A stretch of 64,000 bases of DNA. It comes from a virus. Both the position numbers and the translations under genes were made by a program. Under the pieces are notes generated by a model. It worked only from the letters and a program-made list of their open reading frames with translations, was not told where the DNA came from and did not search any database. Position 1 is the first letter of the stretch. Each line of letters begins with the position of its first letter. The stretch covers positions 1 to 64,000 of the IMG/VR virus record IMGVR_UViG_3300042466_001057. One strand, 5' to 3'. Positions 1 to 64,000 of the stretch are shown in pieces.

Positions 1-169
1 TTGCTCCAGTTACGTCAGGACCGGTCACTTCATAACATCCGAATAATGGTATGTTACCAACAGAAATAGCGAATACTGTATCGCCCGTTGTTAATCCAGT
101 AAATCCGTTATAATTTATGCTGTCTCCCGGACCACTGGTTGTACATAAAATTGTATTAATTGCTGCCAT
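1..169 (-). CDS. Fibre-like structural protein, N-terminal part (runs off window)
   Basis: The reading frame opens with ATG at 169 on the minus strand and stays open to the window edge, giving MAAINTILCTTSG and then Gly/Thr-rich sequence (TGLTTGDTVF, TGPDVTGA). Only 56 residues are visible. The composition and the position 12 bases downstream of another virion-like gene suggest a small virion or fibre protein transcribed with it. The family cannot be named from this fragment, and its C-terminus lies outside the window. Confidence 0.6.
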   Translation of the reverse strand, partial: MAAINTILCTTSGPGDSINYNGFTGLTTGDTVFAISVGNIPLFGCYEVTGPDVTGA

Positions 170-181
170 TTTTTTTATTTT

Positions 182-1642
182 TTATTTTTTATTTACAATT
201 TGAAATTGTAGTTCTCTTTTATAAGTATCTGTATTTTTATCACTTATCACTTTTATGTCAACAAAATATTCATTTGGTATTTTGTCTGTTGTATCAAAAA
301 CAAAATAATACCCGTCAGGTGTTCTATTTATTTTTGTCCAATCTTGGACTTGTACTTCTGTATTCGCCCCTTCTCTAACATAAATCCTATAATAAGCCTC
401 CACACTATTTAATACGGATTTTGATGAATATGCTTGTTTTACAACAACATTTACCTTTCTTACATCAGTATTTAAAACTTTTTCGCTCTGTTTTATACCA
501 TCAAAACTAAACCCATAAATTTTAGGGTTGTCTGTTGTGGTTCCAATTTGGTATCTACCTGATTTTTCTAATAATGCAAATTCGTTTTCTTGATTATCAA
601 ATGACTGACCCCCGATCGATAATCCCTTCCAAACATCATAGTATATACAAGGAGCGTCAGTACAAGACATATTATTTACAGAAACTTTATAAACACCTGT
701 GGTGACAAGACATGTAGTTAATCCAGTAAATCCAATAACCTCATCCCCATTCGCATCCAAAATATCTACAGTAGGTAGAGAGTCCAAATTAATTGGTGTT
801 CCATTATCGTAGATATATAAATAAAGGTCATTATTTAATCCACAATGAAAGTCGTTTCTGTTATCATCTATTAGGTCGTTATATGATGTCTCTAAAAATG
901 GTTCATAAAACGTTTGAGTATGAGGAGAGAAAAACCCAACAGAATAATTTTCCGTCAACCCACTAATATTCTCAACTTGAGGTAAAAATGCTATACCATA
1001 ACCGGTTACACCCGTTGTCCCTCCACTTAATCTAGAATTAATTTCGTTGGTCATATTAAACTCAATGTCCTCATTTCCAAACTCAAAATGTTGTGTATCA
1101 ACAATGGTAAGTCCCGTATAATTTACACCTGTACCTGTTGATGAGTTATTGTTGCTATATATGCCTGAAGTCGACCAACCACTTATAGTTGTTGTTTCAA
1201 ACCAATTTGATGGTCTTTGTGAAAAAGATCTATCGTTTAGATTTGAAACCCCGAAATCGTAATAATCATACCCTACACCAGAATCCCATTGTTGGTTTTG
1301 AGGTATCCTAAAAAGTATTAAATCAAAAGATGTTGCTCTTCTTCTCCCTTGAGATGTTTTATCGTTTAATAATTCATTATCAAAAAAAGAGGTGTTTGTC
1401 ATTTTTAACGTATGGGTAATAGATGAAAATCCGGTACACCCTGTAGACACAACTCCTTGAGTCACTTTTGTTCGTAAATCTGTTAAATCAATGTTAAATA
1501 TATATCGACTATACCCTAAAGGTACGGACGAATCGTCAACTCTACCGTAAAATAATTCCACAATAGGGTTTCTCGCCGTATTATTATACGAGTTATATAA
1601 TATAGTGTTTGACTTATCAAAATAAGACCTATGAATTGACAT
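182..1642 (-). CDS. Putative virion structural protein (486 aa)
   Basis: This is a 486-residue protein rich in Tyr, Asn, Thr and Gly with many short beta-type stretches. I see no enzyme motif, signal peptide or membrane segment. The first 120 residues contain LFYGRVDDSSVPLGYSRYIF, and the last 100 look like an Ig-like beta domain (EAYYRIYVREG, DGYYFVFDTTDKIP). It lies directly downstream of the OB-fold baseplate gene, and a TATTTAT motif precedes its ATG by 15 bases. Both point to late expression and a place in the tail or fibre. I do not recognise a named family; the structural assignment rests on composition and context. Confidence 0.65.
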   Translation of the reverse strand: MSIHRSYFDKSNTILYNSYNNTARNPIVELFYGRVDDSSVPLGYSRYIFNIDLTDLRTKVTQGVVSTGCTGFSSITHTLKMTNTSFFDNELLNDKTSQGRRRATSFDLILFRIPQNQQWDSGVGYDYYDFGVSNLNDRSFSQRPSNWFETTTISGWSTSGIYSNNNSSTGTGVNYTGLTIVDTQHFEFGNEDIEFNMTNEINSRLSGGTTGVTGYGIAFLPQVENISGLTENYSVGFFSPHTQTFYEPFLETSYNDLIDDNRNDFHCGLNNDLYLYIYDNGTPINLDSLPTVDILDANGDEVIGFTGLTTCLVTTGVYKVSVNNMSCTDAPCIYYDVWKGLSIGGQSFDNQENEFALLEKSGRYQIGTTTDNPKIYGFSFDGIKQSEKVLNTDVRKVNVVVKQAYSSKSVLNSVEAYYRIYVREGANTEVQVQDWTKINRTPDGYYFVFDTTDKIPNEYFVDIKVISDKNTDTYKRELQFQIVNKK

Positions 1643-1650
1643 TTTGTATT

Positions 1651-1665
1651 TTTATATATAAATAC
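1651..1665 (-). promoter_or_regulatory. Putative late promoter, TATTTAT motif
   Basis: On the minus strand this reads GTATTTATATATAAA and ends 8 bases before the ATG at 1642 (15 bases from the core TATTTAT). It begins immediately after the stop codon of the preceding gene and matches the motif found before most structural genes here. Confidence 0.5.
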
Positions 1666-3222
1666 TTAGTTAATTCGAATATTTTCATTTATAATTTTAG
1701 TATATGATTCTTGCATTTTTCTAAGTAATTCATCAATACTTGTTCCATCTAAAGAAACTGAAGATGGTGGCATTAAAGGGTATGGGTGTACGTGTGTAGT
1801 ACAGAAACTAACAATTAGACTTAACAACTCTAAAAGTTCTTCACCTCTAACCATCGATGAGGTATTTGGATATATCTCATTTATTATTTTTGTTTGGTCA
1901 ATACCATATAATGTATTACTTAAATCCACCTTGTCTTTTCCTGGTATTTGTGATTCGTGAGACAATAAAAATACTTGATTTGCACCTAACAAACTTATAG
2001 TGTTCTCCACGTTTTCAATTGTTGTTGGAATATAAACCTCTTTCTTAAAACTTAATGGTATATCTGTTGAAAGTTTTGCGTCTAACACCAATCCGTACCC
2101 TGGTGTAGGATCTGTCGGTGATATTCGTATTAATGAACTTAGTAAGGACATGTTTACAGTAGACAATAAGTTACCTACTGATGTGAAATTTGTTGTTAAT
2201 TCTCTTACCCTTTTTGATGGTCTAAAATAGTATGGGAACTGATCATTACTCCCTATTGGTGTTGAAAGTAACGAGTTTGGAGTCGTTAAAAAAGTTTTTA
2301 ATATGTTATTTACAAAGGTAGACAACTCAATAAACCCCATTCCTTGGAATTGTATTGTCTTTACCTTGCACCCTGACGTTTTACCCGAACAAGACAAATT
2401 TATTTCCGTATCAACATCAAAAACAGATGTTAAAGTTAGATATGCGTCCTGTTTATTAGGTAAACTATATATGTTTAAAGATCCTGTAAATGCTGAAAAT
2501 TCATTTTCTGGATTTATTATGTCATACTCAATAAGGTAGTTAATAGGAAACGATTCATTTATTAGTCTTAACTTAGCTTGAGGTAGTCCAAAATTAAATT
2601 TGGAATCAAATTTTGATATCTGTAAGAACCCCCTATTGGTATTTGCTGTCGGTATTTCATTCGACTTAAATGGATTGTGTTTTCCTGCCCGTAATAATAT
2701 ATCATCTTTTTTAATAATTAAATCGGCAGTATCCCTACCGTTTATGGATATATCGAGAGGTTCAGCGAATACCCCCTTATAATTATCTTCCGTATATGTT
2801 CCGTCCGGATTTTTTATTGGAGGAAAACTTTTAGATGAATTTGAATAACCAGCATCTGTTCTGAGTTGTGCAGAATTAACATCTTCAAAATTGATCGAGG
2901 TAGGTGAGGAATATTGATCCATCATGTAGTATTTATTCCTACCGTATTTACTGGCGTTATTAAAATAAAATAACTTAACCTTTTCTCCCACTTTTGGCAC
3001 TTGATTTACAAAGTAAGGTAATAATGGGTAAAATAAAAAAGGGTCTATATCAGACCAAGGACCATTGGATAACGATTTTGAGTTTTGGTTAAACTTAGGG
3101 TTAGCGTCGATCACCGCCTGCTCAACATCGTTAATAGGTAGAACTCTAACCCTACCAAGCATTTGTGGATCATCAATCGCAATGCAGGTACCAAAAAAAA
3201 CTAATTGTTGGTTATTGTCCAT
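1666..3222 (-). CDS. Baseplate hub/spike protein with gp5-like OB-fold
   Basis: Residues 1-100 look like the OB-fold of T4 gp5 and VgrG-type spike proteins: FFGTCIAIDDPQMLGRVRVL near the N-terminus, then PKVGEKVKLFYF and KYYMMDQ. The T4 lysozyme domain is absent. The middle is beta-rich, and the C-terminus holds an HxH-containing stretch (THVHPYPLMPP, about residues 473-483) of a kind common in phage hub proteins, then a short helix. The likely role is a baseplate hub component near the tail tip. It overlaps the 68-residue gene upstream by 11 bases, so the two are probably co-transcribed. The OB-fold is convincing; the exact equivalence to gp5 is inference. Confidence 0.7.
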   Translation of the reverse strand: MDNNQQLVFFGTCIAIDDPQMLGRVRVLPINDVEQAVIDANPKFNQNSKSLSNGPWSDIDPFLFYPLLPYFVNQVPKVGEKVKLFYFNNASKYGRNKYYMMDQYSSPTSINFEDVNSAQLRTDAGYSNSSKSFPPIKNPDGTYTEDNYKGVFAEPLDISINGRDTADLIIKKDDILLRAGKHNPFKSNEIPTANTNRGFLQISKFDSKFNFGLPQAKLRLINESFPINYLIEYDIINPENEFSAFTGSLNIYSLPNKQDAYLTLTSVFDVDTEINLSCSGKTSGCKVKTIQFQGMGFIELSTFVNNILKTFLTTPNSLLSTPIGSNDQFPYYFRPSKRVRELTTNFTSVGNLLSTVNMSLLSSLIRISPTDPTPGYGLVLDAKLSTDIPLSFKKEVYIPTTIENVENTISLLGANQVFLLSHESQIPGKDKVDLSNTLYGIDQTKIINEIYPNTSSMVRGEELLELLSLIVSFCTTHVHPYPLMPPSSVSLDGTSIDELLRKMQESYTKIINENIRIN

Positions 3223-3418
3223 TATTCATTCTTTTTTTGTATTCTTCAAAAACTTTATCGTACGCACTTTCAGTACTATCCAAATGATATGTTAACTTCA
3301 CAAGTAAGTCTTTAGTTTTTTGAAAGTCATCGTTTAAAAATTCCATCGCCTCGACTAAATCCTTATTTGATGAATTTTTGTAGTTTTTTAATATGTCTAA
3401 AATTTTTTGTTCAACCAT
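3212..3418 (-). CDS. Small helical protein of unknown function (68 aa)
   Basis: This is a 68-residue, charged, probably all-helical protein (ILDILKNYKNSSNKDLVEAM, then a DxxxVFEEYKKRMNN tail). It has no recognisable family motif. It lies between two virion-type genes, two bases after the 659-residue gene stops and overlapping the OB-fold gene by 11 bases, so it is part of the same transcript. A small assembly factor or chaperone for the baseplate is possible, but nothing in the sequence proves it. Confidence 0.6.
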   Translation of the reverse strand: MVEQKILDILKNYKNSSNKDLVEAMEFLNDDFQKTKDLLVKLTYHLDSTESAYDKVFEEYKKRMNNGQ

Positions 3419-3420
3419 AA

Positions 3421-5400
3421 TTAGAAAAATTTTCCACCTCCTTTAGATGGTGTTGTAATACCTGCAGGTGTAATTGTTAATGGTGGTATAAACACCTCAA
3501 CCTTACCGTTTTCAAACGTCTCTTGGTTCATACCCTTAGCTAACCCCATAAGCGCCATATTCATCATATTAGGTAGTCCATCCGGTGCGTCTCCGGTTGG
3601 TAGTCCTGCTTTTTGTAAGTTTTTAACTGCGTTTGAATACGCCCTAATTGATGAGACACCACTCAGTAAAGAGGCACTTGCCAATGCAAAGTTTGGTAGA
3701 CCAATACCTATTTGTTTTAAACCAAAATTTAATAGTTTTAAAATCTCATCAATAACACTTTTACAATTCCTATAGTCGACCACAGCTTCACCTAACAATA
3801 ATAAAGCATACGCTATAGAGGTATACATCTTAATTTGTTTATTTTTAGTTTCATCAATAATCTCTAACAATATCGTCTCAACCAACAACCTTAGATTTTT
3901 CTTCAAAGTCTTGAATAGTATCTCAACAAATTCCGATGTAATTTTTTGTATTACTCCGATAACGAATTTTTTAAACGTTTTCATAAATCCAGACAAATCG
4001 TCAAACGAAGTGTCTAATTTTGTTGAAAGTTCATTTTGAATACCCTTAACCATAATTAAAAAACCAAACATGGTTTTTGGTGTCAATATTGATTTAAATG
4101 CTACTCTCGGCAATGAAAGTGCCAAATCCATATTTAAATTAAGTTTTAAATTTAATGAAGGGAACGGTATACCTAAATTACCCGTGAGTTTCTCTTTCCA
4201 AATTTTATCGTTAACTATGGAATTTATACCACCATCTATTGCTGATACTTTTCCGCTATCGCTATTTTGGGATATAACGTCCTCTAAAATATTAGCAACA
4301 CCCTGTTCATTAATTGGTAGTTTAATACCTTCACAACTCTCAAACTCCATAACCCCGTTTAAGATGTTTTCAACTTCTGGATCTATTAATTTTGAATCTC
4401 CCGGAGTTAATTCAAAAAAACTATCATCAATAAAATCCTCATCACTTAATTTAGCGTTTCCTGATACGTCTATTTTTTTTGTGGGATCGTTACAAATACC
4501 CATAAGTCTTTTCATTACCTTTAAAAACCAAGAACTTTGTTCCACTTCCACCTTAGATTTTTTTAATCCATAATCTAAATTACCTGTAATTGAGTTAAAA
4601 ATATTGGCGGTCAGTATATCAAAATTAAAAATATCAACACTACTATAATAATCCCTTAAAAAATCCGTAACAGAAGTTCTATTGTTTAATTGAGGTTTTA
4701 ATGTGACTTTAATATAATCACCAAAAGTTGTTGGTAAAACCGCAGGATAGTTTTGAACGTATTCAAAATCAAAAAGACCCTGACCAGAACCTCCTTTATA
4801 ATCACTACCTAATTGGGTATTATAAGACACGTTTACATTTTGTAATCGATTGTATAATTCCCTATCCATAGAGTAAGGTAAACTTCCAACCCCTGTATCT
4901 GTGTTTTCATAAAAAAATTTTGCGTTTTTATCATCTGGAGAATATTTTAAAGTTTGGAATAAATCTATCTGATTTACTTTAATATAAATCGGTTGGTTTA
5001 ATGTTGAATCGTAAGACTGTTCTTCAGAACAACCTAAAGTTGATATCATTTCGCCGATAATTATTTCGGTAATTTTTGGTTTCAGCGCTTGTGTTGATTT
5101 CAAAAAAATGTCCCTTAATAGGTCCACAGAATTACCAACCGGTAGGGTCATCATAAATAACTCAAACATTTGTTCTATTTGGTTTTTTGCTTCTGCCTTT
5201 AATTTGTTAGCCTGTTTTGTCCCTTGATTTTTAAGGTCGTTTAGTGACTGTACTTTTTGTGATTTTGTTTTTTCAGAAAACGAATTTACACTCTCAGATG
5301 ATTGTTTTTTATCGTCTTTAAGTGTTTGATTAACAGTTTTTATTGCCGAAATTTTACTTTTGGCTTCGTTATACCCTTCATTTGTATCTAAAGTTGCCAT
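3421..5400 (-). CDS. Large virion/baseplate-associated protein (659 aa)
   Basis: The protein begins with a Lys/Gln/Ser-rich helical region (residues 1-75, likely coiled coil), followed by a mixed domain. Near residues 450-590 there are long hydrophobic helices (ILLEIIDETKNKQIKMY, AYALLLLGEAVVDY). The tail ends in a Gly/Pro-rich segment, ITPAGITTPSKGGGKFF. It sits in the baseplate gene run and overlaps the 122-residue gene by one base. The hydrophobic helices could be membrane-active or packed in a hub. I do not recognise a named family, so the call is structural by context only. Confidence 0.6.
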   Translation of the reverse strand: MATLDTNEGYNEAKSKISAIKTVNQTLKDDKKQSSESVNSFSEKTKSQKVQSLNDLKNQGTKQANKLKAEAKNQIEQMFELFMMTLPVGNSVDLLRDIFLKSTQALKPKITEIIIGEMISTLGCSEEQSYDSTLNQPIYIKVNQIDLFQTLKYSPDDKNAKFFYENTDTGVGSLPYSMDRELYNRLQNVNVSYNTQLGSDYKGGSGQGLFDFEYVQNYPAVLPTTFGDYIKVTLKPQLNNRTSVTDFLRDYYSSVDIFNFDILTANIFNSITGNLDYGLKKSKVEVEQSSWFLKVMKRLMGICNDPTKKIDVSGNAKLSDEDFIDDSFFELTPGDSKLIDPEVENILNGVMEFESCEGIKLPINEQGVANILEDVISQNSDSGKVSAIDGGINSIVNDKIWKEKLTGNLGIPFPSLNLKLNLNMDLALSLPRVAFKSILTPKTMFGFLIMVKGIQNELSTKLDTSFDDLSGFMKTFKKFVIGVIQKITSEFVEILFKTLKKNLRLLVETILLEIIDETKNKQIKMYTSIAYALLLLGEAVVDYRNCKSVIDEILKLLNFGLKQIGIGLPNFALASASLLSGVSSIRAYSNAVKNLQKAGLPTGDAPDGLPNMMNMALMGLAKGMNQETFENGKVEVFIPPLTITPAGITTPSKGGGKFF

Positions 5401-5768
5401 TATAAACTGAAGTTTTGGTTTTTAGAATTATCAACATCTTTTTTTAATAACGTTTGTAATAGGTCATCATCCATATCGTTTAGACTAAAATCATCATCTT
5501 TGTCTTTATTCGATTTTTCCCATAGGGTTGATTGTAATTTAGATAGTGACAGTTTTTTTTCTATGGTATCGTTAATAATTTTTTGTTGTTCCTTTATAAT
5601 CGGACCGATTAAGGTCATATCTTCAGGATCCTTTAGCATTGCAAGCATCTTATTTTGTATTCTAACTGCAGTTGCCTTTTGCTCTACAAGTTCATTGTAG
5701 ATTTCTTGCATAAGACCCAATACTGAATCTTTATTTAATGCTATTTCTTTTTTTCTTGTTCTAGTCAT
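5400..5768 (-). CDS. Helical protein of unknown function (122 aa)
   Basis: This is a 122-residue mostly helical protein with a basic N-terminus (MTRTRKKEIA) and an acidic C-terminal half (DKDDDFSLNDMDDDL). The middle (IGPIIKEQQKIINDTIEKKL) looks like a coiled coil. It is the first gene of the baseplate run and has a TATTTAT motif ending only 4 bases before its ATG. It shares one base with the next gene. It may be a tail assembly chaperone or baseplate scaffold; no family is recognised. Confidence 0.6.
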   Translation of the reverse strand: MTRTRKKEIALNKDSVLGLMQEIYNELVEQKATAVRIQNKMLAMLKDPEDMTLIGPIIKEQQKIINDTIEKKLSLSKLQSTLWEKSNKDKDDDFSLNDMDDDLLQTLLKKDVDNSKNQNFSL

Positions 5769-5770
5769 AA

Positions 5771-5780
5771 CAATAAATAT
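5771..5780 (-). promoter_or_regulatory. Putative late promoter, TATTTAT motif
   Basis: The minus strand reads ATATTTATTG, with the core TATTTAT ending 4 bases before the ATG at 5768. If this is a -10 element, the transcript would be leaderless or nearly so. Confidence 0.45.
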
Positions 5781-6526
5781 TATTTGCTATGTATTTTTTT
5801 TAACGTTTGTAAATATAATACTTTATACTTTTTTAAATAAATTCTTATCTCTTTGGTATTCATATTAGTCATCTCCCTTAAAGAGAGTAGGACGATATTT
5901 TTATTAAACTTATTATTGTCGTTTCCGATAAAGATATTTCCGTAATTATCAAAAAGATCTATCAAAGCAATCCCCAATTTAAATTCGTTTTCGTTCAAGT
6001 TATTATCCGATACATAAACTTTTAATTCTGATTTAAAAATATCTATTATTTTTTCCGCATCTATAGTTTCAAATTCCATGTAATAAACCATATCGGGTCT
6101 ATTCTCTAAAGTCGATGAAATGTCGTCATATGATATTTTTCTATTTGTCTCTTTTTGTTCTTTCTGTATTTGACCCATTAAGTAGTTTTTACATATGGTA
6201 CCAAAATAGGAATATGCTTTTTTGTTTTTTGCGGGTTTAAATTTATCTATTTTTGTTATAAGAAAAGAGTGAGTATCCGAGTGGTTATCCGAATACTCCA
6301 TGTCCTTTCTGTATAATTTATATCTTCGAATAATTGATTCTATCATTTTATTCAAAGGATCTCTCAAGAAATTATTATATATCTCTTCTTTTTCTTCTTT
6401 AGATTCTGCGATTAAATACCTTTTCACCGCATCTTCCTCACGGACATCAAAATAATTTACTTTTTTAGGTTTTGATTCCGTCTTATTTATAGCGTCACTA
6501 TTTTCGTCGATTTTAACAACCGACAT
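5780..6526 (-). CDS. 55: Late-transcription sigma factor, gp55-like
   Basis: This 248-residue protein resembles T4 gp55, the sigma factor that directs host RNA polymerase to late promoters. Residues 83-130 hold the sigma region 2-type core (THSFLITKIDKFKPAKNKKA, then YSYFGTICKNYLMGQIQKEQ), which matches gp55 in pattern: a target number of residues ending in KF/F, AY, and F..QI.KE.KE. It is longer than T4 gp55 (185 aa). The extra C-terminal 80 residues (LSLREMTNMNTKEIRIYLKK) look like a helix-turn-helix and could be a region 4 equivalent. It closes the baseplate run and overlaps the glycosyltransferase upstream by one base. It probably recognises the TATTTAT elements in this window; that link is inferred. 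Confidence 0.75.
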   Translation of the reverse strand: MSVVKIDENSDAINKTESKPKKVNYFDVREEDAVKRYLIAESKEEKEEIYNNFLRDPLNKMIESIIRRYKLYRKDMEYSDNHSDTHSFLITKIDKFKPAKNKKAYSYFGTICKNYLMGQIQKEQKETNRKISYDDISSTLENRPDMVYYMEFETIDAEKIIDIFKSELKVYVSDNNLNENEFKLGIALIDLFDNYGNIFIGNDNNKFNKNIVLLSLREMTNMNTKEIRIYLKKYKVLYLQTLKKIHSK

Positions 6527-7338
6527 TAAGATCCTTGTGGTTCGTATTTTATATTTCTATCACTGGTAAAGAAATGTTCTTTTTTTGCTGAGTTGATCCA
6601 AAATACGACCTCATCGTCAGAAAGTTTCTCTTCACTATTTTTATAATTCCAAAATATTGAACCTTCTCTCATATTCATATGCTTATATCCAATTTTTGGA
6701 ATTGTCATAATTTTAACTGAGTTGTATGTTAATCTAAGTAAAAATTCATAAACAAATGTAAGTTTCATTGATTTTTTAAATCCACCTAAACTCTCAAAAA
6801 CTTCTTTATCAATAACCATTCCTGATGATTGAAAATTTTGATATGTTAATAATAGATCATTTGTTAAGTGTCCCATATCCGAAGTCATACTAGCAGCAAA
6901 TGTTGCCTCATTTGTAAAACCAACAAATACACCTTTATCATCAGTATCCACTACTAAAGGTAAAAATACTGAAACATCATCATAAGATTCAACAAACCTT
7001 TTTACGTTTTTAAACCATATGGTTGCATATTCATCATCAAATTCTAAAACAGAAACCCATTTACTTTTTGCGTTTTTAACACCTAAATTAACCTGTGTTG
7101 AGAAATCAAACTCACCTTTGTTCTCAACCAAATTTACGTTTAGATCTCCAAAATCAAAAGATGAAAGTTTATTACTTAATAATTCTTCATCTGTATGAAC
7201 AATTACTAATTCGTTTATTCCTGTTAATTGTAACTGTAAAGATTTAATACATCTTTCGAAAAAATCGTCAAACGACGAGTGTACTGCTGAGCTTATTGGT
7301 AATATTACCGATACGTCAAATTTTGTTTGTGTTTCCAT
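6526..7338 (-). CDS. Glycosyltransferase, family 2-like
   Basis: This is a 270-residue GT-A type glycosyltransferase. The N-terminus VSVILPISSAVHSSFDDFFE and the following FERCIKSLQ are the usual nucleotide-sugar binding start. An acidic metal-binding region follows at VLEFDDEYATIWF (about residue 117). Later the protein has SGMVIDKEVFESLGGF, the acceptor-side segment typical of GT2 enzymes. It would transfer a sugar from a nucleotide donor in the cytoplasm. Donor and acceptor cannot be predicted. It lies at the downstream end of the glycan gene block, two bases after the stop of its upstream neighbour. Confidence 0.8.
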   Translation of the reverse strand: METQTKFDVSVILPISSAVHSSFDDFFERCIKSLQLQLTGINELVIVHTDEELLSNKLSSFDFGDLNVNLVENKGEFDFSTQVNLGVKNAKSKWVSVLEFDDEYATIWFKNVKRFVESYDDVSVFLPLVVDTDDKGVFVGFTNEATFAASMTSDMGHLTNDLLLTYQNFQSSGMVIDKEVFESLGGFKKSMKLTFVYEFLLRLTYNSVKIMTIPKIGYKHMNMREGSIFWNYKNSEEKLSDDEVVFWINSAKKEHFFTSDRNIKYEPQGS

Positions 7339-7340
7339 AA

Positions 7341-8408
7341 TTAATTTTGTTCTTCTGAAATTTTAAGTTTATCTAATTGATCTGAAAATAATTTAGACCT
7401 CACTTCAAAATACTTTTCGAAAGTGGTTAAAATTGACTCCTCATGTTTTTTAGTGTCTTGATATTTTACAGCGGTTTCTGCCATTTTTTCATAAAGTTCA
7501 GGTGATATGTTATCTTCTAACCAATTTTGTGTGAAATTAGCAACAACATCAATAATTTCGTTTAATTGGTAAGTCCAAACACCATTACTTTCCTCCATCC
7601 ATTCAGGTTTCATATTAGGAACCTTACCGATTACAGGTGTACCCGACACCATAGATTCTAAAGGGTATGTTCCAAAGGCAGACTCATCATCAACCCATAC
7701 AGACACATAAGAATCTTTTAAAAATTTTGCAAAATCTTCTTGTTTAATTCCTCTCATATCTCTAAACGTAATCCATCTAAATTGTGGAAACTTCAGGTAA
7801 AAACTTTTAATAATTTTTGCAGTATTTCTTGGGTCTCTTGTATGAATAGAAATGATTGGTTTTGATGGTTTTTCTTTTTTGGTAAAGTAATTGGAGATTG
7901 TAGGTTCGATAACATCTACACTAGAATTTCTCATGATTTCTTTTATGTATTTTTTTTGTGTTTCAGAAGTTGTAATAACTTTTGTAAACCCGTATTGTTG
8001 CCAAGTAGTACCAGGTGCTAACGTTTCTAACATATGATCATACGCTTGACACAAAACAATTTTTCCACACGGGAAACTTTTAAGTTGATCCATAACGTGA
8101 CCATAAAGTTCAGGTACAACAATAAAATCTTCAGGAGATATTGCTAAATTTTGACCTTCAATCGGTTGGTGAGGTAAGGTCATATATTCTTCACCTAGCC
8201 ATTCAGATACTCCACTATATTCTTTACTTTCGTGAATGATAATTACGTTATAGTTTTTTCTGAATAGGGTCATTGCCATTTCATACGTATACGCAATCGA
8301 CGCCTTTGCGTTACCCTTTGTGTCTTGTACTAAGAAATAAATCCTAGCGGTTTTGTTTTTTAAATTTTCGATTGACAACTCAACCTTTTCTACTTTTTCT
8401 ACTTCCAT
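7341..8408 (-). CDS. Glycosyltransferase, GT-B fold (GT4-like)
   Basis: This 355-residue protein has a two-domain GT-B layout. The N-terminal domain has IYFLVQDTKGNAKASIAY and a Rossmann-like pattern. The C-terminal domain carries IISIHTRDPRNTAKII and the donor-binding signature DDESAFGTYPLESMVSGTPV, close to the E-x7-E motif of GT4 retaining enzymes. A short Glu/Lys-rich tail ends the protein. The four bases between it and the 95-residue gene upstream suggest co-transcription. Substrate unknown; an addition to a virion or host-surface glycan is likely from the neighbours. Confidence 0.75.
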   Translation of the reverse strand: MEVEKVEKVELSIENLKNKTARIYFLVQDTKGNAKASIAYTYEMAMTLFRKNYNVIIIHESKEYSGVSEWLGEEYMTLPHQPIEGQNLAISPEDFIVVPELYGHVMDQLKSFPCGKIVLCQAYDHMLETLAPGTTWQQYGFTKVITTSETQKKYIKEIMRNSSVDVIEPTISNYFTKKEKPSKPIISIHTRDPRNTAKIIKSFYLKFPQFRWITFRDMRGIKQEDFAKFLKDSYVSVWVDDESAFGTYPLESMVSGTPVIGKVPNMKPEWMEESNGVWTYQLNEIIDVVANFTQNWLEDNISPELYEKMAETAVKYQDTKKHEESILTTFEKYFEVRSKLFSDQLDKLKISEEQN

Positions 8409-8412
8409 TTTT

Positions 8413-8700
8413 TTAAAGTGTTTTTAGTATGCTGTTTATTAATAAAGTGTTAAATGCGATTTTGAACGGAATACTTAGGTCTTTGGCTCCGTGAGCCCCC
8501 AATCCCTCATCCAATTCCTCTCTTTCCGTTAATATAACGTCAATCAATCCTTTAAAGGTTTCAAATCGAGTTACACTAATTTGTTGATCCATTGGTTCGG
8601 TTCCTCCTGTTACTACGGGAAGCATTGATTTTTCGTAACTAACTTGTTTTTCGAGTTCGTTAATATCTAAATAGTAATTTTCCCCTAAAAATTTTAACAT
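8413..8700 (-). CDS. Conserved-looking small protein, unknown function (95 aa)
   Basis: This is a 95-residue protein with no recognised domain. It contains VTGGTEPMDQQISVTRFETF and EREELDEGLGAHG, then a hydrophobic C-terminus (FKIAFNTLLINSILKTL). It overlaps the upstream HAD-like gene by 7 bases and is followed closely by a glycosyltransferase. It could be a small regulator or accessory subunit. The call as a gene rests on the tight packing and the open frame. Confidence 0.6.
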   Translation of the reverse strand: MLKFLGENYYLDINELEKQVSYEKSMLPVVTGGTEPMDQQISVTRFETFKGLIDVILTEREELDEGLGAHGAKDLSIPFKIAFNTLLINSILKTL

Positions 8701-9341
8701 ATATTTAATTTTTGTAAAACTTCGTCAAACTCCTTCAATGTTGAAATTTCATATTCACAGTCGACATTTTTATTATAATTCGTGTTGTACTTAACTACGA
8801 TTTTATCCTTTGGTTTTTCTAATAGTAGGTTAGGATTTGATGTAAGTAAAACGTCAATTTCATTCCACATTGAATTTATTGTAACATTTGAGTAAAATTT
8901 TATCTTTTCTAACTGACACCCAAACTTAGATAGAAAAAAAAGTGATGCGGGTTTTGATCTACCCATCTCGTCAGAAACAATTAACAACTCATTATTATCC
9001 CTATATTTTAAGTACACGTCGTTTAGGTCGTTAAAGGTAAACGTCTCAGTAGATCCGGCATGACCAAATATCTGCATCGCAAAATCTTCATACATAAACG
9101 AATATAACTCATTTTCATCGTTAAATCTAAAATGATCCATTAAGTTTAAAGACGTAACATCACTCAAAATTTTATATTCGAATTCTTCTGAAGACACTAA
9201 TTCTTCGGTATTTCCAGATATGTCAACATCAAATGTTTTTGAGTCATCATCTTTTTCCTCAATCATATGTTTTTCATATAACTGAGTAAATTTACTAATG
9301 GTATCTCTTAATACTCCGTTAATCTCAATCCCTATTCTCAT
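8694..9341 (-). CDS. HAD-like protein with degenerate catalytic motif
   Basis: This 215-residue protein has the start of a HAD-fold phosphatase or nucleotidase, but motif I reads RIGIEINGVLRDT. The two catalytic aspartates of the usual DxD have become E and N. A plausible later motif is LLIVSDEMGRSKPASLFFL (about residues 118-136), including S-D and K. The middle is an acidic insertion (EEKDDDSKTFDVDISGN). As written it should not form the phospho-aspartate intermediate, so it may be an inactive HAD used for binding or regulation. It overlaps phoH by 17 bases. A sequencing error is unlikely because two separate changes would be needed. Confidence 0.6.
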   Translation of the reverse strand: MRIGIEINGVLRDTISKFTQLYEKHMIEEKDDDSKTFDVDISGNTEELVSSEEFEYKILSDVTSLNLMDHFRFNDENELYSFMYEDFAMQIFGHAGSTETFTFNDLNDVYLKYRDNNELLIVSDEMGRSKPASLFFLSKFGCQLEKIKFYSNVTINSMWNEIDVLLTSNPNLLLEKPKDKIVVKYNTNYNKNVDCEYEISTLKEFDEVLQKLNIC

Positions 9342-10059
9342 CGTATTTTTTTAATATTTTAGTAATTAGTGGGTTTCTAACCACATCCTCATCTCCAAAC
9401 TCAAACACACCAACATCAGGTACGCCTTTAAATTTATGTATTGCGTCGTACAATCCTGATTGTTTTTTATCTCGGTATCTATCCGTTTGTTCAATGTCAC
9501 CTGAGATAAAGAATTTACTATTAAATCCGATCCTTGTCAATAGTAATTTCATTTGATTCGGACTTGAGTTTTGTGATTCTTCAAAAATAAGAATGGTATT
9601 ATCTATATTCATACCTCTCATATACGCTAATGCGAATACCTCAATAATTTCAGCTTCCTTTAATTTCTCCCTTGATTCCTTACCTATAATTTTATTAAGT
9701 AGGTAATAAGACGGAAAAATATATGGATCTAATTTCTCCTCCAAGTTTCCAGGTAGTGACCCTAACTTTTCTTCCGCTTCAACTGCCGGTCTAACTATTA
9801 CTAATTTTTCGTATCCATTGTTTGGATCCATAAGTAAATCAACCGCCGCTTTCATTGCAATATATGATTTACCAACACCTGCGGGCCCTGAACAAATCGT
9901 TATTTGATTGTTTCTAAGTAAATTGTAATAATCTTCTTGGTGACTTGTTAGGAATTTGTTTTTTTGTTTTTTCTTAATGATTGAATTAATGAAGTCCTTT
10001 TTTGAAAATGACTTAATCTCACTATCTTCAGTTTGTGGTTGTACTTTTCTTCTTGTCAT
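9325..10059 (-). CDS. phoH: PhoH-like ATPase
   Basis: This 244-residue protein carries the PhoH ATPase domain. The Walker A motif is CSGPAGVGKSY (about residues 57-66). The PhoH signature follows as IVRPAVEAEEKLGSLPG, then the Walker B-type stretch ILIFEESQNSSPNQMKLLLT and sensor region FFISGDIEQTD. The usual DEAQN is here EESQN. PhoH proteins are RNA-binding ATPases common in phages, often linked to phosphate starvation; the phage role is not settled. A basic N-terminus precedes the ATPase. It lies one base downstream of the fcl stop. Confidence 0.9.
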   Translation of the reverse strand: MTRRKVQPQTEDSEIKSFSKKDFINSIIKKKQKNKFLTSHQEDYYNLLRNNQITICSGPAGVGKSYIAMKAAVDLLMDPNNGYEKLVIVRPAVEAEEKLGSLPGNLEEKLDPYIFPSYYLLNKIIGKESREKLKEAEIIEVFALAYMRGMNIDNTILIFEESQNSSPNQMKLLLTRIGFNSKFFISGDIEQTDRYRDKKQSGLYDAIHKFKGVPDVGVFEFGDEDVVRNPLITKILKKYDENRD

Positions 10060-10060
10060 G

Positions 10061-10975
10061 CTATTTTCTTACAATATTATAATTTTTTTCAAAAAATTCA
10101 ATAGTTTCTTTTAGTCCCTCATATAGTGGTGTGAATTTAAAATCAGGTAAATAATTTTTTATCTTACTATTATCACTTGGTTTTCTAAATTGACCATCTG
10201 GTTTATCAGTATCCCAAGTTACGTTACCTTTATAATTCATTAACTCAACTATTATTCCAACCACCTCTTTAATTGATATTTCTTCGGACGTTGAGAGTAT
10301 TATTGGTTCGGATTCGGTGTAGTTATCTAAAACCCATTCGGTTAGTTTTGCAACATCCTTACTAAATATGAACTCCCTTAATGGTTTACCTGTGCCCCAT
10401 ATTTCAAAATTAGTTTTATTTTCTCTCGCTAAATAACACTTATGGATTAATGATGGTATTACGTGTCCGTTTTCTATGTTGTAGTTATCGTTTGGTCCAT
10501 ATATGTTAGTTGGTATCACCGATTTATAGTTTAACCCATACTGTTCTTTATATGATCTGATTTGGATATCCGCCATTCGTTTTGCGTAGGCGTAAGCGTC
10601 GTTTGATGTGTGGGGTGGACCTAAATGTATTTTCGATTCAGTAAGTGGATACTCTACGTTATCTGGAAATATACATGTAGATAAAAAAGCAACTAAGTTT
10701 TTAACCTTAAATGATCTAGCGGATTCAATGATGTTTGTGTTCATCATAATATTATCGTAGAAAAACTCACCTTTGTATTTCATATTACTACCAACACCAC
10801 CAACTTTAGCGGCACAATGAATAATTCCATCAAAATGGTTTAAATCAAAAAATTCATTAACTTGACTTGTGTTTCTAAAATCAACATCTATTGATGTCGG
10901 CTTAATGTATTTTTTTTGCGCAAATTCAGTCCCTACTAAACCGTAACCACCCGTTACTAATATTTTATTTTCCAT
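10061..10975 (-). CDS. fcl: GDP-L-fucose synthase
   Basis: This is a 304-residue SDR-family epimerase/reductase. It converts GDP-4-keto-6-deoxy-D-mannose to GDP-L-fucose with NADPH. It has the nucleotide-binding motif VTGGYGLVGTEFAQ at the N-terminus, the GDP-fucose synthase-type stretch HCAAKVGGVGSNM, the catalytic S-Y-K set (FLSTCIFPD; YAYAKRMADIQ), and NIYGPNDNY. Its length is close to E. coli Fcl (321 aa). It overlaps gmd upstream by 11 bases, and the two enzymes act in sequence. Confidence 0.9.
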   Translation of the reverse strand: MENKILVTGGYGLVGTEFAQKKYIKPTSIDVDFRNTSQVNEFFDLNHFDGIIHCAAKVGGVGSNMKYKGEFFYDNIMMNTNIIESARSFKVKNLVAFLSTCIFPDNVEYPLTESKIHLGPPHTSNDAYAYAKRMADIQIRSYKEQYGLNYKSVIPTNIYGPNDNYNIENGHVIPSLIHKCYLARENKTNFEIWGTGKPLREFIFSKDVAKLTEWVLDNYTESEPIILSTSEEISIKEVVGIIVELMNYKGNVTWDTDKPDGQFRKPSDNSKIKNYLPDFKFTPLYEGLKETIEFFEKNYNIVRK

Positions 10976-11942
10976 AATATTTTAACCAATATTCAACCAT
11001 CTCATCTAACATGGTTTCAAATGTATATGAAGGTTGCCAGGTTAATTCTTTTCTTAATTTTGACGAATCACCTTTTAAGTTTTCCAATTCTTCAGGTCTA
11101 AAATGTTTCTCATCAACAACGATGTAATCTAAATAATTTAAACCCAATGAACTAAAAACGTATTCACATAAGTCTTTTACTGAATGAGAAACACCTGTTG
11201 CACACACATAATCATCTGGTTTATCTGATTGTAACATTAACCACATTGCTTCAACATAATCTTTGGCGTGTCCCCAATCCCTCGTTGCTGATAAATTACC
11301 TATATGTAATTTGTCTTGTAATCCTAAACTTACTCTAACCGCCGCTTTAACAACTTTATTAGTTACGAAGTTTGTTCCACGTCTTGGTGATTCATGATTA
11401 AATAGAATACCATTCCATATTTTCATTCCATACGAATTTCTATAGTTTCTACAAATATTATATGAAAATACTTTAGCACAACCATACGGAGATACCGGAT
11501 CCATCGGAGTTGTTTCTCTTTGGTACCCGTCCTTGTCAATATTATTACCAAACATTTCAGAAGAAGATGCTTGATAAATTTTTGAGTGGGGTGATACCAT
11601 TCTTACTGATTCCAATAGATTTAGAGTTCCTAACCCTGTTGCGTTTGCGGTATATATTGGTTGATCGAAACTAACCCTAACGTGTGATTGTGCTGCTAAA
11701 TTATAGATCTCATCCGGTTGCACCATTTGTAATACCCTAACTAAAGAAGCCATATCTGTTAGATCGGCATATTCTAATTTAACTTTATTATTATCTCTAA
11801 GTTTATCAATCCTATTAGATTGCGTTTCTGAAACCGAATTTCTTTTTACTGTTCCCCAAACCTCATACCCCTTACTAACTAAAAATTCCGCAAGGTAAGA
11901 TCCATCCTGACCGTTAATACCGGTAATTAACGACTTTCTCAT
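10965..11942 (-). CDS. gmd: GDP-mannose 4,6-dehydratase
   Basis: This is a 325-residue extended SDR enzyme that converts GDP-D-mannose to GDP-4-keto-6-deoxy-D-mannose. Visible features are the NAD(P) motif ITGINGQDGSYLAEFL, NLAAQSHVRVSF, the catalytic region YQASSSEMFGN and SPYGCAKVFSYNICRNY (YxxxK), and the substrate-binding stretch ESPRRGTNFVTNKV. Length and motifs match bacterial Gmd. It supplies the substrate of the fucose synthase downstream. Its ATG overlaps the stop of the GT17 gene. It would need GDP-mannose from the host. Confidence 0.95.
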   Translation of the reverse strand: MRKSLITGINGQDGSYLAEFLVSKGYEVWGTVKRNSVSETQSNRIDKLRDNNKVKLEYADLTDMASLVRVLQMVQPDEIYNLAAQSHVRVSFDQPIYTANATGLGTLNLLESVRMVSPHSKIYQASSSEMFGNNIDKDGYQRETTPMDPVSPYGCAKVFSYNICRNYRNSYGMKIWNGILFNHESPRRGTNFVTNKVVKAAVRVSLGLQDKLHIGNLSATRDWGHAKDYVEAMWLMLQSDKPDDYVCATGVSHSVKDLCEYVFSSLGLNYLDYIVVDEKHFRPEELENLKGDSSKLRKELTWQPSYTFETMLDEMVEYWLKYYGK

Positions 11943-12799
11943 TTTTTAATTAAGTTTTCATATTTATCAATATTTTTCAATAAGTATGATGGGTAAGTAT
12001 CATCAATCTCAACCTTAGTTAATTTACCTCTAAAAAACGGGTCTGTATTCGACATAATGTTATTTTTAACATTATCTTTATAATATGATTTATTATATTC
12101 TTGATGAGCGTAAGCTTCTATTTTTTCGATTACTTTAGATTCACCACCCATAAAACTAAAATGCCAACCACCATTAGAAATCGTTTTGGTTGTGTGTTTA
12201 TTTTGTCTTAAACTATTTAAAGATATTGTTTTTAATTTTCCCCAAGTACAAGCTTTGGGTCCAGACCAATTTTTTTCTTTAAGTATATTCACATAATAAT
12301 AATACATGTTTTGGTTAAAGTTAAAAACGTCACCACCAATATTTTTCATTTTTTCTATTTCCATTGGATTAGGGATTTCATCTACATCGGATATAATAAT
12401 AATATCATTATCGTTACAATTAATCAAACCTTTAATTATTGATTCTCTTTGATAAGTTTCAATACCCCACTGTGTTTCATGTCGTGGCCAGTTAGGTGAT
12501 TCGTCAACACGTTTTAATATTTTATTTTTCAATAGTTCTTCATCTGTTATTGGATTATTAAAATAATTTATCGTCAAAAAACTACTTGGTGAATCATCAA
12601 TAATAACGTGGATTATTTTATCGTTAAACTTATCAAACAAATGTCTATTTTCTTGGAAGAATAATTGTTTAGGTTTAGAACTAAAAGTTACTGTAGATTC
12701 GACAACGACAAAATAATCTACAACATCGTTTAAAATATTCATTCTCAATTCAAGTAATTCTAATTCATTAAAGAATAAAAAAGCATCATATATTTTCAT
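11939..12799 (-). CDS. Glycosyltransferase family 17-like
   Basis: This 286-residue protein matches the GT17 pattern (relatives of beta-1,4-mannosyl-glycoprotein N-acetylglucosaminyltransferase). It starts IYDAFLFFNELELLELRMNI, then has DYFVVVESTVTFSSKPKQL, the acidic metal site IIISDVDEIPNPMEI (about residues 140-154), and a late GGWHFSFMGG. This start and the DVDE site are characteristic. It probably adds a hexosamine or similar sugar to an acceptor glycan. It overlaps the neighbouring genes by 4 bases on each side, as expected for translationally coupled genes. Confidence 0.85.
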   Translation of the reverse strand: MKIYDAFLFFNELELLELRMNILNDVVDYFVVVESTVTFSSKPKQLFFQENRHLFDKFNDKIIHVIIDDSPSSFLTINYFNNPITDEELLKNKILKRVDESPNWPRHETQWGIETYQRESIIKGLINCNDNDIIIISDVDEIPNPMEIEKMKNIGGDVFNFNQNMYYYYVNILKEKNWSGPKACTWGKLKTISLNSLRQNKHTTKTISNGGWHFSFMGGESKVIEKIEAYAHQEYNKSYYKDNVKNNIMSNTDPFFRGKLTKVEIDDTYPSYLLKNIDKYENLIKK

Positions 12800-13707
12800 A
12801 TCAATTTTTTGTTTTTGTAATAATTTATTGCTTCAGTTTTACATGTTTCATAATCAGATAAATTACCTTCTCTATCCATGTATGTGAAACATCTGGTGTA
12901 AGCGTCACCGGTTGCCCAATAACCATTACTAACGTTATGTCTAGACCAATACTTAGGTGCGATTATTTTGTTGGTGTTTTCATTTAACCACGCGGCCCAC
13001 CAACCAAACGTTGAATTTGAGATGATTAACCATTTGGCTTGATTAACAACATAAAAATCAAAACCTACATCCACATGTATTGATTGTATTTGGAATGGCA
13101 TAAAACTATCGGCACATTGTACATCATCAGTTATTAATAAAAATCTCATATTAGGATTTATCGATAACATATGGTCTATAGCATTTTTCCAATATTCTTT
13201 TCTTAATAAAACGTTTGGGATATTTCTGTATTCACCGCCCCTAAAATTAATGACACATAAATTATCATCTAAAGTAATACCCATATCAGATAACAAACTA
13301 TCATAATGGTTTTTTGATTCTACTTTAATTTCGAACCATTTTTTAATGTCTTCTTTTCTATCTATTATGTAGTCTTCTGATTGGTAAATTCCACCTTTGG
13401 CTCCATTATGACCAAGCATAATTGTGTTATCACTAATATGATATAGCGACTCATTTAACATTGTTATATTAACTTCATCCACATGGTGTATAGTCCTCCA
13501 TGGCTCATGATATTCGTTTGTTATTCCTTCGACTGTTTTACCAAAGTCTACATTCATAAACGTCATTTGGCTTTGACCATTAAAATAATCATGGCTAGTT
13601 GTGGGGTTTATACCCCACTCGTAACCTAGTTTTTCGGATATGGTCCTACATACAGCATATTGCCACATATGGTTACCTAAATTACCTGTTAAATTGGTTG
13701 TTATCAT
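12796..13707 (-). CDS. Fucosyltransferase-like, GT11 family (divergent)
   Basis: This 303-residue protein has the GT11 start TNLTGNLGNHMWQYAVCRTI, like alpha-1,2-fucosyltransferases, and the late motif NSTFGWWAAWLNENTNKII. The donor-binding HxRRGDY motif is changed to VINFRGGEYRN, so activity or donor preference may differ from the second GT11 enzyme at 21340-22119. Its likely donor is the GDP-fucose made by the gmd and fcl products. It sits one base downstream of the stop of the GT-A gene on its 5' side. Confidence 0.75.
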   Translation of the reverse strand: MITTNLTGNLGNHMWQYAVCRTISEKLGYEWGINPTTSHDYFNGQSQMTFMNVDFGKTVEGITNEYHEPWRTIHHVDEVNITMLNESLYHISDNTIMLGHNGAKGGIYQSEDYIIDRKEDIKKWFEIKVESKNHYDSLLSDMGITLDDNLCVINFRGGEYRNIPNVLLRKEYWKNAIDHMLSINPNMRFLLITDDVQCADSFMPFQIQSIHVDVGFDFYVVNQAKWLIISNSTFGWWAAWLNENTNKIIAPKYWSRHNVSNGYWATGDAYTRCFTYMDREGNLSDYETCKTEAINYYKNKKLI

Positions 13708-13708
13708 T

Positions 13709-14566
13709 TTAATTGTCGTTTAAAAAATTTATTAATGATCTTTTTTTAGAATCAACATACGATTTAGTACACCACTCACACCAATTTGAGGATTTAAAGT
13801 GTATTAGTGTTTTAATATTATTAATTTCAATAAAATCAAGATAGTATGGTTTAGGAAACTCATATTTTTTTAAAATATTATACATTTCTTTATAACGATA
13901 AATAACCCGATTAGATTTGTTTATTTTATCTATTGGGTAATTATTGGGTTTGTCCCATTTAACTATGTCATCACCATCAAATTCAACCACACAATCATTA
14001 TTTAGTCCACCACTAATAACATTACCAACAACATCGTATATCATAAATAAATTAAAGTGTTTTTTTGTGTATTTATCGTCATTAGTTAATAAAGATGATT
14101 GACCAAACGTGTCGGTACCATGAATGACGTGAGGTCTAAAATCTAAATTTAGATCTATTTTTTGAGTATTAATACCAAAAACCCCAGACCACATTAACAC
14201 CTTATCAGGTTGGTATGTTGGTATATAAAATAAGTCGTGGTTAAATAATTCGTCTACGTTAAAGTCATTTATAAAAAACATGTCAGAATCAATTTTAAAA
14301 ACATATTTTTTATTAAGATATTTAAACGATTCATTTAATGCGTTTCCCGCAATATAACTTGGTTGTGTATTGTAATTAACACTTATTTTTATATTTTTTA
14401 TACCTAATTCTTCACAAACAACTTCATTTCTTTTTGACTGATCGTTTGTTGATGCGTTGTTAAATACGATATATTCATAATTGCCCCTAACATATTTTTT
14501 TATTGAATTATATTGTAATTTTATAAAATCCTCATGTCTATCAAATATGGATATGATTGTGACCAT
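13709..14566 (-). CDS. Glycosyltransferase, GT-A fold (family 2-like)
   Basis: This is a 285-residue protein. The N-terminus VTIISIFDRHEDFIKLQYNS and the following YIVFNNASTNDQSKRNEV match the GT2 nucleotide-binding region. A DxD site is seen at YVFKIDSDMFFIND (about residue 95). The C-terminal part ends in a Trp/Cys stretch (SSNWCEWCTKSY). Donor and acceptor are unknown. It overlaps the upstream gene by one base, in line with one long transcript for the glycan genes. Confidence 0.75.
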   Translation of the reverse strand: MVTIISIFDRHEDFIKLQYNSIKKYVRGNYEYIVFNNASTNDQSKRNEVVCEELGIKNIKISVNYNTQPSYIAGNALNESFKYLNKKYVFKIDSDMFFINDFNVDELFNHDLFYIPTYQPDKVLMWSGVFGINTQKIDLNLDFRPHVIHGTDTFGQSSLLTNDDKYTKKHFNLFMIYDVVGNVISGGLNNDCVVEFDGDDIVKWDKPNNYPIDKINKSNRVIYRYKEMYNILKKYEFPKPYYLDFIEINNIKTLIHFKSSNWCEWCTKSYVDSKKRSLINFLNDN

Positions 14567-15234
14567 TAACTTATTTCGTATAACATATTATTATTTATTT
14601 TGAAATTACATGACCATATAGTGTATAATGACCTTTCCACAATATGTGATTCTATCGGTAATGTTTCGTACCCAACGAACTTACGAAGATTTTTATAGAA
14701 TTCTATGTTGTACTTTAAAATGTTATTTTTAGGTACCACATAATTACCTCCAGGGGCAAACGTAACGTAATCAGGATGAAAAGGATCCTCAAATATTGTA
14801 TTTAAAAAATCATTATAACCCTTAAAATATTTTTTAGGGTGTTGGGTATTCATATACCAACCGTTATTGATTTCGCTAAAATACCCATCACTAGAAAACA
14901 TGCAAATCGGCATATATGGGGTGTGTAATTTGTAGTCGAATATTGGAGTAAAAAACTGATTATTCATTAATGATTCAAACACCTCTTTACTGACGTGTCT
15001 TGGGAAAACATTTCCTTTTACAAATGTTGTATACTCAGGTAAATCCCCATAATTATCAATGATAAATGTCATCATATCATAAATGTTATAACCAACATTA
15101 GGTGATTTAATAACGTTTAAACCATCTAAATTAGGATTGTTGTCACTTCTATCATATATCACATAAGGGTTGTCATATTCTTTAACCCAATTTACGTCGT
15201 TATTGAAATTTGAAATGCATAAAAAATTTTTCAT
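14566..15234 (-). CDS. DUF3431-like glycan-associated protein
   Basis: This 222-residue protein has the pattern NVGYNIYDMMTFIIDNYGDL, then PEYTTFVKGNVFPRHVS, which resembles DUF3431-type proteins found in surface-polysaccharide clusters. The N-terminus (FLCISNFNNDVNWVKEY) is similar in layout to the 152-residue protein at 16138-16596. No catalytic site can be named. A glycosyltransferase-like role is the usual guess for this family. The gap of 30 bases to the methyltransferase upstream is small, so it is probably co-transcribed. Confidence 0.6.
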   Translation of the reverse strand: MKNFLCISNFNNDVNWVKEYDNPYVIYDRSDNNPNLDGLNVIKSPNVGYNIYDMMTFIIDNYGDLPEYTTFVKGNVFPRHVSKEVFESLMNNQFFTPIFDYKLHTPYMPICMFSSDGYFSEINNGWYMNTQHPKKYFKGYNDFLNTIFEDPFHPDYVTFAPGGNYVVPKNNILKYNIEFYKNLRKFVGYETLPIESHIVERSLYTIWSCNFKINNNMLYEIS

Positions 15235-15264
15235 AATTAATTAAAATATTTAAAGTTTGTTTTA

Positions 15265-16032
15265 TCATATTTTGTATTTAACCCAATAATGTACTTCATT
15301 ATTTGGGTTATCATCGATTTTTATAATCGGAGATGTAATATTTCGTTTACTCCTAAAGTCCTCAATAGCCATTTTACACCCCATATGATAATAATCATCA
15401 ACTATACAATACCCCCCAACGGAAAGCTTATCATATAATGATTCTAAAACCTGTATTGTTGATTCATACATATCACCATCTAATCTTAAAATAGATATTT
15501 TATCAACAGGAAAATTAGGCATCGTATCTTTAAACCAACCCTTAACAAAAATTACGTTATCATCTAATAATTTAAATTTTTTAAAATTGTTTTTAACGTC
15601 ATCTAATGAAACACTCAACATTGGGTCTAAATAATGCGTATCGTTTGTATCTTGATGGTACTCCGGACTTGGTTTTGGTAAACCTTCAAATGAGTCCGCA
15701 CAATACACTTTTCTATTTGTGTCTAATTCGTTGTAAATTGACTTTGCTAAAATACATGCTCCCCCTTTCCAAACTCCAGTCTCAACAAAATCTCCCTCAA
15801 TATTATTTTCTATGGTTTTTTTAATTACCTCATGGATGTTTTCTAATGCCGTCCAAGGTAGTAGAGTTAATCTATATTTTTCACCCCAATTAATTAATGG
15901 GTGAAATGGTGTTGTAGACACTATGTGTGAGATTTCATCTTCAGATAACTCTTCATCATTAAAAAATTTTTTATGATAAAAACTTAAATTTTCTGAGTCT
16001 ACAATTAATCTTTTTACTAATTCTGATTTCAT
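15265..16032 (-). CDS. TylF/MycF-family O-methyltransferase
   Basis: This is a 255-residue SAM-dependent methyltransferase of the macrocin O-methyltransferase (TylF) type. Key features are GDFVETGVWKGGACILAKSI (SAM-binding motif I), KVYCADSFEGLPKPS, the metal-binding aspartate region ILRLDGDMYESTIQVLESLY, and GGYCIVDDYYHMGCKMAIED. These enzymes methylate sugar hydroxyls with a divalent metal. Here a deoxysugar of the glycan is the likely substrate. About 105 AT-rich bases without a gene separate it from the next gene upstream. Confidence 0.85.
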   Translation of the reverse strand: MKSELVKRLIVDSENLSFYHKKFFNDEELSEDEISHIVSTTPFHPLINWGEKYRLTLLPWTALENIHEVIKKTIENNIEGDFVETGVWKGGACILAKSIYNELDTNRKVYCADSFEGLPKPSPEYHQDTNDTHYLDPMLSVSLDDVKNNFKKFKLLDDNVIFVKGWFKDTMPNFPVDKISILRLDGDMYESTIQVLESLYDKLSVGGYCIVDDYYHMGCKMAIEDFRSKRNITSPIIKIDDNPNNEVHYWVKYKI

Positions 16033-16137
16033 ATTTTTTTAAAAAAAATATAATAAATTTATTATTTTAAGTAAACAATCGATTATAAAAATTTAAAACA
16101 TTATAATTACCCTCATAAAATATAGTATTTAAAGTTA
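16033..16137. other. AT-rich non-coding gap in the glycan block
   Basis: These 105 bases are almost only A and T, with no open frame, tRNA fold or clear hairpin. It is the longest break in the tightly packed glycan cluster and could hold a promoter for the methyltransferase downstream. I see no TATTTAT element in a suitable position. Confidence 0.4.
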
Positions 16138-16596
16138 TCACATCAAATTTTTATATTGGTTATTTGTCCCTAAATAATTATGAAAGGCGAACGGTTTAAT
16201 ACCTTGTATTTCAGGTATCATACTTTCATGGGAAAAATATTTGGCAACGTCTATATCGGCAAAGACACATCCCTCCTCTAAATATCCATCAATCTTTAAT
16301 GCTGCTTTTTCATCTGCCGTATTTACATCACCGTTTACAACATCAATTAAATCCTCCCAGTGGTCAAATGGATAATCTTGTGCAAAGAAAGTATATTCTG
16401 ATAGATTGTCATAGTTAGTTAATATATGGTTAAAAAATGTATGAACACATCGCCCAAAATTAGGTTCAATTAATATCTCACTATTTTGTAAAGGTAAAAC
16501 ATTGCCTTTACGATAAATTGTTTTCTTAACATTATTGTTAATCTTGTTTAACCAATCTGTTGGTTTATCATATGCTGCAATTACTATTTCTTTCAT
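16138..16596 (-). CDS. Chimeric DUF3431-like/DUF5672-like protein (152 aa)
   Basis: I place the start at ATG 16596 (MKEIVIAAYDKPTDWL). An earlier in-frame TTG at 16614 adds six residues but overlaps the upstream gene. Residues 1-95 follow the pattern of the 222-residue protein at 14566-15234 (EPNFGRCVHTFFNHILTNYD, then LSEYTFFAQDYPFDHWEDL). Residues 110-152 match the C-terminus of the DUF5672-like protein at 17943-18644 (VAKYFSHESMIPEI, GIKPFAFHNYLGTNNQY). It appears to join halves of two families present in the same block. Function unknown. Confidence 0.6.
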   Translation of the reverse strand: MKEIVIAAYDKPTDWLNKINNNVKKTIYRKGNVLPLQNSEILIEPNFGRCVHTFFNHILTNYDNLSEYTFFAQDYPFDHWEDLIDVVNGDVNTADEKAALKIDGYLEEGCVFADIDVAKYFSHESMIPEIQGIKPFAFHNYLGTNNQYKNLM

Positions 16597-16600
16597 TATA

Positions 16601-17245
16601 TTAATTTTTTCCAATAAAAACTATGCTTTTGTATAAACTAATGAATGATATGTTAAGCTCCCACCAAGTCATCTCACCCAAAATTTTATCTTGGTAAAAA
16701 TGGTCTTTTGAGATATTTTTTATTTCAGCTAAACCGCATTTACCGTTAGAATTAACTATATCTAATAATTCTTTAAGTCTATCCATAAACTCAGTTTCAT
16801 TTGGGCTGAAAATATCCCAATAACAGCAATGTAAGTCTTCAACAACATATAAACCATCGTTATTTAACAACGGAAATAAAAAATCAAAAGTTTTTTTCAT
16901 GTCCTTGCTTTTATGAGATCCATCATCAATAATAATATCAAATGGGCCATACATGTCGTTTAATTTTTTTAACTCATCTAAATTTGTTTGGTCACAAACA
17001 AAAGTTTTAATCCTGTCAGTATCCATACTTGAACAGTCAATAATATCTATACCATATATTTTTGAATTTGAAAAATATTCTTCCCACGTCTTTAATGAAA
17101 ACCCGTTAAAAATACCAATTTCTAATATTTTTAATTCTTTATCTTTGTAAGTTGAAAAGAATTTTTCGTATTTTTCGGAGTAATTGTGTAAATTACTAGC
17201 CTTATCCGTCCCGTATTTTATACAGAGGTTATTTATTAAACCCAT
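16601..17245 (-). CDS. SAM-dependent methyltransferase, class I
   Basis: This 214-residue protein opens with IKYGTDKASNLHNYSEKYEK, typical of methyltransferases related to macrocin/demethylmacrocin enzymes in sugar clusters. The SAM site is KILEIGIFNGFSLKTWEEYF, followed by IYGIDIIDC and the acidic IIIDDGSHKSKDMKKTF, then YVVEDLHCCYW. The substrate is probably a sugar. It ends 4 bases before the start of the chimeric protein and starts 2 bases after the stop of the FkbM-like gene. Confidence 0.8.
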   Translation of the reverse strand: MGLINNLCIKYGTDKASNLHNYSEKYEKFFSTYKDKELKILEIGIFNGFSLKTWEEYFSNSKIYGIDIIDCSSMDTDRIKTFVCDQTNLDELKKLNDMYGPFDIIIDDGSHKSKDMKKTFDFLFPLLNNDGLYVVEDLHCCYWDIFSPNETEFMDRLKELLDIVNSNGKCGLAEIKNISKDHFYQDKILGEMTWWELNISFISLYKSIVFIGKN

Positions 17246-17247
17246 AA

Positions 17248-17916
17248 TTAATAATTTTTAATTTTTATGTATATGTCCCCAAATTCAAATTTAAAATCTT
17301 TAACAGATTCTATGTACGAAAATAAATCTTTTTTATTTAACCATTTATCAAATTTAAAATCCAAATCTTCTCTATAACCATAATTGTAGACACACTCTCC
17401 ATTTATAGTTTCGATATAATTGATACAATCAACTGATGATTGACATAATTCTGGTGTGAATTCAATTGAAATTACGTCAATAGGTATAGTCAAACCTTTT
17501 AGGACGTTTAATTCATAACCTTCAACATCTATTTTTATGTAATTAGGGGTGCCATATTTTAATATCATGTTGTCTAACGTATCTACGTCTATATTAATTT
17601 TCTCATTCCACACATAACCATTAAATCTTTCGGTTTTGACGGTATTTATAAACTCTTCTGACATCGATGATATAGTGTCGTGAGAAGCAACATATATAAA
17701 AGAATTCCCTTTTTTGTTACTTAGACCTATAGGTTCTATAATTATTCGATCATTACCACCGAACCTGTTATTTAATTTATTTACACAATTAGGTTGGGGT
17801 TCAAACCCAATAACCTTAGTGTTATATGAAAGGTATTCATTTGCTTTATTGCCAACGTTGCACCCAACATCAAAAACTAAATAACCCTCTTTTAATATAT
17901 TATCTAAAATACTCAT
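17248..17916 (-). CDS. FkbM-family methyltransferase
   Basis: This is a 222-residue protein with the FkbM layout: VFDVGCNVGNKANEYLSY (SAM motif I), VIGFEPQPNCVNKLNNRF, and the late YIKIDVEGYELNVLKGL motif diagnostic of the family. FkbM enzymes O-methylate sugars or polyketides. Its length is typical of the domain. It is the third methyltransferase within 2.7 kb, so the glycan is probably methylated at more than one position or on different sugars. Confidence 0.85.
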   Translation of the reverse strand: MSILDNILKEGYLVFDVGCNVGNKANEYLSYNTKVIGFEPQPNCVNKLNNRFGGNDRIIIEPIGLSNKKGNSFIYVASHDTISSMSEEFINTVKTERFNGYVWNEKINIDVDTLDNMILKYGTPNYIKIDVEGYELNVLKGLTIPIDVISIEFTPELCQSSVDCINYIETINGECVYNYGYREDLDFKFDKWLNKKDLFSYIESVKDFKFEFGDIYIKIKNY

Positions 17917-17942
17917 ATTTGTTTGTTTGTTTTTTTTTATAT

Positions 17943-18644
17943 TTAAAATCTTGGATATATATGATTTGTTCCTGCGTATCTATGGAACATAAATGGTTTA
18001 ACACCATTTTTAACGTCTTCTAATATTTCGGGAATCATACACCCGTGTGAGAACGATTTAGCAACATTTAAATCCGGAAAACGCATTCCGTGTTGCATAA
18101 ATATATGCCTATTATTTACACTAATAAAACCATCCTCGTTCCAATAACCATGAAATGGTTTCCATTCCATATCTAATGATATAGGTAAATCCATTAACCT
18201 TTTACTTCTAAGACCAACACTATTCCCAACTCTTATTATTTCACCGTTGACATCTCTGTAAGAAAAAGTATCACTAGGTAAAAACCATGGAGACCCAATA
18301 TAATCATAATTTAAGAATTCTGGATTCCATGAAGAAGCATTTACCACAAATCCATCATGATGTATTATTATAGCATACTCAGTTTCAATAAAACTACCAA
18401 GTTTATAAACCATAAAATAATTCCATTGGTCTTTTCCGCCACCAAGATTCTCTCTAATTGGGTGTGTTAATTTATCTATTTTTTCGTGTTTGATGTAGCT
18501 TGGTAAATTATTAGGACAAACGTCAGATAATAATTTTACCGCACCAAATTCTATATCTTTGCAACTATATTCCAAAGCCTTTACATGTGCATCAATGTTA
18601 ACTGAAGTTACTGCCACTAAAGTAATGTTTTCTAATTTAAGCAT
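17943..18644 (-). CDS. DUF5672-like glycan-associated protein
   Basis: This 233-residue protein follows the DUF5672 pattern: NITLVAVTSVNIDAHVKALE at the start, TEYAIIIHHDGFVVNASSW, LNYDYIGSPW, GNSVGLRSKRLMDLP, EDGFISVNNR, and the ending SFSHGCMIPEILEDV plus PFMFHRYAGTNHIY. Members occur in surface-polysaccharide clusters and look like GT-A glycosyltransferases; the DG pair in HHDGF could act as a metal site. It overlaps the next upstream gene by 8 bases. Confidence 0.7.
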   Translation of the reverse strand: MLKLENITLVAVTSVNIDAHVKALEYSCKDIEFGAVKLLSDVCPNNLPSYIKHEKIDKLTHPIRENLGGGKDQWNYFMVYKLGSFIETEYAIIIHHDGFVVNASSWNPEFLNYDYIGSPWFLPSDTFSYRDVNGEIIRVGNSVGLRSKRLMDLPISLDMEWKPFHGYWNEDGFISVNNRHIFMQHGMRFPDLNVAKSFSHGCMIPEILEDVKNGVKPFMFHRYAGTNHIYPRF

Positions 18645-19995
18645 ATATTTTTTTTAGTTTTTCTGTTTCTAAATTTTTTATTGATTCAGGAATATTATTA
18701 CTCAATCTTTCTGGTGAAATACGATTAACTATAACATATTCGTTTAGTATTTTTATATCACCATATTTATCTCTCATCCTCATATAATACTCAACATCCA
18801 TTAACCAATTTAAATCTTCGTCAAAAAAAATCAAGTCTTTATTATGTATAGTCACATTAGTTGGTGATCCTATTTTATTATTGCCGGTCCATATGTCATC
18901 AACCCATTTTGGATTAAACGACCAACTTATTGTTCTTCCATCATAAGTGACGTGTGTAAATGCTGCAAACCATTTTGTATTTGGGTTGTTTATAATAAAA
19001 TTATAGTGTTTCTCTAAAGACTCATTACCATTTAAATAATCATCTTGAAAAAGTATTTTAATCCATTTACCGCTACAATTAGACATTGCATTATTAATGT
19101 TAGGTGAAATAATACCCCTACCATGTTCGTTTCTTAAATATTTTATTTTTAATACTGACTCCCATTTTTTAACCACTTCAAATATAGTGTCATCAATACT
19201 ATGATCCGATATTACAACTTCAAAATCTTTAAACGTTTGATTACTTAAAATCTCTAAACTGTGGTTTAAAAATTCAGACCCTCTACCGTTATACCCGTAG
19301 GTTGGAATTGCGACAGAAAAAAAAGGTGAGTTTAATTTATCTAAAGACATTGTTGTGTTTTTTGGTACGTGATTAGGTGATTCTGCTGGAGTTACATTTT
19401 TAGTTTTAGATGCCAATGCATACATTGTTTTAGTTTCTGTCCCGACATTAAAGACACCTGAGTTATTTTCATTAATTAATTTTATTATTATGGATGAAAT
19501 CTCATTAACATAATCAAAATTACCAATTTGATCAGACCATGCATTTTCATATGGAAATGGTGTTGGTTTGTGTGTGCATCTACATATTAGGTAATCGTTC
19601 GATAATAACTGAACTAACCCGTCACCAAGTAATTTTGTGTAACCATACCAATTATTACAGTGTACCGGAACGTCTTCTTCTGTTGCGTTTTCTATCGATC
19701 CGGTATATAAGTAATCGGTGGATATGTGGATGAGTTTTTTATTTAATACGTTACAATAATCGATTAAATTATAAACAAACTTATAATTTAATTCCCAGTG
19801 ATCATCCCTATCTTTTGAGTATGTATCTGTATTCGCAATACAATTTAAAATAATGTCGTACGAATCCATCATACCCATCCAAACATTAAAATTTTTTATG
19901 TCAAGATTGTTTTTTTTTCTTGATATAAAATCCCACTCTGTTTGTTTAACAATTTCTGACCCAAGTAATCCGTCACCTAAAACTAAAACCTTCAT
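18637..19995 (-). CDS. Fusion of RmlD-like sugar reductase and GT2 glycosyltransferase
   Basis: I start at ATG 19995, which gives MKVLVLGDGLLGSEIV with the Rossmann motif at the N-terminus. The longer frame begins with TTG at 20049 and overlaps the upstream gene by 44 bases. Residues 1-190 look like dTDP-4-dehydrorhamnose reductase (RmlD) types: KKLIHISTDYLYTGS and YGYTK at 117-121 as the catalytic YxxxK. From residue 225 a GT2 domain begins (FSVAIPTYGYNGRG, EVVISDHSIDDT, KILFQDDYLNG). One chain may both reduce a keto sugar and transfer a sugar. The frame is open throughout. Confidence 0.8.
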   Translation of the reverse strand: MKVLVLGDGLLGSEIVKQTEWDFISRKKNNLDIKNFNVWMGMMDSYDIILNCIANTDTYSKDRDDHWELNYKFVYNLIDYCNVLNKKLIHISTDYLYTGSIENATEEDVPVHCNNWYGYTKLLGDGLVQLLSNDYLICRCTHKPTPFPYENAWSDQIGNFDYVNEISSIIIKLINENNSGVFNVGTETKTMYALASKTKNVTPAESPNHVPKNTTMSLDKLNSPFFSVAIPTYGYNGRGSEFLNHSLEILSNQTFKDFEVVISDHSIDDTIFEVVKKWESVLKIKYLRNEHGRGIISPNINNAMSNCSGKWIKILFQDDYLNGNESLEKHYNFIINNPNTKWFAAFTHVTYDGRTISWSFNPKWVDDIWTGNNKIGSPTNVTIHNKDLIFFDEDLNWLMDVEYYMRMRDKYGDIKILNEYVIVNRISPERLSNNIPESIKNLETEKLKKIYA

Positions 19996-20005
19996 CCCTA
20001 AAAAA

Positions 20006-21307
20006 TTAATTTTCCCATTTTTCTTTAAATACTGACTCCACATAATCAAAAACTTCTTCAGTATAATGAGGAGATGCTCCTAAAAAGAAAACTTTATCTA
20101 AAACTTGGTTTGAGTTAGGGTATAAATGCATGTCATCTAAATGTGAATATGCCGGATGCATTAATATGTTTCCCGCAAAATAGTTTCTTGTTTGTATTTT
20201 ATTCTCTTCTAAAAATGAAACTAACTTATTTTTTAATGGTTTCGATTCACAAACAAACGGTGTGCCGAACCAACAAGGATCTGATTTTGGTAAACTACTA
20301 ACCCCCTCAACACCTTTTACGTATTTTACTAATATGGATTCAATTCTGTTTTTACTTACCTTTCTGTTTTTATCTATTTCAGGGAATCTTTTAATTTGTA
20401 CAAGACCAATAGATCCTTGTAAATCCATAGGTTTAAGGTTATAACCCATAGTTGTAAAAACATACTTATGGTCAATTATACCATCATACGATTCCAACCA
20501 TCTATCAAATCTATTACCACAAGTACCACAAGAAAGTAAATTTGCCGATCCAACACAGTGACAATCCCTTCCCCACCAAGAAAAACTAACAAATAGTTTT
20601 TTTAATTCTGGATTGTTTGTACAAACCATACCACCTTCACCCGTTGATATGTGGTGTGCGGGATAGAATGATGTTGACCAAGCGACGTAATATTCGCTTA
20701 GATGTTTACCGTCCCATTTTGATCCAATAGAATCACAACTATCACCCACCAATTTTAAATCATATTTATCACACAATTCTTTCAAGTAATCCATATCAGG
20801 AGCATTACCAAGAACAGGAGAAACAAAAATTGCTTTAGTTTTAGGTGTTATTTTTTCTTCAATTTTAGTTAAGTCAAAATTTAACGTATCATATTCGATA
20901 TCAATAAACACTGGTTTTAAATTGTTTTGTACTAATACTGATATTGTTGTTGGGAAACCAACGGGAGATACAATTACCTCATCCCCGTCTTCCCATCCGA
21001 AGAACTTCTTTAGTGCTGAGATTAAAACCAAATTGGCTGAACTACCCGAATTTACCATGTGAGCAAATTTAACACCAAAAAGTTTGGCAAACTCACTTTC
21101 AAATTTATGGACGTTTTCACCAGCAACAACCCATTTTCCCGTAATAAATGTTTTAATTGCTGCCATTATCTCATCCTCATCCCAATACGGTCCCGAATAC
21201 AAAACTTGGTTTTTTCCAGGAACAAATGACTTATTGTAAAGGTATTTAGGTTTGTTATCTTTTAAATAGTCGTTAAGATCTGAAAGAATATCTTCGATTT
21301 TTTTCAT
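20006..21307 (-). CDS. rfbH: RfbH-type PLP/[2Fe-2S] sugar 3-dehydratase
   Basis: This 433-residue DegT/DnrJ-fold protein closely matches RfbH/E1, the CDP-6-deoxy-L-threo-D-glycero-4-hexulose-3-dehydrase. The residue that is lysine in aminotransferases is histidine (SFYPAHHISTGEGG, H218-H219). Four cysteines fit the iron-sulfur set of E1: C191 (GDSCDSIGS), C249 and C251 (RDCHC) and C260 (LLSCGTCG), with spacing X57, X1, X8. It should remove the C3 hydroxyl of a 4-keto-6-deoxysugar, a step toward 3,6-dideoxyhexoses. It needs a reductase partner (RfbI type), which I do not see in the window. Confidence 0.85.
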   Translation of the reverse strand: MKKIEDILSDLNDYLKDNKPKYLYNKSFVPGKNQVLYSGPYWDEDEIMAAIKTFITGKWVVAGENVHKFESEFAKLFGVKFAHMVNSGSSANLVLISALKKFFGWEDGDEVIVSPVGFPTTISVLVQNNLKPVFIDIEYDTLNFDLTKIEEKITPKTKAIFVSPVLGNAPDMDYLKELCDKYDLKLVGDSCDSIGSKWDGKHLSEYYVAWSTSFYPAHHISTGEGGMVCTNNPELKKLFVSFSWWGRDCHCVGSANLLSCGTCGNRFDRWLESYDGIIDHKYVFTTMGYNLKPMDLQGSIGLVQIKRFPEIDKNRKVSKNRIESILVKYVKGVEGVSSLPKSDPCWFGTPFVCESKPLKNKLVSFLEENKIQTRNYFAGNILMHPAYSHLDDMHLYPNSNQVLDKVFFLGASPHYTEEVFDYVESVFKEKWEN

Positions 21308-21339
21308 AATATTTTTTTAAAAAAATAGTTTTTTTTTAA

Positions 21340-22119
21340 TTAAAAATCAATAACAACCCATTCTTTATTATAGATATCTTGAGTATCTTTTGGTCCTTGT
21401 GAACCAAACCATTTATATGGTGCAATTATTGTTTTATTTTCATTGTTGTTTAAATACGATCCCCACCAACTAAATGAACTGTTTGAAATAACCACATTAT
21501 CACACATAGTAATTAATGTAAAATCTAAGATTTCATTATTAAAATCCGCAAAGTAATAATTTTCAGATTTAAAATTTTCCTTTACCCATTTTATATCATC
21601 AGATACAAAAATAAAAGACCCATCTCCGATTGTTGATATCGCCTTCAAGTAGTAATCTAAATTACATACATTATGAAAGTCACTATATTTTAAGTAATCA
21701 CCCCTTCTTATATGAATACAGGTTTTTTTACCTTCAATCTTTTCGTCCTTAAAAAAATTATTTACTATGGTTTTATCTTCTTCCGATATATAAAACAAAT
21801 TTTTAATTTCATTTTTATGTTCTAAAAAATACTTTTCACTTTGGAAATACCCTTTTATTAAAAGTTCGTTTTGGTTTGGGATCTCACCAAAACTAAATTT
21901 TGATTCATTATATACAATCTTATGGTTTTGGTTTTCTACAGTTTTTATATTTTTAAAAATGGTCTCAGAATACTTATTGGCGGTAAATCCTTGATTTGGT
22001 GTGTAGCAATTATTTAAATCTATACCATAAGGTATTCCGTACTTTAATGATGTTCCGACAGTTGCTGCAATTTGGAACATCTGATTACCTAACCCACCCT
22101 GTAAAACACAACTAATCAC
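21340..22119 (-). CDS. Alpha-1,2-fucosyltransferase, GT11 family
   Basis: This 259-residue protein has all GT11 hallmarks: CVLQGGLGNQMFQIAATVGT at the start, the GDP-fucose site TCIHIRRGDYLKYSDF, and VVISNSSFSWWGSYLNNNEN near the end. It would transfer L-fucose from GDP-fucose, supplied by the gmd/fcl products, to a galactose-type acceptor. The start codon is GTG at 22119, overlapping the stop of the upstream gene (TAGTG). The next ATG downstream would cut into the glycine-rich motif. Confidence 0.9.
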   Translation of the reverse strand: MISCVLQGGLGNQMFQIAATVGTSLKYGIPYGIDLNNCYTPNQGFTANKYSETIFKNIKTVENQNHKIVYNESKFSFGEIPNQNELLIKGYFQSEKYFLEHKNEIKNLFYISEEDKTIVNNFFKDEKIEGKKTCIHIRRGDYLKYSDFHNVCNLDYYLKAISTIGDGSFIFVSDDIKWVKENFKSENYYFADFNNEILDFTLITMCDNVVISNSSFSWWGSYLNNNENKTIIAPYKWFGSQGPKDTQDIYNKEWVVIDF

Positions 22120-22841
22120 TATTTTACTAATTTAGAATACGGTTGTTTATTTCTGATTCTATTTGCGTGGTTTGTCACCATCGACATATCTACTTTATGT
22201 TCATTTATTGGATTTTCAGCATTATATACATAATTTATTTCATCCATAAATCTATAGTGTTCTTCTCCTGACATTTCTAACATTGGAAACATAAAACATA
22301 AATCCCCACTCCATTGCCAATAATCCCCGTTCTCATCTCTCAAGTCTTCCTCTTTTATGTTTCTCCATAAAAATGCTCTCCAAGTTCTGATATGAGATGC
22401 TGTAAAATTAGCCAAACGAAGGTTCTCAAAATTGGTTTGTTTTGATGCAAATCCGGGTTGTCCTGTATGGTATTTAAAACTACCGTTAGCAATCCAAACA
22501 TTCTCATCTTTATAGACTTCGTTTATTCTTTCGAAGACTTTAGAGTCTGGTAAGTAGTCGTCACCATCAACCTCAATTAATAACTCATCGTCAGATATGT
22601 TCGGGTTGTTTCTAATAACTTTATCAAAATTACCTGCTTGGTATAATTTCTTTTCGTTATCATCAATTAGTATAAACCTATCATCCCCCTTGATCATTTC
22701 TTTAACTAATTTAACTGAGTTGTCTGTTGACAAATCATGAGTGATATAGCATTTAAAATCTTTATGTGTTTGACCCATGATGGATGCCAAACATCTCTCC
22801 ACATATTTTTCTGCGTTGTAAAATCCTGTTAATATTACCAT
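22119..22841 (-). CDS. Glycosyltransferase family 2
   Basis: This is a 240-residue GT2 enzyme: MVILTGFYNAEKYVERCLAS at the N-terminus, then GQTHKDFKCYITHDLSTDNS, the DxD-type site LIEVDGDDYLPDSKVF (about residues 91-106), and an acceptor-side WRAFLWRNIKEEDLRD. Donor unknown. Its start follows the stop of the upstream reductase-like gene by one base, and its stop overlaps the fucosyltransferase start. Confidence 0.85.
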   Translation of the reverse strand: MVILTGFYNAEKYVERCLASIMGQTHKDFKCYITHDLSTDNSVKLVKEMIKGDDRFILIDDNEKKLYQAGNFDKVIRNNPNISDDELLIEVDGDDYLPDSKVFERINEVYKDENVWIANGSFKYHTGQPGFASKQTNFENLRLANFTASHIRTWRAFLWRNIKEEDLRDENGDYWQWSGDLCFMFPMLEMSGEEHYRFMDEINYVYNAENPINEHKVDMSMVTNHANRIRNKQPYSKLVK

Positions 22842-22842
22842 T

Positions 22843-23520
22843 TTAATTTATATATTTTTTTATTATTTTGTTTGTGTAACCGTGAGTTGTTATTTTTAAA
22901 TTAATAACCGCTTCGTTAATGATATCACTATTCTCTATTGTCCAATTATTTGATTGACCATCTATTAATTTATATTTAGGAACTACACCTAAAAATGTAG
23001 ACATATTTTTTAATAAATCCAACACCATTATTTTTTCAACGTTAGAAACGTAAACAATATCACAAGAAACAATATCCTTACAATAGTTTACAATTTTAAC
23101 TAAATCAATAACATCAATCAAAGATCTATATGTGTTTTTAAATATTACTATTTCTTCCCCATTAATTAAAGATTGTTTTAAATAATTTACAAGATTGTTT
23201 TTATTCCCACCTTTACCTATAATTTGAGGCACTCTAAAAATAATATAGTCTTTTGAGTTTTTTTTAACGATATCCTCCACTTCTAATTTATGGTGGTAAT
23301 ATCTATTGTCTTGTACACCGGTTAAAATACTACTAAAATACAAAAGTTTTAACCCCTTATTTTCTGATATAGTTTTCAGTAAAAGAGTTTTTTCACGATT
23401 AAAATCTTCTTCGTTTGTTTTTTTAGAATCGGAGACCCCTGACACAAAAACAATAAATTTTTTATGATCAAAAGATTCTTCTATGAACCCATTAGCAAGT
23501 AAACCGTTACCAACAATCAT
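22843..23520 (-). CDS. NAD(P)-dependent sugar epimerase/reductase, SDR family
   Basis: This 225-residue protein looks like a short extended-SDR sugar enzyme. It has an N-terminal nucleotide loop MIVGNGLLANGFIE (a reduced GxGxxG), the serine region LKLLYFSSILTG and the YxxxK motif YYHHK. FRVPQIIGKGGNKNN and a C-terminal substrate part follow. It is shorter than fcl or RmlD, so the C-terminal lobe is reduced. It may reduce or epimerise a 4-keto sugar made by gmd or after the RfbH-type step. Confidence 0.7.
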   Translation of the reverse strand: MIVGNGLLANGFIEESFDHKKFIVFVSGVSDSKKTNEEDFNREKTLLLKTISENKGLKLLYFSSILTGVQDNRYYHHKLEVEDIVKKNSKDYIIFRVPQIIGKGGNKNNLVNYLKQSLINGEEIVIFKNTYRSLIDVIDLVKIVNYCKDIVSCDIVYVSNVEKIMVLDLLKNMSTFLGVVPKYKLIDGQSNNWTIENSDIINEAVINLKITTHGYTNKIIKKYIN

Positions 23521-23523
23521 TTT

Positions 23524-24270
23524 TTAATCTATTACTTTAAGTCTTTTACTCACATATAACTTGTAATCCGTAATAATTTCGTCAACAGTAAACAAATAAT
23601 ACGTACCAAATCCATTCTGTTTGTTAAACTGACTTAATCTCTCACCTCTAATTTTATTTTTTAAAATGTAGTCTTCTAAACCTAAAAACTTATAATGTAA
23701 CATTTTTAAAGATGGGTCCGAATATGCCCTAACATTTCCTTTTGGATTGGCATAATGTGCACCAAAACTATAATTAACCTCTGTTATATTATTACAATCA
23801 AACATCATTGGTTTATCCAAGACCGGTGTCCTAACCCCTTCTTTTACTAAATCAAAAACGTTTTGGTTGGCGGATAAATTAAAATCTTCATCCGCAATCA
23901 TATGATAACCTTCAGGTTTAAAAAATGTAATACCATTTTTATATGATTGTATTAAAAATTCTACCATGTTTTCGTGATATAAAAACTCATCAGTATCACC
24001 TAATATAACATAGTCCGCATGACCCTTACTTTTTTTCCATACGTTATTCTTAACTAAAATGTTTGCGTTATCGTTAAACTCTCCATCAGAATCAAACGTA
24101 CTAAATTCTGTATTACTAAATGACTCAACAATTTTTTTACTGTTGTCTGTTGAATGGTTATCTATTATGTATATTTTTTCACAGAATTGTGAGTAATACC
24201 TAATAAGATGAGGTAATATGTTTTCTTCGTTATAACATAAAAAATATGCGTGAACTATCGGTTTTCTCAT
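23524..24270 (-). CDS. Glycosyltransferase, family 2/92-like
   Basis: I choose ATG 24270, which overlaps the upstream stop as ATGA; an ATG at 24291 would add seven residues. The protein begins RKPIVHAYFLCYNEENILPH, then IYIIDNHSTDNSKKIVESF, and the metal site YVILGDTDEFLYHENM (about residues 87-102). This layout is that of GT2/GT92-type transferases. The C-terminus has KMLHYKFLGLEDYI, a His-containing acceptor loop. Substrate unknown. Confidence 0.8.
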   Translation of the reverse strand: MRKPIVHAYFLCYNEENILPHLIRYYSQFCEKIYIIDNHSTDNSKKIVESFSNTEFSTFDSDGEFNDNANILVKNNVWKKSKGHADYVILGDTDEFLYHENMVEFLIQSYKNGITFFKPEGYHMIADEDFNLSANQNVFDLVKEGVRTPVLDKPMMFDCNNITEVNYSFGAHYANPKGNVRAYSDPSLKMLHYKFLGLEDYILKNKIRGERLSQFNKQNGFGTYYLFTVDEIITDYKLYVSKRLKVID

Positions 24271-25058
24271 ACGTTTAAAATTTTTCTCCATTTATCAACA
24301 ATATCTTGATTCGTTATAAAAGTATTATCGTGATCTGTTGCGAAATTACCTTTAAAGGTTGTTCCCGTACTTTCACATTCATCTTTAACAAGTGACGCAA
24401 CCTCACTTTTAGATGATAGGTAAACAAACTCAACCATATCATACATTTTTTGTTTGTCAGATATAAATCCATACTCAATAACTTTATCGTTATCGATTAA
24501 TGGTTTTACCTCTGTATTATAATAGTTTTGATCAGTAACGTTACCAAATAAGTAAACCTTACTAACACCGTCACTTAACGCTCTTTGTATCGATATGTGT
24601 GTCTGTTTGTTAATGTCTATTGATCCAACAATACCAGCAACACCCTTAGTGATTTCTAATTTTTCATTTTTCAATAAAGGTTCTCTTAGGTTTGCAATTA
24701 CCTGATATTTTCCTTTATATTTTTCGTGGTAATTTCGATGTTTTTCATTTAAAAAAACAACCTCATCCCAGAATTGTCTAATATTACCAACCTCAAATAG
24801 GTTTTTTTCGTGACACGAAAGTATAACCTTTTTAACATCAGGTCTTGATCCTAAATTTAAAAAATGAACAATAACTGTATCGTCCTTTTCTAATTTAAAG
24901 TTGTTATCCAATAAACCTGATTTACATTTGTCCAAATGCCATTGATGGGGACCATAAAACGTACAATCAATACCGTTTTTATTTAATTCGTTTGTTAAGT
25001 TAATAAAGGCAAACGTTGACCCACCTTTTTCCGAATATCCTGAAACTATCTTAACCAT
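24267..25058 (-). CDS. Glycosyltransferase, GT-B fold (GT4-like)
   Basis: This is a 263-residue protein. It starts VKIVSGYSEKGGSTFAFINL, the glycine-rich entry loop of GT4 enzymes, and continues with CTFYGPHQWHLDKCK. The C-terminal half has GIVGSIDINKQTHISIQRAL, SKVYLFGNV, IEYGFISDKQKMYDMVEFVY and EVASLVKDECESTGT, like the donor-binding domain. It is short for the family (usually above 330 aa). Its end overlaps the next gene by 4 bases and its start overlaps the GT upstream by 8. Confidence 0.7.
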   Translation of the reverse strand: MVKIVSGYSEKGGSTFAFINLTNELNKNGIDCTFYGPHQWHLDKCKSGLLDNNFKLEKDDTVIVHFLNLGSRPDVKKVILSCHEKNLFEVGNIRQFWDEVVFLNEKHRNYHEKYKGKYQVIANLREPLLKNEKLEITKGVAGIVGSIDINKQTHISIQRALSDGVSKVYLFGNVTDQNYYNTEVKPLIDNDKVIEYGFISDKQKMYDMVEFVYLSSKSEVASLVKDECESTGTTFKGNFATDHDNTFITNQDIVDKWRKILNV

Positions 25059-26145
25059 TTAAAAATTCTTTATAGTCGTTTATTATTTCTTCTTCTGAAA
25101 TGTAATTTTTATCTTTATAAAAGATGTCAGCGTTAGGGTATAAAGACCTAACCATAGTTTTTAAATCACCATCAATAATGTGTATTAAATCGTAATTTAG
25201 TTCTTGTAGTTTATATAGTTTGTTAACTTCCGATTTCACAAATCCGTCATTAGTGTTAAACCCCCAACTACCATCACCTAATTTGAACCCACACGGTTCG
25301 TACATTTTATAAGACCCGATACTTTTTGATTTAAGTTTTTTTATTATTTTTTCGTCTTCCAATTCTCCACAAAAACCAACAGACAAGTTTAATTTTTTAA
25401 GGTGATTTAATACTTGTTCTGATTGATAATAGTCTTTACCAAAAACCAAAACCCTTAAATCACAATTTTTTTCTATTTTTCTTTTAACCTTAACTGGTAA
25501 TACGTCTTTATATTTTTCGGCAAATATTTCCCTATTTTTTTCCCACTGATCGTTAGTTTGACCTATCGATTTGTGTGTTACTCTAACGTCGTACATAACA
25601 CCAATCTTAACTCCCTCAATAAAATTTCTAAACGAAAAGTCAACATCGTAAAAATGAAACCCACCGATCTCATCATTAAATGGTTTTTTAATGTTTTTCT
25701 TGTTGATCGAAATAAGAAGTCCGTCAACCAAAACCACATCATCTAATTGGTTTCCTTTACTAACAGAATATTTGGACTCCCACTTTTTTCCTTCGTGTTC
25801 GTGATTAACTATCCCTTTCATTTTTGAAAAGTCTTCCCACCATTTTGCTGATTTTGGCATACTGGTGGTTCCTGCTAATCCTATGATCCCATAATTCCCA
25901 TTTCTTTTAAAATGGTTTAATATTTTTTGACCCCAATTCTTAGAATCAAAATATATGTCGTCGTGACATAAGATAACAATATCGTTTTTTGATTGGTTTA
26001 AAATCTTATTGTAAGTTTCAGTTAAAGAATACTCACCATTATTTTCAATGGGAATAACCTCTGTGTTTGGTATGCCAGAGGTCTTCTTTAACATTTCAAC
26101 GAATGCATTATCTATTTTTCTTGTGGAAAATCCTATTGTAATCAT
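25051..26145 (-). CDS. Glycosyltransferase, GT-A fold
   Basis: This is a 364-residue protein. Residues 1-220 form a GT2-like domain: ITIGFSTRKIDNAFVEML, SLTETYNKILNQSKNDIVIL, the acidic site CHDDIYFDSKNWGQKILNHF, and YDVDFSFRNFIEGVKIGVMY. From about residue 225 a second Rossmann-like part follows (LRVLVFGKDYYQSEQVLNHL), so it may be a two-domain enzyme. The N-terminal half is like the Glyco_tranf_2_5 group. It overlaps the dUTPase stop region by 4 bases. Confidence 0.75.
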   Translation of the reverse strand: MITIGFSTRKIDNAFVEMLKKTSGIPNTEVIPIENNGEYSLTETYNKILNQSKNDIVILCHDDIYFDSKNWGQKILNHFKRNGNYGIIGLAGTTSMPKSAKWWEDFSKMKGIVNHEHEGKKWESKYSVSKGNQLDDVVLVDGLLISINKKNIKKPFNDEIGGFHFYDVDFSFRNFIEGVKIGVMYDVRVTHKSIGQTNDQWEKNREIFAEKYKDVLPVKVKRKIEKNCDLRVLVFGKDYYQSEQVLNHLKKLNLSVGFCGELEDEKIIKKLKSKSIGSYKMYEPCGFKLGDGSWGFNTNDGFVKSEVNKLYKLQELNYDLIHIIDGDLKTMVRSLYPNADIFYKDKNYISEEEIINDYKEFLNG

Positions 26146-26738
26146 ATTCCTGTGCTTCCAAATCCATTATTATTACGATCCTTTTCACCAATCTCTTCCA
26201 CCTTAACTAAGTCAACCCATTTCCCATTAACAACAGGACAAAGAACTGCTTGTGCAATTTTTTGACCTTTTTCTATTTTAATTCTTTCGTTTGTTGTATT
26301 GAAGATAATAACTTTAATTTCTCCCTGGTATCCACTATCAACAGTTCCTGGTGAGTTTAATACCATCAATCCTTGATTTAATGCTAAACCACTTTTAGAT
26401 CTAACTTGGATTTCATAACCATCAGGAATGTCGAACCTTAATCCTGTCGGTATTAATTTTCTATCGTTAGCCTGAACCCATAATTCTTCCGTAGATCTTA
26501 AATCAAATCCTGAGTCGGAACCGTAAGCATATTCGGGTTCTTTATTGTCAGAATCACTTGTATAATTTAACGTTAGTTTTGTCTCAAACTGTTTTTCAAA
26601 TTGTTCGTTAAGTTGGTTAAAATCAATCCCTAACGAATTTAAAAACCCTTCTGAGTCCTCCATGTCTAAACCTGAACCTGTCGACTGTAATTTTCGTAAT
26701 ACTTCAACTTGGTTTCTTAAATTTTCTAAATCTTCCAT
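26142..26738 (-). CDS. dut: dUTP diphosphatase
   Basis: This is a trimeric-type dUTPase that hydrolyses dUTP to dUMP. All five motifs are visible: GSDSGFDLRS (motif I, residues 73-82), VRSKSGLALNQGL (II), SPGTVDSGYQGEI (III), GQKIAQAVLCPV (IV) and NGFGSTGI (V, C-terminus). An extra N-terminal region of about 52 residues, partly helical (ENLRNQVEVLRKLQ), precedes the catalytic core. Core dUTPases are 140-160 aa; this is 198. It shares one base with the exonuclease upstream. Confidence 0.95.
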   Translation of the reverse strand: MEDLENLRNQVEVLRKLQSTGSGLDMEDSEGFLNSLGIDFNQLNEQFEKQFETKLTLNYTSDSDNKEPEYAYGSDSGFDLRSTEELWVQANDRKLIPTGLRFDIPDGYEIQVRSKSGLALNQGLMVLNSPGTVDSGYQGEIKVIIFNTTNERIKIEKGQKIAQAVLCPVVNGKWVDLVKVEEIGEKDRNNNGFGSTGI

Positions 26739-27466
26739 TATTTTAATTCTTTTAATTTTTTTATGAATTGTATTAATACATCAACATCTTTTTCGCAATA
26801 TTCAGCAATTTCTGATAGTCTATTACCGCTCCAATATGCTTCGTGAACCATACCACCATTTATATCTCCATCTTTAGGTGTTAGTATATCTAATGTCGCA
26901 CAAACCAAATCTAAAGATCCGATAGCGGTATATGATCCATATTGCCAAATTTCTTTTGTGTCGATAGCTTTAACTTCCCAAGGCTTGGTGTCGTAAGATG
27001 GTAATAACTTAGACGGTAAAATTCCGTTTATTATCATTCTTTTTGCCAACATAGGAATATCAAAGTTCTTTAAGTTATGACCACAAAGATAAAAATCTAA
27101 CTTTTGACATCTGTCAAGTAAGTTTCTAACCTGAAGTAGCAACTCTTTTTCGTCGTCACCTGAAAAGGTTTGTTTTTTTACTTCTCCATTTTCCATAACA
27201 AAAGCCATCGACACACAAACGATCTTTGCGAACTCAGGAACAAGTGCTGTACGTTTTGAATATACATCATTCATTTTTTGAAGTTCTTCCTCCAACCCAT
27301 CGGTTTCATAATTGTCTTCAGGAAATCTTTTTAAAAACCAATCAAAATATTTAACAAATTGTTCGGCAATTTTTGGATTACTTTCTTGACATGTTGACCA
27401 ATCTTTACAAACACCGACCGTTTCAATGTCTAAGAATAAAATTTTTGTTATAGGTATGTTTATCAT
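26738..27466 (-). CDS. 3'-5' exonuclease, DnaQ/PolB-like fold
   Basis: This 242-residue protein has the DEDD exonuclease set. ExoI is ILFLDIETVGVCKDW, exoII is YLCGHNLKNFDIPMLAKRMI, and exoIII is IAEYCEKDVDVLIQFIKKL. It resembles the predicted PolB-like 3'-5' exonuclease family found in Bacteroidota and phages. It could act in DNA repair, recombination or nucleotide recycling. The dUTPase start follows directly, and the upstream GT overlaps it by 4 bases. Confidence 0.85.
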   Translation of the reverse strand: MINIPITKILFLDIETVGVCKDWSTCQESNPKIAEQFVKYFDWFLKRFPEDNYETDGLEEELQKMNDVYSKRTALVPEFAKIVCVSMAFVMENGEVKKQTFSGDDEKELLLQVRNLLDRCQKLDFYLCGHNLKNFDIPMLAKRMIINGILPSKLLPSYDTKPWEVKAIDTKEIWQYGSYTAIGSLDLVCATLDILTPKDGDINGGMVHEAYWSGNRLSEIAEYCEKDVDVLIQFIKKLKELK

Positions 27467-28674
27467 TTTACTAAGGATTTATATAATTCTGCTCTATCTT
27501 TTGTTACTTTATTTAAATCATAGGTATCTTTAACTGTCTCATAAAGACGTTGACCTAAATCGTATGCCCAATTAGGGTTCTCGATTAATTTTTTCATATA
27601 TTTTGACCAATCACCATTTCTAACCTCATCAACTAAAAGTGCGTTCCCATCAACAAAGTTACCGTTTTGTAATGAATGTTTCAAGTCGATCGTATAAGGA
27701 CCCACGTTTGAGGCGATAATCGCTTTCTTATAGAACCCAGCTTCAATTACTTTTAGTTGTGATTTTACTCTATTAAAGATATGGTTTTTGATTGGTGCAA
27801 GTGATACATCAAACCATCTGTAGTTTGTTGCGTAAGTTGTAACGGGTTTTGTCCATACACGGTTATAAAATGGTAGCACATCTGAAACGTAACTCTCATC
27901 TTTAAACTTCATTAAATATTCTTTATGTTTTGGGTCGACCATGTTATATCTGTCCGTAAAGATTTCTTCGTAACGAGCCCAAACAGTTTCTTCAGGTTTA
28001 ATCTCTCTTTGTTTTTGTTCTCCTGTTTGTTGATTAATTTCTGTAACAGTACCTCTTGTATCAAAACCACAAAGATACATACTAAAATTATCTTTTAATG
28101 GTTTTAATTTATTAATTGTGCCATCTAATAATTTAAGATCATGTAAGTGAGACGACCCACCTAACCACCCAAACCTTAATTTATCTGAAGGTAACGTTTC
28201 TGCTTGGAATTGTGGTTCTTTTGGATTAATCGCATTTGGTAGTATATATACGTTTTTATTATATTTACTAATTTCTGTTGCGAATATGGACGTTGTTGTA
28301 ATAACATGATTAGCAACTTTCATATTAGCCAATATTTTCTCATGTAGTTTATTTTGAATAACCAATTGATGAACAGGATGTTCTTTAGTTGGTAACCAAT
28401 AGTCATCTAAATCCATAATGGTAACAATACCCATACTATTTAGGTTTTGTATTATGGTTGGTGCTTGGTTATAATCTTGACCAATAGATCTATGAAAATG
28501 TACGATGTCGTATTGTTTCCAATAGTTAACATCATTTATTCTTGGTTCGTAATCAATGTCTACGTGAAAATCATCTGAATGATTATTTTGTAACATAACA
28601 TGGGGGTCAATAGACCTGAATTTTCCTACTCCCGTTTTATCACTTGGGAGAACTAATACTTTAATTTTACTCAT
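27463..28674 (-). CDS. Glycosyltransferase, GT-B fold (GT4-like)
   Basis: This 403-residue protein has a GT-B layout: KIKVLVLPSDKTGVGKFRSI at the start, DYEPRINDVNYWKQYDIVHF, MDLDDYWLPTKEHP, NVYILPNAINPKEP and RFGWLGGSSHLHDLKLLDG in the linker and donor domain. KAIIASNVGPYTIDL lies near the C-terminus. It is the first gene downstream of the terminator at 28.7 kb and so probably the first of the long minus-strand glycan transcript. No TATTTAT element is seen before its ATG. Donor unknown. Confidence 0.8.
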   Translation of the reverse strand: MSKIKVLVLPSDKTGVGKFRSIDPHVMLQNNHSDDFHVDIDYEPRINDVNYWKQYDIVHFHRSIGQDYNQAPTIIQNLNSMGIVTIMDLDDYWLPTKEHPVHQLVIQNKLHEKILANMKVANHVITTTSIFATEISKYNKNVYILPNAINPKEPQFQAETLPSDKLRFGWLGGSSHLHDLKLLDGTINKLKPLKDNFSMYLCGFDTRGTVTEINQQTGEQKQREIKPEETVWARYEEIFTDRYNMVDPKHKEYLMKFKDESYVSDVLPFYNRVWTKPVTTYATNYRWFDVSLAPIKNHIFNRVKSQLKVIEAGFYKKAIIASNVGPYTIDLKHSLQNGNFVDGNALLVDEVRNGDWSKYMKKLIENPNWAYDLGQRLYETVKDTYDLNKVTKDRAELYKSLVK

Positions 28675-28710
28675 ATAAAAAATTATTTAAGTAAAATATA
28701 ACCAATATAA

Positions 28711-28740
28711 AACAAAAAATCCACCCTTTTAAGGTGGATT
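28711..28740 (-). terminator. Rho-independent terminator (minus strand)
   Basis: Arms AATCCACC (28718-28725) and GGTGGATT (28733-28740) form an 8-bp stem with a 7-base loop. On the minus strand the stem is followed by a T-rich run (ATTTTTTG). It lies just past the stop at 28760, so it ends the transcript of the 28760-31268 genes. Confidence 0.8.
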
Positions 28741-28759
28741 ACGATACTAATAGAAAATA

Positions 28760-29398
28760 TTATTTTTCAAATTTTTTAACCTTTGTTACTTTACCGATAA
28801 ACAAAGTGTTACCAACCTTAAATTGGATTGTTTCGTTAGTGTTTGTTGTTGATTCTACAACCATACCCGATTGTTTTAACTCTTCTCTAACCACATCTCT
28901 TACTGTATCTCTAACCACGTCTCTAATCATAGATTTAATTTCGTTTATACTAATGTTAGAGGTATTGTGATTTGTTTTATCATCTCCGACATTAATATTC
29001 TCCGATACATTTTTATTTGGTAAATCCGATATTTTAGTTTTACCCATATTCATTAATCTTTGGGCTCCTTGTATTACCTCTTCAGATATTGCGGTTGATG
29101 ATCCAAGACTACTTGGTTGAACTATTGGTTGTTCAATCATAAGCGCTTTAATCTCATCAGGAAGTTTTGAGTTCATTATTCTTGATTGATCCAAAGGTTG
29201 TGTTGGATCAGAATATTGTTTTGGTTGTGACTCTTCTTGTAAAAGACCTTCCGGTAAATTATAATTGGCCGGAACTGAATCAAAATTTTCAACCATAGGT
29301 GATGTTGGTCTAGTATCTCCTCTTTTAATTTCACCATGTCTCTCCATGATTTTTTTAGAGACTGCTAGTCTTTGCATTAAATCCATTTCATTATTCAT
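28760..29398 (-). CDS. Hypothetical protein, disordered and coiled (212 aa)
   Basis: This 212-residue protein has a low-complexity Pro/Ser/Gln-rich first half. It then has a helical segment (NEIKSMIRDVVRDTVRDVVR) with a repeated RDVV/RDTV pattern, and a short C-terminal beta part (TIQFKVGNTLFIGKVTKV). No known domain. The repeated VRD heptads suggest self-association. It is the last gene before the terminator and is separated by one base from the WYL-like gene. Confidence 0.6.
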   Translation of the reverse strand: MNNEMDLMQRLAVSKKIMERHGEIKRGDTRPTSPMVENFDSVPANYNLPEGLLQEESQPKQYSDPTQPLDQSRIMNSKLPDEIKALMIEQPIVQPSSLGSSTAISEEVIQGAQRLMNMGKTKISDLPNKNVSENINVGDDKTNHNTSNISINEIKSMIRDVVRDTVRDVVREELKQSGMVVESTTNTNETIQFKVGNTLFIGKVTKVKKFEK

Positions 29399-29399
29399 A

Positions 29400-29801
29400 T
29401 TATGCTAAATTTTCTTCATTGCCAAAGGTGGCGTTTAATAGAACCCTCGTCATAGTTTTATCCCCATTAGGGTTATAACCTGGCCTCATATCTACAAAAT
29501 TATCTATTGTTGGTTTATATGTAAAGATTTTATCCAATCTAAATAACCTCCAACCAGGAAGAAAGTTTGATTTGTTTTTCGCACTCCACGACGATCCTTC
29601 ACTTTCCCATGCCCTTAACACTAAATTGCCTTTTTTACTATAACCTAAACAAACGGGCTCTATTGTTCTATACCCTTTACCACCATTATCGTTTCCATCA
29701 TAATAAATTACAATGACTTTTTTATCACGAATACTATTCTGTACGTCGCCAAGAGCTGCCGCTTCAGTAATTAATCCACTAAGTGAGTTTAATAGTTTCA
29801 C
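29400..29801 (-). CDS. WYL-domain-like protein
   Basis: This 133-residue protein fits a small WYL-type fold: KKVIVIYYDGNDNGGKGYRT, IEPVCLGYSKKGNLVLRAWE and PGWRLFRLDKIFTY. WYL domains sense ligands and regulate transcription or other enzymes; here no DNA-binding domain is attached. The start is GTG at 29801, overlapping the upstream stop as GTGA. Its first 13 residues end in ITE followed by A (MKLLNSLSGLITEAAALG), which looks like a prohead-protease site. Function in the phage unknown. Confidence 0.65.
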   Translation of the reverse strand: MKLLNSLSGLITEAAALGDVQNSIRDKKVIVIYYDGNDNGGKGYRTIEPVCLGYSKKGNLVLRAWESEGSSWSAKNKSNFLPGWRLFRLDKIFTYKPTIDNFVDMRPGYNPNGDKTMTRVLLNATFGNEENLA

Positions 29802-30091
29802 GCTACGTTATAATATGGGTTATTGGTTGAATATTTATTCACTTTCAAATCGTCCTTTCTTTCATGAATATCTGTAGATGTTCCAGCATTATTATTGTAA
29901 ACATCAAGATCTCCACCGGTACCTCTACCGATCTTATCTCCGTTAGCGTTAGCGTCTGGATGTACTGTTGAGTATTGATTGGTCGTTTTAAAATCATTTC
30001 TAGCAAATAACTTTCTTCTTTGTTCTTCAGCAACTGTAGATAATGGATTATCCGGTTGAGAAAATTCTAATTTGTCTGATTGTGTAGCCAT
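29798..30091 (-). CDS. Hypothetical small protein (97 aa)
   Basis: This is a 97-residue, Asn/Asp/Thr-rich hydrophilic protein (DANANGDKIGRGTGGDL, DVYNNNAGTSTDIHERKDDL) that looks largely disordered. It repeats a YST-P/H element near both ends (QYSTVHPDAN and KYSTNNPYYN). No known family. Its stop overlaps the GTG of the WYL-like gene, and its ATG directly abuts the stop of the next gene upstream. Confidence 0.55.
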   Translation of the reverse strand: MATQSDKLEFSQPDNPLSTVAEEQRRKLFARNDFKTTNQYSTVHPDANANGDKIGRGTGGDLDVYNNNAGTSTDIHERKDDLKVNKYSTNNPYYNVA

Positions 30092-30535
30092 TTATAAAAA
30101 ATTTATTAGTTTATTTATTTTATTTATTTCTTCTTTTAATGAGTCGACGGTTGTTGTGTGTTTGTCGTTCAAATTAAAAGAGTTTTTTTCGTGTGAAGAT
30201 AAAAATTGGTTTTGCATACCCGAATCTGCCTTTAATTTTTTTGAAGATTTAGTGTCTCCTCTCCATACCCTTAGTACTTCATCACACCAATTTTTCATTC
30301 TATCACCACCATTTAAAATGAATGGTGCGTCTTCTTTATTACCACCATACCCATCAAACCAATTTTTCACTCGTTTTATTTGTTGGTAGGTAATTTGTTT
30401 TTTTTGTCTTAATTCTTGATTTCTTTTATATCCTTCAGTGTTTGTGTCACCATCGGTTGACCCAAAACAATCCGCAAGATGTTTTATAAGACTATCAGGG
30501 ATTATTGCAATATTATTATATAGTTTAGAGTTCAT
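30092..30535 (-). CDS. Hypothetical protein (147 aa)
   Basis: This is a 147-residue charged protein. It contains IPDSLIKHLADCFGSTDGDT and a conserved-looking centre ITYQQIKRVKNWFDGYGGNK, then FILNGGDRMKNWCDEVLRVW, ending in a Lys-rich helix. No catalytic motif is seen. It overlaps the upstream gene by 11 bases and belongs to the small-gene transcript that ends at 28.7 kb. Confidence 0.6.
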   Translation of the reverse strand: MNSKLYNNIAIIPDSLIKHLADCFGSTDGDTNTEGYKRNQELRQKKQITYQQIKRVKNWFDGYGGNKEDAPFILNGGDRMKNWCDEVLRVWRGDTKSSKKLKADSGMQNQFLSSHEKNSFNLNDKHTTTVDSLKEEINKINKLINFL

Positions 30536-31268
30536 CTTTAAATAATGATAATAGTTGTTTTGTTGACAAACCTTGTTTTTTTGCCATATTTTTAAGTGCG
30601 TTTATATTCCTAATTAAGATAGGGTTTAAATCTTTATCCGAACCGTCTTTATCTAACACAATATCTTCACCTAAACTCTCACTTTCATCAATACCTTTTT
30701 CTTTTAAAATGAGTCTGTCTATAAAGTTTTTTTTCTTTTTAATATTTTTTGGTGTTCTTTTATGTAAATTTGGTTTTTTTCCTTGTTGTATAGCTCTTTC
30801 TATTGCCGCATCTTTATCTAACCCTAATTCTTTTTGATAATGTTTAACGGTATCGTTGTAGTCCATAAACATGGTATCCTCAAAACCAAATGCGTCACCC
30901 ATGTCCTCTTCTTTTATTTCACCTTCACCATAATACCCATACCAACCTCTTAATAGTGGGTCTCTTGGAGTTCTGGTTTGACGCACAATTTTATCGGTGA
31001 TTGATGGGTTATCTTTCATGCCAGAACTTGCAGGATCTAATATTGGGGTTGCGTTTGATAACCAAGTCCCATCATCATCAACTAATTCCGTTACCTCAGT
31101 TTCTTTTCCTTTAGTTTCTTTTTTTGTTTTTTCTTTAAAGGTTTTCATATCCTTACACGGCATATATATTTTTTTGTCGTCCTCATTGTGAGAGTGAGAT
31201 CCAGCACAACCTAAAGTTTTTGAGACCCTTTCTGCACGTTCCTTTGTTGAATATTTATAAGTTTTCAT
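30525..31268 (-). CDS. Hypothetical protein with N-terminal GCAGSHSHN motif (247 aa)
   Basis: This 247-residue protein opens with YSTKERAERVSKTLGCAGSH, SHNEDDKKIYMPC, a short Cys/His-containing module that I have the impression recurs at the N-terminus of other phage proteins. A disordered Lys/Glu-rich part follows, then helices and a C-terminal LKNMAKKQGLSTKQLLSLFK. The Cys and His could bind metal. It is the first gene of the divergent minus operon; a TATTTAT motif ends 14 bases before its ATG. Confidence 0.6.
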   Translation of the reverse strand: MKTYKYSTKERAERVSKTLGCAGSHSHNEDDKKIYMPCKDMKTFKEKTKKETKGKETEVTELVDDDGTWLSNATPILDPASSGMKDNPSITDKIVRQTRTPRDPLLRGWYGYYGEGEIKEEDMGDAFGFEDTMFMDYNDTVKHYQKELGLDKDAAIERAIQQGKKPNLHKRTPKNIKKKKNFIDRLILKEKGIDESESLGEDIVLDKDGSDKDLNPILIRNINALKNMAKKQGLSTKQLLSLFKDEL

Positions 31269-31280
31269 TCAGGCTTTTAC

Positions 31281-31290
31281 CTATAAATAC
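31281..31290 (-). promoter_or_regulatory. Putative late promoter, TATTTAT motif
   Basis: The minus strand reads GTATTTATAG, 14 bases from the core to the ATG at 31268. It is one of two divergent copies in the 51-base gap between the two operons; the other is at 31301-31310. Confidence 0.55.
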
Positions 31291-31300
31291 ATCAATTAAA

Positions 31301-31310
31301 GTATTTATCA
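31301..31310 (+). promoter_or_regulatory. Putative late promoter, TATTTAT motif
   Basis: The plus strand reads GTATTTATCA, with the core ending 11 bases before the ATG at 31320. It is the rightward partner of the divergent pair. Confidence 0.55.
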
Positions 31311-31319
31311 TAAAAAAGA

Positions 31320-33248
31320 ATGCCAAGTCAAAATTTAAATTCTTATTATTACCCAAAATATTCAATGAAGTTGGACTACGGTCAATATTTTGATCTAACT
31401 TTAGCTTCGGATGAAAGAAGTTATGACGAAGAGGTTGTGTTCTCAACCAAATTAATTGGAGAGGATGATGGGAATAGGTTACCAATATTTATTGATTTAA
31501 ATAATTCTGGTACAACCATACAACCAATATTAAATTATGGTGACTACATTTCCGGAAACACATTTGTTTCAAAAAACTTTTATAACCCAAAAAATTTAGA
31601 CTACAGTTGTTATACCGCATATACAGGAATTTGTGATGTTGGTCTTGTTGCTACCGATAATGGGTTGTTTACAAAAATGTCAGGAGAAACTTTATATTAT
31701 ATTAAAGGTATAGATAACACCTACAAGTTTCATCCACATTATAGAGATAGTAGGTTTAAAATGCACCCCGTACGAAGTGTGGTTGAGTCACCAAACATAA
31801 AATTTTCAGGAAGACCAAAAGATAGTGTATATAATATTGTATCAAAAAGTGCTAGTACCGTTGGTTACTATCAAGAATTATATGGGGGATTCTATCAGGG
31901 GTTTTATAAATTAAACGGATACGACTATGAGGTATTTCCAGAAAGAGTAAATAAGGGTTGGTCTGTCGAAATGATGTTAAAACCAAGAACATTCGAAGAG
32001 TATTCTTTAAACCCTATCACCGAACAGTATTTAAATGATATATACCCATCGAATGCCGGTACGTTCTTTTATTTTGGTACACGATCGGAGAATAAATATT
32101 ATCACGAAGCCAACGGATCTCCATCATCTGACTCAGGTTACACTAGAATCACAAGTGGATTGACGTGTATTGAGTCTTGTGCTTGTTCAAATACGGGAGT
32201 TACAAACGCAAATTGTATTCACGTTTACCCTAACAACGGATTTACTACGGTACACAATCTTGAATGTAATTGTGGGTGTGCAAGTACAGACATCGTACCG
32301 CTACCAGAAACCGATCCAAAATTTGATGTCTTGTCAAGTGCAATATCTTTAAGGTTTGATGGTTGTCCCGAAAACCCAAGTATTGCTGTAAAATATTTAA
32401 AAATCACAGGAGACTGCGTAACAACAGGGAGTTGTGAAACAACAGGGGTGACTTTCCAAACGGGATACACAATAACTGAAGTGATATCACAACCAATATA
32501 TGATTTATGTGGGTTTGATTGTAACGATACCACCGAAGAAAGGTGGGTTATGATTAGTGCGGTCTTTGAAAGGTATCGATATTTGGAGGATTGTGACTTA
32601 GGAAATTTAGGGGGACTTAATGATTTAAGGGTCGTTACAACGCAATCATCAATAGATGGTCAGTCATTTAAACTTATAGGTCCACCTGAAACACATTCAG
32701 GATCAACACCTGAACCAAAAGTACATAAGATTAGGTTTGACAGAAAATGGTTCGACGAATTGGGTTATAGGTTAGGTACATTAAAATTATACGTTAACGG
32801 GTATTTGTTTTTAGTTATTGAAGATTTTGAAGAAATTATACCAAGAGAATTAAATACAGAAAAAGAAAAACAGGTTGGTGTACCATTTAACGTGTCGTTT
32901 GGTGGAGGGACTCAAGGATTACATGACCATTTAATTTTTTCTGGTTGTTCAAATCCGTACGGACCATATAGACAAGATCCCGAACTATTTCCAAATAACA
33001 TATTAAGTGCAACCACCTTGTCGGGAATTTCAACAAATATATTATTAGAACAGAATTTTGGTGGAACTTTTATGGGTGGGATATCTCAATTTAGAATGTA
33101 TGTAGAACCTTTAAGTTCACCACAAATACAACATAACTTTAGAATATTAAAAGATAAATTTAATTTACTTAATTTTTGGTGTCCTAATTGCCTTTGTACC
33201 AACGAATACATTGATGGTGATTACATTGAATGTGGTTATTTTGAATAA
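31320..33248 (+). CDS. Large virion/fibre protein with lectin-like domain (642 aa)
   Basis: This is a 642-residue beta-rich protein. The N-terminal part (SYYYPKYSMKLDYGQYFDLT) probably attaches to the virion. The last 200 residues look like a concanavalin-type jelly roll: LGTLKLYVNGYLFLVIEDFE, then VPFNVSFGGGTQGLHDH and GGISQFRMYVEPLSSPQIQ. Cysteine-rich patches (CIESCACSN, CNCGCAS, NFWCPNCLCTNE) are unusual and might form disulfides or bind metal. It would act in host surface binding. It opens the rightward fibre block. Family not named with certainty. Confidence 0.7.
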   Translation: MPSQNLNSYYYPKYSMKLDYGQYFDLTLASDERSYDEEVVFSTKLIGEDDGNRLPIFIDLNNSGTTIQPILNYGDYISGNTFVSKNFYNPKNLDYSCYTAYTGICDVGLVATDNGLFTKMSGETLYYIKGIDNTYKFHPHYRDSRFKMHPVRSVVESPNIKFSGRPKDSVYNIVSKSASTVGYYQELYGGFYQGFYKLNGYDYEVFPERVNKGWSVEMMLKPRTFEEYSLNPITEQYLNDIYPSNAGTFFYFGTRSENKYYHEANGSPSSDSGYTRITSGLTCIESCACSNTGVTNANCIHVYPNNGFTTVHNLECNCGCASTDIVPLPETDPKFDVLSSAISLRFDGCPENPSIAVKYLKITGDCVTTGSCETTGVTFQTGYTITEVISQPIYDLCGFDCNDTTEERWVMISAVFERYRYLEDCDLGNLGGLNDLRVVTTQSSIDGQSFKLIGPPETHSGSTPEPKVHKIRFDRKWFDELGYRLGTLKLYVNGYLFLVIEDFEEIIPRELNTEKEKQVGVPFNVSFGGGTQGLHDHLIFSGCSNPYGPYRQDPELFPNNILSATTLSGISTNILLEQNFGGTFMGGISQFRMYVEPLSSPQIQHNFRILKDKFNLLNFWCPNCLCTNEYIDGDYIECGYFE

Positions 33249-33253
33249 ACACT

Positions 33254-33262
33254 ATATTTATT
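33254..33262 (+). promoter_or_regulatory. Putative late promoter, TATTTAT motif
   Basis: ATATTTATT, with the core ending 10 bases before the ATG at 33272. It lies in the 23-base gap after the preceding stop. Confidence 0.5.
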
Positions 33263-33271
33263 AAATAAAAA

Positions 33272-34174
33272 ATGAGTTTAGTTACAAGACAATATGGACC
33301 TGACGCTAAGGGGTCAAAATTAACCAATTTAGATATGGATAATAATTTATATTATCTACAATCTTTAGGTGTGTCTGGAATGACGTTTTCCGCAAATACT
33401 CTTACACTCACAAACCCTACCGGTGGTATAATCGCAAATGCTTTAATTGATATTAATGCTGACAGTAGGTGGTATATCCCTTCAGGTAGTACAGTTGAAA
33501 TTGGTTCGTATTCACAAAGTTTTGTGTATGGTGATCTATATGTTTTAGGTGAATTGATATTAAATGACAATTCTCAATTAATAATATTAAATGGTAATTT
33601 AATTTTAAGTGGTGGAACTATCACTGTTAGTGGTTCAGGACAAACCGTTTTGGTTGATTTGCCAACATTTGGCGATTTAATTACTTCAGGGACATACTCT
33701 GGAGGGACATTAACATTATCTACAAGTAACGGTACAGATGTTACGGTCAATGGTTTTTTTACCGGAAGTACTGACGTTTTTACAACAGGAGCATCTTACA
33801 ATAATGGTATTATTTATTTTGATACTAACGTATCACCTTCAGCATATACTGTTAATATTAGTTCATTAACTGGAGACTCAAATACGTTTTTAACAGGAGT
33901 CACCTATGATAATTTAACAAATACAATAACTTTAACGGATAATACAAACACTACTTTTAATGCGTATATTGATTCGGTTAGCGGGCTAACAGTTAACGGT
34001 AGTTTAAGTGCAACAACATTACAAACATCAAATACATATATAGAATCAACAGGATACCTTTATTTTGGTGATGATAATACCGATGGTTCGTGGAGAATGG
34101 GAATATCAGGATCTGACTTCATAGTTGAAAAAAGGGTGAGTGGTAATTGGATAATTTCAGGAACATTTAATTAA
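33272..34174 (+). CDS. Tail fibre-like protein (300 aa)
   Basis: This 300-residue protein is rich in Thr, Ser, Gly and Asn, with repeating short beta strands (NDNSQLIILNGNLILSGGTI, TGVTYDNLTNTITLTDNTNT). The N-terminus LVTRQYGPDAKGSKLTNLDM is a likely attachment segment, and the C-terminus (YLYFGDDNTDGSWRMGISGS) matches the tip of many trimeric fibres. The role would be adhesion or fibre stalk. It is followed after 6 bases by a shorter fibre-type gene. Confidence 0.75.
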   Translation: MSLVTRQYGPDAKGSKLTNLDMDNNLYYLQSLGVSGMTFSANTLTLTNPTGGIIANALIDINADSRWYIPSGSTVEIGSYSQSFVYGDLYVLGELILNDNSQLIILNGNLILSGGTITVSGSGQTVLVDLPTFGDLITSGTYSGGTLTLSTSNGTDVTVNGFFTGSTDVFTTGASYNNGIIYFDTNVSPSAYTVNISSLTGDSNTFLTGVTYDNLTNTITLTDNTNTTFNAYIDSVSGLTVNGSLSATTLQTSNTYIESTGYLYFGDDNTDGSWRMGISGSDFIVEKRVSGNWIISGTFN

Positions 34175-34180
34175 AAAGAT

Positions 34181-34666
34181 ATGGGATTTAATACAGATAT
34201 AATAAGCGCAACAACAATAAGTGGAACAACACTCTATGGTGATGGATCTAATTTAACAGGAATCTCAAGTGGTGGAGGAACATTTTCTTTAATAGGGAAT
34301 TCTTTTTTAACAAATAGTGCAGTTAATGGTTCTGCTAGATACATATCTCCGTTAATGTCTCTTGGCATTACTAATACTGAATCAGCTAGATCGTTAGTGA
34401 TTCCCGCCACATTAACAATTGGTAAATTCTACGTATTAACTGGCGGTGTTCAACCGTCAAGTGGTAGCCATGTTTTAACAATTAGAAAAAATGGAGTATC
34501 AACAAATATTTCTATAACCATTCCTGCAGATAGTGCTAGTGGGGTATTTTCAGATTTAGTAAATACTGAAGTATTTGCGGAGGGGGACTTATTTACAATA
34601 CAAGTAGTTAATAATGCGTCTATCAGTGCAGCGGTTATTTATTCAATATCAGTAGCAAACGTATAA
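34181..34666 (+). CDS. Tail fibre-like protein (161 aa)
   Basis: This 161-residue protein contains the stretch ISATTISGTTLYGDGSNLTG, a motif common in phage fibre stalks. It ends in a compact beta domain (KFYVLTGGVQPSSGSHVLTI, EGDLFTIQVVNN). It probably forms a trimeric tip or a short fibre. The ATG follows AAAAAGAT with only 6 bases after the previous stop. No enzymatic motif. Confidence 0.7.
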   Translation: MGFNTDIISATTISGTTLYGDGSNLTGISSGGGTFSLIGNSFLTNSAVNGSARYISPLMSLGITNTESARSLVIPATLTIGKFYVLTGGVQPSSGSHVLTIRKNGVSTNISITIPADSASGVFSDLVNTEVFAEGDLFTIQVVNNASISAAVIYSISVANV

Positions 34667-34745
34667 TAATTAATAGAAATTTTTATTCAACAATGTAATA
34701 TACATCATAATCTGAAACAAAAAAGAAACAAACACAAAAGTAAAG

Positions 34746-34757
34746 ATATTTATAAAT
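34746..34757 (+). promoter_or_regulatory. Putative late promoter, TATTTAT motif
   Basis: ATATTTATAAAT, with the core ending 13 bases before the ATG at 34767. It lies in the 100-base AT-rich gap after the preceding gene, which holds nothing else I can see. Confidence 0.55.
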
Positions 34758-34766
34758 TAAAAAGAC

Positions 34767-37700
34767 ATGGGAAGAATAATACAACAAAATAATGGTAAAA
34801 CCACAATCTACGTTACGGGCGAAAATTTCAATAATTTAAGTGGGACGACTGACACTTATTACGTTGGTGTCGATTCCAATACAGGGTTATTTGAAAAGAA
34901 AAATCCTGATGGATCATTTGAAGATTTTAGTGGTGGATTATTTACAGGTGGTACCGTTACTGGGTCAACTATATTTACCAACGGTTTAACTGCAAATACA
35001 ATATCTGCAACAACATATCAAAATTTACCGTGTAATGTAGAATATATTACTTATTCTGAATTAGCAGGTAAAATAACAGGAGCAACACTATGTGAAGGAA
35101 AATATTACTTGATGACTGATTATCAAACGTGTTATGATCAACCAAACTTTGATTCTAATGGTTCGGCAATAACAACGGGTAACTATAAAACAGGAACAAC
35201 AGAACCAATATTATTGCTAGCAATATCAACAACAGGATTTTCACCTACAGTATACTCGACATTATACCCACAAGATAAAATATCTTATGATATAACTTGG
35301 GATACAACAGAAGTGACAAGTGGTCCTGCCAAAGGTAGAATTACAGAAAGAATTGATGATAAAAATAATAGAGCCGATTATGATTTTAGAGCAGTTCAAT
35401 TTATTAGATATGTTGGTTATTTTTCAGAACAATACTATGAAGGTAAAATTAATTTAGATGGTACAACCGGATTAGTTGATGGAACTGGAACAACATTTAC
35501 AAATGATTTTACTGTTGGTGATATTTTTGGAGTTTATAGTCCTGGTTTTGGATTAGGTAGTTTCCAATATTATGAAATTTCATCGATAGTTAGTAATGTT
35601 GAAATGTATGTTACAGGTAGAACTTTAACGAATGCGACCAACTCCTATTATTCTTCGGGACAGAGATTACCTGATTATATGAATCCACACCAATGTAATA
35701 TAACTGGTACAACTAATGATGAATTTGCGGAGTATTATACATTTAATGATGATGATAATTTTAACACATACTTGGGTGATTATGTTAATTACAATACTTT
35801 TATATTATCAAATAACGTTTTTCTCGACGGTTCATACAGAAATAACACATTCGGTGGGAATGTTGTAGGTAATACATTTGATGAAGATATGGACTCAAAT
35901 ATAGTTGGGCCATATTTTCAATATAATATTATAACAAATGATTTTGACAGAAATAATATAGGTTCATATTTTCAATACAACATTATTGATTGTGATATGG
36001 AATCAAATCAGATTGGTAATTATTTCGAATTTAATATGCTCGGAGATTACGATGCAGAAGATTTTGATTTTAACCGAATAGGTTCATACTTCAATAGTAA
36101 TTTTTTAACGCTTAATTATGATTTTCAAAATAATAATATTGGAGATAGTTTTTATAGTAACATCATAGATAGTGATTTCCGAAACAATACTATTGTTGGT
36201 AGCTTTAATCTAAACCTATTAATTAATAACTACTTCAATGACAATATTGTAGGTAGTGATTTTCAATATAATATCATACCAACCTCTTTTTACTCAAATA
36301 ATATAGGAGAGAATTTTGATAGTAATACAATAACCCAAAATTTTTATAACAATGAAATTGGTCCCGGATTTAATAATAATTCAATAAGTGGGGAAACATA
36401 TAACAATAGAATCGGTGAACGATTTGAAGAGAATACAATATATGGTAATTTTAATGATAACCAAATTTTCAACGAATTTAAAGGTAATATAACGTATCAG
36501 GATTTTAGTCAAAATAGAACAGATTGGGGTTTTGGAGGAAATCAAATTAGTGGGAATTGTTTCGGTAATACCTTTGGTAGTTATATATCTAGTAATGACT
36601 TTTTGGGTGATGTTTACGAAAATACATTTAAAGGTGGCGTTTTGGGCAACACTATTGGTAATAATTTTGCTAATAACAATATCGGTTATGGTTTTAGTGG
36701 TAACATAATAGGTGAAGATTTTGGAAACGGAGGTGGCTACTCACAAGGTAATATCATAGGTAATTATTTTTATGATAATACAATAGGTGAGTATTTCTAT
36801 AACAATACAATTGCTGATAATTTTTACGATAATGAAGTTGGAAATTATTTCCAATGGAATGTAATTAACACAAATATAAATGATACTTATTTTACACTTA
36901 ATTACGGAAATATCACAGGATTTAGTTATACCGCCGCAGGAACAGGGGCAACTGATACTATACACACTGATTTAACTGGAACAACAAATGGACACGGTGT
37001 TAATGCAACATTTGACGTTGAGGTTTCAGGCGGAACAGTAATTGGTGTTACAGGAGCAACGGAAGGTAGATTGTATCAAAATGATGACGAACTAACAATA
37101 CTTGGAACTCAAATTGGAGGTGTAACCGGAGTTATTGATGGATTCTCGAGCGATGCTGTCGGTAAATCAGGAACTACAGGAACATATGATAATGTATTTG
37201 CACAAGGTACTGGTGCGGGTGAGAACGGAAGTTTTAATATTATTGTTGTTGATGATTTAGTTGATAGTATATCATTAAGTGGTGGAGGAAGTTCATATTT
37301 GACTGGGGATGTATTAACTATTGACGGTAGTATATTTGGCGGTGTTGATGGTGTTGATGATATCACAATAACTGTTAGCACATTATATTCAGATGATGTT
37401 ATTATTACAGTTACCGGAACAACTCCGACACCTTTATTTTATGAGCAGTATACAAAACAAATTTTTGAAAGAAGATTAGGTAACAAAAGAGTATCTTTTT
37501 ATGATGAAGATGATATTTTAAATGTTGACTCAGTGTATGAAATCTCAGGTTATATTCCAGTGTATAGTCAATCTTTATCATTCCCTTTCAGTAGTGCGAG
37601 TTTTGAGTTTGAGTGTGATGGAAGTTATACCAATAATGGTGGAATAACCAATCAAACTGCATATACTATGACTGAATTGGTTACTTTATTTAATAGTAAC

Positions 37701-37823
37701 TTTAGACAATTTGGTTATTTCTTTGATAATAATGATGGAACAATTGGTTTGTATATAAACCCATCATTAAAACAACAGTATTGCCCAAGTGGAACATACA
37801 CAATAAATGTATTTAACGATTAA
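34767..37823 (+). CDS. Fibre/adhesin with nonapeptide solenoid repeats (1018 aa)
   Basis: This 1018-residue protein has four parts. Residues 1-100 are fibre-type (SATTYQNLP). Residues 100-350 are a mixed domain. Residues 357-701 are about 38 tandem nine-residue units of the form F-x-x-N-x-I-G-x-x (for example FYDNTIGEY, FYNNTIADN, FYDNEVGNY), predicted to wind into a beta-solenoid. Residues 705-1018 hold two copies of a GG-rich module (LTILGTQIGG, LTIDGSIFGG) and a C-terminal domain shared with the next gene. No enzymatic site. The likely role is a long adhesin or receptor-binding fibre. Confidence 0.8.
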   Translation: MGRIIQQNNGKTTIYVTGENFNNLSGTTDTYYVGVDSNTGLFEKKNPDGSFEDFSGGLFTGGTVTGSTIFTNGLTANTISATTYQNLPCNVEYITYSELAGKITGATLCEGKYYLMTDYQTCYDQPNFDSNGSAITTGNYKTGTTEPILLLAISTTGFSPTVYSTLYPQDKISYDITWDTTEVTSGPAKGRITERIDDKNNRADYDFRAVQFIRYVGYFSEQYYEGKINLDGTTGLVDGTGTTFTNDFTVGDIFGVYSPGFGLGSFQYYEISSIVSNVEMYVTGRTLTNATNSYYSSGQRLPDYMNPHQCNITGTTNDEFAEYYTFNDDDNFNTYLGDYVNYNTFILSNNVFLDGSYRNNTFGGNVVGNTFDEDMDSNIVGPYFQYNIITNDFDRNNIGSYFQYNIIDCDMESNQIGNYFEFNMLGDYDAEDFDFNRIGSYFNSNFLTLNYDFQNNNIGDSFYSNIIDSDFRNNTIVGSFNLNLLINNYFNDNIVGSDFQYNIIPTSFYSNNIGENFDSNTITQNFYNNEIGPGFNNNSISGETYNNRIGERFEENTIYGNFNDNQIFNEFKGNITYQDFSQNRTDWGFGGNQISGNCFGNTFGSYISSNDFLGDVYENTFKGGVLGNTIGNNFANNNIGYGFSGNIIGEDFGNGGGYSQGNIIGNYFYDNTIGEYFYNNTIADNFYDNEVGNYFQWNVINTNINDTYFTLNYGNITGFSYTAAGTGATDTIHTDLTGTTNGHGVNATFDVEVSGGTVIGVTGATEGRLYQNDDELTILGTQIGGVTGVIDGFSSDAVGKSGTTGTYDNVFAQGTGAGENGSFNIIVVDDLVDSISLSGGGSSYLTGDVLTIDGSIFGGVDGVDDITITVSTLYSDDVIITVTGTTPTPLFYEQYTKQIFERRLGNKRVSFYDEDDILNVDSVYEISGYIPVYSQSLSFPFSSASFEFECDGSYTNNGGITNQTAYTMTELVTLFNSNFRQFGYFFDNNDGTIGLYINPSLKQQYCPSGTYTINVFND
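35835..36866 (+). repeat. Tandem nonapeptide-coding repeat array
   Basis: About 38 degenerate 27-base units encode the F-x-x-N-x-I-G-x-x repeat. The protein pattern is much better conserved than the DNA. A few units carry two to seven extra residues (for example FGNGGGYSQGNIIGNY), perhaps loops out of the solenoid. Confidence 0.85.
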
Positions 37824-37840
37824 AAAATTTAAAAAATAAA

Positions 37841-39079
37841 ATGGCAACAAAATATATTGTAAATAACGTACCGGGACAAACCATAAATGGTGATATAACC
37901 ATTAATGGAAATTTAAGTGTTACGGGTGTAACAACAGGAAGTTTAGCGACTTACAAAGCACTATTAACTCAGTTAGGTTCTCAGACCGGCACTACTTTAG
38001 GTGGTTTTGGTGGTCTTAATGATGGTTTAATTATAGGTGAAACCTATACAATAACTGATTATGTTAGTGATGATGATTTTAGTAATATTGCAAATGCGTT
38101 GAGTGGGGTTGTTCTTACATATAGTTATAGTGGAACATCGGTAACTGGGGTGACCGATACATATACTTCTGGTGGTGCCACAAGTGGTGAAGGTTCTGGT
38201 ATTGTGTTTGAAATTGTAGTAAACAATGATGCTTATGAATCAGTCAGTATCGTTACCATTGGTTATGGTTATGTAAGTGGTGATACAATAACGATATTGG
38301 GTACAAATGTTGGGGGTATCAGTCCAGATAACGACATAACAATAACTGTTGATAGCTCAACTACAGACAATCCAAATGAAACAGGATCTGTTTTTATCGC
38401 GACAGGAGAAATACCAGCAAATTGGAGTAACGGTTCTACTTTAGTATCTAGCGGTAATTTAGTAGTGACAGTATTAGAAAACAATTTGGGATTTGACATT
38501 GAGTGGGGTTATGATTTTGAATTCCAGCCAGGATTTTATTTGGGTTTTAATTCAACCACAGGTCCACTATATAATAATTTTAATAGAAACACAACATTCG
38601 TTTTAGGTGGTGGGACCGCAAGCCCGTTTTTTGGGCCTTTCTTATTAGAAACTTTTGTGTCCCCTATAAGTTTTAACGAAAAGGATGATTCAATTGTTGT
38701 TGCGGTTTTTGATTTAGACGTATTTGAGCCAGTTTCCGATAGTCTGTATTATTTTCCAGTAGAGATTCAAATTAAACAAGATTTAGATACCACACCAATT
38801 GTAATAAGTGGAACTATGGAATCATCGTTTCCTATTCCCACTGCTAGTATTGCTTTGTTTTGTAATGGAAATTTCATTCAATCACTTTACGGGGATGGTA
38901 CAGTAAATGATATGTCAGAACTTATAACTTACTTAAACTCTGAACCAAATATGAGTTATTTGGGAACATATTCTGATGCTGGAGATGGTTTTGTAAATTT
39001 AGAAATGCCAACCAACTCAGTAAATCAATTTTGTTCTAGCGGAACATTAACGTTTGAGGTATTCAACTGTTGTGTTTAA
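37841..39079 (+). CDS. Fibre-like protein sharing modules with its neighbour (412 aa)
   Basis: This 412-residue beta-rich protein has an N-terminal fibre-type segment (TINGDITINGNLSVTGVTTG). It has one copy of the GG-rich module (TITILGTNVGGISPDNDITI, about residue 145-170) also found twice in the 1018-residue protein. Its C-terminal 85 residues match the last 85 of that protein in pattern (MSELITYLNS, FCSSGTLTFEVFN). It probably belongs to the same fibre assembly. The ATG lies 17 bases after the upstream stop. Confidence 0.7.
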   Translation: MATKYIVNNVPGQTINGDITINGNLSVTGVTTGSLATYKALLTQLGSQTGTTLGGFGGLNDGLIIGETYTITDYVSDDDFSNIANALSGVVLTYSYSGTSVTGVTDTYTSGGATSGEGSGIVFEIVVNNDAYESVSIVTIGYGYVSGDTITILGTNVGGISPDNDITITVDSSTTDNPNETGSVFIATGEIPANWSNGSTLVSSGNLVVTVLENNLGFDIEWGYDFEFQPGFYLGFNSTTGPLYNNFNRNTTFVLGGGTASPFFGPFLLETFVSPISFNEKDDSIVVAVFDLDVFEPVSDSLYYFPVEIQIKQDLDTTPIVISGTMESSFPIPTASIALFCNGNFIQSLYGDGTVNDMSELITYLNSEPNMSYLGTYSDAGDGFVNLEMPTNSVNQFCSSGTLTFEVFNCCV

Positions 39080-39113
39080 GCTTCCGTTGACTAACTTTAT
39101 AAAAATTAAAAAA

Positions 39114-39356
39114 ATGATAAAATATATTAAAAGAAAAAGTGATAATAAGTTTCTACAATCTTTAGAAAATGATGTTTGGGTTGATAACTCAAAAGACGCT
39201 TATGAAATGACATATAAAGAATGTGTGGACACAAAAACCACATTACTTAACACATATACTTCTGAAGAAATAACTGAAGTTTTTAATATGTTTAAGAGTA
39301 AACCAATGTCAAGAGAAGAAAAAAAAGAACTACTTAATCTATTAAAAAACAAGTAA
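39114..39356 (+). CDS. Hypothetical small protein (80 aa)
   Basis: I start at ATG 39114 (MIKYIKRKSDNKFLQSLEND), since the longer frame overlaps the fibre gene. The 80 residues begin with a beta pair (IKYIKRKSDNKFLQSL, then DVWVDNSKDAYEMTY) and end in a helical, Lys/Glu-rich tail (SREEKKELLNLLKNK). It resembles small phage proteins of unknown role. It is one base upstream of the next small gene. Confidence 0.55.
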   Translation: MIKYIKRKSDNKFLQSLENDVWVDNSKDAYEMTYKECVDTKTTLLNTYTSEEITEVFNMFKSKPMSREEKKELLNLLKNK

Positions 39357-39357
39357 T

Positions 39358-39624
39358 ATGAGAATCTGTATATTATGTGAAGAATCTAAAGTTTCACAAG
39401 CAAGAGAAAAAATGAAAAATGATAATATCTTAAAAATAGATTTATCACCAACAGGAGAGTTACCGGCAACTCACAAATTATGTGTTATGGCTGTAACGGA
39501 AGAAAGGGCAAAACAACTTATGGATTCTGCGGAGTTAACAATAATTGAGGCAATGAACCCAAGAGAATTTTTGGTAAAACATAACCTAAAGAAAATTGGA
39601 AAATACGGAATTAAACCCTTTTAA
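39358..39624 (+). CDS. Hypothetical small protein (88 aa)
   Basis: This 88-residue protein is a compact alpha/beta type: RICILCEESKVSQAREKMKN, then ELPATHKLCVMAVTEERAKQ and TIIEAMNPREFLVKHNLKKI. It has the pattern of a small sensory or binding domain; I do not recognise the family. It overlaps the oxygenase reading frame by 29 bases. Confidence 0.55.
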   Translation: MRICILCEESKVSQAREKMKNDNILKIDLSPTGELPATHKLCVMAVTEERAKQLMDSAELTIIEAMNPREFLVKHNLKKIGKYGIKPF

Positions 39625-40231
39625 GTTAAAAAAAAAATTCATCACAAACGATGAGTCAAATCAGATAGTTAATTGGATTGAATCTATTAACCACATTGGG
39701 AATGATTCAAACCACCATCTTACCGAACTATCCAAAGATTTAAATGGTAAGTCGTATATTTTTGACATATCAAATACACCATTAACTAATTACATATCAA
39801 AATTTCAATCAATATCGGATGTATCTAAAGACCCGTTACCTGATTTTATACATAATATAATAGATAAAATATCTAAAGAATTTAATTTTCCAAAAGAAAA
39901 CGTTTTTTTACAGGCGGTTGATATGAATAAAGGTGGAAAAATAAATCCACACTATGACGCATCAATTGATGGTTATGTTAACTATAAGTGTAATATAAGT
40001 GTGTTATCGGAAGATTACAAAATTTTTATAGACGGATCGTCCCCATTAATAGAACAAAAAGACCTATACTGTTTTGAGGCATCTTTATATAAACATTGGA
40101 CAGAAGAGTTTAACTCAAGACGAGTGTTTTTAAGTTTTGGATTCTTACTACCTTATGAAATTTTAAATAGGGATAAAAATGATCCGAGAGTTAGATTAAG
40201 TCAACGAATATCAAAATATTTTCAAAAATAA
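39596..40231 (+). CDS. 2OG-Fe(II) oxygenase
   Basis: This 211-residue protein carries the Fe(II)/2-oxoglutarate signature: H119-x-D121 (INPHYDASIDG), a distal histidine H167 (LYKHWTEEF) and a following arginine pair (FNSRRVFLSFGFL) for 2OG. It resembles the small AlkB/prolyl-hydroxylase-like enzymes of phages. It might hydroxylate DNA, a protein or a sugar. The start is TTG at 39596, inside the preceding gene; no ATG occurs before residue 110, so the true start is uncertain. Confidence 0.75.
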   Translation: MENTELNPFKLKKKFITNDESNQIVNWIESINHIGNDSNHHLTELSKDLNGKSYIFDISNTPLTNYISKFQSISDVSKDPLPDFIHNIIDKISKEFNFPKENVFLQAVDMNKGGKINPHYDASIDGYVNYKCNISVLSEDYKIFIDGSSPLIEQKDLYCFEASLYKHWTEEFNSRRVFLSFGFLLPYEILNRDKNDPRVRLSQRISKYFQK

Positions 40232-40248
40232 AATACTTATTATAAGTA

Positions 40249-40602
40249 ATGGAATTTTTTATAAAACAAAACACAAGTTTACCCATTTTAAAAATGGATG
40301 TTATTAGAGACGGAAGAACCGACTCGTGGAAAAACTTTTATGAAATTTTGGATAATGCGAACATCCGATTCTCAATGAAAAGTGAAGACAACGGAATTCA
40401 AAAAATATTTATGCAACCGGCATACCTAACAGAAAAAGATAGAACAAATCCGGACTCACCAAGAGAATATTATATCTATTACAAATGGTCGGCAAGAGAC
40501 ACAAATAAAAAAGGAAGATTCATCGGAGAATTTTCGATTGTATTAGAAAACGGAGAGTTGATCGCACCAATAGTTTCAAATTTATATATCAACATCATTT
40601 GA
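40249..40602 (+). CDS. Conserved-looking phage protein, unknown function (117 aa)
   Basis: This 117-residue protein is beta-rich: ILKMDVIRDGRTDSWKNFYE, NIRFSMKSEDNGIQKIFMQP, then REYYIYYKWSARDTNKKGRF and FSIVLENGELIAPI. The pattern looks like a small structural domain in phage virions (possibly a baseplate or tail accessory protein). It lies between the oxygenase and the polymerase; an 87-base gap follows. No family can be named. Confidence 0.55.
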   Translation: MEFFIKQNTSLPILKMDVIRDGRTDSWKNFYEILDNANIRFSMKSEDNGIQKIFMQPAYLTEKDRTNPDSPREYYIYYKWSARDTNKKGRFIGEFSIVLENGELIAPIVSNLYINII

Positions 40603-40620
40603 CATTTTACCATTTAACCA

Positions 40621-40630
40621 TTATTTATTA
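40621..40630 (+). promoter_or_regulatory. Possible TATTTAT promoter before DNA polymerase (weak)
   Basis: TTATTTATTA lies about 60 bases upstream of the ATG at 40690, further than the other motif copies. It is the only such element in the gap. The polymerase is expected to be an early or middle gene, so this may be a chance match. Confidence 0.25.
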
Positions 40631-40689
40631 GGTAAGGGAAATCACAATATTTTTTGTGAGCATAATAACCCAAACTTAAAATTATAGAT

Positions 40690-43590
40690 ATGGTTCCACA
40701 AGAAGAAATTGAGCGCTTTTTACACGGCGAAGACGACGAGAAATATATTGTCGCATTAGAATACGATTACAAATCAGATAAAATTTTCAAGGTAATACAA
40801 GATCCAATCAAAGGAAAACTTTTGAGGATGGATACATTCATCCCATTTGCTTGGGTTGGTGACCTTAGAACAAAAAACTTTTACAAAGGTAATAAAGACT
40901 TTCAAAAAAAGGCGATGTCTGAAAACGGCATCATCATAGAAAAATTAGAAGATAGGGGAGACGAAAGATTAAAAAATGGATTGACTTTCTTGGTCAAAAC
41001 AACAAAATCATATTCAAACCTTGTGAACTTTTTTAAGGGTGGTGGTTTAGATCCGTGGGGAAGAGACAACTCAGATTGTATAACAATACTATCACCGGTA
41101 GAGCAATACTTAATCCAAAAAAGTAAAAGACTATTCAAAGGATTTGATGAATATGATGAGATCCACAGGTTTGTATTCGATATTGAGACCACAGGTTTAG
41201 ATCCCAAGACAAGTAAAATGTTCTTGATTGGAATGAAAGACAACCGTGGCTTCTTAAAATTATTATCAGCACAAAACGAAGATGAAGAACGACAAATGAT
41301 CATTGAGTTTTTCAAAACCATTGACGAATTAAAGCCGTCACTTATCGGTGGTTACAACTCAGCATTCTTTGACTTTCCGTTTATTTTAAAACGTGCGGAA
41401 ATTTTAAAGTTAAACATTAAAAAAATATCAAAAACGTTAAAGGCAGATCAACCATTAAAACAAAAAGACGGAATTTTAAAGTTGGCAAATGAGATGGAAC
41501 CTTATGTTCAAACTCAAATGTGGGGGTATAATATTGTGGATATTGCTCATGCGGTTCGTAGAGCACAAGCAATTAATTCCGACATTAAGAGTTGGTCTTT
41601 GAAGTATATCACCAAATTTATTGAGGCAGAAAAAGAAAATCGTGTTTATGTTGAGGGAGATAAAATCGGAAAGATTTATTTTGACAATGAGGATTATTGG
41701 ATGAATAAAGAAAACGGCAACTATAAAAAAATAGGTATCAACGAAAAGATAGATGAAGTTTGTTCAAGGAGAACTGATATATATGTGAAAACTAACGGTT
41801 CAAAAATTATTGAGGACTACCTTGATGATGACCTTTATGAAACTATGATTGTTGACGAACAGTTCAATCAAGCTAACTTCTTACTTTCCAAACTGGTACC
41901 AACCACCTATGAACGACTCTCAACGATGGGTACTGCAACATTATGGAAAATGATTATGTGTTCGTGGTCTTATAAAAACAATTTGGCACTACCTAAAAAG
42001 AAAGAGAAAAGAAAATTTACAGGAGGTCTTTCTCGTTTGGTTCAGGTTGGTTACTCAAGGAAGGTATTAAAACTTGACTACTCGTCACTATACCCCTCCA
42101 TTCAGTTAGTTCACGACGTATTTCCTGCTTGTGATGTAACAGGAGCAATGAAAAGTATGTTAAAGTACTTTAGAGATACTCGTATAAAATATAAAAATTT
42201 AGCAAGTGAATTTAAAAAAACGGATCCGAAACTTTCAGTCTCATATGACAGAAAACAATTACCAATCAAAATCTTTATCAACGCATTCTTTGGATCTCTC
42301 TCAGCACCTCACGTATTTCCATGGGGAGACATTGACATGGGAGAACAGATTACGTGCACAGGAAGACAATATTTACGACAGATGATTATGTATTTTATGA
42401 CGAGAGGGTATGTCCCACTGGTGATGGATACGGATGGGGTCAACTTTGAGACCCCTGTAGATAGAGAAAACTATACCTATGTAGGTAAAGGACTTAACGG
42501 GTTAGTTAAGGAGGGTGAAACCTACGTAGGTGCTGAAGCCGATGTTGCAGAATACAATGATCTATTTATGAGAAACGAGATGGGTCTTGATATTGATGGT
42601 GTATGGCCTGCAACCATTAACGTGGCTCGTAAGAACTATGCACTACTCACAGATAAAGGTAAAGTTAAACTTACGGGTAACTCAATTAAATCTAAAAAAC
42701 TTCAAACGTATGTTGCAGAATTTTTAGATAAAGGGTTAAGAATGTTACTTGACGGTAAGGGTGGTGAGTTTTTAGATTTCTATTATGAGTATGTAAGTAA
42801 AATTTACAACAAAGAAATACCTTTAGCAAAAATGGCAAACAAGGCTCGTGTTAAACAATCAATTGACGATTATAAAGTACACATCACAAAAAAAACAATT
42901 TCGGGTAGTTTAATGTCAAGGCAGGCTCATATGGAACTTTTAATGAATGCTGGTAAAAAACCAGGTTTAGGTGATACTATTTATTATGTTAATAATGGTG
43001 AAAAGAAATCACACGGTGATGTTCAGAAAAAAACAACAAAGATGACTAAAAAACAAATCGAGGATTATACAAAAATTCACGGGGGCGTACCACCTGAAAT
43101 GTTATCAAAAAGTGAGGTTATCTTAAATTGTTATTTAATTGATGAAAAGGAAATAGAAAATAATCCTGACTTATTAGGTGATTATAACGTAGCAAGAGCG
43201 TTAGCAGCATTTAATAAAAGAATTGAACCCTTACTTGTGGTATATAACCCTGACATTAGAAAAGACATCTTAATTGAGAACCCAATATATCAACCAATCT
43301 TTACGAAGTCACAAACAGAATTAGGTCGCGGATATCCAATGAAAGAAAAGGATCAAGATAATTTAGATGAGGTCTTAACTTTATCTGATATGGAGATTGT
43401 ATTTTGGCAAACAGTGGGTATTGATCCATACTATATGTATATTGACAATACTTTGGATCTTGTTGAGAAAAGTAGAGTTGATCACAATAGAAAACTAATG
43501 TTGGAGAATAAAGTTAAAAAGTCAGTTGATGTTGATGACCTTTATGAATTTGATGAAGATGGGGATTTAATGTCTTTAGTTTTTGACTAA
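40690..43590 (+). CDS. DNA polymerase, family B
   Basis: This is a 966-residue replicative polymerase. The exonuclease motifs are FVFDIETTGLDPKTSKMF and IGGYNSAFFDFPFIL. The polymerase motifs are A, KVLKLDYSSLYPSIQLVH (DxxSLYPS); B, PIKIFINAFFGSLSAP; and C, PLVMDTDGVNFETP. Motif C has DTDG where most family B enzymes have DTDS. A long C-terminal region (about residues 690-966) follows the palm. It is the only replication polymerase in the window and overlaps the 110-residue gene by 4 bases, tail to tail. Confidence 0.95.
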   Translation: MVPQEEIERFLHGEDDEKYIVALEYDYKSDKIFKVIQDPIKGKLLRMDTFIPFAWVGDLRTKNFYKGNKDFQKKAMSENGIIIEKLEDRGDERLKNGLTFLVKTTKSYSNLVNFFKGGGLDPWGRDNSDCITILSPVEQYLIQKSKRLFKGFDEYDEIHRFVFDIETTGLDPKTSKMFLIGMKDNRGFLKLLSAQNEDEERQMIIEFFKTIDELKPSLIGGYNSAFFDFPFILKRAEILKLNIKKISKTLKADQPLKQKDGILKLANEMEPYVQTQMWGYNIVDIAHAVRRAQAINSDIKSWSLKYITKFIEAEKENRVYVEGDKIGKIYFDNEDYWMNKENGNYKKIGINEKIDEVCSRRTDIYVKTNGSKIIEDYLDDDLYETMIVDEQFNQANFLLSKLVPTTYERLSTMGTATLWKMIMCSWSYKNNLALPKKKEKRKFTGGLSRLVQVGYSRKVLKLDYSSLYPSIQLVHDVFPACDVTGAMKSMLKYFRDTRIKYKNLASEFKKTDPKLSVSYDRKQLPIKIFINAFFGSLSAPHVFPWGDIDMGEQITCTGRQYLRQMIMYFMTRGYVPLVMDTDGVNFETPVDRENYTYVGKGLNGLVKEGETYVGAEADVAEYNDLFMRNEMGLDIDGVWPATINVARKNYALLTDKGKVKLTGNSIKSKKLQTYVAEFLDKGLRMLLDGKGGEFLDFYYEYVSKIYNKEIPLAKMANKARVKQSIDDYKVHITKKTISGSLMSRQAHMELLMNAGKKPGLGDTIYYVNNGEKKSHGDVQKKTTKMTKKQIEDYTKIHGGVPPEMLSKSEVILNCYLIDEKEIENNPDLLGDYNVARALAAFNKRIEPLLVVYNPDIRKDILIENPIYQPIFTKSQTELGRGYPMKEKDQDNLDEVLTLSDMEIVFWQTVGIDPYYMYIDNTLDLVEKSRVDHNRKLMLENKVKKSVDVDDLYEFDEDGDLMSLVFD

Positions 43591-43919
43591 GAGTTTTTTA
43601 GTCCGTCACTAGAAAGAATATACCAATGATCACCAATTTTTCTAAACTCCACACACGAACCTTTAGTTAATTCTACTTCATTGTATTCTTCGTCTATTAG
43701 GTCGTTAGATGAAACTAAAACATTTGTAAGTGCTTTTATCACGACGTGGTCGGTAGTTTTAGAGTCTAAAAATAAATTACATTTCTCAACCTCTTTTACC
43801 ACAATTGCCGACTCACCATTCGTTTTATATTCTTCGTTTGTAACGATAGATAACTCCGATGTTTTTATTTCAACGCCGTTTATAATTTTTTTTGAAGATA
43901 AACTTCTGAATATTGCCAT
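43587..43919 (-). CDS. Putative decoration/structural protein (110 aa)
   Basis: This 110-residue beta-type protein has ELSIVTNEEYKTNGESAIVV, ESAIVVKEVEKCNLFLDSKT and VELTKGSCVEFRKIGDHWYI. The composition and the run of short strands resemble small beta-barrel virion or decoration proteins. It ends against the polymerase and sits 7 bases downstream of the gp13-like gene, so it is probably late. The assignment is weak. Confidence 0.5.
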   Translation of the reverse strand: MAIFRSLSSKKIINGVEIKTSELSIVTNEEYKTNGESAIVVKEVEKCNLFLDSKTTDHVVIKALTNVLVSSNDLIDEEYNEVELTKGSCVEFRKIGDHWYILSSDGLKNS

Positions 43920-43926
43920 AAAAAAT

Positions 43927-45048
43927 TTATATAATAGTATACGGACTGTTAAAAGGTCTGAACTTTAATAACTTGTTTAAGTTTTCTGCCTGTAATGCTT
44001 TTGCCTCCATCATTTTATCTGGTCTCAATCTTTCAAGTCTTGTTTTAAGTTCTTCCCATAATAATGTTTTCTCATCTTTTGCTTCAGATTGAAGTGTTGT
44101 ATACTCCAAAGTTAACTCACTATCGGGAGTTTTAAGGTTACCACTATATTTACCTCTAACTCTTGCCAACGTTTCTTTACAATAAGCGGTAAACCATCTT
44201 CTAACCCAAGTTCTTGACGGGTTATTTAATTTATCCCATCGTAATCTTTCTAATGGAACATCTGAAGGTAATCGTACTACATCAGGGTTTTTAGATAAAC
44301 AATCTTCTCTATCGAAAGTATCATAATACCAATACCATACCTTATGGTCGTTTCTTTTCATATTACCAAAATCAAATTTACCTCCAGGTACATTGTAAAG
44401 GTGTATCGCTTTTTTACCTTCTGGTAGTGCGGTAACTCTATATGTTAAATCACCTGAAATAATTCTTCTTTTAATATTAATGTCCGACATTCTTAAAAGT
44501 ATGTCAGCAGCAGGAGTAATAAAATAGTTACCCGAAGTACCCATTTGTGAGAACCCCGCACCACCACCTAAACCAATTCCACCGAACCCACCGAACCCAC
44601 CCATAAAAGGGTCAAAATATGCTGCGTCTAACTCAGATCTTGAAAACCATAAAAGTTCGTTTAATTCTCTACCTGCAGGTATTTCGTATATTTGTTGGTT
44701 AGGAACCAAATCTATATAATCTTTTTTCAAAACGTAATCACCACCAGCCTGTAACCCTACGATCTTAGAATAGGAGTAAGTGTATTGCGTTTCCCAATCC
44801 AAACTTCTGGTTGTTAGTGCTCGTGTAACTGATTGCTCATCTAAATTTAGACCATACACTGAAGTCCATTGTGCTTCAATTAACCAATCTTGTATGTGTT
44901 GTTCGTAATCTTCGATTGATAACTCTAAAAGGGAATCTAATTGATCGTCATCAAGTTCAACAGAACGTAGTGGGGCACCTAATAGATTTTTAATCCTTCT
45001 ATAAAGTGCCTCTCTTTCAGGACCGGTAATTATAACAGTTGTTGCCAT
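43927..45048 (-). CDS. 13: Neck/head completion protein, gp13-like
   Basis: This 373-residue protein has a helical N-terminus (REALYRRIKNLLGAPLRSVE, then LDDDQLDSLLELSIEDYEQH) like head-connector adaptors. It continues with a beta part and a Gly/Phe-rich loop (FDPFMGGFGGFGGIGLGGGA). Its C-terminus is helical (WVRRWFTAYCKETLARVRGK). This pattern matches T4-like neck gp13 proteins. The gp14- and gp15-like genes follow on the opposite strand, and a TATTTAT motif precedes its ATG by 17 bases. Confidence 0.7.
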   Translation of the reverse strand: MATTVIITGPEREALYRRIKNLLGAPLRSVELDDDQLDSLLELSIEDYEQHIQDWLIEAQWTSVYGLNLDEQSVTRALTTRSLDWETQYTYSYSKIVGLQAGGDYVLKKDYIDLVPNQQIYEIPAGRELNELLWFSRSELDAAYFDPFMGGFGGFGGIGLGGGAGFSQMGTSGNYFITPAADILLRMSDINIKRRIISGDLTYRVTALPEGKKAIHLYNVPGGKFDFGNMKRNDHKVWYWYYDTFDREDCLSKNPDVVRLPSDVPLERLRWDKLNNPSRTWVRRWFTAYCKETLARVRGKYSGNLKTPDSELTLEYTTLQSEAKDEKTLLWEELKTRLERLRPDKMMEAKALQAENLNKLLKFRPFNSPYTII

Positions 45049-45060
45049 AGGTACTTATTT

Positions 45061-45073
45061 TATATATAAATAT
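45061..45073 (-). promoter_or_regulatory. Putative late promoter, TATTTAT motif
   Basis: The minus strand reads ATATTTATATATA, with the core ending 17 bases before the ATG at 45048. It is in the short gap after the superoxide dismutase stop. Confidence 0.5.
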
Positions 45074-45077
45074 CTAA

Positions 45078-45794
45078 CTATTTTGATTTGTTTAATTCTA
45101 TTCTTGTTAGATATTGATCGTTCACAAATTCCCAATTTACAACCTTCCAAAAATTTTTAACATATTCGTCTCTTTTATTTTTGTATTTTAAATAGTAAGC
45201 GTGTTCCCATACGTCTAAACCTAAGATCGGATATCCCCTTTCTTTTTCTGTATTCATTAGGGGGTTGTCTTGATTTGCGGTGGAAACAATTTTTAATCTA
45301 TTGTTGTCGGTCAAGATTAACCAAACCCAACCAGATCCAAATCGACTTTTTGATTCCTCCTCAAACTTCTCTTTAAATTTTTCAAACGAACCAAAGTTTT
45401 TATCAATTTCTTTTTTAATCGGATCTTTAACTGTTTGTTTTTTTGGACTTAACATTTTCCAAAATAATGCGTGATTAAATGCCCCACCACCATTATTTTT
45501 AACTTTATTGTTAAACTTTGATATTTTTATTATAATTTCTTCTAAGTCTATATCCTTACCTTTAACCTTTTCTAACTCGGCGTTTAGTTTATCAACATAC
45601 CCTTTATAGTGTTTTGTGTAGTGAGTTTTCATCGTCTCAGAATCTACAAAAGTTGTTAAAGAATTATAATCGTATGGTAGTTTTTCCATACTTATTTTTT
45701 TTATTTCAGAAATAATTGATTCGTTTAAAAATGAGGTATGGTTTAATTTACTCTCGATTAAATCTATTCTTTGATTAATTTTTTTAAATATCAT
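45078..45794 (-). CDS. sodA: Fe/Mn superoxide dismutase with N-terminal extension
   Basis: This 238-residue protein is a complete Fe/Mn superoxide dismutase, which converts superoxide to hydrogen peroxide and oxygen. The four metal ligands are present: H58 (ETMKTHYTKHYKGYVDKL), H108 (GGGAFNHALFWKM), D194 and H198 (GLDVWEHAYYLKY). GGAFNHALFW and ANQDNPL favour the manganese type. An extra helical N-terminus of about 36 residues holds LIE-S, LNE-S and ISE-I sites. I start at ATG 45794; a GTG at 45809 adds five residues but lies over the promoter motif. Confidence 0.9.
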   Translation of the reverse strand: MIFKKINQRIDLIESKLNHTSFLNESIISEIKKISMEKLPYDYNSLTTFVDSETMKTHYTKHYKGYVDKLNAELEKVKGKDIDLEEIIIKISKFNNKVKNNGGGAFNHALFWKMLSPKKQTVKDPIKKEIDKNFGSFEKFKEKFEEESKSRFGSGWVWLILTDNNRLKIVSTANQDNPLMNTEKERGYPILGLDVWEHAYYLKYKNKRDEYVKNFWKVVNWEFVNDQYLTRIELNKSK

Positions 45795-45796
45795 AC

Positions 45797-45806
45797 TAAT
45801 AAATAT
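45797..45806 (-). promoter_or_regulatory. Putative late promoter, TATTTAT motif
   Basis: The minus strand reads ATATTTATTA, with the core ending 4 bases before the ATG at 45794. It overlaps the last base of the SNF2 gene stop. It implies a nearly leaderless transcript. Confidence 0.45.
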
Positions 45807-47572
45807 CACCTACCATTAGAAATTATCTTTAACATTTCCTCTATCGAAGATGCCTCATCTAATAATAGATCATCCCCCATAACTGTGGATATTATTTTTT
45901 TCTTTCTATTTAAGATGTCGTATATCGCACCCTCTATTGTGTTTTCAAAAAGGGGATAGTAAACTGATGTTGAATTTTTTTGTCCAATTCTATGAGACCT
46001 ATCTTCTGCTTGAGCGTGTTCTGCCGGTACAAACGACAAATCATTCATAATAACCGCTTCGGCCGATGTTAAAGTAATACCAACACCCGCAGCTTTTAGG
46101 TTACCAATAAACACTTTAATTTTATCGTTTTCTTGAAAATCATCCACAGATTTTTGTCGATGAGGTTTTGAACAAGACCCATCTAAATAAACCGCACTTT
46201 TTCCAAAATGGTCATAAATTGTCCGTAACGTATCTGTAAAGTTTGTAAATATGATAACTTTTTTACCTTGTTCAATAATATTCTCAGCCAACTCAATAGT
46301 GTTTTTAACTTTTTCTTCGGCAATAACTTTTCTAACTTTCATTAATTTACCAAATTGGATGGTTAATGATCCGGATTCGTTAGGGTTTTTGTCGTACCAA
46401 TCATAGTATTCACCCATGAGTTCTTCATAGTCTTTAGACTTTAATCTTAAATAAACAGGTGTAATAATTTTATCGGGTAAATCTAAAACGTCTTCTTTTA
46501 GTCTCCTAAGAATGTGTGATTGCGTTCGTTCTCTTAGTTCATCTAAGTTTGATGCTCCCGTAACATTCCAAATTTTTCTATTACCCACAACGAATTGAAA
46601 CCCATTACAATATCTTTTTGCGTAAGCCATCCAATTTGCTGCGACAGGACTCTCAACTAAACTCAAAAGATTAAAATAGTTCATCGGTCTTGAGGTCATT
46701 GGTGTTCCCGTCAATAACCAAACCCTATCAATTTTATCACATAGATCATTAACAATTTTTGTTCTTTGTGCTTGGGGGTTTGATATCATATGAGCCTCAT
46801 CCATAATAACCAAATCAAATTTTGCATTTAAAATTGTTGATTCGTCTTTCTTTTTTGGATCGTGAAAGTTTTTTAAAATATCGTAATTAATTATTACAAA
46901 TTCGTGTTCATTTGAAAATTTCTTACCTTCTGCGATATAAACGGTTCTATCTGAATAGTTTTCAATTTCACGTTGCCAATTTATTTTTAAAGATGCGGGA
47001 CATACTATTAATATTTTTTTTATTTTTGTTTCAAGTGCGGCTATAATAGTACTGGTAGTCTTACCAAGACCCATATCATCAGCCAATATATATTTTTTGT
47101 TACCCACCAACTTAGTAATTGCTTCTTTTTGGTGTTCCATTGGAAGTCTATGGTTGTATTTGGTGTAATCAACAATAATGTTTTTCACTTCGTTATCTTT
47201 TATAAGTGCGGATTTTGGTAACCAAAAGTCGTGTACGGTGTCACCACTAAATATCTTACCCCATATATGATATGATTTATCTTTCTCAACCAAAAGTTTC
47301 TCAACATAAATCTCTGTCGGTTCTTTGGTATACATTTTTTCTTCCATCATTTTTTTACCAAAATACGAATCGAGTTTGACCCATTTTTTTGCGACCTTTG
47401 GTGTACGACCGTGAAAATTTATAATGTATTCCGCTTGAGACCTGGTAGGTGTAAACGATTTACTATTTTGTTTTTTGTGTTTTAAATTTAGGATATAGTT
47501 ATTTGATCCTTCATATTCGTCAAGTAATTGAAGTGACCGTGTTTCGGGAGTTCTTGAAATTAATTCTTCCAT
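45806..47572 (-). CDS. SNF2-family DNA-dependent ATPase
   Basis: I start at ATG 47572 (MEELISRTPETRSLQLLDEY). The frame is open further upstream to 47743, but that part is a hydrophobic shadow reading over the divergent gene. The 588-residue protein has helicase motifs: Walker A ADDMGLGKTTS (K171), DEAH at 258-261 (VIMDEAHMISN), TGTPMTSRP, and the second domain ending AQAEDRSHRIGQKN. SNF2 proteins remodel DNA-protein complexes or translocate on DNA. In phages they may act in replication, recombination or anti-host tasks. The frame overlaps the SOD promoter motif by one base. Confidence 0.85.
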   Translation of the reverse strand: MEELISRTPETRSLQLLDEYEGSNNYILNLKHKKQNSKSFTPTRSQAEYIINFHGRTPKVAKKWVKLDSYFGKKMMEEKMYTKEPTEIYVEKLLVEKDKSYHIWGKIFSGDTVHDFWLPKSALIKDNEVKNIIVDYTKYNHRLPMEHQKEAITKLVGNKKYILADDMGLGKTTSTIIAALETKIKKILIVCPASLKINWQREIENYSDRTVYIAEGKKFSNEHEFVIINYDILKNFHDPKKKDESTILNAKFDLVIMDEAHMISNPQAQRTKIVNDLCDKIDRVWLLTGTPMTSRPMNYFNLLSLVESPVAANWMAYAKRYCNGFQFVVGNRKIWNVTGASNLDELRERTQSHILRRLKEDVLDLPDKIITPVYLRLKSKDYEELMGEYYDWYDKNPNESGSLTIQFGKLMKVRKVIAEEKVKNTIELAENIIEQGKKVIIFTNFTDTLRTIYDHFGKSAVYLDGSCSKPHRQKSVDDFQENDKIKVFIGNLKAAGVGITLTSAEAVIMNDLSFVPAEHAQAEDRSHRIGQKNSTSVYYPLFENTIEGAIYDILNRKKKIISTVMGDDLLLDEASSIEEMLKIISNGR

Positions 47573-47577
47573 AATAA

Positions 47578-47585
47578 TATAAATA
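47578..47585 (-). promoter_or_regulatory. Putative late promoter, TATTTAT motif
   Basis: The minus strand reads TATTTATA, followed by TTATT and the ATG at 47572. It is divergent to the element at 47619-47628. Confidence 0.45.
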
Positions 47586-47618
47586 AAAATACTAAACAAT
47601 AATAAATAATCAATCAAT

Positions 47619-47628
47619 GTATTTATAG
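47619..47628 (+). promoter_or_regulatory. Putative late promoter, TATTTAT motif
   Basis: GTATTTATAG, with the core ending 4 bases before the ATG at 47631. A -10 element here would start transcription at or next to the start codon. Confidence 0.5.
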
Positions 47629-47630
47629 TT

Positions 47631-48146
47631 ATGGCACAGAATAAAGTCCCAATTACAAGGTTAAATAAGTTTTTTTCTGAAGAAGACTTTGATTTGGATA
47701 TTAATATGGGTGAGGAATGGTTACATGGGGACATGAATTTCACTTTAGTTTTATACAGAGTCGATAGACAAAGGACTGATAATGACGATGTGTATGGGGA
47801 GGCGTTAGAGGACTCGATACAATTTTTAGCTCCTGTCGAATTTAAAGGGTATGTTCAGGTGGAAGCACCTACAAATGTGGATTACGGTTCGTCAAAATTA
47901 TCACAAACAGAACCAGGTAATGTCAAAGTAGGGGTTTATCAAAAACAACTTGATGAGTTAGGTATTGATATTAATTATGGTGACTATATTGGTTACTATG
48001 AAACTGAAGATAGGGTAAGATATTATTCTGTAGTAAACGACGGTAGGGTTTTTACCGATAATAAACATACATATGGCGGGTATAAAAGATTTTATCGATC
48101 AATTATTGCATCACCTGTTAACGATAACGAATTTAAAGGTATCTAA
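47631..48146 (+). CDS. 14: Neck protein, gp14-like
   Basis: This 171-residue protein matches the T4 gp14-type neck protein. Features: FDLDINMGEEWLHGDMNF, TLVLYRVDRQRTDNDDVYGE, and FKGYVQVEAPTNVDYGSSKL with a later YGDYIGYYETEDRVRYYSVV. Neck proteins close the head after DNA packaging and join the tail. It overlaps the next gene by one base. The gp13-like gene lies nearby but on the opposite strand. Confidence 0.75.
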   Translation: MAQNKVPITRLNKFFSEEDFDLDINMGEEWLHGDMNFTLVLYRVDRQRTDNDDVYGEALEDSIQFLAPVEFKGYVQVEAPTNVDYGSSKLSQTEPGNVKVGVYQKQLDELGIDINYGDYIGYYETEDRVRYYSVVNDGRVFTDNKHTYGGYKRFYRSIIASPVNDNEFKGI

Positions 48147-49186
48147 TGGCTTTACCAAAAAAAATTAAAAAACACTTACCCCTTGTACCTGAAAAGGTGG
48201 GGAAAGAAAGAAGAGAAGAGTTATTGGATTTAATAACTAAAGATGGTACGTACCTACCTAAAGGGGTATTACATGCCGATTTGGACAGGGGGATTTTGGA
48301 TTTTGTTAAGGATAGGTTATCTTTGTCGGTGGATGGGAAAAAAGTACCATCAATAGACAAAATTATAACAAACCAAAACTGGGCTCAATTTACCACAACT
48401 TGGAATTTTAACGATCTAGATAAAAACGTTAAACTACCTTTTGTTACAACGGTAAGAATGCCTGAAGTTAAATACGGAACCTTACAAGGTGGTCTTGCAA
48501 ATATTCCAGAAAGAAGACACTTTCATTATTATACTGTTCCAACATGGGACGGTCAAAGAAAAGGTGCTGACGTTTATAAAATTCCACAACCCATTCCGGT
48601 TGATATAACATATAATATTAAATTATTTTGTAATAGAATGAGGGAATTGAATGAGTTTAATAAAATATTCATGCAGACTTTTACATCAAAACAAGCTTAT
48701 ATAAACGTAAAAGGACATTATCTACCGGTTATGATGGACGAAGTTTCTGACGAATCCTCTAAAGAATTAGAAAAAAGAAAATATTATATTGCCAATTATA
48801 AAATAACATTAAAGGGGTTGTTAATTGACGAAGAGGAATTCCAAGTTTCACCAGCAATTACAAGAGCACTTACAGTTATTGAGGTTGACACCAAAATTAG
48901 AAAAAGAAAGGCAAAAATAGAACCACCAAGAACAAATAATTTTAATTTAGATATTACTTTTTTAAGTGGGGTAACACAATTAAGCGAGGTATTTAACTAT
49001 ACTGCCGATATTGTAATCCAAAGTACAGACAACGTAACATCGTATTCCGTATACATAAATAATAATTATGTTGGTGACGATTTAAGTACAATACAAATAA
49101 CTACTAACGATACTTTAAAAATTATTGTGGTTAAAAATGATAATACAAAGACCTCTACGTTAAAGTCTGTGGCGTATTTGGTTTAA
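48146..49186 (+). CDS. 15: Tail terminator/sheath stabiliser, gp15-like
   Basis: This 346-residue protein has the general layout of T4 gp15. LPFVTTVRMPEVKYGTL is followed by RRHFHYYTVPTWDGQRKGAD, IPQPIPVDITYNIKLFCNRM, RELNEFNKIFMQTF, and then YYIANYKITLKGLLIDEEEF. T4 gp15 is 272 aa. Here about 85 C-terminal residues form an added Ig-like domain (YTADIVIQSTDNVTSYSVYI). Gene order after gp14-like and before gp18-like supports this. The identity by sequence alone is moderate. Confidence 0.6.
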   Translation: MALPKKIKKHLPLVPEKVGKERREELLDLITKDGTYLPKGVLHADLDRGILDFVKDRLSLSVDGKKVPSIDKIITNQNWAQFTTTWNFNDLDKNVKLPFVTTVRMPEVKYGTLQGGLANIPERRHFHYYTVPTWDGQRKGADVYKIPQPIPVDITYNIKLFCNRMRELNEFNKIFMQTFTSKQAYINVKGHYLPVMMDEVSDESSKELEKRKYYIANYKITLKGLLIDEEEFQVSPAITRALTVIEVDTKIRKRKAKIEPPRTNNFNLDITFLSGVTQLSEVFNYTADIVIQSTDNVTSYSVYINNNYVGDDLSTIQITTNDTLKIIVVKNDNTKTSTLKSVAYLV

Positions 49187-49336
49187 TTATTCTCCGTATA
49201 TATCCTTTTCTTTTTGACAAGTTTTTAAAATTAACGTTTCTAAAAACTTATACAACTTTAATCCCTTTTCTTCGCAGTATTTTTTTAAAACGTCGTGAGA
49301 TTCTTCTGAAATCTTTATATTCTTTATTTTTTTCAT
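49187..49336 (-). CDS. Small ribbon-helix-helix-like regulator (49 aa)
   Basis: I start at ATG 49336. A longer frame begins at 49384, but the TATTTAT element lies between the two starts. The 49 residues (IKNIKISEESHDVLKKYCEE then GLKLYKFLETLILKTCQKEK) have the strand-helix-helix form of ribbon-helix-helix proteins: KISEES for the strand, HDVLKKYCEEKGL for the first helix. It may bind DNA as a dimer. It is antisense-oriented between the two rightward tail genes and abuts the gp15-like stop. Confidence 0.6.
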   Translation of the reverse strand: MKKIKNIKISEESHDVLKKYCEEKGLKLYKFLETLILKTCQKEKDIYGE

Positions 49337-49340
49337 GTTA

Positions 49341-49350
49341 AGATAAATAT
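49341..49350 (-). promoter_or_regulatory. Putative late promoter, TATTTAT motif
   Basis: The minus strand reads ATATTTATCT, with the core ending 6 bases before the ATG at 49336. It supports the short start of the RHH-like gene. Confidence 0.45.
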
Positions 49351-49434
49351 TTAAAAAGGTAGAAAAAAGGTAGAATTTTTTCATACTATTAAATTTTTTA
49401 TTAAAAAACCTTATGTTTTTTGCATTTAATCAAG

Positions 49435-49448
49435 GTATTTATATATAA
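49435..49448 (+). promoter_or_regulatory. Putative late promoter, TATTTAT motif
   Basis: GTATTTATATATAA lies about 38 bases before the ATG at 49480 and is followed by an A-rich leader. It drives the tail sheath gene. Confidence 0.55.
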
Positions 49449-49479
49449 AATAAAACATTAAAAACAAAAACATTTAAAA

Positions 49480-52400
49480 ATGGCTTCATCTAACAAAGTA
49501 TTTGTATCACCCGGAGTATATACTTCAGAGAGGGATTTAACATTTGTTGCACAAAGTGTGGGTGTAACAACATTAGGAATTGCTGGTGAGACTTTGCAGG
49601 GACCGGCATTTGAACCGATATTTATTACAAATTTTGACGAGTTTCAAGTGTACTTTGGGTCTACTAGTCCTGAAAAATACGTAAACACCCAAATACCTAA
49701 ATACGAAACTGCTTACATCGCTAAATCTTATTTACAACAATCTAATCAACTTTTCGTAACGAGAGTTCTTGGTTTATCAGGATATGATGCGGGACCATCA
49801 TGGTCTATTACAACAATGGGTAACGTTAATCCGGCAACAATATCAGCAACAGGAAATAGTGCGACTAACGTCACTTTTAACTTTACAGGTCTAACAGGAA
49901 CACCATCTTCTGTACAATTTACTGTTCCTGCACCGCTTTCTTCAGTGGTAGGAGCGACTTATACAAATTTTGATAACTCAACATCAACAATATATAGTGA
50001 TATCCAATCTTACATATTAAACGAAATAAACTTATTCTCAACAGGAACTGTTGGTTCTGGTACTACGGCTCAGTTTTGGGGTAGTGTTAGTGGGGGTTGT
50101 TTAAACTCAATCACTGCAGATTCTATCAATACTGTAACCGCAATTACGGAAACATACGGTGTAAGTAGTATTGATGTCGCTAACAATACATTATCAGCAT
50201 CAACAAACGATCCTTGGTTCTATTCTCAATTCACATATTCACAAAATCCATCAACTGATGCATCATCATATCTTGGTTTTGGTTTTGGTATTAGTTTAGA
50301 TTCAATGTCTACAGGTACAACTGCAGGTTCTTATTCAGGATCTTGTAATATTAGATTTACTAATTATTCGGGAACACCTTACTTAGAATATGATGATTTA
50401 GTTATTGCGACTTTAAGATCAAGAGGTATCTCAACATATTCGTCAACACAGGCCGGTCCAAGTTACGAAGTTTCAGGAAAATCAAACGTTGTAATGATTA
50501 CTTCAGGTCAATATTCTGGCGTAACAAAAGATCCATTCCAAACGTTTCAAATTTCAGGTGTTACTCAAGACGGTGATAATTTTAGTTTTGAAACATCATT
50601 ATTAAGTACGGATTCTAATTACTTGTCTAAAGTATTCGGTAGAAGTAACTTCGGAAAAGATAGAACTCAAGTACCTTTATTTGTTGAGGAGGCTTACCCA
50701 TCGTTATTGACTACAGGTTATAGATCAGGAAAAATCAGAGGTTTATATAATGATTGGATCGATTTAGGTGGTGTTAGACAAAACGATAGTCAGTCAATCG
50801 CATTTTATCTTGAACAATTCCAAACACCTGAAACACCATATTTTGTTTCTGAACTTAGAGGTAATAAAGTCTATAAACTTTTCAAAACTAGATTAATCTC
50901 TGACGGTAACGCCGCTAACAGATTGGTAAAAATATCAATTGCAAATATGTCGTTTAATAATTTAACTTTCGATGTCTTTGTTAGAGATTTCTTTGATACC
51001 GATCAGAATGTTAGAGTTGTTGAAAGTTTCACTAACTGTTCTATGGATCCGTCAAATAATAACTACGTCGCTAATAAAATCGGTACATCAAACGGTGAAT
51101 ATCAAGTTAAGTCTAAATATATTATGTTAGACATGAGTGACGAAGCACCTATAGATGCACTACCTTGTGGTTTTGAAGGGTACAATATGAGACAATATAG
51201 TAACGCAACACCACCATTTATGGTTTATAAAACAAAATATTTACAACCAGGTGAAGTGATTTATAACCCTCCTTTTGGATCATCTAACGGTGGAGATAAT
51301 CCGGTAATTTCAAATGGTGAAAACCCAAGAAGAGCTTACTTAGGTATATCTAATATTACAGGAATTGATTACGATTTCTTTGAGTATAAAGGAAAACAAG
51401 TACCGGTTAATATTGGTACAGATACTGAAGGTATTGATTGGGGTTATATGACAAAAGGTTTCCACATGGATAGTGGAGCGACTATCGTAACGATGTATAA
51501 CGCACTTCTATCAGCAACAACTTCGGCATTTGAAGTGGGTGTAGGGTCGTTTAATAGTGAACCTGATGATACTAACAACCCTTATTATAGATTAAATACT
51601 CGTAAATTTACAGCATTACCTTATGGTGGATTTGACGGATGGGATATCTATAGAGAGTACAGAACAAATAATGATTCATTCGCATTAGGTCAATCAGGAT
51701 ATAAATACGGAGCAGAAGCATCAATCACATACCCTACGGCAACAGGATGGGGAGCGTTTAAACAAATTTCAGGACCAAACCAAGAGACTTGGGCTAACAC
51801 TGACTATTACGCATACTTATGGGGTCAATCAACATTTGCAAATCCAGAAGCGGTAAACATTAATATATTTACAACTCCGGGTATTGATTATGTGAATAAC
51901 CAAAATCTTGTGGAATTAGCAATTGATATGGTTGAAACAGATAGAGCGGATTCTATTTATGTGTGTACAACACCTGACTTTAATTTATTCTTACCTACGT
52001 ATAATGATTTAGAAGAAGGTTTAATTTATCCTCAACAAGTTGTAGATAACTTAGAAAACACAGGTATCGACTCTAACTATACCGCAACTTATTACCCATG
52101 GGTTTTAACAAGAGATACAGTAAATAATACACAAATTTATTTACCGGGTACTGCAGAGGTAACTAAAAACTTAGCATTAACCGATAACATCGCTTTCCCT
52201 TGGTTCGCATCTGCGGGTTACACAAGAGGTATCGTAAATGCTATTAAAGCACGTAAAAAGTTAACACAAGACGATAGAGACACACTTTATAAAGGTAGAA
52301 TTAATCCAATCGCAACCTTCTCTGATGTTGGTACAGTGATTTGGGGTAACAAAACTCTACAAATTAGAGAGTCTGCACTTGATAGAATCAACGTAAGACG

Positions 52401-52692
52401 ATTGTTATTACAAGCACGTAAGTTGATTTCAGCAGTAGCGATAAGACTATTGTTTGAACAAAACGATGATAAAGTAAGACAAGACTTCTTGGATTCTGTT
52501 AACCCGATTTTGGATTCAATCAGAAGAGATCGTGGTTTAATTGATTTCCGTGTGACGGTATCAAACACTCCTGAAGATTTAGATTCAAACACTTTAACAG
52601 GTAAGATTTTCTTAAAACCAACAAGAGCGTTAGAGTATATCGACATCGAGTTTGTTATTACACCAACAGGAGCATCTTTTGATGACGTATAA
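49480..52692 (+). CDS. 18: Tail sheath protein, gp18-like
   Basis: This 1070-residue protein is the contractile sheath subunit. The start (FVSPGVYTSERDLTFVAQSV, then VGVTTLGIAGETLQGPAFEP and FITNFDEFQVYFG) and the end (TLYKGRINPIATFSDVGTVI, LQIRESALDRINVRRLLLQA) match contractile sheath proteins. T4 gp18 is 659 aa. The extra length is mostly a Ser/Thr/Gly-rich insertion after residue 105 and another outer domain. These would sit on the outside of the tail. It is downstream of the gp15-like gene and followed by a hairpin. Confidence 0.95.
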   Translation: MASSNKVFVSPGVYTSERDLTFVAQSVGVTTLGIAGETLQGPAFEPIFITNFDEFQVYFGSTSPEKYVNTQIPKYETAYIAKSYLQQSNQLFVTRVLGLSGYDAGPSWSITTMGNVNPATISATGNSATNVTFNFTGLTGTPSSVQFTVPAPLSSVVGATYTNFDNSTSTIYSDIQSYILNEINLFSTGTVGSGTTAQFWGSVSGGCLNSITADSINTVTAITETYGVSSIDVANNTLSASTNDPWFYSQFTYSQNPSTDASSYLGFGFGISLDSMSTGTTAGSYSGSCNIRFTNYSGTPYLEYDDLVIATLRSRGISTYSSTQAGPSYEVSGKSNVVMITSGQYSGVTKDPFQTFQISGVTQDGDNFSFETSLLSTDSNYLSKVFGRSNFGKDRTQVPLFVEEAYPSLLTTGYRSGKIRGLYNDWIDLGGVRQNDSQSIAFYLEQFQTPETPYFVSELRGNKVYKLFKTRLISDGNAANRLVKISIANMSFNNLTFDVFVRDFFDTDQNVRVVESFTNCSMDPSNNNYVANKIGTSNGEYQVKSKYIMLDMSDEAPIDALPCGFEGYNMRQYSNATPPFMVYKTKYLQPGEVIYNPPFGSSNGGDNPVISNGENPRRAYLGISNITGIDYDFFEYKGKQVPVNIGTDTEGIDWGYMTKGFHMDSGATIVTMYNALLSATTSAFEVGVGSFNSEPDDTNNPYYRLNTRKFTALPYGGFDGWDIYREYRTNNDSFALGQSGYKYGAEASITYPTATGWGAFKQISGPNQETWANTDYYAYLWGQSTFANPEAVNINIFTTPGIDYVNNQNLVELAIDMVETDRADSIYVCTTPDFNLFLPTYNDLEEGLIYPQQVVDNLENTGIDSNYTATYYPWVLTRDTVNNTQIYLPGTAEVTKNLALTDNIAFPWFASAGYTRGIVNAIKARKKLTQDDRDTLYKGRINPIATFSDVGTVIWGNKTLQIRESALDRINVRRLLLQARKLISAVAIRLLFEQNDDKVRQDFLDSVNPILDSIRRDRGLIDFRVTVSNTPEDLDSNTLTGKIFLKPTRALEYIDIEFVITPTGASFDDV

Positions 52693-52710
52693 ATAAAAAA
52701 ATAAACTAAG

Positions 52711-52740
52711 TGGGGAGTAGAAATATTCCCCATTTATATA
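52711..52740 (+). terminator. Possible terminator hairpin after the sheath gene
   Basis: TGGGGA (52711-52716) pairs with TCCCCA (52727-52732) around a 10-base loop. A T-containing stretch follows (TTTATATATTTATA) but it is not a clean T-run. The hairpin is plausible; termination is likely to be partial. Confidence 0.45.
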
Positions 52741-52748
52741 TTTATATT
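52738..52748 (+). promoter_or_regulatory. Putative late promoter, TATTTAT motif
   Basis: ATATTTATATT, with the core ending 15 bases before the ATG at 52761. It lies just after the hairpin and starts a new transcript. Confidence 0.5.
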
Positions 52749-52760
52749 AAAAATAACACA

Positions 52761-52898
52761 ATGAAAATCGAAAAAAAAATCATTAAAGAAAGTGTAGGTG
52801 ATCAAAATATTAATAAAAAATCATTTTCTACTAAGAAACAAAACATAATAATAACTGAAGCTCAATTAGAATATATTTTATCAAAACTTAACAAGTAA
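52761..52898 (+). CDS. Small protein of unknown function (45 aa)
   Basis: I start at ATG 52761 (MKIEKKIIKESVGDQNINKK), since the promoter motif lies upstream and the longer frame to 52710 would overlap it. The 45 residues are basic, with a C-terminal helix (NIIITEAQLEYILSKLNK). The N-terminus has IKE followed by S, a prohead-protease type site. It ends one base into the start of the next gene (TAATG). Possibly an internal head peptide, but unproven. Confidence 0.55.
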   Translation: MKIEKKIIKESVGDQNINKKSFSTKKQNIIITEAQLEYILSKLNK

Positions 52899-53857
52899 TG
52901 GATATTAAAAAACACATATATATACAAGTACTTAAAAAAAGAATTAATGAGGGGTTGGTCGATGATTACGAAACAAAAGAATTAAGACCTGACTTAAAGT
53001 ATTATGCATTTGACTGGGACGATAACTTAATGTTTATGCCAACAAAAATAATGGTTATGTCTGAAAATGATGATGAGATCGGTATGTCAACTGAAGATTT
53101 TGCTGAACACCGAACTCAAATCGGTGTGGAACCTTTTAAATATAAAAGTGCAACAATTATTGGTTTTGCTAATGAACCGTTTAGGTTTTTCCGAGAAATG
53201 GGTGATAAAAGGTTTGTGGTCGACTCAATGACTGCACCACTTGGTCCAGCTTGGAATGACTTTGTTGAATGTATTAATGGTGGATCTATTTTTGCAATAA
53301 TCACCGCTCGTGGTCACAATCCTGAAACTTTAAAAGAATCGGTTTACAATCTTATAATGTCAAACAAAAATGGTTTAAATAGAAAAAAACTTGAGGAGAG
53401 TCTTAGACAATACGATTTATTAACCTCTGAAGGGATCTCTGAAGATATTAGACCAAATAGGAACACAACCATAGAACAATATTTAAATATGTGTAAATTC
53501 CATCCGGTTTCTTATGGAAGTGGTAGTGCGGCATCTCCTGAAGAAGGAAAAAACAAAGCACTTAAAGAGTTTATTTCATATTGTAGAGATTTGGCCAAAA
53601 ATTTAATACAGTTCATTTTAAAGAAGAATCCAAATATGGATCTTACCGATTTGGTTCCAAAATTTAAAAATGACGTAGCAATGGATGAACCGGTTATTAA
53701 TGTTGACGAATTTGTAAATAGACACACAACTATAGGGTTTTCAGATGATGACCAAAGAAATATTGAAGCATCATCAGAATTTTTAAATAAAGAGTATGAA
53801 AAAAATCCAGTTAATTTATACTTAACTAAAGGAGGTAAAAAAACTAGATTTAATTAA
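52898..53857 (+). CDS. HAD-superfamily phosphatase-like protein (319 aa)
   Basis: This 319-residue protein has a complete HAD core. Motif I is YYAFDWDDNLMFMPT with D39 and D41, the two catalytic aspartates; motif II is FAIITARGHNPET; and a late acidic motif is IGFSDDDQRN. It would hydrolyse a small phosphate ester or act on a phospho-polynucleotide. The first 18 residues (MDIKKHIYIQVLKKRINE) look like a detachable leader ending in INE followed by G. It lies among tail genes, between the sheath and the tube. Confidence 0.75.
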   Translation: MDIKKHIYIQVLKKRINEGLVDDYETKELRPDLKYYAFDWDDNLMFMPTKIMVMSENDDEIGMSTEDFAEHRTQIGVEPFKYKSATIIGFANEPFRFFREMGDKRFVVDSMTAPLGPAWNDFVECINGGSIFAIITARGHNPETLKESVYNLIMSNKNGLNRKKLEESLRQYDLLTSEGISEDIRPNRNTTIEQYLNMCKFHPVSYGSGSAASPEEGKNKALKEFISYCRDLAKNLIQFILKKNPNMDLTDLVPKFKNDVAMDEPVINVDEFVNRHTTIGFSDDDQRNIEASSEFLNKEYEKNPVNLYLTKGGKKTRFN

Positions 53858-53918
53858 GATACTAGTAAAGAAATATTACAAAATAAAAAAAAGTAAAGAC
53901 AAAAAAATAAATAACACA

Positions 53919-53930
53919 ATATTTATATAA
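53919..53930 (+). promoter_or_regulatory. Putative late promoter, TATTTAT motif
   Basis: ATATTTATATAA lies about 29 bases before the ATG at 53959 in the 101-base AT-rich gap that holds no other feature. It drives the tail tube gene. Confidence 0.5.
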
Positions 53931-53958
53931 AAAATAAAAATACTAAAAATAAGAAAAC

Positions 53959-54447
53959 ATGGCTGATTTATTAATGAAAATGCCCTTTCAATATGAACCT
54001 AAAAGAAAAAATAGGTTTATTTTAACTTTCCCTTCTTCGTTGGGGATAAACTCTTGGTATGTTGAAAGCACTTCAAGACCTAAAATAGAAATTGGATCTA
54101 CAGAGATTCCTTTCTTAAATACGTCAACATATGTTGCTGGTAGATTTAAGTGGGGATCTATTGATGTTACGTTTAGAGATCCGATCGGTCCTTCGGCTTC
54201 ACAAGCACTTATGGAGTGGGTTCGTTTACATGCAGAATCTGTTACAGGACGTATGGGATATGCTGCCGGTTATAAAAAAGACATCGATTTAGAAATGTTA
54301 GACCCAACAGGGGTAGCAGTTGAAAAATGGATCTTACAAGGTTGTTTCTTAACCAATGTTGATTTCGATTCATTAGGATATAGTGAAGATGGATTAATTA
54401 CGGTTAAAGCTTCAATGCAACCAGATAGATGTATTTTGGTTTACTAA
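53959..54447 (+). CDS. 19: Tail tube protein, gp19-like
   Basis: This 162-residue protein matches the T4 tail tube (gp19, 163 aa). It has KNRFILTFPSSLGINSWYVE, STSRPKIEIGSTEIPFLNTS, then FKWGSIDVTFRDPIGPSASQ and a C-terminal WILQGCFLTNVDFDSLGYSE. Tube subunits stack into the inner channel for DNA. It is the last gene before a strong terminator. Confidence 0.95.
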   Translation: MADLLMKMPFQYEPKRKNRFILTFPSSLGINSWYVESTSRPKIEIGSTEIPFLNTSTYVAGRFKWGSIDVTFRDPIGPSASQALMEWVRLHAESVTGRMGYAAGYKKDIDLEMLDPTGVAVEKWILQGCFLTNVDFDSLGYSEDGLITVKASMQPDRCILVY

Positions 54448-54471
54448 AACAAAATTAAAATATTTTTTAAG

Positions 54472-54499
54472 AACCTCACCAACAAAGTGGGGTTTTTTA
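54472..54499 (+). terminator. Rho-independent terminator (plus strand)
   Basis: AACCTCAC (54472-54479) pairs with GTGGGGTT (54487-54494) around a 7-base loop, with one G-T pair. A run of T follows (GGTTTTTTATTT). It ends the sheath-to-tube transcript after the highly expressed tube gene. Confidence 0.8.
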
Positions 54500-54520
54500 T
54501 TTACATAGAAAATAGTTAAA

Positions 54521-54532
54521 GTATTTTTATAA
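54521..54532 (+). promoter_or_regulatory. Possible late promoter, variant motif
   Basis: GTATTTTTATAA, a copy with two extra T, lies 10 bases before the ATG at 54543. It follows the terminator, so a promoter is expected about here. Confidence 0.35.
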
Positions 54533-54542
54533 TAAAAAAACT

Positions 54543-55301
54543 ATGGATCAATCAGCATTATACGGACAACAAGATTTTTCTCTACCACATGACGTGGTAA
54601 GACTACCTTCTAAGGGTATATATTACACACCAAGACGAGAGTCAATTAAAGTGGGGTTTCTAACGGCTAACGATGAAAACATTTTAATGTCACAAAATAA
54701 TTCGAAAGAAGGTATTATATATACATTATTAAAACAAAAAATTTACGAACCAAATTTTAATGTGGATCATCTTTTAGATGTCGATGTTTCTGCAATTTTA
54801 ATATTTTTAAGAAATACCGCCTTTGGACCTGAATATAGTTATACTTTAAAGGATCCTGCAACAGATAAAACATTTGATATTACTATTATATTAGATGAGT
54901 TAAAATATATCGACTCACCTCATACTGCAGACAACGAGGGGTATTTTACAACCAAACTTCCAAAAAGTGATAAATCAATTAAAGTTAAATTATTAAATTG
55001 GGGAGAAATAAAAGAAGTTGATAAAATGGTTGAAAAATATCCAAAAGGTATGATTGCTCCTGTTGTCACAAAAAAATTAGAACAACAAATTGTTGAAATC
55101 GATGGAAACAAAGATAAAGGACAAATTTCAAATTTTATTAAAAACATGCCAATTATGGATTCAAAACATGTTAGAAAGTTTATACAGGAATGCGAACCAT
55201 CAATCGATTTAAAACAAGAAGTAATAGCCCCGTCAGGAGAAAGAGTAACATTTAGTGTTACCTTTGGGGTTGACTTTTTTCGTCCTTTCTTCTCAGTATA
55301 A
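54543..55301 (+). CDS. 26: Baseplate protein, gp26-like (T4_baseplate family)
   Basis: This 252-residue protein follows the T4 gp26-type baseplate family: DVVRLPSKGIYYTPRRESIK, VGFLTANDENILMSQNNSKE, and a C-terminal TFSVTFGVDFFRPFFSV. T4 gp26 (208 aa) is a baseplate hub component. The short overlapping frame at 55255-55434 runs in the +1 frame from its end. The order tube - gp26-like - tape measure fits the T4-like tail module. No catalytic role is expected. Confidence 0.75.
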   Translation: MDQSALYGQQDFSLPHDVVRLPSKGIYYTPRRESIKVGFLTANDENILMSQNNSKEGIIYTLLKQKIYEPNFNVDHLLDVDVSAILIFLRNTAFGPEYSYTLKDPATDKTFDITIILDELKYIDSPHTADNEGYFTTKLPKSDKSIKVKLLNWGEIKEVDKMVEKYPKGMIAPVVTKKLEQQIVEIDGNKDKGQISNFIKNMPIMDSKHVRKFIQECEPSIDLKQEVIAPSGERVTFSVTFGVDFFRPFFSV

Positions 55302-55434
55302 AAAACTACTTTTAGACGAAACCTACTATTTAACCAAACTGGCTAATTTTTCTTATTCAGATATTCTAATCATGCCGACTTTTGAACGTAAGTATTTTAT
55401 GAATAAACTAACGGAGGAATATCAAAAAAAATAA
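55255..55434 (+). CDS. Small baseplate assembly ORF overlapping gp26-like gene, possibly frameshift-expressed
   Basis: In the +1 frame relative to the gp26-like gene, 59 codons are open to TAA at 55434: QYKKLLLDETYYLTKLANFS, YSDILIMPTFERKYFMNKLT, EEYQKK. The LIMPxFERxxF pattern recalls the short helical proteins that follow gp26-like genes in T4-like phages. The first start codon in frame is GTG at 55255; the first ATG leaves only 20 residues. It could instead be made by +1 slippage at TTTTTTC (55275-55281) from the gp26-like gene. Confidence 0.55.
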   Translation: MLPLGLTFFVLSSQYKKLLLDETYYLTKLANFSYSDILIMPTFERKYFMNKLTEEYQKK

Positions 55435-55440
55435 TTTAAC

Positions 55441-55449
55441 CTATTTATA
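55441..55449 (+). promoter_or_regulatory. Putative late promoter, TATTTAT motif
   Basis: CTATTTATA, with the core ending 14 bases before the ATG at 55463. It precedes the tape measure gene. Confidence 0.55.
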
Positions 55450-55462
55450 AGAAAAACTAACT

Positions 55463-57472
55463 ATGCTATTTTTATTTGGAGAAGCACCAAAAGCACAATC
55501 AGATGATAAGGTTGTTGAGCAAACGACAAAAGGACAAGGAGTTATAAACCAACTCTCCACACTTACAACCGCATTAACTGAATGGGTTTTACCTAATAGT
55601 GTTGAGAATCTTAATAAGGTATTTAAAAACGTTACTGAACAACTAACAACTCAGGAAGATTCTGCTTTGGCCCTTCAAAAGACAATGGGAGGAGTATCTA
55701 TTAATGCCGAAGGGTTTAGACACATACTTCAAGAATCATATCTAGAAACATTAAATATAGGAGGCACATTTAAAGACTCGGCAGAAATTGTACAGGGATT
55801 AGCTGGAGAGATGGGAAGAATTGTTAGTATATCAACGGAAGTAACAACACAATCAATACAATTTTCCAAGGCAACAAATATGACAAGCTCCGAAACCGGT
55901 AAAATGGTTGCCGAATTTAGTAAATTTGGTGGCACACAAGAACAGTCGATTGGTAAAATGTCTGAGTTAGGTAAATCCGCAAGAAAAAGTGGGTTAGATG
56001 CTAAAAGTTTTACAACTGAAGTTGCAAAAAATTTAAAACAAGCGAGTTTATTTGGTTTTAAAGGTGGTGTAAAAGACATTGAAGAAATGGTTAAAAAAAC
56101 CAAACTTCTTGGTACTAGTATGGAAAAATTACAAATTAAAGGTGCTGCTGAAAAATTACTTGATCCCGAAACTGCGATGCAAACCGCTGCGAGTTTACAA
56201 ATGATAGGTGGAAATATAGGTGCGTTAGGTAACCCATTCCAACTATTACACATGGGTCAAAAAGATATGAAAAAACTTACAGATGAAGTTTTAAATATGG
56301 CTAAGGCAACGTTTACATTTGATAAAGAAACGGGAGCATTCGCACAGACAACTGAAGATATGTACGCGTTAAGAGCACAAGCAGAGGCTTTAGGTATTAA
56401 TTATGAAGAAACTGCAAATGCTGGTAAAGAATTGGCTAAATTGGATTTCATTAAAAGTAGTACAAAATTATCAGAAAAAATAACAGATGAGGATACTCAA
56501 AATTTAGTTGCAGGATTGGCTCAAATTAGTAAAGAAGGTACTGTTAGTATAGAACTACCAGGACTAAATAAATCTTTCTCTTCGTTGGACGATGCGTTAG
56601 CTGACCCTAAATTCATGTCTTCGTTAGAAGAATATCAAAAAAATGCGGCCTTGAGCGATAAAGACTTGACATTAAAACAAATGTCTATTGCCGAAAAACA
56701 AGCCGCGGACACTAATGTTATTAAAAATGCGGTTTTGGCTAATTTAAGTGCAACTAAAAAAGAATCAGTTTTGATGCAAAGTATTGCAGAAAATTCTGAA
56801 ATGATGGGTACGGCAGGAAAATCCCTCGCAACGGGTGTTGCTGGAGAATCTGCAGATGCAATAACAGCAATAAATACCAAGGCTACAGAAGCCGCAAAAA
56901 CAACAATTAATTTACTTAAAAACTTTAAACCCGGTGAGTTTGTTGATGGACTTGTTGGTGGTATTGGAAAAGAACCAGATAACGGAGGTCTTCCTAATGT
57001 TGCTGGCGATCAACAAACACCTGTTATTGAAACCAAGCCTCTTCCTAATGTTGCTGGAGATAAGACTCTTCCTACTGTTGCTGGTGGCTCAACCCCTCAA
57101 CCTACACCAGTACCAGACGGACTTTTCTCCGCTGGATCCCCCCCAATGATAATGTCAAAAGGAAAAATTTATGAGGGATTAAAAGAAGATTCTGTATATG
57201 TAGGTACCGATTTTGAAAAAATATTTGAAAGAGGTAAAGCAGCAACTAACGTATTATCGGAAATGATGGCTAAAGGTGGTGCTGGTGGTTCAAATACAGA
57301 AGTTTCAGGTAAAGTGGATTTTGGTGAAATTAAGGTAAAGATAGATGCTCCTGGCGTTGATACGTCTATGTTAGATAAGGCATTAAACAGTAGACAATTC
57401 ACCAACCAAATTATGTCAATGGTTGCGAATCAGAAATCTTTCTATACAAATCAAGCAACCCTACAAGGATAA
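55463..57472 (+). CDS. Tail tape measure-like protein (669 aa)
   Basis: This 669-residue protein is mostly helical: VVEQTTKGQGVINQLSTLTT, LSTLTTALTEWVLPNSVENL, and long Ala/Lys/Ser stretches. Near residues 510-545 there are three copies of a short LPxVAG motif (LPNVAGDQQTPV, LPNVAGDKT, LPTVAGG). Tape measures set tail length at about 0.15 nm per residue, which would give about 100 nm here. It lies after the gp26-like gene and before the large baseplate protein. Low similarity between families makes this a call by composition and position. Confidence 0.7.
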   Translation: MLFLFGEAPKAQSDDKVVEQTTKGQGVINQLSTLTTALTEWVLPNSVENLNKVFKNVTEQLTTQEDSALALQKTMGGVSINAEGFRHILQESYLETLNIGGTFKDSAEIVQGLAGEMGRIVSISTEVTTQSIQFSKATNMTSSETGKMVAEFSKFGGTQEQSIGKMSELGKSARKSGLDAKSFTTEVAKNLKQASLFGFKGGVKDIEEMVKKTKLLGTSMEKLQIKGAAEKLLDPETAMQTAASLQMIGGNIGALGNPFQLLHMGQKDMKKLTDEVLNMAKATFTFDKETGAFAQTTEDMYALRAQAEALGINYEETANAGKELAKLDFIKSSTKLSEKITDEDTQNLVAGLAQISKEGTVSIELPGLNKSFSSLDDALADPKFMSSLEEYQKNAALSDKDLTLKQMSIAEKQAADTNVIKNAVLANLSATKKESVLMQSIAENSEMMGTAGKSLATGVAGESADAITAINTKATEAAKTTINLLKNFKPGEFVDGLVGGIGKEPDNGGLPNVAGDQQTPVIETKPLPNVAGDKTLPTVAGGSTPQPTPVPDGLFSAGSPPMIMSKGKIYEGLKEDSVYVGTDFEKIFERGKAATNVLSEMMAKGGAGGSNTEVSGKVDFGEIKVKIDAPGVDTSMLDKALNSRQFTNQIMSMVANQKSFYTNQATLQG

Positions 57473-57487
57473 AAAATATAATTCAAC

Positions 57488-57500
57488 CTATTTATAAATA
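57488..57500 (+). promoter_or_regulatory. Putative late promoter, TATTTAT motif
   Basis: CTATTTATAAATA, with the core ending 13 bases before the ATG at 57509. It is palindromic: it also contains TATAAATA, the T4 late element. Confidence 0.55.
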
Positions 57501-57508
57501 AAAATTGA

Positions 57509-60500
57509 ATGGAAAGCCCATTATCATTTAACTCTAGTGAAAATTTTAGAAAAAAATTACTTGTAAGGAATTTAAAACCTTACAGGGTTGATGGTAATTT
57601 TGGCGATTACTCAAGCCCCGCAACATCAGAATTTAACCTAATTGATTTTTCAGTGATAGATTCACCTACCGTTGATGTGGTAGGAAACAACCAAGAAAAA
57701 TATTTGTATAAACAAAACAAATATGGACCACAACAAACAAACTCAACTTACGGAGACACTATTACTATTAACAGAAACTTAAATACAAGTACAAATTATG
57801 GTGAGTACGATTTTTCTGATAGTGTTGGAAGTAAGTTAGAAACCATTGGTGACTCACAAGAAAATTTATTATACGTAAAAAATCTTTATGGTCCTACAGA
57901 ATATGGTACGTCTTACGGTAACGTCGTTAATGTGAATGTAACCCTTTTAAATAATAGTAATTTAGGTAATTACGGTTACATACAAACAGTTGGATCAAAA
58001 TTAGAATTAATTGGAGACACAAAAGAAACCGAACTAATTGTAAAGAACGTATATAAGCCAAACGATCAAAATAATTTTGGAGGAACGGTATGGTACATTA
58101 ATAACGATAAAACCATATTTACAAACGGATCAGGACAATACTCAATTGTAGATACTGAAAATAGTGTGTTATCTCAAGTTGGTAACGTACAAGAAGTATC
58201 TCTAAGAATAAAAAACAAATACACACCAGACCAACAAGGTGATTTTGGTCCAACCAAATATACAATTAATAATGATTTAATTTTAGGGTCTAACGAGGGT
58301 GAATATAATTTTTTGGATACTGTTGGAAATAGTTTGGAAGTTATAGGTAAAGATGAAAAGATAAGACTTATAGTTAGAAATGAATACAGACCTGAAGGTG
58401 GCCAAAGTCAAACCGAAGTTTCTCCATTCACTCTAATACCTAGACCAATCGCATCTAAAGGTAATTACAATTATGGTGACACATTAAATAGTGATCTATT
58501 TTTAGAGGGTAAATTAGACAGACCACAACTTATTGGATTAAATCAATATGGACCTGATCAACCAAGAAGAGAACAACCCGTAAATCAAAATAACCAAACA
58601 AACTCAAACGAAGGTGAGTATGGGTTCCCTGATACTGTTGAAAGTCCATTAGAACTAATAGGAGAGGTCAATTTAGAACAACTAACAATTAATAGTTATA
58701 GACCCGAAACAAACAATTTAGGAATTGCTGATCCGAACATAAATTTACCTAAAAAACCAAACAAAGGAATTTATAATTTTAATGATACAATAAATAGTGA
58801 GTTACAAATCGTGGGTACTTCAAAAGAAGGACAAGCATATGGAAAAAACAAATATGTTACAGGTACAGGAACTTATGAAGTTTTAACTATTGATGATTTA
58901 CAAATTAAAACAATTGGAACAGCATATGCTGATGGATTAAAAACGTTAGGGTATATACCATCAACATACACCCCATACAATATATTATTAGCCGATAACC
59001 CAACAGGGTCTAACGGTAAACTTTCACAAGATTCGGATTTGGCGAGTTTAGGTGCTAAACAACTACAAAGAGAGTTTAAACATAGAGTCGCCTTAGAACT
59101 TATATCTCAAACATTAGGTAGAGTAAACGCATTAACCTCAAGTGTTAATCCGGATAGTGGAGAAATTTCAGTAAAACCAAACTTAGATCCGTTTAATGCT
59201 ATTGGAATCTTGAGTGGGACTATACCTGTATTGGCTCGGAATTATAAAATTAGTTCACCACAAGGACTTATAGGTGATGCCGTTGGGTTCGCAGCAAGAC
59301 TTGCTGGTCTTTATTCACCGGTTTCTTTAATACCGGGTGAGTATTTTGATTATCCAAAAAGACGGTTATTAAATCAACTAATTGAAAATCCAATAGCTCC
59401 GTTGGTTCAGGGAGTTTTAGGGGCGATAAGAAAATTAACAGGAGCCGATAGTAAAACCTCATCCGATTTATTTGTAAATAACACATCTGAAGCAACTAAA
59501 AGTTTGTTGTATGATCAACTTTTTTATAACGAATATAGACCTGATTACCGACTAAACACTCCATTAAATCCAAATTTATTTTCACCGGCACCAAATTATT
59601 ATGTCGGGACAAGAAAGGGTCAGATAACTGAATTGGTTTCTCCGATTAGTGAACAAGCACAAGATAAAAACGGTGATCCAAGTGGAGGTGCCGTTTTAAG
59701 TTATAGTAATATAGGAAAAGATTTTGAAGGACAAAAAATAACAGAAATATATACCGGATTTAACACTAGACCATACTATGATGGTTTAAATGGTGTACAA
59801 GGAGGATTGACATGGATGTCAAAAAATAATTACATAGAAAAATACCAATTTGTCGGACCAGGAGGAAAAACGGTAAACACGTTAGGTCAAGGGCTAGGTA
59901 AAGATAATACATTCTATCAAAGTAATGTTTTTGGTATTCAGTTTGATTCAACACAATCAACTAAAAACGACTTTACTAAAGGGTCTATTTTAGATATAAC
60001 ACAAAAATTAGTTGACGCTGGAAATAAATCCAGCATGAAATTAGAACATGTTGGTAATGCAATTAATCAATTATCTAAAGTTTTTAACGACGGATATGTA
60101 GAATTAACTAAAGGATCTAGGGTTGTTAGATACACAACAAAGACCTCAAGTCCAGCATCACCAGATGGTAAAGATGTTGTTGGTTATGAGTATTGTCGAT
60201 TGTTTACCAAAGATAGACCATATATGACTTACGATGAGTTACAAAAAACTGATGGTAATATAAGAAAATACACAAACTCCGTTTTAGATAAAACGTTTAA
60301 TTTGAATATCGCACCAATTAGGGGTAACGAGTCAACAAACGTACAAAACGGTAAGGTAAAAAAATATATGTTATCTATTGAAAATTTATCATGGAGAACA
60401 TCGAACAAACCGGGATACACCTATGAAGATTTACCTGACTGTGAAAGAGGACCTTTTGGTGGTAGAATCATGTGGTTTCCACCTTATGAGTTAGATTTTG

Positions 60501-63500
60501 ATGAAAGTATACAAGCCGGATGGACAGACCATACGTTTTTAGGTAGACCTGAACCGGTATATACCTACCAAAACACAAGTAGAAGTGGTAATATTGGTTT
60601 TAAAATAATTGTAGATAACCCATCAATAACAAATCTTTTAGTTGAAAAAGAATTACAAGAATTATCTAATAATTCTGAAGTATCTAAAGTATTAGATTCG
60701 TTTTTTGCTGGATGTTTAAAATATGATATTTACGATTTAGCAAAAAGATATAGACAATTTACACTAAAAGATATTTTTGACACCGTAAGTTATTTAGATG
60801 ATGAAGAGGTTGATAAATTAACTGAAGTTTTACCTGCTGAGAATGTTGACGGAGACCCTGTTGTCGTTAATGACTACAGCGTACCAAGTGCCACAACCAG
60901 TGCAACGACTGCAACAACCGCATCAACTGCAACAACCGCATCAACAGTTACGGAATTTAATTTAGTTGAACCTATAGTGTATTTTAGAAATGACTATCCA
61001 GATCCTAAAACAACTAATGAGACAACAACAAAAAATATAAAAGACTTGTTTGACGATTATAAAACAAAAAGAGACTCATATAAGAAAAACAGTCTTAAAA
61101 AGATTATAAAGTACAACGATGCAACATATAAAGATTATACAAGTACAATCACTTCGTTACCTAATGCATCAACACAAACATGGTTAACTGAATATATTGA
61201 CTGTAGAGAGGAATCGATGGATGCGTTTTTTGATTATGCGGAAACCGAATTTAAACAACTTCAAAATTTCTTAACCGAATTATCGAAAGCACTAAAATCG
61301 GGATCTGAAATTAAATTTAAATTGATTGGATCAGCATCTGCAATTACAACGGATACCTATAATGTGTCACTATCAAAAAGAAGAATAGATTCTGTTTTAA
61401 ATTATATAAAACAATTTGCTTATGATGGACAAACTTTAGAAACGTACATTAAAAATAAAAAATTAACTATAGAACAAGACGCTAAAGGGGAAGAAGAAAC
61501 GATTCAAGACGCTAAATATAAATCTATAAGTTGTACAAAAGAATTTCTTACAATAGGACAAGAGGGTGTGTTTTCAATAAACGCCATGGCTTGTAGAAGA
61601 GTTAGGGTTTCAGATATTGTTATTACTAATCCACAACCACAAAAAACTGAAGAGGACAAATCAAAAAATGAAGTACAAAAAGAAATAGAAAAGGCGGAAT
61701 TTGTTTTACCAGCAAAAGAAGAAGATGACGAAAAAAAAGATACGCAAAATTTAAAAATAACAGAAAAAAGAAAAGTACAAAGAAAAAGAGGAGAACCAAG
61801 AAAAGACCTAACAAAAAAATTATTAAGAAAATTACTTACAGAATGTAATTATTTTGATTTGGTGAAACAATCTAATCCCATGATTTATGATGGGATAAAA
61901 GAAAAAATAAAATATTTCCAACCAGCATTCCATTCAATTACTCCTGAAGGTCTTAATTCTCGTTTAGTATTTTTACAACAATGTATGAGACCTGGAGACA
62001 CTATACCTACAGTTAGTGAAGTGAACGGTGGTAGCACCACTTTAGTTTATGATGATGTAATAAATAGTGTATTTGGTGCCCCTCCTATTTGCGTTTTAAG
62101 GGTTGGTGATTTTTGGCATACAAAAGTTGTTTTTGATTCTTTAAGTATAACATACGACGATTCTTTATTAGACTTAAACCCTGAAGGTATTGGAGTTCAA
62201 CCGATGATCGCCACAGTAAAAATGGGATTTAATTTTATTGGTGGACACGGTTTGGCTGAACCTGTTGCAAAACTTCAAAACGCACTTTCATTTAATTATT
62301 ATGCGAATACTGAAATGTATGATGAAAGAGCAGAAGCAACTGAAGATGTAACGTCAAAATACGACGCAGAACTTTTAAAAAGTATTAAAGACGAATTAGG
62401 TATTATTGATAACTTTAATAGACCAGCAACTAATGATGGTGGTGTAACTATAGGTGCTATTACTAGTAATTATTTTGATCCGGATACGGGAATAATTACT
62501 GGAGATATAAACTATAAAGACATTATGAAAGACATAACGGTTAAAACTAAGTCTTATGCTAACACAACCGTTAACTCTCTTGAGACTTTATATAGTAAAC
62601 AATTACTTGGCGGTATATCGATCTTAACTGACGAAAGAAAATACTCAAAAGGGTATTTTGATTACTTGAGCGGTAACACGAGTAGTGGAGCAACCATTTT
62701 TGGTAAAAGTGAAAAGATACAACCAAAAGTTGATAATCTATTTGAAAAAATAAAACAAGACATTGAAATTGAAACAATTCCAATTCTTAGAGGAATGGCA
62801 ACACAAGGGTTTACAAAAGATGATATTAGAAAAATTAAAAATAAACTTAAGCAAATGGCTGAAGCACTTAAACAATTATATTTGTCAGATCTTGAAACGG
62901 CCAACGCCACGATAGTTAAAGATGAACTTCCATTAATACGATTAGTAGATCAAATAAATTATGTTGCTGATACAACAGACGGATATATTAATAAAATGGG
63001 TGGGGTGGTTGTTTATGGTATATCAGGAACATCAAAAGTTAATGTAAGTAGTGTCGGTGTTACGAACACTATTAATGAACTTAAACAAGACTTCTTTAAG
63101 ATTTGTTCTGATTTAAACGAATTAGATACAAAACTGAGTGTTAATATAATACCAACAACATCCAAGACAAAATATAATGAAAATTTTAGCAACGATATTG
63201 GGTTAGAGACAACAGGATTAGTAGGTGTTGAAAACAGATGTTTTATGGTTTTTGGTAAATCAATTTTAGAAGATCCTGTTAAGTTTATAACTACGGTTAC
63301 TGAACCAGTTAAAAATACACCAACGGACATTAATTGGCAACCATTTATTTCAAAAAACGTTGGGTGGGTAACGGAGTTAAATTTGGCGACAGGTCAATTT
63401 AAAAATGAACCGGCAACTACCGGATTATACCCTGACTATAAAAAATCAAAAACAAAAACGGACGAGTATTGGAAAACGTTTAAAGATAGTTACTACACTA

Positions 63501-63664
63501 ATAAATTTACAAATTATATTCCATATAATTTAGACAAGACAAGACAAATGACATACTCTAAAATACTAAGTCCGGCGGATGTTCAACAAACTAATTTAAA
63601 AGACATCTACTCAACTGTTAACTCAACATGGGATAAATTTAACCTTAAAAATACATTAAACTAA
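57509..63664 (+). CDS. Giant baseplate protein with repeats and OmpA-like domain (2051 aa)
   Basis: This 2051-residue protein begins with about eight repeats (residues 32-450) of a unit like YDFSDSVGSKLETIGDSQEN, LLYVKNLYGP. The middle has baseplate-type beta domains (GRIMWFPPYELDFDESI, GWTDHTFLGRPEPVYTY). A Thr/Ala linker lies near residue 1130. Residues 1245-1345 resemble an OmpA-like peptidoglycan-binding fold (YNVSLSKRRIDSVLNYIKQF). A later region has PPICVLRVGDFWHTKVVFD and GVQPMIATVKMGFNFIGG, like tail hub proteins. It is probably a baseplate hub or wedge component that can touch the cell wall. Confidence 0.75.
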   Translation: MESPLSFNSSENFRKKLLVRNLKPYRVDGNFGDYSSPATSEFNLIDFSVIDSPTVDVVGNNQEKYLYKQNKYGPQQTNSTYGDTITINRNLNTSTNYGEYDFSDSVGSKLETIGDSQENLLYVKNLYGPTEYGTSYGNVVNVNVTLLNNSNLGNYGYIQTVGSKLELIGDTKETELIVKNVYKPNDQNNFGGTVWYINNDKTIFTNGSGQYSIVDTENSVLSQVGNVQEVSLRIKNKYTPDQQGDFGPTKYTINNDLILGSNEGEYNFLDTVGNSLEVIGKDEKIRLIVRNEYRPEGGQSQTEVSPFTLIPRPIASKGNYNYGDTLNSDLFLEGKLDRPQLIGLNQYGPDQPRREQPVNQNNQTNSNEGEYGFPDTVESPLELIGEVNLEQLTINSYRPETNNLGIADPNINLPKKPNKGIYNFNDTINSELQIVGTSKEGQAYGKNKYVTGTGTYEVLTIDDLQIKTIGTAYADGLKTLGYIPSTYTPYNILLADNPTGSNGKLSQDSDLASLGAKQLQREFKHRVALELISQTLGRVNALTSSVNPDSGEISVKPNLDPFNAIGILSGTIPVLARNYKISSPQGLIGDAVGFAARLAGLYSPVSLIPGEYFDYPKRRLLNQLIENPIAPLVQGVLGAIRKLTGADSKTSSDLFVNNTSEATKSLLYDQLFYNEYRPDYRLNTPLNPNLFSPAPNYYVGTRKGQITELVSPISEQAQDKNGDPSGGAVLSYSNIGKDFEGQKITEIYTGFNTRPYYDGLNGVQGGLTWMSKNNYIEKYQFVGPGGKTVNTLGQGLGKDNTFYQSNVFGIQFDSTQSTKNDFTKGSILDITQKLVDAGNKSSMKLEHVGNAINQLSKVFNDGYVELTKGSRVVRYTTKTSSPASPDGKDVVGYEYCRLFTKDRPYMTYDELQKTDGNIRKYTNSVLDKTFNLNIAPIRGNESTNVQNGKVKKYMLSIENLSWRTSNKPGYTYEDLPDCERGPFGGRIMWFPPYELDFDESIQAGWTDHTFLGRPEPVYTYQNTSRSGNIGFKIIVDNPSITNLLVEKELQELSNNSEVSKVLDSFFAGCLKYDIYDLAKRYRQFTLKDIFDTVSYLDDEEVDKLTEVLPAENVDGDPVVVNDYSVPSATTSATTATTASTATTASTVTEFNLVEPIVYFRNDYPDPKTTNETTTKNIKDLFDDYKTKRDSYKKNSLKKIIKYNDATYKDYTSTITSLPNASTQTWLTEYIDCREESMDAFFDYAETEFKQLQNFLTELSKALKSGSEIKFKLIGSASAITTDTYNVSLSKRRIDSVLNYIKQFAYDGQTLETYIKNKKLTIEQDAKGEEETIQDAKYKSISCTKEFLTIGQEGVFSINAMACRRVRVSDIVITNPQPQKTEEDKSKNEVQKEIEKAEFVLPAKEEDDEKKDTQNLKITEKRKVQRKRGEPRKDLTKKLLRKLLTECNYFDLVKQSNPMIYDGIKEKIKYFQPAFHSITPEGLNSRLVFLQQCMRPGDTIPTVSEVNGGSTTLVYDDVINSVFGAPPICVLRVGDFWHTKVVFDSLSITYDDSLLDLNPEGIGVQPMIATVKMGFNFIGGHGLAEPVAKLQNALSFNYYANTEMYDERAEATEDVTSKYDAELLKSIKDELGIIDNFNRPATNDGGVTIGAITSNYFDPDTGIITGDINYKDIMKDITVKTKSYANTTVNSLETLYSKQLLGGISILTDERKYSKGYFDYLSGNTSSGATIFGKSEKIQPKVDNLFEKIKQDIEIETIPILRGMATQGFTKDDIRKIKNKLKQMAEALKQLYLSDLETANATIVKDELPLIRLVDQINYVADTTDGYINKMGGVVVYGISGTSKVNVSSVGVTNTINELKQDFFKICSDLNELDTKLSVNIIPTTSKTKYNENFSNDIGLETTGLVGVENRCFMVFGKSILEDPVKFITTVTEPVKNTPTDINWQPFISKNVGWVTELNLATGQFKNEPATTGLYPDYKKSKTKTDEYWKTFKDSYYTNKFTNYIPYNLDKTRQMTYSKILSPADVQQTNLKDIYSTVNSTWDKFNLKNTLN
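57602..58860 (+). repeat. About eight protein repeats at the N-terminus of the giant baseplate protein
   Basis: Each unit is about 50-60 residues with a core like G-x-Y-x-F-x-D-T-V-x-S-x-L-E-x-I-G and then L-x-V-K-N-x-Y-x-P. The copies are clear at protein level but divergent at DNA level, so they are old duplications. They may form a chain of small beta domains along the baseplate. Confidence 0.75.
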
Positions 63665-63665
63665 T

Positions 63666-63986
63666 ATGTCACAATATTATAACAGATACGAAAACTTTTT
63701 AATAAACGGACAACAAACGGTTGTGCCTTTTTTACAATTACCACAAAGAGTAAGTGACCAAAAATATATCTATAGAACAGGACAAAGTAGGTTAGATAAA
63801 ATAAGTTATGAGAAATACGGCACACCATATTTTGGATGGTTAATTCAAATGGCTAACCCACTATACGGAGGTTTAGAGACTGATATTCCTAACGGAACCA
63901 TTTTAATTATACCTTTTCCATTAATTGCTGCGTTGCAAGACTACAAAAGTGCGTTAGATACACATATTTTTTATTATGGCAGGTAA
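63666..63986 (+). CDS. 53: Baseplate wedge protein, gp53-like (LysM-type)
   Basis: This 106-residue protein matches the gp53/LysM-like baseplate family: KYIYRTGQSRLDKISYEKYG, TPYFGWLIQMANPLYGGLET, DIPNGTILIIPFPLIAALQD. The IRTGDTLDxIAxxxYG pattern, a later W and a terminal LxIP are the LysM-like signature. T4 gp53 is part of the inner wedge. The next gene starts 11 bases before its stop. Confidence 0.85.
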   Translation: MSQYYNRYENFLINGQQTVVPFLQLPQRVSDQKYIYRTGQSRLDKISYEKYGTPYFGWLIQMANPLYGGLETDIPNGTILIIPFPLIAALQDYKSALDTHIFYYGR

Positions 63987-64000
63987 ACAAACTAAAAACG
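63976..64000 (+). CDS. Start of the next tail gene (truncated by window)
   Basis: An ATG at 63976 overlaps the gp53-like stop by 11 bases and reads MAGKQTKN to the window edge. Only eight codons are visible. Overlap of tail genes is usual in this module, so it is probably a real gene, but its identity cannot be told. Confidence 0.4.

Follow-up and report, generated by a model that had tools for sequence, protein, structure and literature searches.

The 64,000-nucleotide stretch of viral DNA analysed here (the window, 64 kb of a 71.9 kb virus record) encodes a Mn-type superoxide dismutase (SOD) with intact active-site residues and predicted catalytic activity, and this phage-owned SOD belongs to the core genes of a large, uncultivated clade of T4-like phages. 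We put at about one in two (roughly 0.5) the probability that the protein is made as a capsid-targeted precursor, which would be cut by a protease to normal length and delivered with the DNA. This reading draws on an (I/L)xE site in a leader of low predicted order, on the normal length of the predicted product, on tag-like C-terminal linkers and on polyprotein relatives, as well as on gp21 and gp23 genes in related records, the presence of SOD at 160/160 neck loci and low dN/dS values.

The SOD gene and its product

The SOD gene and its two neighbours are encoded as follows.

45078..45794, minus strand: gene of a predicted Mn-type superoxide dismutase, 238 aa (open reading frame, both Pfam domains, PDB relatives)
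43927..45048, minus strand: head-tail adaptor (neck) gene, next to the SOD gene on its downstream side (PHROG 211, 7.5e-11; present at 79/80 SOD loci)
45806..47743, minus strand: SNF2-type helicase gene, directly upstream of the SOD gene, likely ATG at 47572 (start judged from the sequence)

ORF calling and translation placed the reading frame on the minus strand with its ATG at 45794, and the plus strand of 45078-45794 showed no open frame and many stops. Pfam recognised Sod_Fe_N (PF00081, 9.5e-23) and Sod_Fe_C (PF02777, 1.7e-42) far above cut-off, and the closest PDB relatives were SODs, several of them named Mn-SOD (8e-63). The description of the gene in an earlier note as a complete Fe/Mn SOD was thereby confirmed, the coding strand being the minus strand, as was its position between the neck gene (PHROG 211) on one side and the SNF2-type helicase gene (Pfam SNF2-rel_dom, 4.7e-31) on the other. 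The four metal ligands that the same note had reported as intact (H58, H108, D194, and H198) are present and were invariant in an alignment with 22 viral relatives, together with H62, Y66, W156, W158, Q175, E197, and Y201. By motif count the first metal ligand was kept in 159/161 distinct viral proteins. The suggestion that the residues favour manganese agrees with G104 (Gly at the N-terminal second-sphere position) and Q175 (Gln at the C-terminal position), a pair which from knowledge of the family we take to be of the Mn type, the metal actually bound being beyond what can be read from sequence. In the AlphaFold model most of the SOD domain had pLDDT values above 70.

Distribution, synteny and phylogeny

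Scanning IMG/VR yielded at least 591 stretches with genes for relatives of the window SOD, whereas the deposited phages gave 14 SOD matches with at most 48% identity (all below 60%). The view that SOD is unusual in tailed phages therefore holds for deposited phages and fails for metagenomic ones. Among the best 80 SOD loci of the at least 591 stretches, the same neighbourhood surrounded the SOD gene in 80/80, with SNF2 (80), neck (79), sheath (73), and DNA polymerase (70) genes in conserved order and two ORFs beyond SNF2 in 74/80; missing neighbours fell mostly in short loci. In the reverse direction, SOD was found in 160/160 loci retrieved with two neck proteins, the window's own and one 64% identical to it (80/80 with each). 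A viral structure library contained an uncultured-phage SOD (UniProt A0A6J5L953, 501 aa) with 60% identity to the window model.

The closest cellular SODs, mostly from Bacteroidota, were 40-51% identical. In a maximum-likelihood tree with 70 bacterial SODs, the 57 viral SODs formed one clade with 100/100 support on a branch of 0.47, the bootstrap being not fully settled. The dN/dS values between viral SOD pairs ranged from 0.02 to 0.16, several dS values being near saturation. The tree of phage and bacterial SODs that had been proposed as a check thus separates the viral proteins and, together with the synteny, excludes contamination. SOD is admittedly common in bacteria (12/14 control genomes), so that a contaminating or very recently acquired host gene could have been suspected; given the distance from cellular relatives, the separate clade and the synteny in 80 contigs, the probability of such an origin is negligible.

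The top deposited matches of the T4-like tail sheath encoded in the window were from Microcystis phage Mel-JY01, an uncultured phage and Flavobacterium phage immuto, and the family B DNA polymerase was nearest to those of Salinibacter phages. Both point to a host that is probably Bacteroidota-like. At about 7000-28000 (minus strand) the window carries a long series of ORFs in a single direction, and on visual inspection several of them resemble sugar-nucleotide epimerases and glycosyltransferases. In MW462191.1, deposited as a bacteriophage and the one of the 14 deposited matches that was inspected, the 16 kb region that holds the SOD gene also has genes of bacterial type, namely for transcription regulators, efflux, a class C beta-lactamase and an aminotransferase; by gene content the record is probably a mislabelled bacterial contig.

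The leader and its candidate protease sites

The 238-aa protein can be divided into a leader and a SOD part (slashes mark the candidate cuts).

45705..45794, minus strand: leader, residues 1-30 (MIFKKINQRIDLIESKLNHTSFLNESIISE), with candidate sites FLNE/S (residue 25) and IISE/I (residue 30)
45081..45704, minus strand: predicted mature SOD, residues 31-238, including the ligands and G104/Q175 (alignment, residue check)

In most bacterial SODs of the set some 7 residues precede the LPY core, whereas the viral SODs carry an extra leader which ends in (I/L)-x-E exactly 9 residues ahead of this core, a feature that is new. In the window SOD, FLNE occupies residues 22-25 and IISE residues 27-30, and the equivalent of E30 is invariant in viral relatives. 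The glutamate at LPY-9 was present in 121/121 distinct viral leaders, and (I/L/M)xE at this position was found in 80/80 viral loci versus 0/67 bacterial SODs. The 121 distinct leaders all have E at P1 and have I, L, V, or M at P3, while P2 is unconstrained and the part further upstream is mostly variable. The T4 gp21 prohead protease follows the rule L/I-X-E (PMC9026906), which the retention of P1 and P3 with a free P2 matches, suggesting a site of the gp21 type at the end of the viral leader. A cut after E30 would leave a SOD of normal bacterial length, and residues 16-35 are the least ordered part of the AlphaFold model (pLDDT below 50).

Other properties of the leader count against cargo. 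At P1' of the E30 site, 63 of the distinct leaders have M and 58 have I, unlike the small residue of other sites. Since (I/L)xE is a short motif within a helix rich in E and L, and the adjacent K32/K33 are conserved as well, a structural role of the leader is possible. The leaders were also scored against a matrix built from tags at the N-termini of other clade proteins, with length-matched nulls at 95% and 99%. Scores were weak: 55/161 N-terminal leaders exceeded the 95% null and 11/161 the 99% null, and the window's own leader scored 5.3, below its 95% cut-off of 6.4.

Modular relatives of the window SOD

In many relatives the SOD reading frame includes, ahead of the leader, an HExxH-containing domain of some 125 residues; from this motif the domain is termed zincin-like. 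Among 161 distinct SOD proteins the HExxH module was present in 95 and a C-terminal extension in 81. When 54 loci were collected by means of the HExxH domain, SOD followed in frame in 50, and in the remaining 4 the frame is truncated by the locus end. Pfam searches with the HExxH and C-terminal modules of the relatives gave nothing over cut-off. Clustering of the C-terminal modules of distinct proteins yielded four groups of 52, 23, 4, and 2 members, the largest of which, formed by single linkage, may mix different folds. The C-terminal domain of one family was modelled with a mean pLDDT of 86.8 and gave weak PDB matches to PD-(D/E)XK nucleases (I-Ssp6803I, E 0.006, and archaeal Hjc), suggestive of a nuclease-like module.

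The linkers in these relatives often resemble NIIKQVISE/G, MVKKILTE/S, or SLRKVLSE/G, and 44/82 C-terminal linkers scored over the 95% null of the clade tag matrix (14/82 over the 99% null). Because many relatives are extended by the zincin-like module at the N-terminal side, by a nuclease-like or different module at the C-terminal side, or by both, the window SOD looks like a reduced form of a modular cargo polyprotein. Some SODs (L036, L026, and L062) end soon after a KKKLNES linker, as if a later module had been lost or split off.

Head genes and tag-like N-termini in the clade

A search for head genes in 15 related records, many of them fragments, found a gp21-type protease in 6 (the other nine, mostly fragments, gave no match) and a gp23-type capsid protein in 8. 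The virus record of the window itself, which is incomplete, showed no gp21 gene. The N-terminal region of the gp23-type protein contains HLINE/AASTD, which we liken to the cleavage site of T4 gp23. Tag-like (I/L/V)xE motifs within residues 5-35 occurred in 81/510 proteins, versus 17/360 to 39/510 in later residue windows.

Dozens of small, diverse proteins with N-terminal tags are encoded in the record G002 (the contig of L034), loci L093-L103, for example MKxLIRKILKEE, MNLQEHIRKVLREE, and MKKIIRLTESDLxRIVKRVIKE; such sequences are possibly a phage-wide capsid-targeting tag. The window itself encodes, at 52898-53857 (plus strand) between the sheath and tube genes, a protein of 319 aa whose KYYAFDWDDN motif looks HAD-like by eye and which has homologs in uncultured phages of 630-735 kb. 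Its orthologs have a variable leader, mostly ending in (L/I/V/F)xE/G, and the window copy carries such a leader, which makes it another candidate for capsid cargo. In the cultured Flavobacterium phage immuto similar leaders are found close to the head genes, and a virion proteome of this phage was not found in the literature.

Comparison with known systems

The window SOD shares with bacterial Mn-SODs, the nearest of which are in Bacteroidota, the domains Sod_Fe_N and Sod_Fe_C, the four ligands, the Mn-type residues and a similar mature length. It differs from them by its 40-51% identity, the leader with the invariant (I/L)xE, its own clade and the fusions in relatives. Freshwater phages with SOD and other genes against reactive oxygen species (ROS) were described by Kavagutti et al. 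(2019; PMC6802176), where, in the portion of the article considered here, these genes are read as being expressed for the ROS defence of the host. Both cases concern SOD in uncultivated aquatic tailed phages; that portion does not take up the leader, the status as a core gene, the modules of the polyproteins or packaging.

T4 internal proteins and Alt (PMC9026906) likewise have a leader with an L/I-X-E prohead-protease site, and the SOD clade has genes of the gp21 and gp23 types. However, the enzyme is a different one, the SOD leader is longer than the 10 residues of T4, and packaging of SOD is here predicted from sequence. Polyvalent proteins are multidomain phage proteins with zincin modules, proposed to be injected (Iyer et al., 2017; PMC5512222), which the SOD relatives resemble in fusing a zincin-like HExxH module to unrelated activities, whereas SOD is their constant part and the window copy carries the SOD domain alone. 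Several activities in one chain, as in polyvalent proteins, are thus found in the relatives and not in the window protein. The word "superoxide" is absent from the text of Iyer et al. (2017). Nothing on phage SOD in virions was found in the literature searched, and in the open-access main texts searched we found none that describes SOD as head cargo, as a core gene of a T4-like clade or within such a polyprotein.

Possible routes of SOD action

In the proposed mechanism the N-terminal leader would send SOD to the prohead core, as capsid targeting sequences do for the internal proteins of T4, and a gp21-type prohead protease would cut past (I/L)-x-E, most likely at E30. The SOD of normal bacterial length would stay within the head and enter the cell with the DNA, where it would remove superoxide at the start of infection; alternatively, it may protect the packaged genome in the meantime. 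The earlier note had left it open whether the infected cell or the virion is protected, and the (I/L)xE sites and polyproteins tilt the balance towards a particle-borne SOD, short of proof. A wider and more tentative proposal, which we hold at less than even odds, is that the clade packages SOD as the constant part of a protease-processed polyprotein, composed of a zincin-like module, SOD and swappable modules that are nuclease-like or of unknown kind, and injects it with the genome against an oxidative response of the host.

SOD may instead be a cytoplasmic auxiliary enzyme which is made late in infection and stays in the cytoplasm of the host, where detoxification of superoxide would keep the cell productive, with the leader serving as a helical extension for stability or oligomerisation. 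The intact active site and the weakly tag-like leader suit this explanation, as does the "phage-mediated ROS defence" already published for freshwater phages (PMC6802176, in the portion considered). We regard it as the main rival but as less likely than cargo, because it accounts neither for the conservation of Glu at P1 and Ile/Leu at P3 in a leader that varies at P2 and most other positions, nor for the protease-like linkers and the fusion to zincin-like and nuclease-like modules, nor for the presence of SOD at every neck locus examined. The fixed position beside the neck gene, inside the structural module, would also fit a structural virion protein in which the SOD fold serves at the neck or the particle surface and catalysis is secondary. 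This is considerably less probable, since the ligands and second-sphere residues that are invariant in the aligned set would be needless in a purely structural role.

Phage SODs have so far been read as optional stress genes acting in the host, whereas here SOD is found at every neck locus examined, fixed in the structural module and with flanks like capsid-protease sites. If SOD is packaged, a ready-made enzyme would meet superoxide either within the particle or during the first minute after infection begins, and the question arises which host response makes the superoxide. A leader ending in (I/L)xE would then also be a simple sequence rule for finding capsid cargo in uncultivated T4-like phages.

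Transcription of the SOD gene

A late-type promoter motif had been reported directly upstream of the SOD gene. The motif, TATAAATA, lies at 45065-45072 on the plus strand, which is 3' of the gene, and the coding-strand sequence before the ATG (...GGTAGGTGATATTTATTAGT-ATG) lacks it. With 18 occurrences in the window against 16.8 expected, TATAAATA is at chance frequency. The wrong strand and this frequency rule out a late promoter immediately 5' of SOD. On the coding strand the closest copy upstream of SOD is found in front of SNF2, about 48 nt from the likely ATG of that gene.

47620..47627, minus strand: TATAAATA, putative late promoter of a SNF2-SOD-neck transcript (motif at chance frequency)

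The SOD start is only 11 nt past the SNF2 stop codon, so both genes are probably carried on one transcript. The argument that had been given for late expression therefore falls with the misplaced motif; late expression itself is plausible from gene order, the SOD gene lying between SNF2 and neck genes in one direction and downstream of the copy of TATAAATA before SNF2. This copy forms a divergent pair with another at 47578-47585 (plus strand), each some 46-48 nt ahead of a likely start, those of the SNF2 gene and of an opposite ORF at 47631, and they may be divergent late promoters.
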